From Oscillospiraceae bacterium (GTDB taxonomy: Bacteria; Bacillota; Clostridia; Oscillospirales; Oscillospiraceae): a stretch of DNA of 40,578 nucleotides. Both the position numbers and the translations under genes were made by a program. Below are positions 1-40,578 of the stretch, piece by piece. Each line of letters opens with the position of its first letter. The stretch's first letter is position 1. The stretch covers positions 1 through 40,578 of the forward strand of contig JAFYVL010000080.1 in assembly GCA_017549125.1 (NCBI GenBank), written 5' to 3'. The notes below the pieces were generated by a model. It made no database searches. It was not told where the DNA came from and saw only the letters and a program-made list of their open reading frames with translations.

Positions 1-131
1 AAGCGGAAAATTTGAATTTGGAGGAGGTGGGGTGTAAACCGGTCAAAATTTCCGGTTTGGTGGAGTGAAATCCACGAAAAAACCCCGAAATTGGTTTCCA
101 TAACAAATAGGAAACCCCTGTTGACGGAAGG

Positions 132-156
132 TTACATAATTCGTCGTATTATGTAA
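132..156. repeat. inverted repeat, 9-bp arms
   Basis: TTACATAAT (132-140) is followed by a 7-nt spacer and its exact reverse complement ATTATGTAA (148-156). Another GTTACAT/ATGTAAC pair lies around it (131-137 and 161-167). It could be an operator or an RNA hairpin. There is no T-tract, so it is not a standard terminator. Confidence 0.5.
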
Positions 157-237
157 ACAAATGTAACCAAATCCACCATATATCGTGTTGAAACAAGGGG
201 GTGTTGGGTATATTTGGTAGTCTGGGTTAACATAATA

Positions 238-259
238 TTTTTGCATAATTATGCAAAAA
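238..259. promoter_or_regulatory. 22-bp perfect palindrome, ARG-box-like candidate operator
   Basis: The two 11-bp halves (TTTTTGCATAA and TTATGCAAAAA) are perfect reverse complements with no spacer. The core TGCAT-AATT-ATGCA has the same layout as ArgR operator half-sites (TGAAT-N4-ATTCA) with one change per half. Its centre is about 77 bp upstream of the predicted start of transcription for the YabE-like gene. The palindrome is seen directly; the ArgR link is only a resemblance. Confidence 0.45.
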
Positions 260-291
260 GTTATGGAAATGCCACCAAAAACCGAAAAAGC

Positions 292-319
292 TTGACTTTT
301 TCGTAAAATTTGTTATAAT
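292..319 (+). promoter_or_regulatory. sigma-A promoter for the YabE-like gene
   Basis: TTGACT (292-297) and TATAAT (314-319) are separated by 16 bp. The expected start of transcription is near 326, giving a leader of about 84 nt before the ATG at 410. Confidence 0.75.
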
Positions 320-409
320 GGGCATACGGTTTATTAGAAACCGAGAAAAGATTACAAATTGATACCACTAAATCTTGTGGTTTTTCTTGCTGAAAGGAGG
401 TCGATTCCG

Positions 410-1495
410 ATGCAGATTGTAAGCTGGTTCAAAGGCTGTGTGAAGTCCCGAATTTTTCGGGTGCTGGCACTGCTTCTTCCCGTGGTTTTGGTTGCTTTGT
501 CCATGAGCCGTAATGTTCGAGCAAAGAATACTTATGTCATTACGGATGGCGATCAAGTGATTACATATAGCAGCTATGCCACCGATCCGGAGGATGTTTT
601 GAACGAGGCCGGTTTTGCGCTCAAGGATCTGGATTTGTATACTACCAGCCAGACAGACGGTATTTCTGAGATCACCGTGCAGCGCAGCCAGCAGATCACC
701 ATTGATAATTGCGGTAAGCCTATCGTGGCTACCAGCTACGGCGAGACCGTAGAACAGTTGCTGCAGCGGCTTGAAATTTCCTGTGACGGTGCTTATGAGG
801 TAAGCCCCTCCAAGGATACCGCCACCTATGATGGTATGGAAGTGACTGTGCGTTGGATCGTTACCGATCGCCAGTCCTATACGGAGGAAATTCCCTATAC
901 CGTAAGCTATTGTGAAGATCCTGCTTTGCAGGAGGGCGAGGAGAAGATCCTTGTCCAGGGAGAAAATGGTCAAATGCGCAGCACAGCAGATGTGGTGTAC
1001 CACAATGGCTGTGAGGTGTCCAGAACTGTGGTGGATCAGACCGTGTCGGTAGAGCCTGTGACCCAGGTGGTCGCTGTGGGTACCGGAGTTGGTAGCCAAA
1101 AGCCTGCGGACGAGCTGATGATTGGGGACGGCTATATTGTCCTGCCCACCGGCGAAGTTCTGACCTATACCCATACCGATGAATACAAAGCAACCGCATA
1201 CACCTCCTGGATTGCTGATGTGACAGGCACAACTGCCACCGGTACATTGGCTCGTGTGGGTGCTATTGCTGTAGACCCCAAGCTGATCCCCTATGGCACA
1301 CGTATGTTCATCGTCACCAATGACGGTGAGTATATCTATGGTATCGCTACTGCGGAAGACTGCGGTGGTGGTGTCAAGGGTAAGCATGTGGACTTGTTCT
1401 TCGATACAGAAGCGGAGTGCTGGGAATTCGGTGTTCGTAAGATCACCATCTATTTCCTGGGTGATGCTGATAGACGCGGCCCGCAAAATAAGTAA
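410..1495 (+). CDS. YabE-like cell-wall protein (DUF348-DUF348-G5-3D)
   Basis: This is an exported peptidoglycan-active protein of the YabE/Rpf-like family. I chose the ATG at 410 because GAAAGGAGG ends 9 nt before it; an in-frame TTG at 359 has no such site. Order in the 361-aa product: a basic N-terminus and one membrane segment (about residues 10-35), two DUF348 ubiquitin-like domains (about 37-155), a G5 domain (about 155-235) and a C-terminal 3D domain (about 265-350). The 3D domain keeps its aspartates, seen in AVDPKLIPYGT and GKHVDLFF. The 3D fold is related to lytic transglycosylase MltA, so it probably cleaves or binds glycan strands. It lies next to ksgA, as yabE does in Bacillus, but rnmV, which often lies between them, is missing here. 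Confidence 0.88.
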   Translation: MQIVSWFKGCVKSRIFRVLALLLPVVLVALSMSRNVRAKNTYVITDGDQVITYSSYATDPEDVLNEAGFALKDLDLYTTSQTDGISEITVQRSQQITIDNCGKPIVATSYGETVEQLLQRLEISCDGAYEVSPSKDTATYDGMEVTVRWIVTDRQSYTEEIPYTVSYCEDPALQEGEEKILVQGENGQMRSTADVVYHNGCEVSRTVVDQTVSVEPVTQVVAVGTGVGSQKPADELMIGDGYIVLPTGEVLTYTHTDEYKATAYTSWIADVTGTTATGTLARVGAIAVDPKLIPYGTRMFIVTNDGEYIYGIATAEDCGGGVKGKHVDLFFDTEAECWEFGVRKITIYFLGDADRRGPQNK

Positions 1496-1500
1496 TACAC

Positions 1501-1530
1501 AGACCCCCAAAGCGGTTGCTTTGGGGGTCT
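1501..1530 (+). terminator. hairpin terminator after the YabE-like gene
   Basis: Twelve base pairs (AGACCCCCAAAG / CTTTGGGGGTCT) enclose a 6-nt loop. The hairpin begins 5 nt after the stop. No T-tract follows, so it may be leaky. The loop and 3' arm carry the -35 box of the ksgA promoter. Confidence 0.65.
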
Positions 1531-1544
1531 TAATGTGCTATAAT
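1516..1544 (+). promoter_or_regulatory. extended -10 promoter for ksgA, overlapping the terminator
   Basis: TTGCTT (1516-1521) and TATAAT (1539-1544) are 17 bp apart, and TGC precedes the -10, making an extended -10. The -35 lies in the loop and descending arm of the upstream terminator. Transcription should start near 1551, leaving only about 14 nt before the ksgA ATG. Confidence 0.7.
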
Positions 1545-1564
1545 CCTTCCAGGATGGTGATAAT

Positions 1565-2437
1565 ATGATCGATGTATGTAATATTCATGTGATGAAGCCT
1601 CTGCTTGCAGAGCATGGATTTCATTTTTCTAAAGCCAAGGGTCAGAACTTTCTGATCGCCGGCTGGGTTCCCGAGCAGATTGCCGAGGATTCCGGTGTGG
1701 ATCGCACCGTGGGTGTACTGGAGATCGGTCCGGGCATTGGCCCTCTGACCCAACAGTTAGCTCTGCGTGCAGGCAAGGTCTGCGCGGTGGAACTGGACAA
1801 GCGGTTAGAGCCGATTCTGAAGCTGACCGTGGGCGAATTTGACAATCTGGAAATCATTTGGGACGATGTGCTGAAGCTGAATGTGCCGGAATTGGTCAAG
1901 GAGAAATTTGGTGACCTGCGTCCTATGGCCTGCGCCAACTTGCCCTATTATATTACCTCTCCCATTCTGACCGCACTGCTGGAAGCCGGTTGCTTTGAGG
2001 CAGTAACGGTCATGGTGCAAAAAGAGGTTGCCCAAAGAATCGCTGCAAAACCCGGCACGGCAGACTATAGCGCATTTACCATTTTCTGCCAGTATTATGC
2101 CGAACCTCAGATTCTTTTTGATGTGCCTGCGGGGTGTTTTATGCCCCAGCCGAAAGTTACCTCTGCGGTGATTACCTTGCGTACCCGTAAGGAATTACCC
2201 TGGGATGTTCTGGATGAAAAGATATTCTTCCGTGTGGTGCGTGCCAGCTTTGCCATGCGCCGTAAGACCCTGCAAAACGGCTTGGCATCCGGTTTCCCGG
2301 AGCTGGGAAAAGCCGGAGCAGGTGCGGTGATCGAAGCTTGTGGGCTGCCGGCCTCTGTCCGTGGCGAGACTTTGGATATTCCCCAGTTTGCCAAGATTGC
2401 CAATGAGATCGTAAGAAGAAGGAATCAAAATGTTTGA
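1565..2437 (+). CDS. ksgA: 16S rRNA dimethyladenosine transferase KsgA (RsmA)
   Basis: KsgA dimethylates two adjacent adenines in helix 45 of 16S rRNA, using S-adenosylmethionine, as a late step of small-subunit maturation. The 290-aa product has the family's usual length. It shows the FSKAKGQNFL entry motif (about 21-30), the SAM-binding LEIGPGIGPLT (52-62), the acidic VELDKR that holds the ribose, and the catalytic NLPYYI (125-130). The ATG at 1565 follows AGGATGG. The 3' end overlaps the next gene by 8 bases, so the two are translationally coupled. Orthology is clear from motif order. Confidence 0.96.
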   Translation: MIDVCNIHVMKPLLAEHGFHFSKAKGQNFLIAGWVPEQIAEDSGVDRTVGVLEIGPGIGPLTQQLALRAGKVCAVELDKRLEPILKLTVGEFDNLEIIWDDVLKLNVPELVKEKFGDLRPMACANLPYYITSPILTALLEAGCFEAVTVMVQKEVAQRIAAKPGTADYSAFTIFCQYYAEPQILFDVPAGCFMPQPKVTSAVITLRTRKELPWDVLDEKIFFRVVRASFAMRRKTLQNGLASGFPELGKAGAGAVIEACGLPASVRGETLDIPQFAKIANEIVRRRNQNV

Positions 2438-3122
2438 GTTTTTGCTGTTAGATATGGATGATACCATATTGGATTTCCACACGGCGGAGTATTTTGCCAT
2501 TCGTAAGACATTGTCTGCCTTTGGAATCGAGCCCACGGACGAAACCTGTGATCTGTATAGCCGTATCAATCTATCCTTCTGGAAGGCATTGGAGCGGAAA
2601 GAGGTCACTCGACAGGAATTGGAGTGGGGGCGCTTTGACCAGCTGTTCCGACAGCTGGGTGTTCAGGCAGACCCGGTGGCCTGTGGAGAATTGTATTATG
2701 AAAATCTGAGTCATGGGCATTACTTTTTGGATGGCGCAAAAGAAGCACTGGAATCCCTTGCTGCGCAGTATCGGGTCTATCTGGTTACCAACGGCACCAG
2801 TCAGGTGCAGGCACGGCGGATCGCAGATGCCGGATTAGCACCTATAGTGCGTGGGATCTTCATCTCCCAGGAAATGGGCGCAGACAAGCCCGACCCGGTG
2901 TTTTTCCACAATGCCTTTGCCCGGATTCCGGATTTTGACCCCGCCAAGGCCTTGATCGTGGGCGATAGTCTCAGCTCTGATATCCAGGGCGGTAAGAATA
3001 TGGGGATTGCCACCTGCTGGATCAATCCCAAGGGGCAGACTTGCCCTCCGGAACTGACCCCGGACTACCAAATTGCATCTCTGACACAATTAGAAGATAT
3101 ATTAAAAAACGCTGGTGTATAA
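2430..3122 (+). CDS. YjjG/YfnB-family HAD nucleotidase
   Basis: This is a haloacid dehalogenase-fold phosphatase of the YjjG group, which dephosphorylates pyrimidine nucleotides, including non-canonical ones. The 230-aa protein starts with motif I LLLDMDDT (nucleophile D8, acid/base D10). It has an alpha-helical C1 cap, then motif II LVTNGT, motif III with the lysine in ADKPDP, and motif IV IVGDSLSSDI. It is cotranscribed with ksgA through an 8-base overlap. Its TAA stop forms part of the loop of the terminator that follows. The exact substrate cannot be read from the sequence. Confidence 0.88.
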   Translation: MFEFLLLDMDDTILDFHTAEYFAIRKTLSAFGIEPTDETCDLYSRINLSFWKALERKEVTRQELEWGRFDQLFRQLGVQADPVACGELYYENLSHGHYFLDGAKEALESLAAQYRVYLVTNGTSQVQARRIADAGLAPIVRGIFISQEMGADKPDPVFFHNAFARIPDFDPAKALIVGDSLSSDIQGGKNMGIATCWINPKGQTCPPELTPDYQIASLTQLEDILKNAGV

Positions 3123-3133
3123 CCAGCGTTTTT
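3105..3133. terminator. bidirectional terminator between the HAD gene and sfsA
   Basis: AAAAACGCTGG (3105-3115) pairs with CCAGCGTTTTT (3123-3133) around a 7-nt loop. T-runs follow on both strands, so it can serve both converging genes. The stop codon of the + strand gene (3120-3122) is in the loop. Confidence 0.85.
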
Positions 3134-3809
3134 ATAATTTCAATAATACCGGATGGGTAATATCCATGGTACTCTCGGTTACGTGACAGCACATGGCCAG
3201 AACCTGTACCCCGGCGGCATGGGCTTCTCGCAAAGCCTTGCCGAAAGCGGGATCTGTTTCGTCGTTGGGATGTAGATATTTTACATCCGGCATCTGAATC
3301 ACAAACAGCACATAAGCACCCAATCCTTGCCTGACCAATGCGGTCAACTCACGCAAATGCTTCGTACCACGCTCTGTAGGGGCATCAGGGAAGGCGCAAA
3401 CACCGTCATTTTCCAGGGTGACACCCTTTACTTCCAGATAACAGGGCTTGCCGTCCTTCTCAAAGTAGAAATCAAACCGGGAATCTCCCCATTTACTTTC
3501 TGCACGGAGATGGGAAATCTTGCCCAATCCACCGCTTTGCAGCCATTCCATGGCGGCTTTGTTGGGTGCTTGGGAATCCATGTTGATCAGCCGCTGTCCT
3601 TTTTGGACAGTAATCAGATCGAATTTGGTCTTTCGCTTGGGATCATCAAATTGCTGACACCAGACCCTAGCACCCTCCGGCAGCAATTCCCGACACCTGC
3701 CGGTGTTTTTTACATGGCAAATTTCCTCTTTGCCGCCTATGACGATATGGGCAATAAACCGATTGGGTCGCTTGATAAATGTGCCTTGTACCATATTCTC
3801 ATATTGCAT
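3132..3809 (-). CDS. sfsA: SfsA family protein, putative DNA-binding nuclease-fold protein
   Basis: The 225-aa product matches SfsA in length and motifs. It has an N-terminal OB-like part (FIKRPNRFIAHI, HVKNTGRC) and a restriction-endonuclease-like C-terminal part with the acidic ESKWGDSRFDFYF and YLEVKGVTL (PD-(D/E)XK-like), followed by FPDAPTERGTKHL. SfsA was named for stimulating sugar fermentation in E. coli, but its molecular role is unsettled. I chose the ATG at 3809 because GGGGGTGATG lies just upstream; an in-frame TTG at 3857 overlaps the promoter. It converges on the HAD gene. Confidence 0.9.
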   Translation of the reverse strand: MQYENMVQGTFIKRPNRFIAHIVIGGKEEICHVKNTGRCRELLPEGARVWCQQFDDPKRKTKFDLITVQKGQRLINMDSQAPNKAAMEWLQSGGLGKISHLRAESKWGDSRFDFYFEKDGKPCYLEVKGVTLENDGVCAFPDAPTERGTKHLRELTALVRQGLGAYVLFVIQMPDVKYLHPNDETDPAFGKALREAHAAGVQVLAMCCHVTESTMDITHPVLLKL

Positions 3810-3828
3810 GACATCACCCCCAGCTAAG

Positions 3829-3857
3829 ATTCTATCATAATTCTTTCTGAATTCCAA
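3829..3857 (-). promoter_or_regulatory. sfsA promoter using the end of a repeat element as -35
   Basis: On the minus strand TTGGAA (3857-3852) and TAGAAT (3834-3829) are 17 bp apart. The -35 hexamer lies inside the left terminal inverted repeat of the element at 3851-4000. Confidence 0.55.
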
Positions 3858-4000
3858 TTCCTATTTATCGCACACAAGGCTCCCCTCGTAGGGGAGCTGT
3901 CGCGAAGCGACTGAGGGGTTAGCAGATCTCAATCTCCGTAAACCCCTCCGCCCCTTCGGGGCACCTCCCCTACAGGGGAGGCAAAGCGATAAATTGGAAT
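3851..4000. repeat. ~150-bp MITE-like palindromic element with terminal inverted repeats
   Basis: Left end 3851-3871 and right end 3986-4000 are inverted repeats of each other (ATTCCAATT plus TTATCGC on the left; GCGATAAATTGGAAT on the right), with 6 extra bases on the left. Inside are four hairpins: GCTCCCC/GGGGAGC (3879-3897), GTCGC-GAA-GCGAC (3899-3911), GCCCC/GGGGC (3950-3962) and CCTCCCC/GGGGAGG (3964-3981). There is no reading frame for a transposase, so it is a non-autonomous element. A similar pair of hairpins recurs at 40138-40172. Confidence 0.7.
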
Positions 4001-4007
4001 TTGTTTA

Positions 4008-4037
4008 TTGACATTCCCTGTGGTTATTCTTTATAAT
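4008..4037 (+). promoter_or_regulatory. strong sigma-A promoter of the DUF362 gene
   Basis: A perfect TTGACA (4008-4013) and a perfect TATAAT (4032-4037) are separated by 18 bp. The promoter starts 8 bp beyond the right end of the repeat element. It also rules out an in-frame TTG at 4008 as a start codon. Confidence 0.85.
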
Positions 4038-4058
4038 AAAACCAAAGGAGTGATAAAA

Positions 4059-4925
4059 ATGTCTGCAAAAGTATATTTTTCCAAAACAATTACCCCCGAA
4101 AAGGTGTTAGAACTATATGGTATGATCGATAAGACCCTGCCCGGCAAGGTGGCGATCAAGGTGCATTCCGGTGAGAAGGGCAATCAGAATTTCCTGCATC
4201 CGGAATTTTGGAGGCCTGTGATCGACCATGTGGGCGGCACGGTGGTGGAATGTAATACCGCCTATAAGGGCGCAAGAGATACCACCCAGCGCCATTTGCA
4301 GCTGCTTCAGGATCACGGTTGGAGCAAGTATTTCCCTGTGGATCTGCTGGATGCCCAAGGCCCGGATCTGGAATTGCCCATTCCTGCGGGTAAGATCATC
4401 CAGAAGAATTTTGTGGGCAAGGATCTTGTGAATTACGACTCCATGCTGGTGCTGTCCCATTTTAAGGGGCACCCCATGGGTGGTTACGGTGGCGCGATCA
4501 AGCAGCTGTCCATCGGTGTGGCATCTTCCTATGGCAAGAAGTATATCCACGGCACCGGTAAAGTAGAAGATTTTTGGGTATCTGACCACGATTCCTTCCT
4601 GGAAGCCATGGCCGAGGCGGCCGGTACGGTGATCGACTTCTTCAAGGGCAATCTGATCTATGTGAATGTGATGAAGAATATGTCCGTGGACTGCGATTGC
4701 TGCGCTGTGGCAGAAGACCCCTGTATTGGAGATATCGGCATTTTGGTGTCTACCGACCCCATCGCCATCGACCAGGCTTGTATTGATTTGGTGTATGCAT
4801 CGGAAGATCCCGGCAAAGCCCACCTATTGGAGCGGATCGAGAGCCGCAATGGTATCCACACCATTGAAGCCGCTGCCCAAATTGGCTACGGCAGCAGAGA
4901 GTATACCTTGATCGAGATCCAGTAA
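4059..4925 (+). CDS. DUF362 domain protein
   Basis: The 288-aa product is a stand-alone DUF362 protein, a family often found beside or fused to ferredoxin domains and thought to be linked to iron-sulfur or redox metabolism. There is no membrane segment or signal, so it is probably cytosolic. Visible features are the conserved MLVLSHFKGHPMGGYGGAIKQLSIG (about 145-170) and a cysteine cluster DCDCCAVAEDPC (about 209-220) that could bind a metal. The ATG at 4059 follows AAAGGAGTGA. The next gene starts 11 nt after its stop, so they probably form an operon. The reaction is unknown. Confidence 0.82.
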   Translation: MSAKVYFSKTITPEKVLELYGMIDKTLPGKVAIKVHSGEKGNQNFLHPEFWRPVIDHVGGTVVECNTAYKGARDTTQRHLQLLQDHGWSKYFPVDLLDAQGPDLELPIPAGKIIQKNFVGKDLVNYDSMLVLSHFKGHPMGGYGGAIKQLSIGVASSYGKKYIHGTGKVEDFWVSDHDSFLEAMAEAAGTVIDFFKGNLIYVNVMKNMSVDCDCCAVAEDPCIGDIGILVSTDPIAIDQACIDLVYASEDPGKAHLLERIESRNGIHTIEAAAQIGYGSREYTLIEIQ

Positions 4926-4936
4926 AGGAACGGATG

Positions 4937-6055
4937 ATGAAAAACAAGATTTTGCGTGGTTTTGCGCTTTTGCTGGCGTTGCTGACCTTAGCCGGCTGCG
5001 GTGCGGCAACACAGGTTGGTACACAACCGGTTACCGAAGCAGTGGCAACCGTTGCAACCACGAATCCTGTGGAGACTACCGCACCCACCGGGACGCTGAA
5101 GGTCCATTTCATTGATGTGGGTCAAGCGGATGCGGCTCTGTTGCAATGCAATGGGGAAAATATGCTCATTGACGGTGGCAATGCGGAAGATTCCAATTTG
5201 ATGTACACCTATCTGAAAAAGCAGAATGTGACCCATCTGGACTATGTGATCGGTACCCATGCCCATGAGGATCATATTGGCGGTCTGTCCGGTGCGTTGC
5301 GCTATGCCTCTGTGGACACAGCCTATTGCCCGGTGACCGATTACGACAGCAAGGTATTTCGGAATTTTGCCAGCAGCGTAGAAGCACATAATACCACTTT
5401 GCAGGTTCCCGATGTTGGCACGACCTTCAGTTTGGGCGAAGCCCAGGTGGAGATCCTGGCGGTGAATACTACCGATGATACCAATAATTCTTCCATCGTT
5501 CTGCGTGTGGATTACGGACAGGTTTCTTTTCTGTTTACCGGCGATGCAGAAAGGGAAGTGGAGCAGGTTCTGCTGGATCGCGATGCCAACCTGTCAGCTA
5601 CAGTGCTGAAAGTAGGTCACCATGGTTCTGACAGTTCCACGACCTATCCCTTCCTGCGAGAGGTCATGCCTCAGTACAGCGTGATCAGCGTGGGCAAGGA
5701 CAATTCCTACGGCCATCCCACCGAAGAGACCATCAGCCGTCTGCGGGATGCAGATACCCAGCTGTTCCGTACAGATCTGCAGGGTGATATTATTTTTACT
5801 ACCGACGGAAAGACCGTGCAGGTCACCGTATCTCGCAACCAGAACGCAGATACCTTCGATTTGTCCCAAGAGGCAACACAGCCCCCCACTGTGGTGATGG
5901 AATTCTATATTTTGAACACCAATTCCAAAAAATTCCATGAGGAACATTGTCCAAATGCCGAGAACATCAGCGATCAGAACCGACAGGCGTACACAGGCTC
6001 CCGGGAGGATCTCATTGCCCAAGGCTATGAACCCTGTAAAAACTGTAATCCCTAA
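4937..6055 (+). CDS. lipoprotein with ComEC-like metallo-beta-lactamase domain and C-terminal Cys/His tail
   Basis: An N-terminal signal with lipobox LTLAGC (lipidated Cys about residue 21) shows a membrane-anchored extracellular protein. After a Thr-rich spacer (about 25-50) comes a metallo-beta-lactamase fold like the hydrolase domain of ComEC/Rec2: FIDVGQADAALL, THAHEDHIGG (metal ligands), FLFTGDAE, and VGHHGSDSST. The last ~45 residues hold a small domain with HEEHC and CKNC that resembles Ada-type zinc-binding modules attached to secreted nucleases. A role in extracellular DNA hydrolysis is plausible but inferred. Two ATGs (4934, 4937) follow AAAGGA; spacing favours 4937. The gene is 11 nt downstream of the DUF362 gene. 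Confidence 0.83.
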   Translation: MKNKILRGFALLLALLTLAGCGAATQVGTQPVTEAVATVATTNPVETTAPTGTLKVHFIDVGQADAALLQCNGENMLIDGGNAEDSNLMYTYLKKQNVTHLDYVIGTHAHEDHIGGLSGALRYASVDTAYCPVTDYDSKVFRNFASSVEAHNTTLQVPDVGTTFSLGEAQVEILAVNTTDDTNNSSIVLRVDYGQVSFLFTGDAEREVEQVLLDRDANLSATVLKVGHHGSDSSTTYPFLREVMPQYSVISVGKDNSYGHPTEETISRLRDADTQLFRTDLQGDIIFTTDGKTVQVTVSRNQNADTFDLSQEATQPPTVVMEFYILNTNSKKFHEEHCPNAENISDQNRQAYTGSREDLIAQGYEPCKNCNP

Positions 6056-6059
6056 ACAA

Positions 6060-6085
6060 ATGCCCTGCGGTTAACCGCAGGGCAT
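6060..6085. terminator. palindromic terminator between convergent genes
   Basis: ATGCCCTGCGG (6060-6070) is separated by TTAA from CCGCAGGGCAT (6075-6085). It lies 5 nt after the stop of the + strand lipoprotein. The TAA stop of the minus-strand iron-sulfur gene (6073-6071) is in the loop. Flanking T-runs are weak, so it may act mostly as an RNA end-stabilising hairpin. Confidence 0.65.
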
Positions 6086-6679
6086 AATTTCGCCTTTGGG
6101 GGAGATAGTAACCACTTCCAACGGAATGTTTTTGCCGCTGTTGGCGATGGCTTTTTCCACAGCGAAAGACAGACCGCCACAGCAGGGAACGGTCATTCGG
6201 GTTACGGTGATACTTTTAATATCATTTTCTGCAAAAATCGTAGTAAGTTTCTGGGAATAATCCACACCGTCCAATTTGGGACAGGCAATGATGGTGATCT
6301 TGCCATCCATAAATCGGCTGTGGAAATTGCCGTAGCTATAGGCGCAGCAATCCGCAGCGATTAGCAGATCTGCCCCTTGATACCAAGGTGCGCTTACCGG
6401 CAAAAGCTTCAGTTGTACCGGAAAATTCTTGAGGCATCCGGTCGCTTGTTTAGCGGCCAGTACCGCAGCTTCGTTGTAGGCCGGGGCTTCTCTCTCTTCA
6501 AAGGAGATTGCACCGGTGGGACAGGCGGGCAGACAGTCTCCTAAACCGTCACAGTAATCTTCCCGCAGGAGGGTGGCCTTGCCATTTACCATGCCGATAG
6601 CACCTTCGTGACAGGCTGTGGCGCAAAGGCCACAGCCGTTACATTTATCATTATCAATGGTGATGATCCGTCTGATCAT
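6071..6679 (-). CDS. 4Fe-4S ferredoxin-type protein
   Basis: The 202-aa protein begins with a dicluster ferredoxin region. The first motif is complete, CNGCGLCATAC (CX2CX2CX3C, about 13-23). The second, YCDGLGDCLPACP (about 42-54), has Leu where the second Cys should be, so it has three ligands and could hold a 3Fe-4S cluster or none. The C-terminal part (about 105-200) contains ADCC, ACP and VPCCGG cysteine pairs, perhaps another redox site. From memory, proteins of this kind occur beside Crp/Fnr regulators and hybrid-cluster protein genes in Clostridia, but no hcp is present here. It overlaps the upstream zinc-ribbon gene by 4 bases (ATGA), so the two are coupled. Confidence 0.85.
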   Translation of the reverse strand: MIRRIITIDNDKCNGCGLCATACHEGAIGMVNGKATLLREDYCDGLGDCLPACPTGAISFEEREAPAYNEAAVLAAKQATGCLKNFPVQLKLLPVSAPWYQGADLLIAADCCAYSYGNFHSRFMDGKITIIACPKLDGVDYSQKLTTIFAENDIKSITVTRMTVPCCGGLSFAVEKAIANSGKNIPLEVVTISPKGEIMPCG

Positions 6680-6936
6680 GCGCTTTCACCTTTCTTTCGT
6701 TTTTGCATTTCGGCAATCTGCATCATATGCTCGTACATCTCGTCGCCTACGCATTTGCGAGCATATTTACACCATTGGACACAGCTGAGGGTATCGTTAT
6801 AGGCAACGAATCCGCATTTTTCGCAGGCTACCTCGGTATCAATGGAGAATAGTTCGATGATACTGCCGCATTGGGGACAGACCTTTTCGTGAATGGTTGG
6901 GGTTCTGGGTTTTCCTTGACAACTATCCATTAACAT
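6676..6936 (-). CDS. small zinc-ribbon protein
   Basis: The 86-aa product carries a zinc ribbon: VCPQCGS (about 20-26) and ACEKCGF (about 38-44), each CX2C. Two more cysteines follow, in the segment LSCVQWCKYARKCVG. I place the start at ATG 6936 because AAGGAGG ends 8 nt before it; a GTG at 6945 is part of the ribosome-binding site. It is the first gene of the minus-strand pair and is coupled to the ferredoxin gene. A metal-binding or electron-transfer helper role is inferred. Confidence 0.75.
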   Translation of the reverse strand: MLMDSCQGKPRTPTIHEKVCPQCGSIIELFSIDTEVACEKCGFVAYNDTLSCVQWCKYARKCVGDEMYEHMMQIAEMQKRKKGESA

Positions 6937-6949
6937 AGACAACACCTCC

Positions 6950-6978
6950 TTGACTTTCTATGAGAATTATAGTATGCT
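6950..6978 (+). promoter_or_regulatory. candidate promoter of the Crp/Fnr gene
   Basis: TTGACT (6950-6955) and TATGCT (6973-6978) are 17 bp apart. Transcription would start near 6985, so the palindrome at 6993-7008 would lie just downstream, where a bound regulator would block transcription. Confidence 0.45.
6966..6971 (-). promoter_or_regulatory. -10 box of the iron-sulfur operon (no clear -35)
   Basis: The minus strand reads TATAAT (6971-6966), predicting a start of transcription near 6959, about 23 nt before the ATG at 6936. No good -35 is found at 16-18 bp. The palindrome at 6993-7008 is centred at -41.5, where an activator would replace the -35. Confidence 0.6.
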
Positions 6979-6992
6979 GTCATCAAAAAGTA

Positions 6993-7008
6993 TGTTGAAT
7001 TTTCAACA
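6993..7008. promoter_or_regulatory. 16-bp palindromic operator for the Crp/Fnr regulator
   Basis: TGTTGAA-TT-TTCAACA is a perfect inverted repeat. It can also be read as TGTTGA-N4-TCAACA, the general shape of Crp/Fnr-family sites. It lies between the regulator gene and the divergent iron-sulfur operon. Its centre (7000.5) is 41.5 bp from the predicted minus-strand start (6959), the classical class II activation position. Confidence 0.65.
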
Positions 7009-7021
7009 GAAATGGAGCAAT

Positions 7022-7681
7022 ATGAAAAATTATATGGAAATGCTTCAAACTTGTCCTCTGTTTGCAGGTATCATGCCGGATGAGTTGTTGGGGCTATTGG
7101 ATTGCCTGGGTGGTTCTAAGCTTTATATGCCGAAAGGCCAGCCTATTTTCCGGGAGGGAGACCCGGCTACCCATCTGGGCATTGTTCTGGAAGGCGCAGT
7201 GCGGATGGAGCGGCAGGATTATTACGGCAACCGAAGCATCATTGCCCATATTGGACCCGGTGAATTGTTTGCAGAGACCTATGCCTGCGCCGGCGTGCAG
7301 GCATTGCCAATCAGTGTGGTGGCAGATGAGAATAGCCACGTGTTGATTGTGGATTGCTGCCGCATTACGGTCAGCTGCTGCAATGCCTGTAGCTTTCATA
7401 GCCGGATTATTCATAATCTTTTGTATCTGGTGGCAACGAAAAATATCCTTTTTGATCGAAAATTACAGGTGACAGCCAAGCGTACCACCCGGGAAAAGTT
7501 GATGGCATATTTAATGGATCAGATGAAGACCCAGGGAAACCCGTCCTTTACGATTCCCTATGATCGGCAGGAATTGGCGGATTATTTGGAAGTGGATCGC
7601 AGTGGCCTGTCTGCGGAAATTTCCAAGCTTCGCAAAGAGGGTGTACTGGAAAGTCATAAAAATTATTTTCGTATTTTGTGA
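7022..7681 (+). CDS. Crp/Fnr family transcriptional regulator
   Basis: The 219-aa protein has an N-terminal cyclic-nucleotide-binding-like beta-roll (about 10-120, with IFREGDPATHLGIVLEGAV), a dimerisation helix and a C-terminal winged helix (about 165-219, with RQELADYLEVDRSGLSAEISKL). A cysteine cluster, DCCRITVSCCNACSFH (about 118-133), sits at the start of the long helix and could sense a metal, Fe-S cluster, NO or redox state; this is inference. I prefer the ATG at 7022 (GGAG 4 nt upstream), which gives normal family length and leaves the palindrome at 6993-7008 in the leader. The divergent iron-sulfur operon is the likely target. Confidence 0.85.
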   Translation: MKNYMEMLQTCPLFAGIMPDELLGLLDCLGGSKLYMPKGQPIFREGDPATHLGIVLEGAVRMERQDYYGNRSIIAHIGPGELFAETYACAGVQALPISVVADENSHVLIVDCCRITVSCCNACSFHSRIIHNLLYLVATKNILFDRKLQVTAKRTTREKLMAYLMDQMKTQGNPSFTIPYDRQELADYLEVDRSGLSAEISKLRKEGVLESHKNYFRIL

Positions 7682-7689
7682 GGTGTCCC

Positions 7690-8004
7690 ATGGCGAAAAT
7701 CTATCATAAACTGGTTCGGGATCGGATTCCCGAGATCATCGAAGCTACCGGCAAAACCTGTAAAACCCAGATTCTATCTCAGGAGGAATATTTGCAGCTG
7801 CTGGACGAAAAACTGACAGAGGAACTGGCAGAGTACCAGGAAAGCAAATCCCTGGAGGAACTGGCGGATCTGTATGAGGTTATGGCGGCTGTGGTAGAAG
7901 CCAGAGGCTGGGATCTGTCCCAATTGGAGGCTGTCCGTCTGGAAAAGAAAGAAAAACGCGGCGGCTTCCGCCACCGCATCCTTTTGTTGGAAGTGGAAGA
8001 GTAA
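7690..8004 (+). CDS. MazG-like nucleotide pyrophosphohydrolase (COG4997 type)
   Basis: The 104-aa all-alpha protein opens with KLVRDRIPEII, a hallmark of the small phosphoribosyl-ATP-pyrophosphatase/MazG-like group. It carries the acidic metal-binding pattern EKLTEELAEYQ...EELADLYEVMAAV (EExxE...D). It probably hydrolyses non-canonical or surplus nucleoside triphosphates. The ATG at 7690 is preferred to an in-frame GTG at 7678 that overlaps the previous stop; GTGAGGTG gives the ribosome-binding site. It follows the regulator gene by 8 nt, so the two are probably cotranscribed. The substrate is not determined. Confidence 0.8.
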   Translation: MAKIYHKLVRDRIPEIIEATGKTCKTQILSQEEYLQLLDEKLTEELAEYQESKSLEELADLYEVMAAVVEARGWDLSQLEAVRLEKKEKRGGFRHRILLLEVEE

Positions 8005-8012
8005 AACCCTTC

Positions 8013-8303
8013 CTACATAATGAAATACAATGCTAATGTTAAGATAGCATTGTTTCTATCCTCTTCGCAATCGCCTGCCATGAGCAGCAATAATAGCACT
8101 ACGATCAAATCCCCGGTGTCAAAATCCTTAGGTAGCAGCTGCCGCAGGAAACCGGAGGGCTGCCTGTGCGTTTCCTGTTTGAGACAGGGTCTGGGCGGCT
8201 CCGGTGGAGGCGGCTGTGGCTTTTGGGGCGGTGTCTGATGGGGCTCTGCCATCCGGTTTCGGCGGTATGAGCCGTCCGCTTGGGGTACATATCGGTTATA
8301 CAT
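8013..8303 (-). CDS. small protein: Pro-rich linker plus hydrophobic C-terminus (unknown)
   Basis: I do not recognise this 96-aa product. It starts with MYNRYVPQADGSYRRNR, then a proline-rich stretch (about 24-40), a basic middle and a very hydrophobic run LIVVLLLLLMAG (about 67-78). That run is followed by CEEDRNN and a second hydrophobic end (about 86-96). It is the third gene of a tight minus-strand operon, 4 nt after the stop of the second. The hydrophobic segments point to membrane or surface association. A sporulation link is possible in Clostridia but nothing here proves it. Confidence 0.65.
   Translation of the reverse strand: MYNRYVPQADGSYRRNRMAEPHQTPPQKPQPPPPEPPRPCLKQETHRQPSGFLRQLLPKDFDTGDLIVVLLLLLMAGDCEEDRNNAILTLALYFIM
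8027..8053 (+). terminator. possible terminator of the MazG-like gene
   Basis: ACAATGCTA (8027-8035) pairs with TAGCATTGT (8045-8053), followed by TTTCT. It lies in the 3' coding end of the convergent minus-strand gene. The T-tract is short. Confidence 0.35.
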
Positions 8304-8307
8304 GGAC

Positions 8308-8622
8308 TCACCTGCCTAAGAATGTGGAGGCTAGTTTCGCCATTTTGGCGGCACGCATGGCCTTTTCCAATTTGGAGATACGTCTGTGATTCAGATATGG
8401 TCCTAGGGCGCATAAGAGATTTTTCTGGTTGGCATCAATATTGCTCTGACCGGCAATGCCGGAAAGCTTTTGTAACAGCTGCAGATCCATTTGGGGCATG
8501 GCATCCCCGGGAGGGGACTCCGGGGCGGGGGTTTGCCCCAAGGATTGAGCCAAGGACATGATTTTCTCCATCATTTGGGGATTTTCCAGAACCGCCCCCA
8601 GTTTGCTTTCCAGATCGTCCAT
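8308..8622 (-). CDS. small helical protein of unknown function
   Basis: This 104-aa product is not assigned to a family. The start is the ATG at 8622, preceded by GGGAGGTAGCC; longer in-frame starts would run through the previous gene. The sequence is largely helical: MDDLESKLGAVLENPQMMEKIMSLAQSLG, a Pro-rich turn (about 31-40), LQLLQKLSG, and a basic end RISKLEKAMRAAKMAKLAS. The first part resembles the sequence near the start of the gene before it (both have a PxxxxxI/L...L pattern), but only weakly. It starts 2 nt after the stop of the upstream gene. Confidence 0.7.
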   Translation of the reverse strand: MDDLESKLGAVLENPQMMEKIMSLAQSLGQTPAPESPPGDAMPQMDLQLLQKLSGIAGQSNIDANQKNLLCALGPYLNHRRISKLEKAMRAAKMAKLASTFLGR

Positions 8623-8624
8623 GG

Positions 8625-8843
8625 CTACCTCCCTAAGTCCTTCAATAGCCGTTGCCCCTCCGGGGACGACAGAATATCCTTCAGTCGATCCATGGCCTGG
8701 GCATAATTGCCGTGGCTTGCTTGTTTGGCAGCTTGCTGCAAGGCGGTGGGATCTTTTTCTTTCAGCATGGCGATCAGCTGCTGTCCGGCAGGACTTTTGG
8801 CGATCCGCATGACTTCCTGCAGATCTACGCTGTTTTTGTCCAC
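8625..8843 (-). CDS. small helical protein of unknown function, first gene of the operon
   Basis: This 72-aa product has no recognisable domain. The GTG start at 8843 is supported by GGGAGGGG 6 nt upstream. It is predicted to be mostly helical and soluble, with the motifs AKSPAGQQLIAMLKEKD and LSSPEGQRLLKDLG, two related SPxGQxL segments that suggest an internal duplication. It heads a three-gene operon transcribed away from the YfcE-type gene. Confidence 0.72.
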   Translation of the reverse strand: MDKNSVDLQEVMRIAKSPAGQQLIAMLKEKDPTALQQAAKQASHGNYAQAMDRLKDILSSPEGQRLLKDLGR

Positions 8844-8875
8844 TGAGAACCCCTCCCATCAAAACATTCTACATC

Positions 8876-8904
8876 ATTATATGCAATCTTATGAGGTTGG
8901 TGAA
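8876..8904 (-). promoter_or_regulatory. candidate promoter of the three-gene small-protein operon
   Basis: The minus strand has TATAAT (8881-8876) with a weak TTCACC (8904-8899) 17 bp upstream. The -10 region also reads CATATAAT, similar to the -10 of sporulation sigma-E promoters, but I see no matching -35. The sigma factor is therefore open. Confidence 0.4.
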
Positions 8905-8906
8905 CT

Positions 8907-9392
8907 ATGAAGATATTGGTGCTGTCCGATTCCCATTCCGGACATTCCTTTATGACCCATTGTATTGAGCAACTAAAGCCGGACTTTTTGATCCATCTGG
9001 GTGACCATTATGACGATGGGGAAGTGCTGCAGGAAAAATTTCCTCACATTCCCCTAAATCAAGTGCCGGGTAATTGCGATACTTACCGCTGTCCTTTCGG
9101 CGCACCGAATGTGGTGAAATGTTCTTACGGCGGTGTGGTATTTTTCATGACACATGGGCATAATCATCATGTAAAAAGCGGCATCGGCGCATTGGTGGCG
9201 GATGCCCGTCGCAATGGCGCACAGGTGGCCTTGTATGGACATACCCACCGGGCAGATTGCCATCAGGAAGCAGATGGTCTGTGGGTTATCAATCCCGGCA
9301 GCTGCGGCTCTTGGGGCGGCAGCGTGGCACTCATTGAAATTGAAGCGCAAAAAGTATCTGCCTGCACCATACTGACACAGGCAGATTTGTAA
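8907..9392 (+). CDS. YfcE/MJ0936-type metallophosphodiesterase
   Basis: The 161-aa protein shows the full calcineurin-like metal-site set: LSDSHSG (7-11 region), LGDHYDD (about 31-37), PGNCD (about 52-56), THGHNHH (about 81-87) and YGHTHRAD (about 111-118). Members cleave phosphodiester bonds with a di-metal centre; the natural substrate is mostly unknown. The INPGSCG stretch is also typical. GAGGTTGGTGA lies 3 nt before the ATG. It is divergent from the small-protein operon. Confidence 0.9.
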   Translation: MKILVLSDSHSGHSFMTHCIEQLKPDFLIHLGDHYDDGEVLQEKFPHIPLNQVPGNCDTYRCPFGAPNVVKCSYGGVVFFMTHGHNHHVKSGIGALVADARRNGAQVALYGHTHRADCHQEADGLWVINPGSCGSWGGSVALIEIEAQKVSACTILTQADL

Positions 9393-9396
9393 GGTC

Positions 9397-9567
9397 TTAG
9401 AATACGGCTGCTAAAAACAGCAATACCACGGCGATTCCGACACCGGATGCACAAAGCAGGAGCTGATCCAGATGCTTCTTCACAATCTGACGTCTGGTGG
9501 CTGCGTTGGGCAGATCGATATGGGGCTGGTTCATATAATGGTTGAGATACAAAATAGCAGTTTTCAT
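9397..9567 (-). CDS. small single-pass membrane protein (unknown)
   Basis: The 56-aa product has a soluble N-terminal half with a basic patch (ATRRQIVKKH, about 26-35) and one C-terminal transmembrane helix (LLLCASGVGIAVVLLFLAAVF, in two halves about 38-56). The start at 9567 is decided by AAGGAGG 8 nt upstream. It converges on the YfcE-type gene with a 4-nt gap. The function is unknown. Confidence 0.65.
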   Translation of the reverse strand: MKTAILYLNHYMNQPHIDLPNAATRRQIVKKHLDQLLLCASGVGIAVVLLFLAAVF

Positions 9568-9618
9568 GGATAAGTCCTCCTTGTGTTTGGTTGATGAGGC
9601 CAGTATAGAACAGCAACT

Positions 9619-9634
9619 GTCCAATAATTTGGAC
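9619..9634. promoter_or_regulatory. 16-bp palindrome between divergent small membrane-protein genes
   Basis: GTCCAA-TAAT-TTGGAC is a perfect inverted repeat. On the minus strand it is centred about 31 bp upstream of the start predicted from TATACT (9607-9602), so a bound protein would cover the -35 region. It is a candidate repressor site; no regulator is identified. Confidence 0.4.
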
Positions 9635-9647
9635 TTATAATACCTGC

Positions 9648-9676
9648 TTGCAAATCGGAAAAATCTGTGATATAAT
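9648..9676 (+). promoter_or_regulatory. promoter of the three-helix membrane protein gene
   Basis: TTGCAA (9648-9653) and TATAAT (9671-9676) are 17 bp apart, with TGA before the -10 (extended -10). Confidence 0.75.
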
Positions 9677-9709
9677 GTCAAAAGATAGAATTCTAAGGTG
9701 GTGCGATCC

Positions 9710-10063
9710 ATGAAGGAGAATAAGTTTATCCAGACACTCCGTGTGAGTTGGTCCTGGATTTATCGTTTACGCAGCTTGATCCTGGCGATCCCTGTGGCGA
9801 TTGCGGCGGTGATGTTGGCACTTCGCAATGCCAGCAAGTTGCCGGAATTGGTTGTGATGGGTACGGCAGGTTCAGAATCCGGCACGCTGGTATTCCGTAG
9901 TATTACCTTGAGCCGGAATATGGCGGTAATGTTGCCTTTGATCATCACAGCAGCTTGTATTTTGCTGATGTTCTTCTCTAAAAAGGTAATTTATCCCTGG
10001 CTGATCAGCCTGTTCTCTCTGGTATTGCCCATTGCTTTGCTGCTGATCAACAGCTTCCCCTAA
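9710..10063 (+). CDS. integral membrane protein of unknown function
   Basis: The 117-aa product has about three transmembrane segments: SLILAIPVAIAAVMLAL (about 22-38), NMAVMLPLIITAACILLMFF (about 70-89) and YPWLISLFSLVLPIALLLI (about 94-112). A basic N-terminal tail precedes them. The start is ATG 9710 with AAGGTGG upstream, not the in-frame GTG at 9698, which is part of that site. It is monocistronic, with its own promoter and a strong terminator. I do not recognise the family. Confidence 0.68.
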   Translation: MKENKFIQTLRVSWSWIYRLRSLILAIPVAIAAVMLALRNASKLPELVVMGTAGSESGTLVFRSITLSRNMAVMLPLIITAACILLMFFSKKVIYPWLISLFSLVLPIALLLINSFP

Positions 10064-10068
10064 AAACA

Positions 10069-10104
10069 AACCCCAAGCCGTTAGACTTGGGGTTGTATTT
10101 TTTT
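10069..10104 (+). terminator. rho-independent terminator
   Basis: AACCCCAAG (10069-10077) pairs with CTTGGGGTT (10086-10094), followed by GTATTTTTTT. It ends the membrane-protein gene 6 nt after its stop. Confidence 0.9.
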
Positions 10105-10125
10105 GTAAAATGCTGCGGAAAAAGC

Positions 10126-10154
10126 TTGAATTGTGCTGAAAAAACCGCTATAAT
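10126..10154 (+). promoter_or_regulatory. promoter of the O-acetylation cassette
   Basis: TTGAAT (10126-10131) and TATAAT (10149-10154) are 17 bp apart. The first gene starts at 10194. Confidence 0.75.
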
Positions 10155-10193
10155 ATAGGACAAATACATAAATGGATAGGAAAGGGTTATTTT

Positions 10194-11339
10194 ATGAAAA
10201 AATGGCTTTCTATATTTCTGGTGCTTTCTCTGGCCTTGAGCCTGTTGGCAGCCTGCGGACAGAACACAGAAAAGAAGGATGCAACAGAAGCGTCCACCCA
10301 GCAGCAGACCCAGCCCGTAGAAACAGAATCTTCTACCCAGCCCCAGGAAAGTCTGGAGCAGGGGATTTCCTTTAACGACGATGCGATCACGCTGGTAACC
10401 CCGGGCGAGACCTTGTCTGTGTACAATGGTACTGTGCCTGTGGCAGAGGTGAGCTTCACCACGGACAACCCCTATGTGGCAACCATTGAAAACGGTGTGG
10501 TCACTGCGGTTGCTGCCGGTGAGACCCAGGTATATGCCCAGTATGGGGATCAGCGCATTTCCTGCAGCGTTTACTGCAATATGAATGCGCCCAAGCCCAC
10601 CGAAGCTACCCAGCCCCCCACGACCCAGCCTGTGGAGACAAAGCCTGTGGAGACTACCCCTCCCACCGAGGCCACTAAGCCTACAGCTGCCAATAATGCC
10701 GGTCCTCGTGATCCCGCTGTAGCAGAGCCTGCCAACCAGACCGTGGACAGTTCCTTCTTCGATGATGCTGTGTTCGTAGGTGACTCCATTTCTCTGAAGC
10801 TTTCCCAGTATGCCGCCAGCTCCGGTGCATTGGGCAGAGCCAAGTTCCTGGTGATCGGCAGCTTCGGCGTTAACAATGCGGTCAATGACCATCCCGATAC
10901 CCGTGTCACCTACCAGGGTGTCAAGTACCAGGATATTGAGGAAGCCATCAAGGCTACCGGTGCCAAGAAGATGTTCATTATGTTCGGCATGAATGACATC
11001 GGCCTGCACGGTATCGATAAAACCATTACCAACTGGGGTGTGCTGGTGGATCTGATCCGCTCCCAGTGTCCCGACATTGCCATCTATATCCAGTCCATGA
11101 CTCCCATCTGGACCGGCGGTGAAAAGGGCAAGCTGACCAATGCCAACGTACTGAAGTATAATGAGAAGCTGCGGAACTTTGCGCAGAACAACGGCTGTAA
11201 GTATATTGATATTCATCCCTATATGCAGGATTCTACCGGTGGTTTGGCAACCATCTTCTGCTCCGACAAGTACGTGCATCTGACCAATGAGGGCGCACAG
11301 CGTTGGATCGCAGTTCTGAAGGCCTATACCGGCTATTGA
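10194..11339 (+). CDS. lipoprotein with Big2-like and SGNH/GDSL hydrolase domains
   Basis: The signal peptide ends in lipobox SLLAAC (Cys about 21). A Gln/Thr-rich spacer is followed by a bacterial Ig-like (Big2) domain (about 60-130, with TTDNPYVATIENGVVTAVAAGETQV), a Pro/Thr-rich linker (about 132-180) and an SGNH hydrolase domain (about 185-381). Catalytic elements seen are GDS with Ser198, the GMND block-III motif, and Asp358/His362 in SDKYVHLT. It probably removes or transfers acetyl groups on a surface glycan. It is the first gene of a four-gene cassette with an MBOAT and a DHHW protein, a combination known from polysaccharide O-acetylation systems. Confidence 0.88.
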   Translation: MKKWLSIFLVLSLALSLLAACGQNTEKKDATEASTQQQTQPVETESSTQPQESLEQGISFNDDAITLVTPGETLSVYNGTVPVAEVSFTTDNPYVATIENGVVTAVAAGETQVYAQYGDQRISCSVYCNMNAPKPTEATQPPTTQPVETKPVETTPPTEATKPTAANNAGPRDPAVAEPANQTVDSSFFDDAVFVGDSISLKLSQYAASSGALGRAKFLVIGSFGVNNAVNDHPDTRVTYQGVKYQDIEEAIKATGAKKMFIMFGMNDIGLHGIDKTITNWGVLVDLIRSQCPDIAIYIQSMTPIWTGGEKGKLTNANVLKYNEKLRNFAQNNGCKYIDIHPYMQDSTGGLATIFCSDKYVHLTNEGAQRWIAVLKAYTGY

Positions 11340-11354
11340 TAAGAGGAGAACATT

Positions 11355-11828
11355 ATGAAAAAACTGATTTGCGCTTTATTGGCAGTGATGATGCTGTTGT
11401 CTCTGACCGCTTGCGGCGGCGAGACCGAAGAAAAGAATGTGGCAGCCCCCAACATGACGGATGTGTTCGCATCCATGCATGAGCAGCTGCCTGAAGATGC
11501 TGTGGCATTTTCTTCTGAGTATGTATTTGATGCTTATGGTGTCAAGGCAGAGGATTGCAAGCAGCAGGTGGTGCTGTCCTACTACGACGGTGCTGTGACC
11601 GCAGAGATCTGGATGATCGAAGCTGTGAGCAAGACCGCTCTGAAGGAGATCAAGAAGCTGGCCGAGGCTCGTCTGGATAGCATGAAGGATCAGTTCCAGA
11701 GCTATGACCAGAATGCGTATACGCTGGCAAAGAATGCAAAGCTGTTCACCGAGGGCGATTGCCTGGTGTTCTTTGTGTCTGAGAACGTGGATCAGCTGAT
11801 GGAGATCTATCGCAGCGCAGAACGCTGA
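11355..11828 (+). CDS. DUF4358 lipoprotein
   Basis: The 157-aa protein has a signal with lipobox LSLTAC (Cys about 20) and the DUF4358 pattern: an N-terminal helix (MTDVFASMHEQLP), central FDAYGVKAEDCKQQVVLSYYDGAVTAEIWMIEA, and a helix ALKEIKKLAEARLDSMKDQFQSY. DUF4358 proteins recur in Clostridia next to MBOAT and SGNH genes. The role is unknown; an accessory or assembly factor for surface O-acetylation is likely. The ribosome-binding site is AGAGGAGAA, 15 nt after the previous stop. Confidence 0.85.
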   Translation: MKKLICALLAVMMLLSLTACGGETEEKNVAAPNMTDVFASMHEQLPEDAVAFSSEYVFDAYGVKAEDCKQQVVLSYYDGAVTAEIWMIEAVSKTALKEIKKLAEARLDSMKDQFQSYDQNAYTLAKNAKLFTEGDCLVFFVSENVDQLMEIYRSAER

Positions 11829-11834
11829 TAATTG

Positions 11835-11861
11835 TTTGGGGAGGGGATTACCCTCCCCAAA
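11835..11861 (+). repeat. GC-rich hairpin inside the O-acetylation operon
   Basis: TTTGGGGAGGG (11835-11845) pairs with CCCTCCCCAAA (11851-11861) around GATTA. No T-tract follows. It resembles the intergenic GGGAGGG...CCCTCCC hairpins at 22914-22934 and 40390-40410. It may act as an attenuator or as an mRNA-stability element that sets gene dosage within the operon. Confidence 0.6.
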
Positions 11862-11892
11862 ACCTGTGCTTTAAAGAAAGGAGGGGCAACGG

Positions 11893-13278
11893 ATGTTATT
11901 TTCCAGCAACGTATTTTTGTTTGCTTTCCTGCCCTCAATATTACTGATCTACTATATTTGCCCCCGGGCTTTGAGAAACCCGGTGTTGCTTTTGTGGAGC
12001 TTGGTGTTCTACGGATGGGGTGAGCCTGTCTATCTGTTCTTGATGATCGGCACCATCCTGCTCAACTATGTGTTTGGTCTGCAGATCCATAAGTGCCAGG
12101 CTCGTCAGAAGTCCGCAAAACTCCCCTTGGTGTTGGGTGTCATAGCGAACCTGCTGATTTTGGGCTTTTTCAAGTATGCCGGTTTCTTCGTGGACCAGCT
12201 GAAGGCAATTCTGCCCTTCATGTCCGGCGTGGAAACTCCGGAGATATCCTTGCCCATTGGCATTTCTTTCTATGTGTTCCAATCCATGAGCTATGTGATC
12301 GACGTGTATCGTAACGATGCACCGGTGCAGAAGAACCCCTTGACCTTCGGCACTTATGTGACCCTGTTCCCTCAGCTGATCGCAGGTCCTATTGTCCGTT
12401 ATAGCGACGTGGCATTGCAGATGGATCACAGAAAAGAGAATATTTCCCAGTTTGCATCCGGTGTCCAGCTGTTCATTGTGGGCTTGGGCAAGAAGATGCT
12501 GCTGGCTAACCCCATGGGAAGCCTCTGGGATATGCTCCGTGCTTACGAAGGTAGCCCTGCCGCCTGGGTGGGCATTCTGGCCTATACCATGCAGATCTAT
12601 TTCGATTTCTCCGGTTATTCCGATATGGCAAGAGGTCTGGGCAGAATGTTCGGCTTCGAGTTCCTGGAAAACTTCAACTATCCCTATATTGCTTCTACCA
12701 TCACCGATTTCTGGCGTCGCTGGCACATCAGCCTGTCCACCTGGTTTAAGGAGTATGTGTATATTCCGCTGGGCGGCAACCGCAGAGGCTTGCCCCGCCA
12801 GATCGTGAACCTGCTGGTGGTTTGGGCGCTCACCGGCTTCTGGCATGGTGCTAGCTGGAACTTCCTGCTGTGGGGCTTGTATTATGCGGTGCTGCTGATT
12901 ATGGAAAAGATGTTCCTGCTGAAGCTGCTGAAGAAGCTGCCCAAGGTCATCGGCCATGTATATTCCATTTTTGCCTTCATGATGGGCTGGGCGCTGTTCT
13001 TCTTTGAGGATATGAGCCAACTGGGCAATTTCTTCGGTCAGCTCTTTAGCTTCAGCGGCTCTGCCACACCGGCTCTGCAGCTGATCCTGGGCTTCCTGCC
13101 TATGATTCTCATTGGTATCGTAGCGGCCACTCCCTTGCTCAAGACCCTTACCGCAAAGTGGGAAAATGCTCCCGTTGTGCGTTATGGCAAGCTGGCTCTG
13201 TGCGCTGTGGTGCTGATGCTGTGCGTGGCATCTTTGGTGTCCAGCAGCTATAACCCCTTCATTTATTTCCGCTTCTAA
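11893..13278 (+). CDS. MBOAT-family O-acyltransferase (AlgI/PatA/DltB-like)
   Basis: The 461-aa polytopic membrane protein moves acyl groups across the membrane for transfer to extracellular glycans. Family marks are the long cytoplasmic segment DFWRRWHISLSTWFKEYVYIP (about 275-296), LGGNR, and GFWHGASWNF with the essential His318. About ten hydrophobic segments are seen from the N-terminus to the end. The ATG at 11893 follows AGGAGG. It is cotranscribed with the DHHW gene 12 nt downstream, its likely extracellular acetyltransferase partner. Confidence 0.93.
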   Translation: MLFSSNVFLFAFLPSILLIYYICPRALRNPVLLLWSLVFYGWGEPVYLFLMIGTILLNYVFGLQIHKCQARQKSAKLPLVLGVIANLLILGFFKYAGFFVDQLKAILPFMSGVETPEISLPIGISFYVFQSMSYVIDVYRNDAPVQKNPLTFGTYVTLFPQLIAGPIVRYSDVALQMDHRKENISQFASGVQLFIVGLGKKMLLANPMGSLWDMLRAYEGSPAAWVGILAYTMQIYFDFSGYSDMARGLGRMFGFEFLENFNYPYIASTITDFWRRWHISLSTWFKEYVYIPLGGNRRGLPRQIVNLLVVWALTGFWHGASWNFLLWGLYYAVLLIMEKMFLLKLLKKLPKVIGHVYSIFAFMMGWALFFFEDMSQLGNFFGQLFSFSGSATPALQLILGFLPMILIGIVAATPLLKTLTAKWENAPVVRYGKLALCAVVLMLCVASLVSSSYNPFIYFRF

Positions 13279-13290
13279 GGAGGTACAGAT

Positions 13291-14409
13291 ATGAAAAACA
13301 GAATAGATCAATGGATTACTGTGGTTGCATTCTGCGCCTTTATCGGTATCATGTCCCTGCTGTATCTGGTACTGCCTAAGCAGGAAAACTCCGAATTGGA
13401 GAAGCGTCCTCTGGAAAAAGCCCCCGAGTTCAGCATGGAGGCATTGACCTCCGGTGAGCTGGGTTCTGATATTGAAACCTATATGTCTGACCACATCCCC
13501 GGTCGTAGCTTCTTCGTGGGTCTTAATTCCTATGTGGATCTGTACACCGGCCGTCAAGTCACCAAGGACGTTTACCTGGCAGAGGGTGACCGTCTGGTGG
13601 AAGCACCTGCCAAGTGGAACCAGGAGCAGGTGGACAAGAATATGAAAATGGTCAACCGCTTTGCCGAGACTTTAGGCAAGGAAGTGGACTTTATGATCGT
13701 TCCCTCCGGTGGTTGGGCTTCTCAGGACCTGATCCAGGGTGTGTCCTATGATTACAAGGACGAGACCTATATCGGCTGGCTGTACAGCAAGGCCGCAGAG
13801 GGTGTCAACTGCGTGAATGTCATGGACGTGTACGAAGGCCGTGAAGACCTGTACTACCGTACCGACCACCATTGGACCAGCGAAGGCGCATATAAGGGCT
13901 ATGCCGCTTATATGGATGCCAAGGGTCGGGCATATCCTGCTGTGGAGGACTTTAAGGTGACCGTTGCCAAGGACTTCACCGGTTCTACCTATACCCGTGC
14001 CGGCCTGTGGATGATCCCCGGTGAGAACGTGGAAATGTGGGAATGCACCCCCAATCTGCAGGTGACCAACGAGAACGGTCAGCCCCATGATGGTGTATTC
14101 TATCTGGAAAATCTGCAGGAACTGGACAAGTATACGGTGTTCCTGGATGGCAACCATGCTACCGTCACCATCCACAACCCCAACAATGTGGGCAAGGGCA
14201 ACCTGCTGGTGATCCGGGATTCCTATTCCAATTGCCTGGGCGGTTTCCTGGCAGAATCCTACGAGAATGTGGTCATGGTGGACCTGCGTAACATCATGCC
14301 CGGTATGGTGGTCAGCGAGTTGGATGCCCAGTACGATTTTGCAGATGTGCTGGTTTGCTACAGCCTGAGCAATTTCCTGACGGATAATAATCTGATTAAA
14401 CTGAAATAA
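13291..14409 (+). CDS. DHHW-family protein (AlgX/AlgJ-like acetyltransferase partner)
   Basis: The 372-aa protein has one N-terminal membrane anchor (about 7-28) and an extracellular domain with the signature YRTDHHWTSEGAY, where D192-H193-H194-W195 gives the family its name. A Ser motif lies in VIRDSYSN (about 310). These match the SGNH-like catalytic set of AlgJ/AlgX, which receive acetyl groups from an MBOAT partner and put them on polysaccharide. The glycan acceptor cannot be told from the sequence. AAGGAGGT precedes the ATG. Confidence 0.9.
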   Translation: MKNRIDQWITVVAFCAFIGIMSLLYLVLPKQENSELEKRPLEKAPEFSMEALTSGELGSDIETYMSDHIPGRSFFVGLNSYVDLYTGRQVTKDVYLAEGDRLVEAPAKWNQEQVDKNMKMVNRFAETLGKEVDFMIVPSGGWASQDLIQGVSYDYKDETYIGWLYSKAAEGVNCVNVMDVYEGREDLYYRTDHHWTSEGAYKGYAAYMDAKGRAYPAVEDFKVTVAKDFTGSTYTRAGLWMIPGENVEMWECTPNLQVTNENGQPHDGVFYLENLQELDKYTVFLDGNHATVTIHNPNNVGKGNLLVIRDSYSNCLGGFLAESYENVVMVDLRNIMPGMVVSELDAQYDFADVLVCYSLSNFLTDNNLIKLK

Positions 14410-14412
14410 TCA

Positions 14413-14437
14413 TAAGGAGGGGCAATGCCCCTCCTTA
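14413..14437 (+). repeat. GC-rich hairpin between the DHHW gene and mutY
   Basis: TAAGGAGGGGC (14413-14423) and GCCCCTCCTTA (14427-14437) form an 11-bp stem with an AAT loop. There is no T-tract, so it may only weakly terminate. It is close in design to the hairpin at 11835-11861. Confidence 0.6.
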
Positions 14438-14460
14438 AATTACAGGAAGGAGCGTGTCCT

Positions 14461-15495
14461 ATGAATATATTTGAAAATTTGCCTGGGGCATTGCTCCCTT
14501 GGTATGAACAAAACCGCAGGCAACTGCCCTGGCGAGAGAATCGTGATCCTTACCGGATCTGGATTTCGGAGATCATGCTTCAGCAAACCCGGGTGGAGGC
14601 GGTGAAGGGCTATTATGCCCGTTTCCTGGCAGCTTGCCCGGATGTGAAAAGTCTGGCATCTGCCCCGGATGAGCAGCTGCATAAGCTGTGGGAAGGCTTG
14701 GGATACTATAGCCGTGTGCGGAATCTGAAAAAGGCCGCACAGGTGGTTATGGAAGAATACGATGGTCAATTCCCTAGAGACTACGAAAAAATTCTGGCAT
14801 TGCCTGGAATTGGTGAGTATACCGCCGGCGCTATTTGCTCCATTGCCTGGGATATGCCCACACCGGCGGTGGATGGCAACGTCTTGCGTGTGATCTCCCG
14901 GATGACCGACGATGCCACACCCATTGACGATCCCAAGTATAAAAAATCTGTCCGTCAGCGGTTGGAAGCCATTTATCCGGATAGGGCAGGGGACTTTACC
15001 CAAGGTCTCATGGAATTGGGCGCAACCATCTGCGGCCCAAACCGGAAGCCCCAATGTGACCTATGCCCCTGTGCGGCATTCTGCCTGGGCTATCGGAGAG
15101 GAACAGCGGAGAACCTACCGGTGAAAGCGCCTAAGAAAAAGCGCAGAACCGAGGAAATGACGGTGTTTATTATGACCTGCGATGGTAAAATTGCTTTGCG
15201 GAAAAGACCCGATGCCGGACTTTTGGCAGGTCTGTGGGAGTTTCCTCATTGTCACGGACGTCTGGAAACGGCAGACGCATTGAGTAAAGTGGAGGACTTT
15301 GGTGCGAAACCAAAGGAAATCCATAAGGCAGTGGAGAAAAACCATATATTTACCCATATAGAATGGGTGATGCGTGGAGTATATTTGGAGGTAGACCAGG
15401 AAAGTGAAGCCTTTACATGGCTGTCTTTAGAGGAAATCCAAACCCAAGCCGCCCTTCCTACTGCCTTTCGACAATTTATCATGCACCCCATGTAG
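14461..15495 (+). CDS. mutY: A/G-specific adenine glycosylase MutY
   Basis: MutY removes adenine mispaired with 8-oxoguanine. The 344-aa protein has catalytic Glu37 (WISEIMLQQ), the helix-hairpin-helix LPGIGEYTAGAI and Asp138 (AVDGN), the same positions as in E. coli MutY. The 4Fe-4S ligands are Cys191, 199, 202 and 208, with seven instead of six residues in the first gap. A C-terminal Nudix-like 8-oxoG domain (about 235-344, GLLAGLWEFP) follows. The ATG at 14461 is backed by GGAAGGAG 8 nt upstream. It follows the acetylation cassette after a hairpin and ends at a strong terminator. Confidence 0.95.
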   Translation: MNIFENLPGALLPWYEQNRRQLPWRENRDPYRIWISEIMLQQTRVEAVKGYYARFLAACPDVKSLASAPDEQLHKLWEGLGYYSRVRNLKKAAQVVMEEYDGQFPRDYEKILALPGIGEYTAGAICSIAWDMPTPAVDGNVLRVISRMTDDATPIDDPKYKKSVRQRLEAIYPDRAGDFTQGLMELGATICGPNRKPQCDLCPCAAFCLGYRRGTAENLPVKAPKKKRRTEEMTVFIMTCDGKIALRKRPDAGLLAGLWEFPHCHGRLETADALSKVEDFGAKPKEIHKAVEKNHIFTHIEWVMRGVYLEVDQESEAFTWLSLEEIQTQAALPTAFRQFIMHPM

Positions 15496-15511
15496 GGAAG
15501 AGGGTGTTTTT

Positions 15512-15549
15512 ATCCAAGAGAAGTTTGTACGCTTCTCTTGGATTTTTTT
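15512..15549 (+). terminator. rho-independent terminator after mutY
   Basis: ATCCAAGAGAAG (15512-15523) pairs with CTTCTCTTGGAT (15532-15543), followed by a run of Ts. Confidence 0.93.
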
Positions 15550-15578
15550 GAATAAATACCCATATCTTGTGGTTATTA

Positions 15579-15607
15579 TTGACATTTTCACACAAAATGT
15601 GTATACT
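15579..15607 (+). promoter_or_regulatory. promoter of the topoisomerase operon, with a palindrome in the spacer
   Basis: TTGACA (15579-15584) and TATACT (15602-15607) are 17 bp apart; a second -10, TATAAT, overlaps at 15607-15612 but is too far from the -35. The spacer holds ACACA-AAA-TGTGT (15590-15602), a perfect inverted repeat that could bind a repressor. Confidence 0.7.
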
Positions 15608-15645
15608 ATAATTGTTAAATTATGCATTTTGGCAGGTATTGAATT

Positions 15646-17640
15646 ATGGCTAAAAAACCAAATGAACATTACGGCAATTCCAGTATTTCCATGCTGAAAG
15701 GCGAAGACCGTGTGCGGAAACGTCCTGCGGTTATTTTCGGCTCTGACGATCTGGAAGGCTGTAAGCATGCAGTATTTGAGATCCTTTCCAATGCCATTGA
15801 CGAAGCCCGTGAAGGCCATGGTGATACCATTATCGTGACCCGTTACGAGGATCTGTCCGTGGAGGTAGAGGACTTTGGTCGTGGCTGTCCTGTGGACTAC
15901 AACGAAAAGGAAAAGCGTTACAACTGGGAACTGGTGTTCTGCGAACTGTATGCCGGCGGTAAGTACGGTGAAAACGGTGAGAACTACGAGTATTCTCTGG
16001 GCCTCAACGGTCTGGGCTCTTGTGCTACCCAGTACGCTTCTGAATATTTTGATGCTACCATCCGTCGTGACGGTTTCCGCTATGACCTGCATTTTGAAAA
16101 GGGTCGTAACAAGGGCGGCTTGAAGAAAGAGCCCACCGATCGGAAGAAGACCGGTTCTCTGTTCCGCTGGAAGCCCGATAAGCATGTGTTTACGGATATT
16201 AACATTCCTGCGGATTACTACCGGGATGTTCTGCGCCGCCAGGCGGTGGTCAATAAGGGCATTACCTTCCGCTTCCGCAACCAGGTGGGCAGCAAGTTTG
16301 AGACTGAGGAATATTGCTATGCCGATGGCATCAAGCAGTATCTGGAGGAATTGGCAGGGGAGTCTAGCTTCACCATGCCCGTGTTCTGGGAAGCAGAGCG
16401 TCGTGGCCGTGATGCGGAAAACCGCCCGGAAATGAAGCTGAAGATCACTGCATCCTTCTGCTTCTCCAAAACCGTCAGCCACATTGAGTATTATCATAAC
16501 TCCTCCTGGCTGGAATATGGCGGCAGCCCTGACCGTGCTGTACGCTCCGGTTTTGTGGCGGCCTTCGATAAGTTCTTGAAGGACAACAACAAGTACACCA
16601 AAAATGAGAGCAAGATCATCTTCCAGGATATCCAGGATAGCCTGGTGATCATTACCAACTGTTTCTCCACCATTGGCTGTTTTGAAAACCAGACCAAGAA
16701 ATCTGTGAACTCCAAGTTCACCCAGGAGGCCATGACCGCCTTCTTCAAGGAAAAACTGCAGATCTGGTTCATCGAGAATAAGCAAGAGGCAGAAAAGGCC
16801 GCCGAACAGGTGCTGATCAACAAGCGCGCCCGTGAAAGTGCGGAAAAGACCAAGAGCAGCGTCAAGAAGAATCTGACTGCCAAGGTGGATATTGCCAACC
16901 GTGTGCAGAAATTTGTGGATTGCCGCAGCAAGGATACCAGTATCCGTGAGCTGTACATCGTGGAGGGTGACTCTGCGTTGGGCTCTGTTAAGCTGTCTCG
17001 AGACGCGGAGTTCCAGGGCATTATGCCTGTGCGTGGTAAGATCCTTAACTGCTTGAAGGCAGATTACAACAAGATCTTCGCCTCTCCCATCATCACCGAT
17101 CTGATGAAGGTGCTGGGCTGTGGCGTAGAGATCCACGGCAAGAAGGCCAAGGATCTGTCTACCTTTGATATTGACAACCTGCGTTGGAGCAAGGTGGTCA
17201 TCTGTACGGATGCTGACGTGGACGGCTTCCAGATCCGCACCTTGATTCTGACCATGCTCTATAGACTTTGCCCCACGCTCATCCGGGACGGCTATGTTTA
17301 CATTGCCGAATCTCCCTTGTTCGAGATCAAGTATAAGGATGGCGGCAAGGAATATACACAATTTGCGTATAATGAGATGGAAAAGACCCGTATACTAAAG
17401 GAAATTGAGGGCAAGAAATATACCCTCCAGCGATCCAAAGGTCTGGGTGAGAATGATCCGGAGATGATGTCCATGACGACCATGAATCCGGAAACCCGCC
17501 GTCTGATCAAGGTCATGCCCGAGGATGCGGAGCGTACCGCGTTCTATTTCGATGTTCTGTTGGGTGACAATCTGAACGAACGAAAGAATTTTATTGCGAA
17601 AAACGGCGCCAACTATCTGGAACTGGCCGATATTAGCTGA
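15646..17640 (+). CDS. divergent type IIA topoisomerase subunit B (ParE/GyrB-like)
   Basis: The 664-aa protein is the ATPase/Toprim subunit. The GHKL site keeps EILSNAIDEA and DFGRGCPV, and the QTK loop is present (FENQTKKS). Toprim motifs are EGDSALGS and TDADVDGF, with a C-terminal RSKGLGE. Several signatures differ from standard GyrB/ParE: KRPAVIFGSDD for KRPGMYIGS, YSLGLNGLG for VSGGLHGVG, and EGDSALGS for EGDSAGGS. It is therefore a diverged paralogue and not the cell's main gyrase, and probably decatenates or relaxes DNA together with the next gene's product, 8 nt downstream. The start at ATG 15646 has only a weak site (GCAGGT). Confidence 0.88.
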   Translation: MAKKPNEHYGNSSISMLKGEDRVRKRPAVIFGSDDLEGCKHAVFEILSNAIDEAREGHGDTIIVTRYEDLSVEVEDFGRGCPVDYNEKEKRYNWELVFCELYAGGKYGENGENYEYSLGLNGLGSCATQYASEYFDATIRRDGFRYDLHFEKGRNKGGLKKEPTDRKKTGSLFRWKPDKHVFTDINIPADYYRDVLRRQAVVNKGITFRFRNQVGSKFETEEYCYADGIKQYLEELAGESSFTMPVFWEAERRGRDAENRPEMKLKITASFCFSKTVSHIEYYHNSSWLEYGGSPDRAVRSGFVAAFDKFLKDNNKYTKNESKIIFQDIQDSLVIITNCFSTIGCFENQTKKSVNSKFTQEAMTAFFKEKLQIWFIENKQEAEKAAEQVLINKRARESAEKTKSSVKKNLTAKVDIANRVQKFVDCRSKDTSIRELYIVEGDSALGSVKLSRDAEFQGIMPVRGKILNCLKADYNKIFASPIITDLMKVLGCGVEIHGKKAKDLSTFDIDNLRWSKVVICTDADVDGFQIRTLILTMLYRLCPTLIRDGYVYIAESPLFEIKYKDGGKEYTQFAYNEMEKTRILKEIEGKKYTLQRSKGLGENDPEMMSMTTMNPETRRLIKVMPEDAERTAFYFDVLLGDNLNERKNFIAKNGANYLELADIS

Positions 17641-17648
17641 GGTAAACT

Positions 17649-19898
17649 ATGGCACGTAAGAAAAAAGAACCGGAACTGAATAAAAAGAAAGTGGATACCA
17701 GCGGTGTGATCGGCTTGGTGGGTTCTACCACCGAGCAGGCTATTTCCGAGACTCTGGAGATCAACTACATGCCCTATGCCATGTCCGTGATCGTGTCCCG
17801 AGCCATTCCGGAGATCGATGGCTTCAAGCCCTCTCACCGGAAACTGCTGTATACCATGTATAAGATGGGTCTTCTCAATGGCGGCAAGGTGAAATCCGCC
17901 AATATCGTGGGTCAGACCATGCGTTTGAATCCCCACGGTGATGCGGCCATTTATGAGACCATGGTGCGTCTGGCCAAGGGCAATGAAACCTTGCTGCACC
18001 CCTTCGTGGATTCCAAGGGTAACTTTGGTAAAGTCTATTCCCGTGACATGGCCTACGCTGCCGCCCGTTATACGGAAGCCAAGCTGGACAGCTTCAGCGC
18101 AGAGCTGTTCCGCGACATTGATTCTGATACGGTGGATATGGTGGATAACTATGATGCCACCATGAAAGAGCCTGCTCTGCTGCCCACCACCTTCCCCAAT
18201 GTGCTGGTGAACGCAAACCAGGGTATTGCGGTTGGTATGGCCAGCAACATCTGCTCTTTCAATCTGGCAGAAATCTGCGAGACCACCATCGCTTTGATGA
18301 ATAACCCCGATCATGACATTCTGGAGACCCTCCAGGGTCCTGACTTCTCCACCGGTGCAGAGCTTCTGTTTGACGAGGCGGCTACCCGGGAGATCTACTC
18401 CACCGGACGTGGCAGCTTTAAGCTTCGTGCCAAGTGGCGTTATGAGAAAAAGGACAATGTGATCGAGATCTATGAGATTCCTTATTCCACCACCGGTGAA
18501 GCCATTATGGATAAGGTTTCTGAGCTGATGAAGGCCGGTAAGATCAAAGAGATCAACGACATGCGTGACGAGACCGATTTGGGCGGCTTGAAGCTGACCA
18601 TCGATCTGAAGCGTGGTGTAGAGCCGGAGAAGCTGATGCAGAAGCTGTTCCGTCTGACTCCCTTGCAGGATAGTTTTGCTTGTAACTTCAATATCCTCAT
18701 TGCCGGTATGCCCCGTGTTATGGGCGTAGGCGAGATTCTGGAGGAGTGGACGGCTTGGCGTACCGAGTGTGTCAAGCGCCGTTTGTACTACCAGATCCAG
18801 AAGAAGGAAGATCGCCTGCACCTGCTCAAGGGCCTGGAGCGGATCTTGCTGGATATTGATAAGGCCATCGCCATCATCCGTGAGACCGAACTGGAAAGCG
18901 AAGTTGTTCCCAACTTGATGATCGGCTTCGGTATCGACGAGATCCAGGCAAACTACGTGGCGGAAATCAAGCTGCGTAACATCAACAAAGAGTACATCCT
19001 AAAGCAGACCCGTGCCATTGACGATCTGGAAAAGGAGATCGCCGATCTGCGTGATATTCTCTCCAGCGGTCGTCGCTTGAAGAATGTGATTATCGGTGAG
19101 CTGAAGGATGTTGCCAAGAAATATGGCCAGCCCCGTAAGACGGAGATCATTTATCAGACAGCCGCTATGGAGGAAGAGGACGAGGAAGAGGATATCCCCG
19201 ATTATCCTGTTACGGTCTTTGTGTCCAAGGAAGGCTATCTGAAGAAGATCACACCCCAGAGTCTGCGTATGTCCGGTGAACAGAAGTTCAAGGAAGGGGA
19301 TAGCTTGGCATTTAGCCGGGAAACCTCCAACAAGGCAGAGATCCTGGTGCTTACAGACCAGGCTCAGTGCTATAAGTCCCGTCTGAACGATTTCGAGGAT
19401 GGCAAGGCATCCTTGCTGGGTGACTATCTGCCTGCTAAGTTGGGCATGGAGCCCGGTGAAAATGTACTGCAGGTTATCCTACCCGGTGACTATAAGGGCT
19501 TTATGCTGTTCTTCTTTGAAAACGGCAAGGCCGCAAAAGTCCCCCTGTCTGCCTATGAAACCAAGACCAACCGCCGCCGCCTGACCGGTGCGTTCTCGGA
19601 TAAGAGTCCCTTGAAGACGGCTATGGCCTTTGATACGGATTGCCAGGTGGCGGTTTACACCACCGATGGCAGAGCCGCCATTTTCTCTACTGCGCTGATG
19701 CAGCCCAAGACCACACGAAACACCATCGGTGTCAACGTGATCTCTCTGAAAAAGAAAGCAACGGTCAGCCATGCGGTGACCCTGGAAACCAGCGGCATCA
19801 CCAACCCCAGCCGTTACCGTTGCAGAAATCTGCCCACCGCCGGCGCTCTTGTGAAGGAAGAGGACGCTGCTGAAAAACAGATCAGTTTTGATGTGTAA
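17649..19898 (+). CDS. type IIA topoisomerase subunit A (ParC/GyrA-like)
   Basis: The 749-aa cleavage subunit has the active tyrosine at 141 (AARYTEAKL) and the winged-helix motif LNPHGDAAIYE (93-103). The residue equal to E. coli GyrA Ser83 is Ala99; that equal to Asp87 is Glu103. The C-terminal part (about 525-735) looks like a beta-pinwheel of about four blades (VFVSKEGYLKKI, LVLTDQAQCYKS, LFFFENGKAAKV, VYTTDGRAAIFS). There is no GyrA box (QRRGGKG), so supercoiling activity is unlikely and a topoisomerase IV-like role fits better. An acidic linker (EEEDEEEDI) separates the two parts. It is coexpressed with subunit B. Confidence 0.9.
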   Translation: MARKKKEPELNKKKVDTSGVIGLVGSTTEQAISETLEINYMPYAMSVIVSRAIPEIDGFKPSHRKLLYTMYKMGLLNGGKVKSANIVGQTMRLNPHGDAAIYETMVRLAKGNETLLHPFVDSKGNFGKVYSRDMAYAAARYTEAKLDSFSAELFRDIDSDTVDMVDNYDATMKEPALLPTTFPNVLVNANQGIAVGMASNICSFNLAEICETTIALMNNPDHDILETLQGPDFSTGAELLFDEAATREIYSTGRGSFKLRAKWRYEKKDNVIEIYEIPYSTTGEAIMDKVSELMKAGKIKEINDMRDETDLGGLKLTIDLKRGVEPEKLMQKLFRLTPLQDSFACNFNILIAGMPRVMGVGEILEEWTAWRTECVKRRLYYQIQKKEDRLHLLKGLERILLDIDKAIAIIRETELESEVVPNLMIGFGIDEIQANYVAEIKLRNINKEYILKQTRAIDDLEKEIADLRDILSSGRRLKNVIIGELKDVAKKYGQPRKTEIIYQTAAMEEEDEEEDIPDYPVTVFVSKEGYLKKITPQSLRMSGEQKFKEGDSLAFSRETSNKAEILVLTDQAQCYKSRLNDFEDGKASLLGDYLPAKLGMEPGENVLQVILPGDYKGFMLFFFENGKAAKVPLSAYETKTNRRRLTGAFSDKSPLKTAMAFDTDCQVAVYTTDGRAAIFSTALMQPKTTRNTIGVNVISLKKKATVSHAVTLETSGITNPSRYRCRNLPTAGALVKEEDAAEKQISFDV

Positions 19899-19912
19899 TT
19901 GGAGGCTTTGGT

Positions 19913-20776
19913 ATGAAGCTTAAATCCGGAATTTTCATGGATATTTTAAAAACCGTGATCGGTTGCGCTGTGTTTGCCGTTGGCTTTGATGTGTTTCTGT
20001 TGCCCAATCATATGAACAGCGGTGGTATTTCCGGTGTGGCCATGATCCTTGTGGAATTACTGGATATAGGAACGGTCGGTGTTTGGTCGTTGCTTATCAA
20101 TCTGCCCTTGTTTGCACTGGGCGGCATGAAGATCGGTAAAAAGTTCTTCTGGGGCTCTTTGCTGGGCATGGCTCTGCTGTCTGTGTTCATCGACCTGTTT
20201 GCCTATTTGCCTGTGATGGAGACCGAGCCGCTGGTAGGCGCACTCTATGGCGGCGTGATCTGCGGTTTGGGCGGCGGACTGGTATTCTCCTGTGGTCATT
20301 CCACCGGCGGATCGGATATCATTGTGCGGCTTATGAAGAAGAAATGGCCCTATGTGTCCATGGGTATCTTCACCACCGCCTTTGATCTGGTGGTGTCCAT
20401 TGCCACGGGTATCGTGTTCAAGGATTTTGCCAACGCTTTGTACTGCGGCATTTCCGTATTTGTGACCGGACGTGTGGTGGATGTGGTGATCTACCGCTTC
20501 GATTACTCCAAGGTAGCCTTGATCGTGACCAAGTGCCATGAACAGGTGGCGTACCGTCTGGGCAAGGAATTGCACCGAGGCGCAACCTTCCTGGAGGCGG
20601 AGGGCAGTTACAGCCACCAAGCCACCAAAGTGGTGCTGACCGCTGTGAAGAAGCACCAGGTTGCAGAAATGAAGGATATCGTGGCAGAAATTGATCCCAA
20701 TGCGTTTATTATTATGCAGGAAGCCCACCAGGTATTGGGTGATGGCTTCGCCCGCTATTCTAAAGATGCATTATAA
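19913..20776 (+). CDS. YitT family membrane protein (DUF161 plus DUF2179)
   Basis: The 287-aa protein has five to six membrane helices in the N-terminal ~200 residues with the family signatures LLPNHMNSGGISGVA and CGHSTGGSDII, then a soluble DUF2179 domain (about 205-280; GATFLEAEGSYS, IDPNAFIIMQEAHQVLG). The function is unproven; some members affect transport. GGAGG precedes the ATG, 14 nt after the topoisomerase stop, so it is probably in the same transcript. A terminator follows. Confidence 0.92.
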   Translation: MKLKSGIFMDILKTVIGCAVFAVGFDVFLLPNHMNSGGISGVAMILVELLDIGTVGVWSLLINLPLFALGGMKIGKKFFWGSLLGMALLSVFIDLFAYLPVMETEPLVGALYGGVICGLGGGLVFSCGHSTGGSDIIVRLMKKKWPYVSMGIFTTAFDLVVSIATGIVFKDFANALYCGISVFVTGRVVDVVIYRFDYSKVALIVTKCHEQVAYRLGKELHRGATFLEAEGSYSHQATKVVLTAVKKHQVAEMKDIVAEIDPNAFIIMQEAHQVLGDGFARYSKDAL

Positions 20777-20782
20777 TTTGTG

Positions 20783-20818
20783 CGCAGGGAACGGTGTTTG
20801 CCGTTCCCTGCGATTTTT
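20783..20818 (+). terminator. rho-independent terminator after yitT
   Basis: CGCAGGGAACGG (20783-20794) pairs with CCGTTCCCTGCG (20801-20812), then ATTTTTT. Confidence 0.93.
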
Positions 20819-20836
20819 TATGGAAAGGATGATTGT

Positions 20837-22810
20837 ATGAAACGCAGTATCGCTTGTTTTCTGGCATGTATCATGACTGTCAGCCTGCTCTGTGCCTGCA
20901 CTGCGACAAAGAAAAGCGCAGCAGTCAACTATTGGCAGGAGACAACCCCGGAGCAGATACCGGAAACGATCCCAGAGCAGACAATAGCGCAACAGCCAAT
21001 GCCCCAAGAGGAATTGAAACAGGCCTTGATGGATGTGGATTTTTCGGTTTTATGTGCCGATTTGGATGTGGATTTTCGCCATGACATGATTCGGTACTAT
21101 CAAGTTAATCTCAGAAACTGTACGGTAGCATACGCTGACCATGACGATGACGGATATCCGGAGATTCTTCAAAAATACACCGACTATGATCTCTCCGGCG
21201 GACGAGAAATTGTTTATCATGGTTATCCGATTGCTGATGTGGATTCCAATTATTATACAGATAATGCCGGAATGCTTTACAAAGCATCTGGTTGGTACGA
21301 CTGTAATGATTATATAAGTGATGCGCCTCATCTTACTGTGCATACCGGAGGAGAAAGTTATTCTATTCGGAAGAATGGCACATGGGAAAAAGTGATAACC
21401 TTTAGCTATAGAGTATCTTCTGACGATCCGGCGGTCGAACTGAGTTATGAGGCTCTGGCCGATCCCTCTAATTATGTTACTTATGATGTGGAAGCTGAAT
21501 GGTATGGACAAAGCTGTGATGTTCAGGAATACTTGGAAAAGCGCAAAGAAAGCGGCATCAAACTGGTGGATACGATGCCGGCAACATATACTGTCAATTA
21601 TTACGATGCGTCGTATCGGGATAGCTTGCTGAATGCGTTGGATGTATACTTTGCAGAGCATTACGATGCCTATACCCAAATGTTGACCATTGATGTAGAT
21701 GATGATGGACAGACGGAAACGGTGTATCTCATTCCGGATTTTAACAATGTGTGGAATAAAGCCGCAAGGCTGGAATTGGAATCAGGCAATGATTTTGATG
21801 GTGATCCCAATGCTATCGAAGACAGCCGCACAGGCATTGTCGTTGCGGATACGCAGGCAGACCGGCTGGTAATTCGTGCTTATTGCGCAGAAGCCCGTAT
21901 TTCTGCGTATGAGGGAATGACTGTTCACATGGAAGATTGTTTCCTTAGGGTCGACAATGCACAAGCCTTTATATGTGGTAGCATGACGAACACATCTGAT
22001 ATTCCGAATTTACTGAACCAATTTCTGGCTAGCTACGGCTATAAGGATTGCATTATTCGTTCTGTAGATGTGTGCGACAGAGAGGGAGAGGAGTATCTGT
22101 GCATAGGCAATAAAGACGGGAAACTACGCGCCTTCTTGATTATTATCCTTGATGGTAGCCCTGTTGTGTGGTGCGCCGAAGATTTAAGCGATTCTGCCAT
22201 TTATTTATTGGAAGAAGAGGGCAAGCAATACATTCTACTGTACAAGCAGTATACAAATGGTGTCAGTAGTAGGCTAACGACCAACTATTCTTATACAGTA
22301 TATAGAGTTGATCAAATGCTGGAATACGATATCCTTGATAGTGGTTATATAAGCTATTCGGATCAAGATAAGGATGCTACAAAGGTTGCAAAATTCTTTG
22401 AAGAGTTTAACAAGTATCTGATAAAGATTATTACAGTTTATGATCCTTATGAGCTGACAGGAAAAAGGTGGATGGATCAATCGGATGTCCAGTATGGAAC
22501 GATACCGCAGGAACAGAATCAACCTGGGGAAAACGAAAAGCCGGTCATGGGCTTTGTGCAGATTCAAGACCCCTCCTCCTGGCTGAATCTCCGGGAGGGG
22601 CCCGGTACAGAATATGCCCGGGTGCTGATGGATCCCTTTGATCCCAATAGCTTTGTGCGGCAGGCCCAGGGCTCCCCGGTGACCGTGTTGGAGACCATTA
22701 CCACCGGCGACCCGGAAAATCCTGTATGGCTGAAGATCCGCATTACCTATGCAAACCGTGAGATCATCGGTTATTCCTCCAAAACCTATATCCGCTTGGT
22801 AGACGAATAA
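20837..22810 (+). CDS. large lipoprotein with C-terminal SH3-like domain (function unknown)
   Basis: The 657-aa product has a signal with lipobox SLLCAC (Cys about 20). Acidic, aspartate-rich segments VAYADHDDDGYPEILQ (about 95-110) and IDVDDDGQTETVYL (about 285-300) look like calcium-binding loops of FG-GAP type. The last ~85 residues are SH3-like (SSWLNLREGPGTEYARVLMD...). I cannot name a family for the middle. Codon use is much more AT-rich than in its neighbours from about 20940 to 22530 and returns to normal in the SH3 part, suggesting a mosaic or recently acquired body. The start at ATG 20837 has GGAAAGGATG upstream; an upstream in-frame start would lie inside the terminator. Confidence 0.82.
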   Translation: MKRSIACFLACIMTVSLLCACTATKKSAAVNYWQETTPEQIPETIPEQTIAQQPMPQEELKQALMDVDFSVLCADLDVDFRHDMIRYYQVNLRNCTVAYADHDDDGYPEILQKYTDYDLSGGREIVYHGYPIADVDSNYYTDNAGMLYKASGWYDCNDYISDAPHLTVHTGGESYSIRKNGTWEKVITFSYRVSSDDPAVELSYEALADPSNYVTYDVEAEWYGQSCDVQEYLEKRKESGIKLVDTMPATYTVNYYDASYRDSLLNALDVYFAEHYDAYTQMLTIDVDDDGQTETVYLIPDFNNVWNKAARLELESGNDFDGDPNAIEDSRTGIVVADTQADRLVIRAYCAEARISAYEGMTVHMEDCFLRVDNAQAFICGSMTNTSDIPNLLNQFLASYGYKDCIIRSVDVCDREGEEYLCIGNKDGKLRAFLIIILDGSPVVWCAEDLSDSAIYLLEEEGKQYILLYKQYTNGVSSRLTTNYSYTVYRVDQMLEYDILDSGYISYSDQDKDATKVAKFFEEFNKYLIKIITVYDPYELTGKRWMDQSDVQYGTIPQEQNQPGENEKPVMGFVQIQDPSSWLNLREGPGTEYARVLMDPFDPNSFVRQAQGSPVTVLETITTGDPENPVWLKIRITYANREIIGYSSKTYIRLVDE

Positions 22811-22813
22811 TCC

Positions 22814-22838
22814 GGAAAACGCTGTCCCCAGCGTTCCG
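22814..22838. repeat. AACGCTG hairpin element, degenerate copy
   Basis: ACGCTG and CAGCGT pair around TCCC, flanked by GGAAA and TCCG. It is one of three copies of a hairpin that also occurs at 22971-22993 and 40040-40062. Confidence 0.6.
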
Positions 22839-22843
22839 AAAAA

Positions 22844-22908
22844 CCTTCCCCTTTGGGGAAGGTGTCAAACCCCCGGCTCATAACGAGCCGGGGTTTTGAC
22901 GGATGAGG
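22844..22908. repeat. composite hairpin element, copy 1
   Basis: CCTTCCCC-TTT-GGGGAAGG (22844-22862), then TGTCAAA, a stem CCCCGGCTC/GAGCCGGGG (22871-22879 with 22885-22893), then TTTTGACGGATGAGG. Copy 2 at 25369-25430 has the same layout with different but again complementary stem bases. Confidence 0.75.
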
Positions 22909-22913
22909 TGTAG

Positions 22914-22934
22914 GGGAGGGTCATTGACCCTCCC
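22914..22934. repeat. GGGAGGGTC hairpin, copy 1
   Basis: GGGAGGGTC and GACCCTCCC form a 9-bp stem around ATT. A second copy at 40390-40410 differs only in the loop (AGT). Confidence 0.7.
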
Positions 22935-22970
22935 TTAACCATTATTTTAGTCCTATTTCATCGCACCGTA

Positions 22971-22993
22971 GGGAACGCTGTCCTCAGCGTTCC
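22971..22993. repeat. GGGAACGCTG hairpin element
   Basis: GGGAACGCTG (22971-22980), loop TCCT, CAGCGTTCC (22985-22993), followed by GCAAAA. The same arms and flanks (GTAG before, GCAA after) recur at 40040-40062 with loop CGAA. Confidence 0.75.
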
Positions 22994-23027
22994 GCAAAAC
23001 CCCAATTTCATCCCGGTAATTATGTCG

Positions 23028-23065
23028 TTACAAAATAAAAATGCCGCTGCGAAATCCGCAGCGGC
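23028..23065 (-). terminator. terminator of rpmB
   Basis: On the minus strand a 9-bp stem GCCGCTGCG/CGCAGCGGC (23043-23065) is followed by ATTTTTATTTTG. Confidence 0.88.
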
Positions 23066-23081
23066 GAAATTTATGCTCAAA

Positions 23082-23270
23082 TCAGACGGCTCGTTCCACC
23101 TTGTTAGAACGGAGGCATCTGGTACAAGCGTACACATGGCACGGAGTACCGTTCACAATGGCCTTAACCCGCTTAACATTGGGCTTCCAGGTACGGTTGG
23201 AACGTCTGTGGGAGTGAGAAACCTTAATACCAAAGGTAACACCCTTGCCACAATAATCACACTTTGCCAT
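23082..23270 (-). CDS. rpmB: 50S ribosomal protein L28
   Basis: The 62-aa protein is the bacterial large-subunit protein L28. It shows VSHSHRRSNRTWKPNV, and keeps a zinc-binding set: CDYC near the N-terminus (4-7) and CTRC near residue 50, so it is the C+ zinc-ribbon paralogue type. The ATG at 23270 has GGAGGT upstream. It stands alone, with its own promoter and terminator, and a small hairpin (CCTGT/ACAGG, 23312-23327) lies in its leader. Confidence 0.96.
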   Translation of the reverse strand: MAKCDYCGKGVTFGIKVSHSHRRSNRTWKPNVKRVKAIVNGTPCHVYACTRCLRSNKVERAV

Positions 23271-23336
23271 TCTTTGCACCTCCTATCTGATGATGACTCA
23301 CTAGAATTTTACCTGTTCTTGGACAGGCGCTTAGAT

Positions 23337-23365
23337 ATGATAACAGACAATCTGCAAAAAAGCAA
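23337..23365 (-). promoter_or_regulatory. promoter of rpmB
   Basis: The minus strand reads TTGCTT (23365-23360), 17 bp, TATCAT (23342-23337). The leader is about 60 nt. Confidence 0.65.
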
Positions 23366-23404
23366 GTATTTTTTTGGAAAATTTTTTGATTTTTGAAAAT
23401 AATA

Positions 23405-23433
23405 TTGATATTCTTGCTTGTGGGGGCTATAAT
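23405..23433 (+). promoter_or_regulatory. promoter of hprK
   Basis: TTGATA (23405-23410) and TATAAT (23428-23433) are 17 bp apart; the gene starts at 23464. Confidence 0.75.
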
Positions 23434-23463
23434 GATACCAAATTCAGGAAGAGGTGAGGGTAT

Positions 23464-24396
23464 ATGATCGAACTGTCCGGTGTATTATTGACCACTTTGG
23501 TGAAGGAATTTGACCTGGAGGTTGCCTATGCCGCAACGGACTATGAGAAGATCCGTCTGACGGTGGAGGACGTGGCGCGTCCCGGTATCCAGCTGGCTGG
23601 ATATTTTGACCATTTTGAGCCCATGCGTCTGCAGGTGCTGGGTAACGTAGAAAATACCTACCTTCAGCGTTTGCCGGAGGCCAAGCGTGCTACAGTGCTG
23701 GATCGCATCTTCTCCTATAAGATCCCTGCATTGCTGATCTCCCGTGGTTTTGCGGTAGATCCCCAGTGTCTGGCCATGGCCAAGAAGCATAATATCACCC
23801 TTCTGCGTACTCCGGAAGCAACCAGTACTGTGGTTTCTGCCATCATTGCCTACCTCAGGGCGGCACTGGCACCCATGATCTCCCGGCACGGTGTGCTCAT
23901 GGAAATCTACGGCGAGGGTCTTTTGCTCATCGGCGAAAGCGGCATGGGTAAAAGTGAGGCGGCTGTGGAGCTGGTGAAGCGTGGCCACCGTCTGATCGCA
24001 GATGATGCGGTGGAGATCCGCAAGGTCAGCAGCAGCTGTCTGATGGGTGCAGCCCCGGAACTGATCCGTAATTATGTGGAACTGCGTGGCATTGGCATTA
24101 TCAATGTGGCAAAGCTCTTCGGTATGGGCGCAGTTAAGCAGGAAAACGAGATCAATCTGGTGGTCAAGGTCGTGCCCTGGAATACCAAGGAGGTTTATAA
24201 CCGCCTGGGTGTGGAGGGCGAGTACATGGATATCCTGGGTGTGAAAGTGCCTATGTATACCATCCCGGTCACCCCCGGACGTAACCTGGCGGTGATTTTG
24301 GAGGTTGCGGCTATGAATAATCGTCAGCGTACCATGGGTTATAACCCGGCATTGGAATTTACCGAGATGTTAAACGGACGCAGAGCGGAGAAATAA
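23464..24396 (+). CDS. hprK: HPr kinase/phosphorylase
   Basis: HprK phosphorylates Ser46 of HPr and removes that phosphate, controlling carbon catabolite repression and sugar uptake in Firmicutes. The 310-aa protein has the usual length, with the N-terminal domain (about 1-130), His142 in SRHGVLMEIYG, Walker A GESGMGKS (157-164), HRLIADDAVEI (Asp181) and the signature ELRGIGIINV. GAGGTGAGGG precedes the ATG. The next gene's ATG directly follows the stop, so they are coupled. Confidence 0.96.
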   Translation: MIELSGVLLTTLVKEFDLEVAYAATDYEKIRLTVEDVARPGIQLAGYFDHFEPMRLQVLGNVENTYLQRLPEAKRATVLDRIFSYKIPALLISRGFAVDPQCLAMAKKHNITLLRTPEATSTVVSAIIAYLRAALAPMISRHGVLMEIYGEGLLLIGESGMGKSEAAVELVKRGHRLIADDAVEIRKVSSSCLMGAAPELIRNYVELRGIGIINVAKLFGMGAVKQENEINLVVKVVPWNTKEVYNRLGVEGEYMDILGVKVPMYTIPVTPGRNLAVILEVAAMNNRQRTMGYNPALEFTEMLNGRRAEK

Positions 24397-25362
24397 ATGA
24401 AAGAATTTGTAATCGGCCCCAATGATGCAGGCCAGCGGCTAGACCGGTTTCTTGCCAAGGCTGTGCCCTTGCTGCCGGCTTCTCTGGCGCAAAAATACAT
24501 TCGCATCAAGCGCATCAAGCTGGGCGGCGCCCGTGTGGAACGGGACACCCGTTTGAAGGCAGGGGATGTGCTGCAATTATATATTAACGATGAGTTCTTT
24601 GAGAAGCCCCGGGAGGATAATGCCTATCTGACCGTGGCAACCCCCAAGCTGAACATCGTCTATGAGGATGAAAATATTCTGCTGGCAGATAAGCGACCGG
24701 GGTTGGCTGTCCATCCCCACGATGGTGCAGAGTACGGCAGAACCTTGATCGACCATATCCAGGCCTATCTGTACCAGAAACGGGAATGGAGTCCCCGGGG
24801 AGAAAATTCCTTCGCTCCGGCGCTGTGCAATCGTATCGACCGGAATACGGGTGGTATTGTCATTGCGGCAAAAAATGCCGAAGCTTTGCGGATTCTAAAC
24901 CAGAAGATCAAGGATCGGGAACTGGACAAGCGGTATCTGGCTATCGTAGAAGGTGTTCCCAAGCCCCGGAAGGGAAGTCTAAAGGGCTACCTGTTCAAGG
25001 ATGCCAAGAAAAATCGGGTGTTTATCACCGATACGCCCCAAGCCGGATCGAAATCCTGCCAGACCAATTATGTGGTGCTGGCCAATACCCCGAAATTGTC
25101 CCTGGTGGAATGTGAGCTGATCACCGGCCGTACCCACCAGATCCGCGCCCAGTTTGCCCATGCAGGACATCCGCTGTTGGGCGACGGCAAATACGGTAAG
25201 CTGTCCAAGGATGCAGGCCGCAATTACCAGGCACTGTATTCTTATAAGCTGACCTTTACCTTTACCACCGACGGCGGTATTCTGGAATATCTCAACGGCA
25301 AAACCTTCCGCGCCCAAACCGTGGACTTTGCGGAAGAATACTTCCCGGAAGCCAAATATTGA
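24397..25362 (+). CDS. RluA/RluC/RluD-family 23S rRNA pseudouridine synthase
   Basis: The 321-aa enzyme isomerises uridine in RNA. It has an N-terminal S4 domain (about 12-65, QRLDRFLAKAV, LKAGDVLQLY) and the catalytic motif CNRIDRNTGG with Asp148; most relatives have HRLDxxTSG. Other motifs are KRYLAIVEG and TGRTHQIRAQFAHAGHPLLGDGKYG. The target uridine cannot be assigned. The start directly abuts the hprK stop. Confidence 0.92.
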   Translation: MKEFVIGPNDAGQRLDRFLAKAVPLLPASLAQKYIRIKRIKLGGARVERDTRLKAGDVLQLYINDEFFEKPREDNAYLTVATPKLNIVYEDENILLADKRPGLAVHPHDGAEYGRTLIDHIQAYLYQKREWSPRGENSFAPALCNRIDRNTGGIVIAAKNAEALRILNQKIKDRELDKRYLAIVEGVPKPRKGSLKGYLFKDAKKNRVFITDTPQAGSKSCQTNYVVLANTPKLSLVECELITGRTHQIRAQFAHAGHPLLGDGKYGKLSKDAGRNYQALYSYKLTFTFTTDGGILEYLNGKTFRAQTVDFAEEYFPEAKY

Positions 25363-25368
25363 TATAAG

Positions 25369-25430
25369 CCTTCTCCTGGGAGAAGGTGTCAAAAAGCCGA
25401 CTCTTTTGGAGTCGGCTTTTTGACGGATGA
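25369..25430. repeat. composite hairpin element, copy 2, acting as bidirectional terminator
   Basis: CCTTCTCC/GGAGAAGG (25369-25386) is followed by a perfect 16-bp stem, GTCAAAAAGCCGACTC with GAGTCGGCTTTTTGAC (25388-25403, 25409-25424), loop TTTTG, then GGATGAGG. The A- and T-runs at the stem base would end transcription of both the pseudouridine synthase (+) and mnmA (-). Confidence 0.85.
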
Positions 25431-25435
25431 GGGGT

Positions 25436-26497
25436 TTATTCAATAATCGTTATGGTGCCGCCGCCCACGACCATGTCTCCATCGTAGAGAACAACAGCCT
25501 GTCCCGGGGTCAAGGCTCTTTGGGGTTGGTCAAAGACCACCCGTGCCTGCCCGTTTTCCATAGGATAGACCATGGCGGCTTGGGGTGCGTGTCGGGAGCG
25601 AGCCTTGGCGGTCACCGCCATGGGCTCGGTCAAAGTCTCAAAGGGATACCATTGCCAGTTGTTTGCCACTAAGGTGGTGGCAAATAAAGCCTCGTTAGGG
25701 CCAACGGTCACCGTATTCTTCTCCATGTCCTTGGCGCAGACATATACCGGTGTGCCCAGGGCAAGTCCTAAGCCCTTGCGCTGACCCAGGGTGTAATCCA
25801 CAGCGCCGCTGTGTTGACCCACCACTTTACCGGTCTGATCCAGAAATGCGCCTGCCGGATATTCCTTGCCGGTGTAGCGCCGCAGGAAGGCGGCATAATC
25901 CCCGTCGGGGATGAAGCAGATATCCTGGCTGTCCTTTTTGTTTGCGTTGATAAATCCCTGCTCCTGGGCGATCTGACGGGCTTGCTCCTTGGTCAGTTCT
26001 CCCAGAGGGAATAAAATATGGGCAAGCTGATGCTGATCCAGACAGGCCAGAAAATAGGATTGATCCTTGGCATCGTCTGCGGCTTTATATAATAGGTATC
26101 GCCCGGTTTGCTCGTCCTGACGGATGCGGGCATAATGACCGGTGACCACATAATCACAACCCAATGCCAGCGCTTCCCGGAGCAGATGCCCGAATTTTAA
26201 ATGGCGGTTGCACCGGATACAGGGGTTGGGGGTCAGACCGGTCTCGTAGGCCTGGACGAAATCCTCTACCACCATTTCCCGGAAGGGTAGGGCAGCATCC
26301 AAAATATGAAATTCCATGCCTAACCGCTGAGCCACAGCCAGGGCATCCCGGGTCAGATCCGGGCAGTTGGGGACAAGGGCTTCGTCGCACATCCGCATGG
26401 TTGCGCCCACGCACAAGTAGCCCTCTTTTTGGGTCAAAAAGGCTGCTACAGAGCTGTCCACACCGCCACTCATGGCGATCAATGCTTTTTGGGGCAT
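25436..26497 (-). CDS. mnmA: tRNA 2-thiouridylase MnmA
   Basis: MnmA thiolates U34 of tRNA-Lys, -Glu and -Gln. The 353-aa protein has the PP-loop SGGVDSSV (10-17), the RCN motif with Cys96 (catalytic), TGHYAR, DQSYFL, and the second active-site Cys194 in SQDICFIPDGDY. The C-terminal beta domains follow (GQRKGLGLALGTPVYV). It is monocistronic, with a promoter at 26531-26559, and converges on the pseudouridine synthase gene. Confidence 0.96.
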   Translation of the reverse strand: MPQKALIAMSGGVDSSVAAFLTQKEGYLCVGATMRMCDEALVPNCPDLTRDALAVAQRLGMEFHILDAALPFREMVVEDFVQAYETGLTPNPCIRCNRHLKFGHLLREALALGCDYVVTGHYARIRQDEQTGRYLLYKAADDAKDQSYFLACLDQHQLAHILFPLGELTKEQARQIAQEQGFINANKKDSQDICFIPDGDYAAFLRRYTGKEYPAGAFLDQTGKVVGQHSGAVDYTLGQRKGLGLALGTPVYVCAKDMEKNTVTVGPNEALFATTLVANNWQWYPFETLTEPMAVTAKARSRHAPQAAMVYPMENGQARVVFDQPQRALTPGQAVVLYDGDMVVGGGTITIIE

Positions 26498-26530
26498 TCT
26501 TGTACCATTCCTCTCATAAATTCTGCCCTA

Positions 26531-26559
26531 ATTTTATCATGAAGGTGCTGAAATTGCAA
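26531..26559 (-). promoter_or_regulatory. promoter of mnmA
   Basis: The minus strand has TTGCAA (26559-26554), 17 bp, TAAAAT (26536-26531). Confidence 0.7.
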
Positions 26560-26707
26560 CGAAAAATTACATTCGGTTGAAAATTATGTTAACCTTTATT
26601 TTCTAAAAAGCCACTAAAAAGTGCGGAAAAGACATATAAAATCGGCAAACTGCGAACATACAGAAGAACAAAATGGTAACAATCATGTAATAAATTTCAA
26701 AAAGGGG

Positions 26708-26736
26708 TTGCAATCATGGAATCTTTCTGCTATAAT
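26708..26736 (+). promoter_or_regulatory. extended -10 promoter of the lysozyme gene
   Basis: TTGCAA (26708-26713) and TATAAT (26731-26736) are 17 bp apart, with TGC before the -10. Confidence 0.82.
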
Positions 26737-26773
26737 GACAATGGACAAACCTTGAAAGGAGTTGTAACAAACC

Positions 26774-29452
26774 ATGAAACGCATGATTTGTCTCATGCTT
26801 GCTATGGTGCTGATGTTCGGCTTGATGGTTGCACCTGTCTTGGCTGTGGAGGAAGAATCCACAGAGCCGCAGACAGTTGAAACGATTGAGGCAACTGAGA
26901 CTGTCGAGACAGTCGAGGAACAGACAGCCCAGGAGCAAGAAACACAGTTGCCCAGTGTGGCAAAGAAGAAGGCTTCTTTTGTGACCAGCCGGCAGTGTGT
27001 GGATCTGATCAAACAATATGAAGGCTTTGCCAAGTATCCTATGTGGGACTATGGCCAGTGGAGTGTTGGCTACGGTTCTCGTTGCCCCGATGACAAGCTG
27101 GCATACTATAAAGCCTATGGTATCACCGAGGCAGAGGCAGAGGCTCTTCTCCGTGATTTCTTGAGCAAATTTGAAAATGAGATCAATGTCCGTTTGGTGG
27201 ACAAGTACAATCTGAAGATGACCCAGCAGCAGTTTGACGCTGTGCTGTCCTTCTCTTATAACTGCGGTACTGGTTGGATGTATGATAGCAGTGGCAGCGT
27301 GTTTAAGGCTGTCACCACCGGCGCAACCGGCGCAGAATTGATCCGTAGCTTCTCTTTGTGGTGTACTGCAGGCGGCAGCTTTATGAGCCTGCTGATGCAG
27401 CGTCGTCTGGCTGAGGCCAATATGTACTTAAATGGCATCTACAGCCGCACACCTCCCACCAATTATGGCTATGTTCGATTTGATGGCAATGGCGGTACGA
27501 TCAAGTCCCGTGTCCATGGCTATGACATCAATTATAAAACACCCCCCAACTGTGTAGCCACCTATTCCGGCTATGTTTTCGACGGTTGGTATACCGACCC
27601 TGTCTATGGCCAGAAGGTAACCGTTCTGACGGCGGAGCATAAGAGCAAGATCCTATATGCCCACTGGGTAGACGGTGAGGGCAATGCCTCCAACGTGGTG
27701 GATTGCAATGTGACCGTAGAGGTGACCGGTAGCTACGTGAATGTCCGTAGCGGTCCCGGTACCAACTATACCAAGGTTAGCACATTGAACCAGGGTGATA
27801 AGATTACCATTGTTAAGACCGTCATCGCAGGCGGTTACAAATGGGGTAATTTCGCTGATGGTTGGATCGCTCTGCAGTATACGAACTTTGATGTTGCTGT
27901 GAATGAGCCCGAGCCACCCGAGGAAACCGAGCCCGAGACCACCGAACCGGAAACCACCGAACCGGAGGAGACCGAGCCCGAGACCACAGAGGCTACCACA
28001 CCTCCGACTACCGAACCCAAGCCCACCGAGCCTGCACCTGTAGAACCTGCTAAGGTTTACGGTACGGTACAGGTCTCCGATTCTCTGAGTGTTCGCAAGG
28101 GCCCCGGCACGGGCTATGAAAAAGTGGGTAGCTTAAAGAACAATACCCGTGTAGAAATTCTGGAACAAAAGACCGTTGGCTCCGTGACCTGGGGCAGAAT
28201 CAGCAGCGGTTGGATCAGCTTGCAGTATGTGAAGCTGGATGCCACCACCGGTGATACTTCCACCGGCAACACCGGAACAACTGCTACCGTAATAGGCACC
28301 GGTACGGTGTATAACTGCACCCAGCTGAGTGTTCGCAGTGGCCCTGGCACTACCTACACCCGTGTGGGTTATGTGCAGAAGGGTACGAAGCTGTCTTTCA
28401 CCGAGTATAAGACGGTTGGCACTGTGAAGTGGGGCAAGATCAGCAACGGCTGGGTCAGCATGGACTATATCAAGCTGGACAGCACAACCGGTAACACCAC
28501 CACCGGCGGTACGACCACCGGCGGTACAACCACTACGACAACCGTTACCGGTGTGGTGATTGCAGAGGATTTCCTGCGTATTCGCAGCGGCCCCAGCACC
28601 TCCTACGCCATCAACGGCTATCTGAAGCCCAACGATAAGGTCACCATCACCGAGCAGAAAACTGTGAATGGTGTTGTGTGGGGTAAGATTTCCCAGGGTT
28701 GGATCAGCCTGGATTACATCAAGCTGGACAGCACGGAGGAGCCGGAAGAGCCCACAGAACCTGAGCCTACCGTACCTCCCACTACCGAACCTCCCGCCAC
28801 CGAGAAGATCATCGCCACAGGTGTGGTGTACAACTGCAACGAAGTGAATGTTCGCAGCGGTGCTGGCACCAGCAATGCAAAGGTTGGCACCATTGCCAAA
28901 GGCACTAAGGTCTCCTTTACGGAGATCAAGACCGTTGGCGGTGTAAAATGGGGTAAGACCGAGAAGGGTTGGATCAGCTTCCAGTATGTGAAGCTGGACA
29001 GCGAGACGGATTCCGGCAATACCTCCACCGGCAACACCGGCAGCGGTACTGCCACCACAACCATCACCGGTGTGGTCAATGCCAAGGACAGCATGAATGT
29101 CCGCAGCGGCCCGGGCACTACCTATTTCATCGTAGGTAAGCTGAAGGCCAACGAGAAGGTCACCATTACAGAGACTAAGACCGTGAATGGTGTGAAGTGG
29201 GGTAAGATCAGCAGCGGCTGGATCAGCATGGATTACATCACTGTGACCCAGAATACCACCACAACCACCAATCAGACCCGTACTGTGAATGCCACTTCTT
29301 TGAATGTGCGCAGCACCCCCGGTTCTGACGGTAAGATCGTCAACTTCCTGTATAACGGCACCAAGGTCACCATTCTGGAGACCAAGATCGTCGAAGGTCA
29401 GGAATGGGGACGGATCTCCAGCGGTTGGATCTGCCTGGCATATACCAAATAA
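26774..29452 (+). CDS. secreted GH24 lysozyme with InlB-type repeat and seven SH3b domains
   Basis: The 892-aa protein has a signal peptide (cleavage likely after PVLA, about residue 24), an acidic Glu/Thr-rich spacer (25-62) and a phage-type GH24 lysozyme domain (about 70-220). The T4 lysozyme triad Glu-Asp-Thr appears as Glu83, Asp92 and Ser97. Then comes one Listeria-Bacteroides/InlB B repeat (about 233-300; VRFDGNGGTIK...AHW), and seven bacterial SH3 repeats (about 314-892), each with NVRSGPGT-like and WGKISSGWISL-like segments. Pro/Glu/Thr linkers join them. It probably cuts peptidoglycan, with SH3b units binding the wall. There is no holin or phage gene nearby, so it is a cellular hydrolase. 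Confidence 0.93.
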   Translation: MKRMICLMLAMVLMFGLMVAPVLAVEEESTEPQTVETIEATETVETVEEQTAQEQETQLPSVAKKKASFVTSRQCVDLIKQYEGFAKYPMWDYGQWSVGYGSRCPDDKLAYYKAYGITEAEAEALLRDFLSKFENEINVRLVDKYNLKMTQQQFDAVLSFSYNCGTGWMYDSSGSVFKAVTTGATGAELIRSFSLWCTAGGSFMSLLMQRRLAEANMYLNGIYSRTPPTNYGYVRFDGNGGTIKSRVHGYDINYKTPPNCVATYSGYVFDGWYTDPVYGQKVTVLTAEHKSKILYAHWVDGEGNASNVVDCNVTVEVTGSYVNVRSGPGTNYTKVSTLNQGDKITIVKTVIAGGYKWGNFADGWIALQYTNFDVAVNEPEPPEETEPETTEPETTEPEETEPETTEATTPPTTEPKPTEPAPVEPAKVYGTVQVSDSLSVRKGPGTGYEKVGSLKNNTRVEILEQKTVGSVTWGRISSGWISLQYVKLDATTGDTSTGNTGTTATVIGTGTVYNCTQLSVRSGPGTTYTRVGYVQKGTKLSFTEYKTVGTVKWGKISNGWVSMDYIKLDSTTGNTTTGGTTTGGTTTTTTVTGVVIAEDFLRIRSGPSTSYAINGYLKPNDKVTITEQKTVNGVVWGKISQGWISLDYIKLDSTEEPEEPTEPEPTVPPTTEPPATEKIIATGVVYNCNEVNVRSGAGTSNAKVGTIAKGTKVSFTEIKTVGGVKWGKTEKGWISFQYVKLDSETDSGNTSTGNTGSGTATTTITGVVNAKDSMNVRSGPGTTYFIVGKLKANEKVTITETKTVNGVKWGKISSGWISMDYITVTQNTTTTTNQTRTVNATSLNVRSTPGSDGKIVNFLYNGTKVTILETKIVEGQEWGRISSGWICLAYTK

Positions 29453-29456
29453 TCTC

Positions 29457-29498
29457 AAAGTACCATTCCAAGGAAATCCTTGGGATGGTACTTTTTTG
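29457..29498 (+). terminator. rho-independent terminator after the lysozyme gene
   Basis: AGTACCATTCCAAGG pairs with CCTTGGGATGGTACT (one G-T pair) around AAAT, followed by six Ts. Confidence 0.93.
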
Positions 29499-29522
29499 CT
29501 TTTTGTGCCGCAAAAGAAATTC

Positions 29523-29551
29523 TTGCAATTTTTTGGATTTTCCAGTATAAT
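29523..29551 (+). promoter_or_regulatory. promoter of the smc operon
   Basis: TTGCAA (29523-29528) and TATAAT (29546-29551) are 17 bp apart, 75 bp before the smc start. Confidence 0.8.
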
Positions 29552-29625
29552 AAACTGAATATTTTTATGCTGGGGGAAGTATACATATTTCCCGAAGGCC
29601 AACTTATAGATAAGAGGTACGAACT

Positions 29626-32600
29626 GTGTATTTAAAATCATTGGAAGTCCAGGGCTTTAAGTCCTTTCCGGATAAGACCTTGATTCGGTTCGGTGATGAT
29701 ATCACCGCCATCGTAGGTCCTAACGGATCCGGCAAATCCAATATTTCTGACGCCATTTTGTGGGTCATGGGTGAGCAAAGCTCCAAGACCCTCCGTGGCG
29801 CAAAAATGGAGGACGTGATTTTTGGCGGTACTCAGAAAAGAGCCGCCGTGGGTTTTGCGGAAGCGACCCTGACTCTGGACAATACGGATCGCGCCCTGCC
29901 TTACGATTCTGACGAGGTGATGATCACCCGTCGGTATTACCGCAGTGGCGACAGCGAATACTATATTAACCGTCAGTCCAGCCGTCTGCGTGACATCCAC
30001 GAGATGTTCATGGATACGGGCTTGGGTCGTGAGGGTTACTCCAATATCGGTCAGGGTCGTATTGACGAGATCCTGTCTCTGAAGAGCGCAGACCGCCGTG
30101 AGATCTTCGAAGAGGCGGCCGGTATTTCCAAATACCGTCACCGTAAGGAAGAGACCGAGCGCAAGCTGGGTCATACGGAGGATAATCTGCTGCGTATTGG
30201 CGATAAGGTCTCGGAACTGGAATTACAGCTAGAGCCTTTGAAGGTGCAGTCTGAAAAGGCCAAGAAGTATCTGGAATACAAGGAAGAACTGCAGGGTGTG
30301 GAAGTGGCCGTTTGGCTGGATACCCTGGATAAGTTGTCTGCTGCCGCCAAGAAGGCAGAGGAGGACTATACCTCTGCGGCCTTCGTTCTCCAGCAGGCCC
30401 ATGATGATCTGGATAAGCTGTATGCGGATTCTGAGGAACTGGGCAACCAGTTGCGTCAGAAGGATGCAGATTTGGACAATGTCCGCATCAAAGTCAGTAT
30501 GCTGGAAGCCAGCCACCAACAGCTGGAAGGCCAGATGGCTGTGCTCAAGGGCAATATCCGCAATAACCAGGATAATATTGCCCGGATCGATGAAGAACTC
30601 AAGGGCGACCAGGATCGTAGCGGCGGCATTGGCGTGCAGATGGAGCAGGCCAGAGAGCGTATTGAGCAGATCGATCGGGAATTGATGGAAAAGCGTCAAC
30701 TGATCGATAAGCTGCAGCAGGAAATGACCGCTTTGACTACCAATTCCCAGGGCATTACCCGTCAGTTCCTGGAACTGCGTAGCACAGAGAGCAATCTGAC
30801 CGCTGACCAGGCAGGCCGTGAGGCGGATATTCGTGCCATGGAGGATATTCTGCAAAATACCAAGGAGCGCATGGATCAGCTCCGCTCGGATCTGGAATCC
30901 GGCAGAAACCGTGAGCAGGAAGCCAGAGATCAGTTGGAGGCTTGCCGCCGCCAGTTGCGGAAGGCAGAGGAGGAAGTAACCGCTTGCACCAATAGCATCA
31001 ATGGTTATTCTCTGCGTCAAGGCACACGTGCCCAGCGCCGTGATGAGCTGGCACAGCAGGTTCGTGAATTGACCTCCAAGCTAGACAGCGTCCAGGCTAA
31101 GGTTCGGGTATTCCGTGCCATGGAGCGTGATTTTGAAAGCTTCCAGAAATCCGTTCGTCTGGTGATGCAGGAAGCCCAGCGTGGCAGCCTGCGGAATGTC
31201 CATGGCCCTGTTTCCCGTTTGATTCGTACGGATGATGAATATACCGTAGCCATTGAAATCGCCTTGGGCGGTGCTATGCAGCAGGTGGTTGTGGATACCG
31301 AGCAGGATGCCAAGGCAGCCATTGGCTGGCTGAAGCGTACCGGCGGCGGTCGTGCCACCTTCCTGCCCATGAATGTGGTCAAGGGTAAGACCCTCAGCGA
31401 GAACGGTTTGGAAGATACCCGTGGTTTCGTGGGTATCGCATCCCAGCTGATCACCTGCGAGAGCCAGTACCGTGGCATTGTGGAGAACCTGCTGGGTCGT
31501 ATCGTCATTGTGGAAAATATCGACTTCGCCATCGCCATGGCAAAGAAATACGGCAACCGCTTCAAGATCGTCACCCTGGACGGTCAGGTGGTGAACCCCG
31601 GTGGTTCTATGACCGGTGGTTCTGTGAATAAAGAGGCCGGTATCCTGTCCCGTGCTAATGAGCTGGAAAAGCTGGCAGCCCAGGAAACCGAGCTGACCGA
31701 GAAACTGCGTACCGCAGAGACCGATCTGCAGGAAGCCCAGCGTAGCGTGGATCAGGTGGAATTCCAGATGAGCACCGCCGCAGAGCAGCTGCGTGCCGCC
31801 CAGGATCAGGTACTGCGCCTGCAGGGACAGGAAAAGCAGCATGAGGTGCTGGTCAATGCCATTTCTGAGGCAGAGGATTCTGCCCGTCGGGAATGGGAGT
31901 CTCTGGAAAATCGTGAGCGGGTAGACCGGGAGCGTTATACCACCCAGCAGACCAAACTGCAGGTCTACCAGACCCAGTTGGATCAGACCAGACAGAAGAT
32001 CGCCGCTTTGGAGATCAGCCAGAGCGAATCCTCTGCCACCATGGCCAACATTACCGAGCAGCTCACCGATCTGAAGACCGAAGAGGCCGCTCTGGAGGCA
32101 GAACGCTATACCGCCCGTAACCACATTGCGGACATGGAGCAGATCCGTGGCGCTATGGAAGGTGACCGGGAGAAGAAGCTGGTTCTGCGAAATGCCATTT
32201 CTGAGGATATTGTCCGCCTGGAAGCTGAAGTCAAGGATCTGGAAATCCGCAGCGTCCAAAACGGTGAGGATTCCGATGCAGTGCGCCAGGAGATGAAGGA
32301 GATCATCGCCCAGCGTGCCCAGGCCGAGGCATCCAAGACCAAGACCGAGCGTGAGGCACAGGAAAAGAATAAGGACATTCTGAATATGGAGCGCGCATGC
32401 GCTTTGTTGGAGCAGAAGAAGCTGGCCTCCAACATGGAGGAAAAGCAGATCATCGATAAGCTGTGGGATGCCTATGAGCTGACTCCCAGCACCGCACCGG
32501 AGAAGCGTGGACAGATCGAATCTGTCACCGCCGGTCAGCGTCGTGTGGCAGAATTGAAGCGTAAGATCGGCAGCTTGGGTACGCCTAACCTGGGTGCGAT

Positions 32601-33198
32601 TGAGGAATATGCCCGTGTGAACGAGCGCTATTCCTACCTGGTGGAGCAGCGAGATGACGTGCTGCATTCCAAGCGTGAGCTGGAGGGCATCATCCGTGAC
32701 ATCACCCAGGAAATGACCGCTATTTTCGTGCAGGAGTTTGCCAAGATCAACGAGTATTTTGAGCAGACCTTCGTGGAGATGTTCGGCGGCGGTAAGGGTA
32801 GCTTGATTCTGGAGAATCCGGACGAGCCTTTGACCTGCGGCATTGAAATTCGTGTGCAGCCTCCCGGAAAGCAGGTTAAGACCATTACCTTGCTGTCCGG
32901 TGGCGAGAAGGCATTCGTGGCCATCGCTCTGTACTTCGCAATTTTGAAGGTTCGCCCCACACCTTTCTGTATGCTCGATGAGATCGACGCTGCTTTGGAC
33001 GATCGCAATGTTGAGCGATTTGCATCCTACCTGCATAATCTGAGTAAAAAAACCCAGTTTATCGTCATTACCCACCGTCGTGGTACTATGGAAGCTTCCG
33101 ATGTGCTTTACGGTGTGACCATGCAGGAGCAGGGTGTTTCCAAGCTGCTGCGTCTGGATCTGAATCAGATGGAAGAATATTTGGGAATCGTGGAATAA
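29626..33198 (+). CDS. smc: chromosome segregation ATPase SMC
   Basis: SMC is the core of the bacterial condensin complex with ScpA and ScpB, which are not in this window. The 1190-aa protein has the N-terminal Walker A GPNGSGKSN (about 32-40), a long coiled coil (about 170-500), the hinge (about 515-670, with IALGGAMQQVVVD and NPGGSMTGGS), a second coiled coil (about 670-1010), and the C-terminal ABC signature LLSGGEKA (about 1088-1096) with Walker B CMLDEIDAALDD (about 1114-1126). It starts at GTG 29626, supported by AAGAGG 8 nt upstream. It heads an operon that continues into ftsY 12 nt downstream. Confidence 0.97.
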   Translation: MYLKSLEVQGFKSFPDKTLIRFGDDITAIVGPNGSGKSNISDAILWVMGEQSSKTLRGAKMEDVIFGGTQKRAAVGFAEATLTLDNTDRALPYDSDEVMITRRYYRSGDSEYYINRQSSRLRDIHEMFMDTGLGREGYSNIGQGRIDEILSLKSADRREIFEEAAGISKYRHRKEETERKLGHTEDNLLRIGDKVSELELQLEPLKVQSEKAKKYLEYKEELQGVEVAVWLDTLDKLSAAAKKAEEDYTSAAFVLQQAHDDLDKLYADSEELGNQLRQKDADLDNVRIKVSMLEASHQQLEGQMAVLKGNIRNNQDNIARIDEELKGDQDRSGGIGVQMEQARERIEQIDRELMEKRQLIDKLQQEMTALTTNSQGITRQFLELRSTESNLTADQAGREADIRAMEDILQNTKERMDQLRSDLESGRNREQEARDQLEACRRQLRKAEEEVTACTNSINGYSLRQGTRAQRRDELAQQVRELTSKLDSVQAKVRVFRAMERDFESFQKSVRLVMQEAQRGSLRNVHGPVSRLIRTDDEYTVAIEIALGGAMQQVVVDTEQDAKAAIGWLKRTGGGRATFLPMNVVKGKTLSENGLEDTRGFVGIASQLITCESQYRGIVENLLGRIVIVENIDFAIAMAKKYGNRFKIVTLDGQVVNPGGSMTGGSVNKEAGILSRANELEKLAAQETELTEKLRTAETDLQEAQRSVDQVEFQMSTAAEQLRAAQDQVLRLQGQEKQHEVLVNAISEAEDSARREWESLENRERVDRERYTTQQTKLQVYQTQLDQTRQKIAALEISQSESSATMANITEQLTDLKTEEAALEAERYTARNHIADMEQIRGAMEGDREKKLVLRNAISEDIVRLEAEVKDLEIRSVQNGEDSDAVRQEMKEIIAQRAQAEASKTKTEREAQEKNKDILNMERACALLEQKKLASNMEEKQIIDKLWDAYELTPSTAPEKRGQIESVTAGQRRVAELKRKIGSLGTPNLGAIEEYARVNERYSYLVEQRDDVLHSKRELEGIIRDITQEMTAIFVQEFAKINEYFEQTFVEMFGGGKGSLILENPDEPLTCGIEIRVQPPGKQVKTITLLSGGEKAFVAIALYFAILKVRPTPFCMLDEIDAALDDRNVERFASYLHNLSKKTQFIVITHRRGTMEASDVLYGVTMQEQGVSKLLRLDLNQMEEYLGIVE

Positions 33199-33210
33199 CA
33201 GGAGATTAAA

Positions 33211-34116
33211 ATGGGTTTTTTTGATAAAATCAAAGCCGGTCTGACGAAAACAAGAGATGCATTGGCCAATACTCTGGGCAGTGTGTTCAGCGGCTTTTCT
33301 GAAATCGACGATGATTTCTATGACGAATTGGAGGAATGTCTGATCCTGGCAGACCTGGGTGTGGAAACCGCTACCAAGGCGGTGACCATGCTCCGCAAGT
33401 CTGTAAAAGAACAGCATTTAAAGACCACAGAGGAAGCCCGAGAGGCTCTGAAAGTCATTCTGGTGGAAATGCTGAATGTGGGCGATACTGCATTGAATCT
33501 CAGCACAAAACCTGCGGTGATCCTGGTGATCGGTGTCAACGGTGTGGGTAAGACCACTACCATCGGCAAGATCGCTACCCAGCTGGTCAATCAAGGCAAG
33601 AATGTGATGCTGGTGGCAGGTGATACCTTCCGTGCCGCCGCCGCAGATCAGTTGGAGATCTGGGCAGAGCGTTCCGGTGCCGGTATCGTCCGTCAGCATG
33701 AGGGCGCAGATCCTGCCTCTGTGGTGTTTGACGGCATCCAGTCTGCCAAGGCCAAGGGTACAGATGTGATCATCATCGATACCGCCGGTCGTCTGCACAA
33801 CAAGCAGAATCTGATGAACGAGCTGGGCAAGATCAGCCGTATCGTGGGTCGGGAATTGCCCGATGCCGCCAAGGAAGTGCTGCTGGTGCTTGACGGTACT
33901 ACCGGTCAGAACGGTCTGATCCAGGCAAAGCAATTTAAGGAAATTGCCGGTGTCACTGCCATGGCGGTGACCAAGCTGGACGGCACAGCCAAGGGCGGTA
34001 TTGTCATTGCGGTGGCAGATAGCTTGCAGATCCCGGTGAAGTTTGTAGGCGTAGGCGAGAAGGCAGAGGACTTGATGCCTTTTGAAGCGAAAGAATTTGT
34101 GGAGGCTCTGCTGTGA
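33211..34116 (+). CDS. ftsY: signal recognition particle receptor FtsY
   Basis: FtsY receives SRP-bound ribosomes at the membrane. The 301-aa protein is the short form, lacking the acidic A domain of E. coli. It starts with the helical N domain (about 1-95), then the G domain with GVNGVGKTTT (108-117), DTFRAAAADQL, DTAGRLHNK and TKLDGTAKGG. The stop overlaps the start of the next gene (GTGA). Confidence 0.97.
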   Translation: MGFFDKIKAGLTKTRDALANTLGSVFSGFSEIDDDFYDELEECLILADLGVETATKAVTMLRKSVKEQHLKTTEEAREALKVILVEMLNVGDTALNLSTKPAVILVIGVNGVGKTTTIGKIATQLVNQGKNVMLVAGDTFRAAAADQLEIWAERSGAGIVRQHEGADPASVVFDGIQSAKAKGTDVIIIDTAGRLHNKQNLMNELGKISRIVGRELPDAAKEVLLVLDGTTGQNGLIQAKQFKEIAGVTAMAVTKLDGTAKGGIVIAVADSLQIPVKFVGVGEKAEDLMPFEAKEFVEALL

Positions 34117-34724
34117 GTATGAAAGTAGTTCTGGCCAGCAAGAACCGACACAAGCTGGAGGAGATCAGCAAGATCACGGAGAAATTCGACATTCAGCTGG
34201 TTCTCCAATCGGAATGTGGTGTGGATATCGACGTTGAGGAAAACGGCACCACATTTGAAGAAAATTCCTATATCAAGGCTAAGGCGGTTATGGAAGCCAC
34301 CGGTCTGCCGGCTCTAGCAGACGATTCCGGTATTGCGGTGGATGCCTTAAATGGCGAGCCGGGCATTTATTCCGCCCGTTACGGCTTTGACGATACTCTG
34401 GATGATTGGGGCAGAATGATGCTCCTGCTGAAGAATACGGAGCATGTGCCGGACGGTCAGCGGCAGGCAAAATTTGTCTGCGTGATCACCCTGGTCACGC
34501 CCGAAGGCAAGACCATCCAGGCACGAGGCGAGGTTCATGGCGAGCTGACCCGTGCGCCCAAGGGTGAAAATGGTTTCGGCTACGATCCCATTTTCTTCTA
34601 TCCCCCCGCAGGCTGCACCACCGCAGAACTGCCCTCTGAGGAAAAGAACCGGGTATCCCACCGAGGCAATGCCTTGAAACTGTTTTATGAGAAGATGAAG
34701 GAGGCAGGTTATGCTGACAAGTAA
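34113..34724 (+). CDS. rdgB: non-canonical purine NTP pyrophosphatase (RdgB/HAM1)
   Basis: The enzyme hydrolyses dITP, ITP and XTP, keeping deaminated purines out of nucleic acids. The 203-aa product has LASKNRHKLEEI at the N-terminus, TTFEENSYIKAKA, ALADDSGIAVDAL, GEPGIYSARY, PKGENGFGYDPIF and the C-terminal SHRGNAL. The GTG at 34113, 7 nt after GGAGG, overlaps the ftsY stop; an ATG at 34119 is also possible. The 3' end overlaps the next gene by 14 nt. Confidence 0.95.
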   Translation: MSMKVVLASKNRHKLEEISKITEKFDIQLVLQSECGVDIDVEENGTTFEENSYIKAKAVMEATGLPALADDSGIAVDALNGEPGIYSARYGFDDTLDDWGRMMLLLKNTEHVPDGQRQAKFVCVITLVTPEGKTIQARGEVHGELTRAPKGENGFGYDPIFFYPPAGCTTAELPSEEKNRVSHRGNALKLFYEKMKEAGYADK

Positions 34725-35181
34725 AGAAAGAGCAGAACTCCGTGCCCAGGCCAATACCTTGGATACTACCTTGATGGTAGGCAAGGACGGTGTGACCGAT
34801 GCGGTCATTTCTGAGGCGGATAACCAGCTGACAGCCCGAGAACTGGTAAAGGGCAAGGTGCTGGAAAATGCCATGCTGAGTCCCCGGGAAGTCAGCGAGG
34901 CCATTTGTGAAGCCACCGGCGCAGACGGTGTGTCTGTGATCGGCACAAAATTTGTGATCTATCGCTTTAGCGAGAAGGTGCAGGCAGAGCGGAATCAGAC
35001 CGGTCGTGCCAAGCGCAAGGAGACCCCCAGCGGCAAGAAGAACCCGGTGCGTAAGGGCGCACAGGCTCGTCGCCAGGCCGCGCAGAAGGTGCGCCAGCAG
35101 CGAAATGAATATTTCCGCCAGCAGGCCATCGAGCGTTCCATTGAGAAGGCAAGAGAAAGACAACTGCGGGAAGAGGATTAA
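34711..35181 (+). CDS. yhbY: YhbY-like CRM-domain RNA-binding protein with basic tail
   Basis: The CRM (CRS1-YhbY) domain occupies about 1-97: LTSKERAELRAQANTL, VGKDGVT, and the conserved end GxKFVIYRFSEK (here GTKFVIYRFSEK). It binds pre-50S ribosomes. The 156-aa product is about 55 residues longer than a plain YhbY. The extra tail is Lys/Arg/Gln-rich (ARRQAAQKVRQQRNEYFRQQ) and probably binds RNA. It starts within the 3' end of rdgB. Confidence 0.9.
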   Translation: MLTSKERAELRAQANTLDTTLMVGKDGVTDAVISEADNQLTARELVKGKVLENAMLSPREVSEAICEATGADGVSVIGTKFVIYRFSEKVQAERNQTGRAKRKETPSGKKNPVRKGAQARRQAAQKVRQQRNEYFRQQAIERSIEKARERQLREED

Positions 35182-35208
35182 GGATCAGCCATTGGGAGGG
35201 TATGACCT

Positions 35209-35829
35209 ATGGAGAAAATGTCCAATCAGCAAAGAATGACGTTTTTCACCACAGCCCGGCAACCGGGATTGTCTGATAACGCCTTGAAGGAAACTGTGAT
35301 CCAACTGCTGAAGGAAAGCCGTGTAGCCCATGTACTGGGCTGTGCGGAAACGGCGGTGGAGCTGGCGGGTATCTGGGGCGAAAGCCTGCAGGATGCCTAC
35401 CGAGCGGCCATTTTACACGATGTGACCAAGGCCATGGACGGTGCGGATCAGCAGGCACTATGCAAGGCGCTGGAGATCCAGGTAGAGGCTTTTTTGTGGG
35501 ATCACCCCAAGACTCTGCACCAAGTTACCGGTGCGGTGGTCGCCCAGCGTGTGTTTGGGGAGAATCCTGCGGTCGTGGATGCTGTGCGTACCCATACCAC
35601 CGGCGCAGCCGGAATGAATACCCTGCAGAAGATTATTTATATTGCGGATTATATGGAGCCTAACCGGGATTTTGAGGGTGTGGAGCAGTTGCGAGCCTTG
35701 GCGCGCAAGGATCTGGACGCAGCCTTGAAAATGGGATTGGAGATGTCTGTGAATTTGCTCCGTGAACAGGGCAAAATCGTCTGTCCCTATTCCCTGGCGG
35801 CTTTAGAAGATTTAGAAAAGGAGAAATAA
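35209..35829 (+). CDS. yqeK: HD-domain phosphohydrolase YqeK
   Basis: YqeK splits diadenosine tetraphosphate symmetrically into ADP. The 206-aa protein has the HD metal ligands His41, His70 and Asp71 (AAILHDVTK), a later HTTGAAGM and the IADYMEPNRDFEGV signature. About 20 residues precede the usual start, so translation could begin a little further in; GGGAGGG is 8 nt before the ATG at 35209. nadD, which normally lies between yhbY and yqeK, is absent. Confidence 0.92.
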   Translation: MEKMSNQQRMTFFTTARQPGLSDNALKETVIQLLKESRVAHVLGCAETAVELAGIWGESLQDAYRAAILHDVTKAMDGADQQALCKALEIQVEAFLWDHPKTLHQVTGAVVAQRVFGENPAVVDAVRTHTTGAAGMNTLQKIIYIADYMEPNRDFEGVEQLRALARKDLDAALKMGLEMSVNLLREQGKIVCPYSLAALEDLEKEK

Positions 35830-35831
35830 GT

Positions 35832-36194
35832 ATGTTGAGCGCAAAAGAAGTAGCTTACGAAGTAACCAAGGCCCTGGACATGAAGAAGGGCATGAATATC
35901 AAGCTGTTGAAGATCGATCAGGTTTCCAGCCTGGCAGATTATTTTCTGATCTGCACCGGTACTTCTAACACCCATGTTAAGACCCTCTGCGACCATGCAG
36001 AGTATACCCTGGAGCAAATGGGTGAGTCCTTGCTGGGCAGAGAAGGTCACCGTGGCAATTCCTGGGAACTGCTGGACTACGGCTCTATCGTCGTCCACGT
36101 GTTCACCGAGGAAGCCAGAGAGTTCTACAGCCTGGAGCGTCTGTGGGCAGATGCCGAGGATGTGGATATCAGCAGCATTATCATTGCAGAATGA
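35832..36194 (+). CDS. rsfS: ribosomal silencing factor RsfS
   Basis: RsfS binds L14 and blocks joining of the two subunits when nutrients are low. The 120-aa protein matches the family: KGMNIKLLKIDQVSSLADYFLICTG, EGHRGNSWELLDYGSIVVHVF and REFYSLERLWADAE. Its ATG is 2 nt after the yqeK stop, with GGAG in the end of yqeK. Confidence 0.96.
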   Translation: MLSAKEVAYEVTKALDMKKGMNIKLLKIDQVSSLADYFLICTGTSNTHVKTLCDHAEYTLEQMGESLLGREGHRGNSWELLDYGSIVVHVFTEEAREFYSLERLWADAEDVDISSIIIAE

Positions 36195-36206
36195 GAGGGA
36201 TAAACC

Positions 36207-38630
36207 ATGAATTACGAACATAGTGCCATTGAGAAAAAGTGGCAAAAATATTGGGAAGAAAATGATACCTTCCACACCGATGTATGGGATTTCTCCAAGC
36301 CCAAGTATTACGTGCTGGATATGTTCCCTTACCCCTCCGGTGTTGGTCTGCACGCAGGTCACCCCGAGGGCTATACCGCTACCGATATCATGTCCCGTAT
36401 GAAGCGTATGCAGGGCTATAACGTGCTGCACCCCATGGGCTACGACTCCTTTGGTCTGCCTGCCGAGCAGTACGCCGTCAGCACCGGTAACCACCCCAAC
36501 GGCTTCACCCAGGAGAATATCAAGACCTTCTCCGGTCAGCTGAAGGAACTGGGCTTTGACTATGACTGGTCCAAGTGCGTGGCTACCTCTGACCCCGATT
36601 TCTACAAGTGGACCCAGTGGATCTTCAAGAAGCTGTGGGAAGCCGGCTATGCCAAGCGTGTGGAAATGCCTGTCAACTGGTGTGAGGAGCTGGGTACTGT
36701 GCTGTCCAATGACGAAGTCATCGACGGCAAGTCCGAGCGTGGCGGCTATCCTGTTGTGAAGAAGAACATGATGCAGTGGGTTATCGATCAGCCTGCCTTT
36801 GCAGAAAAGTTGCTGGATGGCCTGAACGAGATCGATTGGCCCGAATCCACCAAGGAGATCCAGCGTAACTGGATCGGCAAGTCCACCGGTGTGGAGGTAG
36901 ATTTCAAGCTGGTGGGCGGCGGTGAGTTCTCCATCTATACCACCTGTATCGAAACCATCTACGGTATTACCTTCATGGTTCTGGCTCCCGATGGCAAGAT
37001 CACCGAGAGCCTGATGGATCGTGTGGAAAATAAGGACGAGGTCAAGGCCTATATTGACGAGGCTGTGAAGAAGAGCGACATGGATCGCACCCAGCTGAAC
37101 AAGACCAAGTCCGGCTGCCCCTTGAAGGGCGTGTATGCCATTAACCCTGTCAACGGCAAGGAAGTGCCTGTGTTCATCGGCGACTTCGTGCTGGCAAGCT
37201 ACGGCACCGGTGCGGTTATGGCTGTTCCCAGCCACGACCAGCGTGACTTTGAGTACGCACAGGTTCACAATATCCCCATGATCCAGGTCATTGAGGGTCG
37301 TGATGTTTCTGAGTGTGCCTTCGAGAAGCAGGATTACCTGGGCAAGGGCTGCAAGCTGATCAACTCCGAGGAATTCACCGGTCTGACCGTGGAGGAAGCC
37401 AAGGAAGCCATCACCTGCAAGCTGGAACAGGCCGGTGTTGCTCGCAGAAAGAATAACTACCACTTCCGTGAGTGGATCTTCGCCCGTCAGCGTTACTGGG
37501 GCGAGCCTGTTCCCTGTGTGTATACCGAGGAAGGGGAGACTGTGTTCCTGCCCGATAGCGAACTGCCTTTGATTCTGCCCGAGCTGGAGGATTACAAGGG
37601 TAAGGGCGGCAAAGCACCTTTGGAAAATGCCGAGGAGTGGAAGCATTACGATAATAACGGTTTGAAGGGTATGCGCGAGACTTCTACCATGCCCGGTTCT
37701 GCCGGTTCTTCCTGGTACTATATGCGATATATCGATCCCAAGAATGAGAATGCCTTCTGCGATCCCAAGCTGTTGGAGCATTGGATGCCCGTCGACCTGT
37801 ATGTGGGCGGCCCTGAGCATGCAGTTGGTCACCTGATGTATTCTCGTATCTGGAATCGTTTCCTGTACGATAACGGCCTGTCTCCCGTGAAAGAGCCCTT
37901 CAAGAAGCTGGTTCACCAGGGTATGATCCTGGGTGAGAACGGCATCAAGATGGGTAAGCGTTTCCCGGAATTCGTGGTCAACCCCAGCGATGTGGTTCGT
38001 GAGTACGGTGCGGATACTCTGCGTCTGTACGAAATGTTCATGGGTCCCCTGGAAGTGTCCAAGCCCTGGAGTACCACCGCTGTGGCAGGCGCTAAGAAGT
38101 TCATCAACCGTGTTTGGAACTTCTTCACCGAGCCCGCTAACATTACCGATACCGACGACGGCAAGCTGACCAAGGTCTATCACCAGACCGTGAAGAAGGT
38201 CACCTCTGACTTCGAGGTGCTGGGCTTCAATACCGCCATCGCACAGATGATGGTCTTTGTCAACGACGTTTACAAGAACGGTACTTGCCCCAGAGAGTAT
38301 GCCGAGGGCTTCATTAAGATGATCTCCTGCATCACTCCCCACGTGGGCGAAGAGATTTGGCAGATCCTGGGTCACGATACCACCATCGCTTTCGAAAGCT
38401 GGCCCACCTATGACGAGGCAAAGTGTAAGGATCAAGAGGTAACCTTCGCTGTGCAGGTCAATGGTAAAATGCGTGGTACTGTGGTCATGGAAGCGGATCT
38501 GGACAACGATACTGTGGTTGCCAACGTGCTGGCCGATGAGAAGATTGCCAAGTTCCTGGAAAAGAACGGCGGCAATATCATCAAGACCATCGTGGTCAAG
38601 AACAAGCTGGTCAATTTGATTGTAAAGTAA
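36207..38630 (+). CDS. leuS: leucyl-tRNA synthetase
   Basis: This class I synthetase charges tRNA-Leu. The 807-aa protein has HAGH (49-52), the CP1 editing domain, and the anticodon and C-terminal domains. Two signatures are altered. KMSKS reads KMGKR (581-585). The Thr-rich editing motif TTRPDT reads TTCIET (245-250), so the usual Arg is Cys247. The editing Asp is kept in AVPSHDQRDF. No T-box leader is seen; it is expressed in the smc-to-rsfS operon, 12 nt after rsfS. Confidence 0.96.
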   Translation: MNYEHSAIEKKWQKYWEENDTFHTDVWDFSKPKYYVLDMFPYPSGVGLHAGHPEGYTATDIMSRMKRMQGYNVLHPMGYDSFGLPAEQYAVSTGNHPNGFTQENIKTFSGQLKELGFDYDWSKCVATSDPDFYKWTQWIFKKLWEAGYAKRVEMPVNWCEELGTVLSNDEVIDGKSERGGYPVVKKNMMQWVIDQPAFAEKLLDGLNEIDWPESTKEIQRNWIGKSTGVEVDFKLVGGGEFSIYTTCIETIYGITFMVLAPDGKITESLMDRVENKDEVKAYIDEAVKKSDMDRTQLNKTKSGCPLKGVYAINPVNGKEVPVFIGDFVLASYGTGAVMAVPSHDQRDFEYAQVHNIPMIQVIEGRDVSECAFEKQDYLGKGCKLINSEEFTGLTVEEAKEAITCKLEQAGVARRKNNYHFREWIFARQRYWGEPVPCVYTEEGETVFLPDSELPLILPELEDYKGKGGKAPLENAEEWKHYDNNGLKGMRETSTMPGSAGSSWYYMRYIDPKNENAFCDPKLLEHWMPVDLYVGGPEHAVGHLMYSRIWNRFLYDNGLSPVKEPFKKLVHQGMILGENGIKMGKRFPEFVVNPSDVVREYGADTLRLYEMFMGPLEVSKPWSTTAVAGAKKFINRVWNFFTEPANITDTDDGKLTKVYHQTVKKVTSDFEVLGFNTAIAQMMVFVNDVYKNGTCPREYAEGFIKMISCITPHVGEEIWQILGHDTTIAFESWPTYDEAKCKDQEVTFAVQVNGKMRGTVVMEADLDNDTVVANVLADEKIAKFLEKNGGNIIKTIVVKNKLVNLIVK

Positions 38631-38631
38631 C

Positions 38632-39939
38632 ATGAACAAGAAACGAATCATTATCATTGCATCTATCTCTGTGGTGGTGCTGAGCCTGCTGATCGTCTTT
38701 GTGCTTGTGCCTTATATCCAGTATTCCGGTGCAAAAAAACTGATGAAGCAAGGAAAATACGAGGAAGCCATCCAGGTGTTTTCTGCCATGGACGGCTATG
38801 GCGACAGCGAAGCTATGATTAAAAAATGCCACGAGGGTATTTTGGATCGTGAGTATAATCTGGCTTTTGAAATGATGCAAGCCGGGAACTACCAGGACGC
38901 AGTGCAGATTTTTTCCACCCTGCGTGGCCATAGAAACAGCGTGGATCTGATCTTTGTCTGTTACTATGGCATTGCAGATGCCTATGAGAAAGAGGGCGAG
39001 TATGTACAAGCCCTGTATGGCTTCCGGGAATTGGGTAATTACCAGGATGCTCCCCAGCGTGCAGATGCTCTGTGGGCTCGGGTGGCAGCCCGTACCTATG
39101 TGAGTGCCGGTGCGTTCCATACAGTGGGCATCCGTGCCGATGGATCGGTGCTGGCTGTGGGCGCAGAAGAAAATGGCCAATGCAAAGTAACCAACTGGAA
39201 AAATGTGTTGGACATCAGCGCAGGTGACCTGCACACAGTCGCTCTGCTGGCCGATGGTGCTGTGCGTGCGGTGGGTAATAACCAGCATGGCCAGTGCAAT
39301 ACCTCCGATTGGAAGAATATTGTTGCGGTCAGCGCAGGCTGGGTGCATACGGTGGGTCTGAAGTCTGACGGCACGGTAGTGGCTGTGGGACACAGCGAAT
39401 ACGATAAGTGCAAGGTCTCCGATTGGGAGGACATTATCAGTGTCAGCGCAGGCTTCTCCCACACGGTGGGTCTGAAGTCTGACGGCACGGTGGTGGCCAT
39501 TGGCTATAACGATGCCAACCAATGTGACGTGTCCGGTATGCAGAACATCACCGCCATCAGCGCAGGCAGCTACCATACGGTGGCTTTGAAGGCTGATGGC
39601 ACGGTGGTAGCTGTGGGCAACGATGAGGATGGCCAATGCCAGGTGTCCCAATGGCGGGATATTGTTGCCGTTAGTGCAGGCAGCAATTACACGCTGGGTC
39701 TGCGTTCTGATGGTACTGTGGTTGCTGCCGGCAATAACGAGTACGGTCAGTGCATGGTCTCTGAGTGGCGCAATGTGGTGCAGATCAGTGCCGGTGCGCG
39801 CCATGCAGTGGGCTTGAAGGCCGATGGAACTGTGGTGGCAACTGCCTATGACGTATCTGCTTCCGATGCCATGTGGAACTATGCCTATGACGGTCAATGC
39901 GAAGTGGCCGATTGGACCAATATGGGCAATCTACCCTAA
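38632..39939 (+). CDS. membrane-anchored protein with TPR-like helices and RCC1-type repeats
   Basis: The 435-aa product has one N-terminal membrane helix (about 5-27). TPR-like helical repeats follow (about 30-145, recurring pattern GKYEEAIQVFSAMDGYGDS, GNYQDAVQIFSTL, GEYVQALYGFRELGNYQD). Next come about seven RCC1-like repeats of about 40 residues, each with a segment like HTVGLKSDGTVVAVG and NGQCKVTNWKNI (about 150-430). RCC1 repeats usually form a beta-propeller that binds a partner; the partner here is unknown. It begins 1 nt after the leuS stop and has no clear ribosome-binding site, so it depends on coupling to leuS. Confidence 0.85.
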   Translation: MNKKRIIIIASISVVVLSLLIVFVLVPYIQYSGAKKLMKQGKYEEAIQVFSAMDGYGDSEAMIKKCHEGILDREYNLAFEMMQAGNYQDAVQIFSTLRGHRNSVDLIFVCYYGIADAYEKEGEYVQALYGFRELGNYQDAPQRADALWARVAARTYVSAGAFHTVGIRADGSVLAVGAEENGQCKVTNWKNVLDISAGDLHTVALLADGAVRAVGNNQHGQCNTSDWKNIVAVSAGWVHTVGLKSDGTVVAVGHSEYDKCKVSDWEDIISVSAGFSHTVGLKSDGTVVAIGYNDANQCDVSGMQNITAISAGSYHTVALKADGTVVAVGNDEDGQCQVSQWRDIVAVSAGSNYTLGLRSDGTVVAAGNNEYGQCMVSEWRNVVQISAGARHAVGLKADGTVVATAYDVSASDAMWNYAYDGQCEVADWTNMGNLP

Positions 39940-39942
39940 ATA

Positions 39943-39970
39943 AAAACGGTGCTGGTAACAGCACCGTTTT
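39943..39970 (+). terminator. terminator of the smc-leuS-RCC1 operon
   Basis: AAAACGGTGCTG (39943-39954), loop GTAA, CAGCACCGTTTT (39959-39970). It starts 3 nt after the stop; A- and T-runs allow action on both strands. Confidence 0.88.
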
Positions 39971-39981
39971 CCAGAGTGTCA

Positions 39982-40027
39982 AAAAAGCCGTCAATCGTCA
40001 AAACACAGGTTTTGATGATTGGCGGTG
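39982..40027. repeat. long hairpin related to the composite element
   Basis: TCAAAAAAGCCGTCAATC...TCAAAAC / GTTTTGA...GATTGGCGG forms a long imperfect stem with G-T pairs. The start (TGTCAAAAAAGCC) matches that of the element at 25386. Confidence 0.5.
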
Positions 40028-40039
40028 TCTTCTATTGTA

Positions 40040-40062
40040 GGGAACGCTGCGAACAGCGTTCC
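40040..40062. repeat. GGGAACGCTG hairpin element, third copy
   Basis: GGGAACGCTG (40040-40049), loop CGAA, CAGCGTTCC (40054-40062). The arms are identical to those at 22971-22993. Confidence 0.75.
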
Positions 40063-40069
40063 GCAAGTT

Positions 40070-40097
40070 GATAGTGGATAGTGGATAGTTGATAATG
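40070..40097. repeat. short tandem repeat of a GATAGTG heptamer
   Basis: Four imperfect units (GATAGTG, GATAGTG, GATAGTT, GATAAT) lie head to tail after TT. Confidence 0.7.
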
Positions 40098-40111
40098 TTA
40101 TTTCGTCGCGT

Positions 40112-40329
40112 CATTGCGAACCAGTGCGCAGTCTTGTCCCCCTTAGTGAGGGGGATGTCAGCGAAGCTGACAGGGGGAGTGTAGCCCTATACGAAGAACA
40201 CTCCCTCAGACACAGCTGGCGCTGTGCCAGCCCTGCCGGGCCCGCGCCCCCTTTGTCCTACGGACATTTCCCCCGCTAACGGGGGAATCTGCCCTCTGGG
40301 AGGGAGCCGAGATTGGTGTGGCAATCCGT
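40112..40329. repeat. ATTGCG...GGCAAT element split by an inner hairpin element
   Basis: The left end TCATTGCGAACCAGTGCGCA (40111-40130) and the right end GATTGGTGTGGCAATCC (about 40311-40327) are roughly inverted (ATTGC/GCAAT, ACCA/TGGT). Between them sits ~180 bp with its own hairpins: CCCCCT/AGGGGG (40138-40154), TGTCAGC-GAA-GCTGACA (40156-40172) and further GC-rich palindromes. Confidence 0.55.
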
Positions 40330-40383
40330 TCTCCTTGCCTTCTCCTCGAGGAGGAGCCTAGGGGGAACGGCGACCATCTATAA

Positions 40384-40578
40384 CCGTAGGGGAGGGTCAG
40401 TGACCCTCCCTAAACCGCAGATTCTAACCGCAGTACAATGGTTAGGTATGCGGGAGGATTAAAACCCTCCCCTACAGGGGGGGTTCGCCACACGCTCCGT
40501 AGGGGAGGGGTTCACCCCTCCCACAACCTTTGATCCCCACAGCGGTATGATCGTTAGGCATGCGGGAGGGTTAAAACC
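40384..40578. repeat. two copies of an ~83-bp unit, period 113 bp, running off the window
   Basis: Both copies (40384-40466 and 40497-40578) start CCGTAGGGGAGGG, contain a GGGAGGG.../CCCTCCC hairpin, and end with GTTAGG(T/C)ATGCGGGAGG(A/G)TTAAAACC. Sequence between the two anchors is less alike. The second copy is cut by the window edge. Confidence 0.65.

What the first reader, a model, noticed from the sequence alone, without database searches (positions are those of the whole stretch)
6966..7008. Palindrome at exactly -41.5 of an iron-sulfur operon facing a Cys-rich Crp/Fnr regulator
TGTTGAA-TT-TTCAACA (6993-7008) is a perfect inverted repeat. The minus-strand -10 TATAAT (6971-6966) predicts +1 at 6959, and the palindrome centre is 41.5 bp upstream, the class II Crp/Fnr position. 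That promoter has no -35, as expected for an activated promoter. For the + strand gene the same site lies just past the predicted start, so binding would repress the regulator itself. The regulator's cysteine cluster next to its dimer helix suggests sensing of redox, NO or metal. Geometry is seen; regulation is inferred.
Basis: partly seen in the sequence, partly recalled or inferred. Interest (0 to 1): 0.72.

Follow-up and report, generated by a model that had tools for sequence, protein, structure and literature searches.

The report
HcpR-type switch between opposed promoters
A short DNA palindrome lies at a conserved, fixed distance from two opposed predicted promoters, between a gene for a Crp/Fnr-type regulator and a pair of genes for cysteine-rich and iron-sulfur proteins; the regulator is predicted to bind it, which would likely turn the iron-sulfur genes on, probably under nitric-oxide stress, and its own gene off.

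Summary
The palindrome TGTTGAATTTTCAACA (6993-7008) is real, unique as an exact match in the held genome, and a conserved operator rather than a chance match. A search with promoter and palindrome letters but no gene knowledge found 138 places in 120 of 400 family genomes, against 5 for the reversed pattern. At 108 of the 138 a Crp/Fnr homologue lies on one side and zinc-ribbon-like, ferredoxin-like (frdX-type) or hcp genes on the other. Outside the searched letters, the minus-strand -10 and a pyrimidine-purine start (110 of 116) sit exactly where -41.5 requires. A plus-strand promoter puts the operator at about +9 to +24 of the regulator's own transcript. The recognition helix co-varies with operator base 6: Gly195 with A6 (16 of 16; 0 of 169 others), Arg198 with C6 (32 of 32; 0 of 153), also in a second, class-wide sample. 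Gene company, and less firmly the fold, point to HcpR, the nitrosative-stress regulator, in a variant with a conserved Cys28/Cys119/Cys123/His126 set. Binding, start sites, signal and autorepression are untested.

The parts
6993..7008 (.). Operator TGTTGAATTTTCAACA; predicted binding site of the adjacent regulator; centre 7000.5
   Evidence: conserved as TGTTG-N6-CAACA in relatives
6966..6971 (-). -10 element TATAAT of the iron-sulfur operon
   Evidence: Sequence; conserved at this offset: 5-6 of 6 in 78 of 117 sites, 4 or more of 6 in 20 of 20 operator-bearing pairs found without the pattern; T-12, A-11, T-7 at 99-100%
6959..6959 (-). Predicted transcription start of the iron-sulfur operon (operator centre at -41.5)
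   Evidence: Pyrimidine-purine at this position in 110 of 116 sites; inferred, not mapped
6989..6994 (-). Place of a -35 (CATACT, 2 of 6 matches to TTGACA); degenerate, with a conserved T/G-A-C triplet; its bases 6993-6994 belong to the operator
6950..6978 (+). Predicted promoter of the regulator gene: TTGACT, 17 bp, TATGCT; predicted +1 about 6985
   Evidence: at the same offset in pairs found without the pattern: -10 with 4 or more of 6 in 19 of 20, -35 with 4 or more of 6 in 14 of 20
7022..7681 (+). Crp/Fnr-family regulator, 219 aa, likely HcpR-type; start ATG 7022
   Evidence: PF00027 + PF13545; fold similar to P. gingivalis HcpR 9day among other Crp-family chains
7604..7615 (+). Codons of Gly195 to Ala198 in the recognition helix; Gly195 goes with operator base A6
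7103..7105 (+). Codon of conserved Cys28
   Evidence: 88% of 117, 58 of 68
7376..7399 (+). Codons of Cys119, Cys123 and His126, at the start of the dimer helix; possible metal, Fe-S or thiol sensor together with Cys28
   Evidence: 88, 87, 87% of 117; 59, 61, 59 of 68; all four residues in 100 of 117 and 57 of 68; dimer helix 124-151 in the model
6676..6936 (-). 86-aa cysteine-rich, zinc-ribbon-like protein; first gene of the operon (longest frame begins at 6945)
6071..6679 (-). 202-aa 4Fe-4S ferredoxin-like protein (frdX-type by gene company); second gene
   Evidence: PF12838, PF00037
6060..6085 (-). Terminator-like hairpin (11 pairs) at the end of the operon

Best explanation
The palindrome is predicted to be the single operator of the adjacent Crp/Fnr regulator, a likely HcpR-type protein, which would bind it as a dimer to activate the minus-strand zinc-ribbon/ferredoxin operon from the class II position (-41.5) and at the same time block its own promoter. 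Shown by sequence: the palindrome; its conservation; the two back-to-back promoter-like elements, whose -10 hexamers are one base apart, so that RNA polymerase could hardly use both at once; the fixed spacing; and the co-variation of the recognition helix with operator base 6. Inferred: that the protein binds here; that the signal is NO or a related nitrosative or redox stress; that the signal acts through the conserved Cys28/Cys119/Cys123/His126 set; and that binding at about +9 to +24 represses the regulator. In this picture the bound regulator would move RNA polymerase from the regulator's promoter, which has its own -35, to the operon's promoter, which lacks one and needs help.
For: Architecture pattern: 138 places in 120 of 400 family genomes against 5 reversed-pattern places. 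108 of 138 have both a regulator homologue and a zr, fd or hcp homologue on the other side, the nearest within 150 bases of the operator centre in 101 of the 108; 9 have the regulator only, 3 a partner only, 18 neither. 20 of 21 divergent pairs found by protein similarity, window included, carry the operator with at most 2 mismatches; in these 20 the minus -10 matches 4 or more of 6 in 20 and the plus -10 in 19. Minus -10 conserved although not searched for. Pyrimidine-purine at the predicted +1 in 110 of 116; at most 49 of 116 within five bases on either side, 71 of 116 six bases away next to the -10. Arms co-vary at position 6 (82 of 116 complementary; shuffles 41.1 +- 4.6, largest 58 in 2000 shuffles) and at position 7 (82; 55.7 +- 4.6, largest 71). 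Gly195 with A6 in both arms: 8 of 8 and 0 of 109 others in the family set, 8 of 8 and 0 of 60 in the class set; Arg198 with C6: 12 of 12 and 0 of 105, 20 of 20 and 0 of 48. Of the variable alignment columns, recognition-helix residue 195 is the most informative about base 6 by z-score on both arms. Same-genus locus L100 has the operator before zr-fd-hcp. In C. difficile, NO induces hcp and frdX about 206- and 220-fold in the wild type and not in an hcpR mutant (PMC12915319, passages).
Against: No binding, transcript or stress data exist here. On well-supported branches only 3 (Arg198/C6) and 2 (Gly195/A6) pairs are independent; all agree but p is 0.25 and 0.5. Arm position 8 does not co-vary (39 of 116 against 49.6 by shuffle) and position 1 does not (68 against 66.3); the shuffles do not remove relatedness. 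The plus -35 and parts of the plus -10 were search letters, so their conservation in the 116 sites is partly by selection; in pairs found without the pattern the plus -35 matches 4 or more of 6 in only 14 of 20. In the class sample the background is higher: reversed pattern 19 against 111 places (my sums), and 20 of 90 examined places have no regulator homologue. The window has no hcp beside it; the only PF03063 protein found in the held genome is CO-dehydrogenase-like, the assembly being 71.5% complete. One divergent hcp-facing pair (L029) has no operator, and two tandem arrangements (L008, L236) show none of the right form in the stretch looked at. The Met68 heme ligand of P. gingivalis HcpR seems not to be kept (register inferred).
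Confidence: 0.78

Rival explanations
1. The palindrome is an operator for the adjacent regulator, but only the iron-sulfur operon is regulated; the site inside the regulator's leader has no effect on the regulator gene.
For: The overlap with the regulator's leader could simply follow from two close promoters; there are no autorepression data, and Desulfovibrio HcpR1 is NO-induced (PMC5701242, passages). The plus promoter has a -35 of its own.
Against: Site at +9 to +24 and -10 hexamers one base apart make interference likely; in pairs found without the pattern the plus -10 is at the same offset in 19 of 20.
Confidence: 0.15
2. The minus-strand operon starts at the other promoter-like site, AGGACA-17-TATAAT (7057-7029), so that the palindrome lies in its leader and acts as a roadblock or RNA element.
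For: It is the best-scoring of the five promoter-like sites in 6000-8200, 10 of 12.
Against: Not conserved: at the same offset only 2 of 117 sites reach 9 or more of 12, the window being one of them, and 115 score 7 or less. No Rfam match in 6000-8100. Arm position 7 co-varies, which a hairpin with a two-base loop would not allow.
Confidence: 0.05
3. The palindrome is bound by another regulator (for instance a CRP, FNR or Rex protein), not by the adjacent one.
For: Many Crp/Fnr family proteins bind similar palindromes (recalled).
Against: The adjacent regulator's helix residues 195 and 198 follow operator bases A6 and C6 without exception in 185 regulator-site pairs; the site also occurs beside this kind of regulator where the partner differs, e.g. 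an nrfA-like or an ABC transporter gene.
Confidence: 0.04
4. The palindrome is a chance match.
For: With 2 mismatches such a palindrome is expected about 1.7 times in this 40-kb window.
Against: 138 against 5 places in 400 genomes with the gene context repeated.
Confidence: 0.01

Closest known systems
HcpR, second type (HcpR2 of Clostridia, Bacteroides and others; C. difficile HcpR with frdX-hcp; PMC1274295 and PMC12915319, passages read)
   Same: Crp/Fnr regulator beside frdX-like ferredoxin and hcp genes; one palindromic site in the upstream region; recognition-helix residue equivalent to CRP 181 is Ser, as Rodionov et al. state for C. difficile and C. thermocellum; a divergent regulator/ferredoxin operon is also reported for C. 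tetani.
   Different: Operator TGTTG-N6-CAACA instead of the common GTAAC-N4-GTTAC; base 6 goes with residues 195 and 198; a zinc-ribbon-like gene leads the operon; no hcp beside it in the window. Whether the published C. difficile or C. thermocellum motif equals this one could not be read (figure not held).
HcpR of Porphyromonas gingivalis (PDB 9day, 5v30; PMC12750200, passages)
   Different: 21% identity. In the profile alignment it has Met at Cys119, a gap over 120-123, Tyr at His126 and Ser at Cys28; its heme ligand Met68 falls on Arg64 here (register inferred).
FNR and CRP class II activation (recalled)
   Same: Site at -41.5 over a missing -35; helix positions equivalent to CRP 180, 181, 182, 185 in play.
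   Different: FNR cluster cysteines are N-terminal; here the conserved ones are at 28 and at the start of the dimer helix; half-site GTTG rather than TTGAT or TGTGA.
HcpR1 of Desulfovibrio (PMC5701242, passages)
   Same: NO-responsive Crp/Fnr protein that binds upstream of its own gene.
   Different: TGTGA-N6-TCACA site; its own gene is reported as NO-induced, not shut off.

Membership tests
Crp/Fnr superfamily | cNMP-binding-type sensor domain plus Crp-type HTH | tested here: met
   PF00027 58.3 bits and PF13545 37 bits, both over the gathering score; fold
HcpR | Gene linked to hcp and/or frdX-like ferredoxin genes | tested here: met
   fd and zr in the window; fd, hcp or zr opposite the regulator at 108 of 138 sites; zr-fd-hcp in same-genus L100. 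That this fd is an orthologue of named FrdX proteins was not tested
HcpR | Palindromic site upstream of hcp or frdX operon | tested here: met
HcpR | Common HcpR2 motif GTAAC-N4-GTTAC | tested here: not met
   Operator is GTTGA-N4-TCAAC; but HcpR with Ser at 181 are reported to have other motifs (PMC1274295), and Ser194 is present in 99% of 117
HcpR | Closest solved structure is HcpR | tested here: inconclusive
   9day_A has the best TM-score of the rows shown, but 4byy and 4ev0 rank higher by E-value and several GlxR/CRP chains by Z; by sequence 7t8o scores best, 9day third
HcpR | Response to NO through heme (P. gingivalis type) | not testable with these tools
   Met68 column is Arg64 here by alignment (register inferred), which speaks against the same ligand
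HcpR | Activation of its target operon | not testable with these tools
   Geometry only
FNR (4Fe-4S, N-terminal cysteines) | N-terminal cysteine cluster (recalled) | tested here: not met
   The first 27 residues hold one cysteine, Cys11, which is Cys in 30% of 117

The most novel reading that the evidence does not exclude
Across Clostridia a cysteine-sensing branch of HcpR works a one-operator switch: two back-to-back promoters with -10 boxes one base apart share a single site, so the same bound dimer recruits RNA polymerase to the iron-sulfur or hcp operon and evicts it from the regulator's own promoter. Operator specificity is written in two helix residues (Gly195 reads A6, Arg198 reads C6), and the signal is sensed at a Cys28/Cys119/Cys123/His126 centre instead of heme.
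Probability: 0.35. Interest if true: 0.7.

Novelty: new variant of a known kind. Interest (0 to 1): 0.55.

Why it matters
In the papers I saw, HcpR in Clostridia is known from comparative prediction and from one recent C. difficile study. This gives a precise, conserved promoter layout for such a system, predicts start sites to the base, and offers a link, exceptionless in 185 pairs, between two recognition-helix residues and one operator base that can be tested by simple swaps. It also marks a conserved cysteine/histidine set as a possible alternative to the heme sensor known from P. gingivalis HcpR.

Tried and rejected
Rival minus promoter at 7057-7029: not conserved. RNA element: no Rfam match in 6000-8100, and position 7 of the arms co-varies. 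A wider regulon in this genome: TGTTG-N6-CAACA has 11 exact places against 7 for the reversed pattern. Of the ten other than the window's, nine were fetched and printed (L004, L005, L081-L087) and one (C82:17031) was not. By eye seven of the nine (L004, L081-L083, L085-L087) lie in terminator-like hairpins; L084 was printed out of register because its locus is cut, so it was not judged; none of the eight judged has a clear -10 at the right offset. Two one-mismatch places (L002, L003) show none either. hcp in the own genome: the one PF03063 hit is CO-dehydrogenase-like, and I saw no such operator in the stretch before it. Coordinates of the structural model were not available in the Python box, so distances between the conserved cysteines could not be measured. 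Published motif of C. difficile/C. thermocellum HcpR: the figure is not held; 'GTTG' and 'CAAC' occur 0 times in the main text of PMC1274295, and the listings and passages I saw (searches; two returned nothing) do not show this operator. I do not claim that it is unpublished; RegPrecise may hold it. Identity of the 89-aa protein: no Pfam family, one NCBIfam match far below its cut-off, and the only name among the 120 homologues listed is 'hypothetical protein'.

Rows dropped before counts: of 138 family places the 18 with neither neighbour and the 3 without a recognisable regulator were left out of the logo (117 left, 116 distinct). Of 111 class-level places (my sum from the table) 90 were examined: 30 loci returned by the call and 60 that I chose from the rest, mostly better-looking ones plus seven that looked like chance; 21 were not examined, two of them (G000, G020) being in the family set already. 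70 of the 90 had a regulator homologue and 68 gave a protein of 150 residues or more. Partners were counted anywhere on the minus strand in up to 4.5 kb (the farthest nearest-partner is 1,770 bases off).

Full report
What is there. The window carries a divergent pair: on the plus strand a 219-aa Crp/Fnr regulator (ATG 7022; PF00027 and PF13545), on the minus strand an 86-89-aa cysteine-rich protein and a 202-aa 4Fe-4S ferredoxin-like protein, closed by a terminator-like hairpin at 6060-6085. Between them lies TGTTGAATTTTCAACA at 6993-7008. It is the only exact TGTTGA-N4-TCAACA in the held genome. Named relatives found by protein similarity include a Faecousia MAG and Anaerotruncus colihominis.

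More than chance. In the window alone the palindrome would not be remarkable. So I searched for the whole layout, TTGACT-N17-TANNNT-N14-TGTTG-N6-CAACA with at most 2 mismatches, without using any gene. In 400 genomes of the family it occurs at 138 places in 120 genomes; the reversed pattern occurs at 5 (the sums of places are mine from the table). By tblastn 108 of the 138 lie between a homologue of this regulator and zr, fd or hcp homologues (nearest one within 150 bases of the operator centre in 101), 9 have the regulator only, 3 a partner only and 18 neither. With 0 mismatches 32 of 33 have both. Independently of any pattern, 21 divergent regulator/partner pairs, the window included, were collected by protein similarity; 20 of them have the operator with at most 2 mismatches, the exception being L029.

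Promoter geometry. The logo of 116 distinct sites shows features that were not searched for. The minus-strand -10 at the offset of window 6966-6971 has T-12 99%, A-11 100% and T-7 100%. A pyrimidine-purine step falls on the base that makes the operator centre -41.5 in 110 of 116 sites; the neighbouring positions -42.5 and -40.5 have 3 and 1. The best other positions are 49 of 116 at -43.5 and 71 of 116 at -35.5, the latter adjoining the -10. At 17 bp upstream of that -10 the match to TTGACA is 1-3 of 6 in 112 of 116 and 4 in the other 4, though a T/G-A-C triplet is conserved. On the plus strand the -35 matches TTGACA at 5-6 of 6 in 77 of 116 and the -10 matches TATAAT at 5-6 of 6 in 89 of 116; these letters were partly in the search. 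In the 20 operator-bearing pairs found without the pattern, the minus -10 at the same offset matches 4 or more of 6 in 20, the plus -10 in 19 and the plus -35 in 14 (from the rows). From the plus promoter the operator lies at about +9 to +24. The two -10 hexamers are one base apart.

The arms are read as a dyad. Position 6 of the two arms is complementary in 82 of 116 sites against 41.1 +- 4.6 when arms are shuffled (largest 58 in 2000 shuffles), and position 7 in 82 against 55.7 +- 4.6; positions 1 and 8 show nothing (68 against 66.3; 39 against 49.6). The shuffles do not remove relatedness. Position 7 could not pair in an RNA hairpin with a two-base loop, so the symmetry fits a DNA-bound dimer.

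Which protein reads it. In 117 regulators next to the sites, the variable alignment column most informative about operator base 6, by z-score, is residue 195 on both arms; 198 and 200 follow on the left arm and 159 and 198 on the right. Residues 193-205 are the recognition helix in the model; 193, 194, 195 and 198 correspond by my alignment to CRP 180, 181, 182 and 185 (recalled numbering). Residue 195 is Gly in exactly the 8 regulators whose operator has A6 in both arms, the window included, and in none of the other 109. Residue 198 is Arg in exactly the 12 with C6 in both arms and in none of the other 105. I then tested this in genomes from the rest of the class: 101 of 391 genomes have the layout, with a higher background (reversed pattern 19 against 111 places, my sums). 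In 68 new regulator-site pairs from 90 of the 111 places Gly195 goes with A6 in 8 of 8 and 0 of 60, and Arg198 with C6 in 20 of 20 and 0 of 48. On a tree built without helix columns 190-204, Arg198 and C6 each need 8 changes and Gly195 and A6 each 3; on well-supported branches 3 and 2 independent pairs remain, all in agreement but too few for significance. This is the strongest evidence that the adjacent regulator binds the palindrome.

What it belongs to. The company of ferredoxin-like and hcp genes is that of HcpR. Rodionov et al. (PMC1274295, passages) describe HcpR2 next to hcp in Clostridia, motif GTAAC-N4-GTTAC, with other motifs where residue 181 is Ser (C. difficile, C. thermocellum), and a C. 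tetani ferredoxin operon facing an HcpR2 paralogue. Ser is at the equivalent residue 194 in 99% of the 117 here. In C. difficile NO induces hcp and frdX about 206- and 220-fold in the wild type and not in the hcpR mutant (PMC12915319, passages). In the same genus as the window, L100 has the operator in front of zr-fd-hcp; in G368 (L135) a second copy faces a protein whose first 300 residues match ammonia-forming nitrite reductase, below the model's cut-off for a whole protein. The predicted structure (mean pLDDT 89.6) has its best listed TM-score with P. gingivalis HcpR (0.80), although other Crp-family chains rank above it by E-value or Z, so the fold test is inconclusive.

Sensor. Cys28 (88%), Cys119 (88%), Cys123 (87%) and His126 (87%) are conserved among the 117 regulators, Cys89 in 71%; in the class set 58, 59, 61 and 59 of 68, and Cys89 in 37. 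All four of the first set are present together in 100 of 117 and 57 of 68. The window's Cys112, Cys113 and Cys120 are Cys in 24, 1 and 3 of 117. Cys119 and Cys123 lie just before, and His126 in, the dimer helix (124-151). In the profile alignment P. gingivalis HcpR has Met at 119, a gap over 120-123 and Tyr at 126, and its heme ligand Met68 (PMC12750200, passages) falls on Arg64 here (register inferred by me). A thiol, metal or Fe-S sensor is therefore more likely than the same heme site, but this is inference.

Mechanism proposed. When the regulator is active it binds the operator, takes the place of the missing -35 of the iron-sulfur operon and recruits RNA polymerase there (class II), while covering the start of its own transcript and competing for the adjoining promoter. 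Activation is supported by geometry and by the C. difficile precedent; autorepression rests on geometry alone, and Desulfovibrio HcpR1 is reported as NO-induced (PMC5701242, passages), so the direction could differ.

Limits. No wet data; unnamed, often incomplete genomes; held genome 71.5% complete; no hcp beside the window's pair. The operator may already be listed in RegPrecise, which could not be consulted.

Noticed in passing
L135 (G368:C31:20773 and 25387): Two regulator-operator copies lie 4.6 kb apart: one faces zr-fd-hcp, the other a protein matching ammonia-forming cytochrome c nitrite reductase below the model's cut-off.
   Followed up: partly
L106, L229, L230: Related regulators with the operator at the same promoter position face ABC transporter genes (for L106 a substrate-binding protein nearest SsuA, below cut-off, then a permease) instead of iron-sulfur genes; L123 and L233 face small membrane-type proteins.
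   Followed up: partly
L011 (G038:C135): A divergent zr pair has a changed operator, TGTTTGATTTCAAACA, still symmetric; its recognition helix was not examined.
   Followed up: no
window 4934-6055 +: ComEC-like metallo-beta-lactamase-fold protein converges on the iron-sulfur operon; the hairpin 6060-6085 lies at the junction of the two gene ends.
   Followed up: no
G000:C24:18714 and 18977, C50:2563, C61:3230 and 16528, C80:19565 and 20749: Seven other TGTTG-N6-CAACA places in the held genome sit inside hairpins that look like terminators (by eye).
   Followed up: partly
window 7678-8004 +: A 108-aa frame follows the regulator directly, its longest form overlapping the regulator's stop codon; no Pfam or NCBIfam match.
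   Followed up: no
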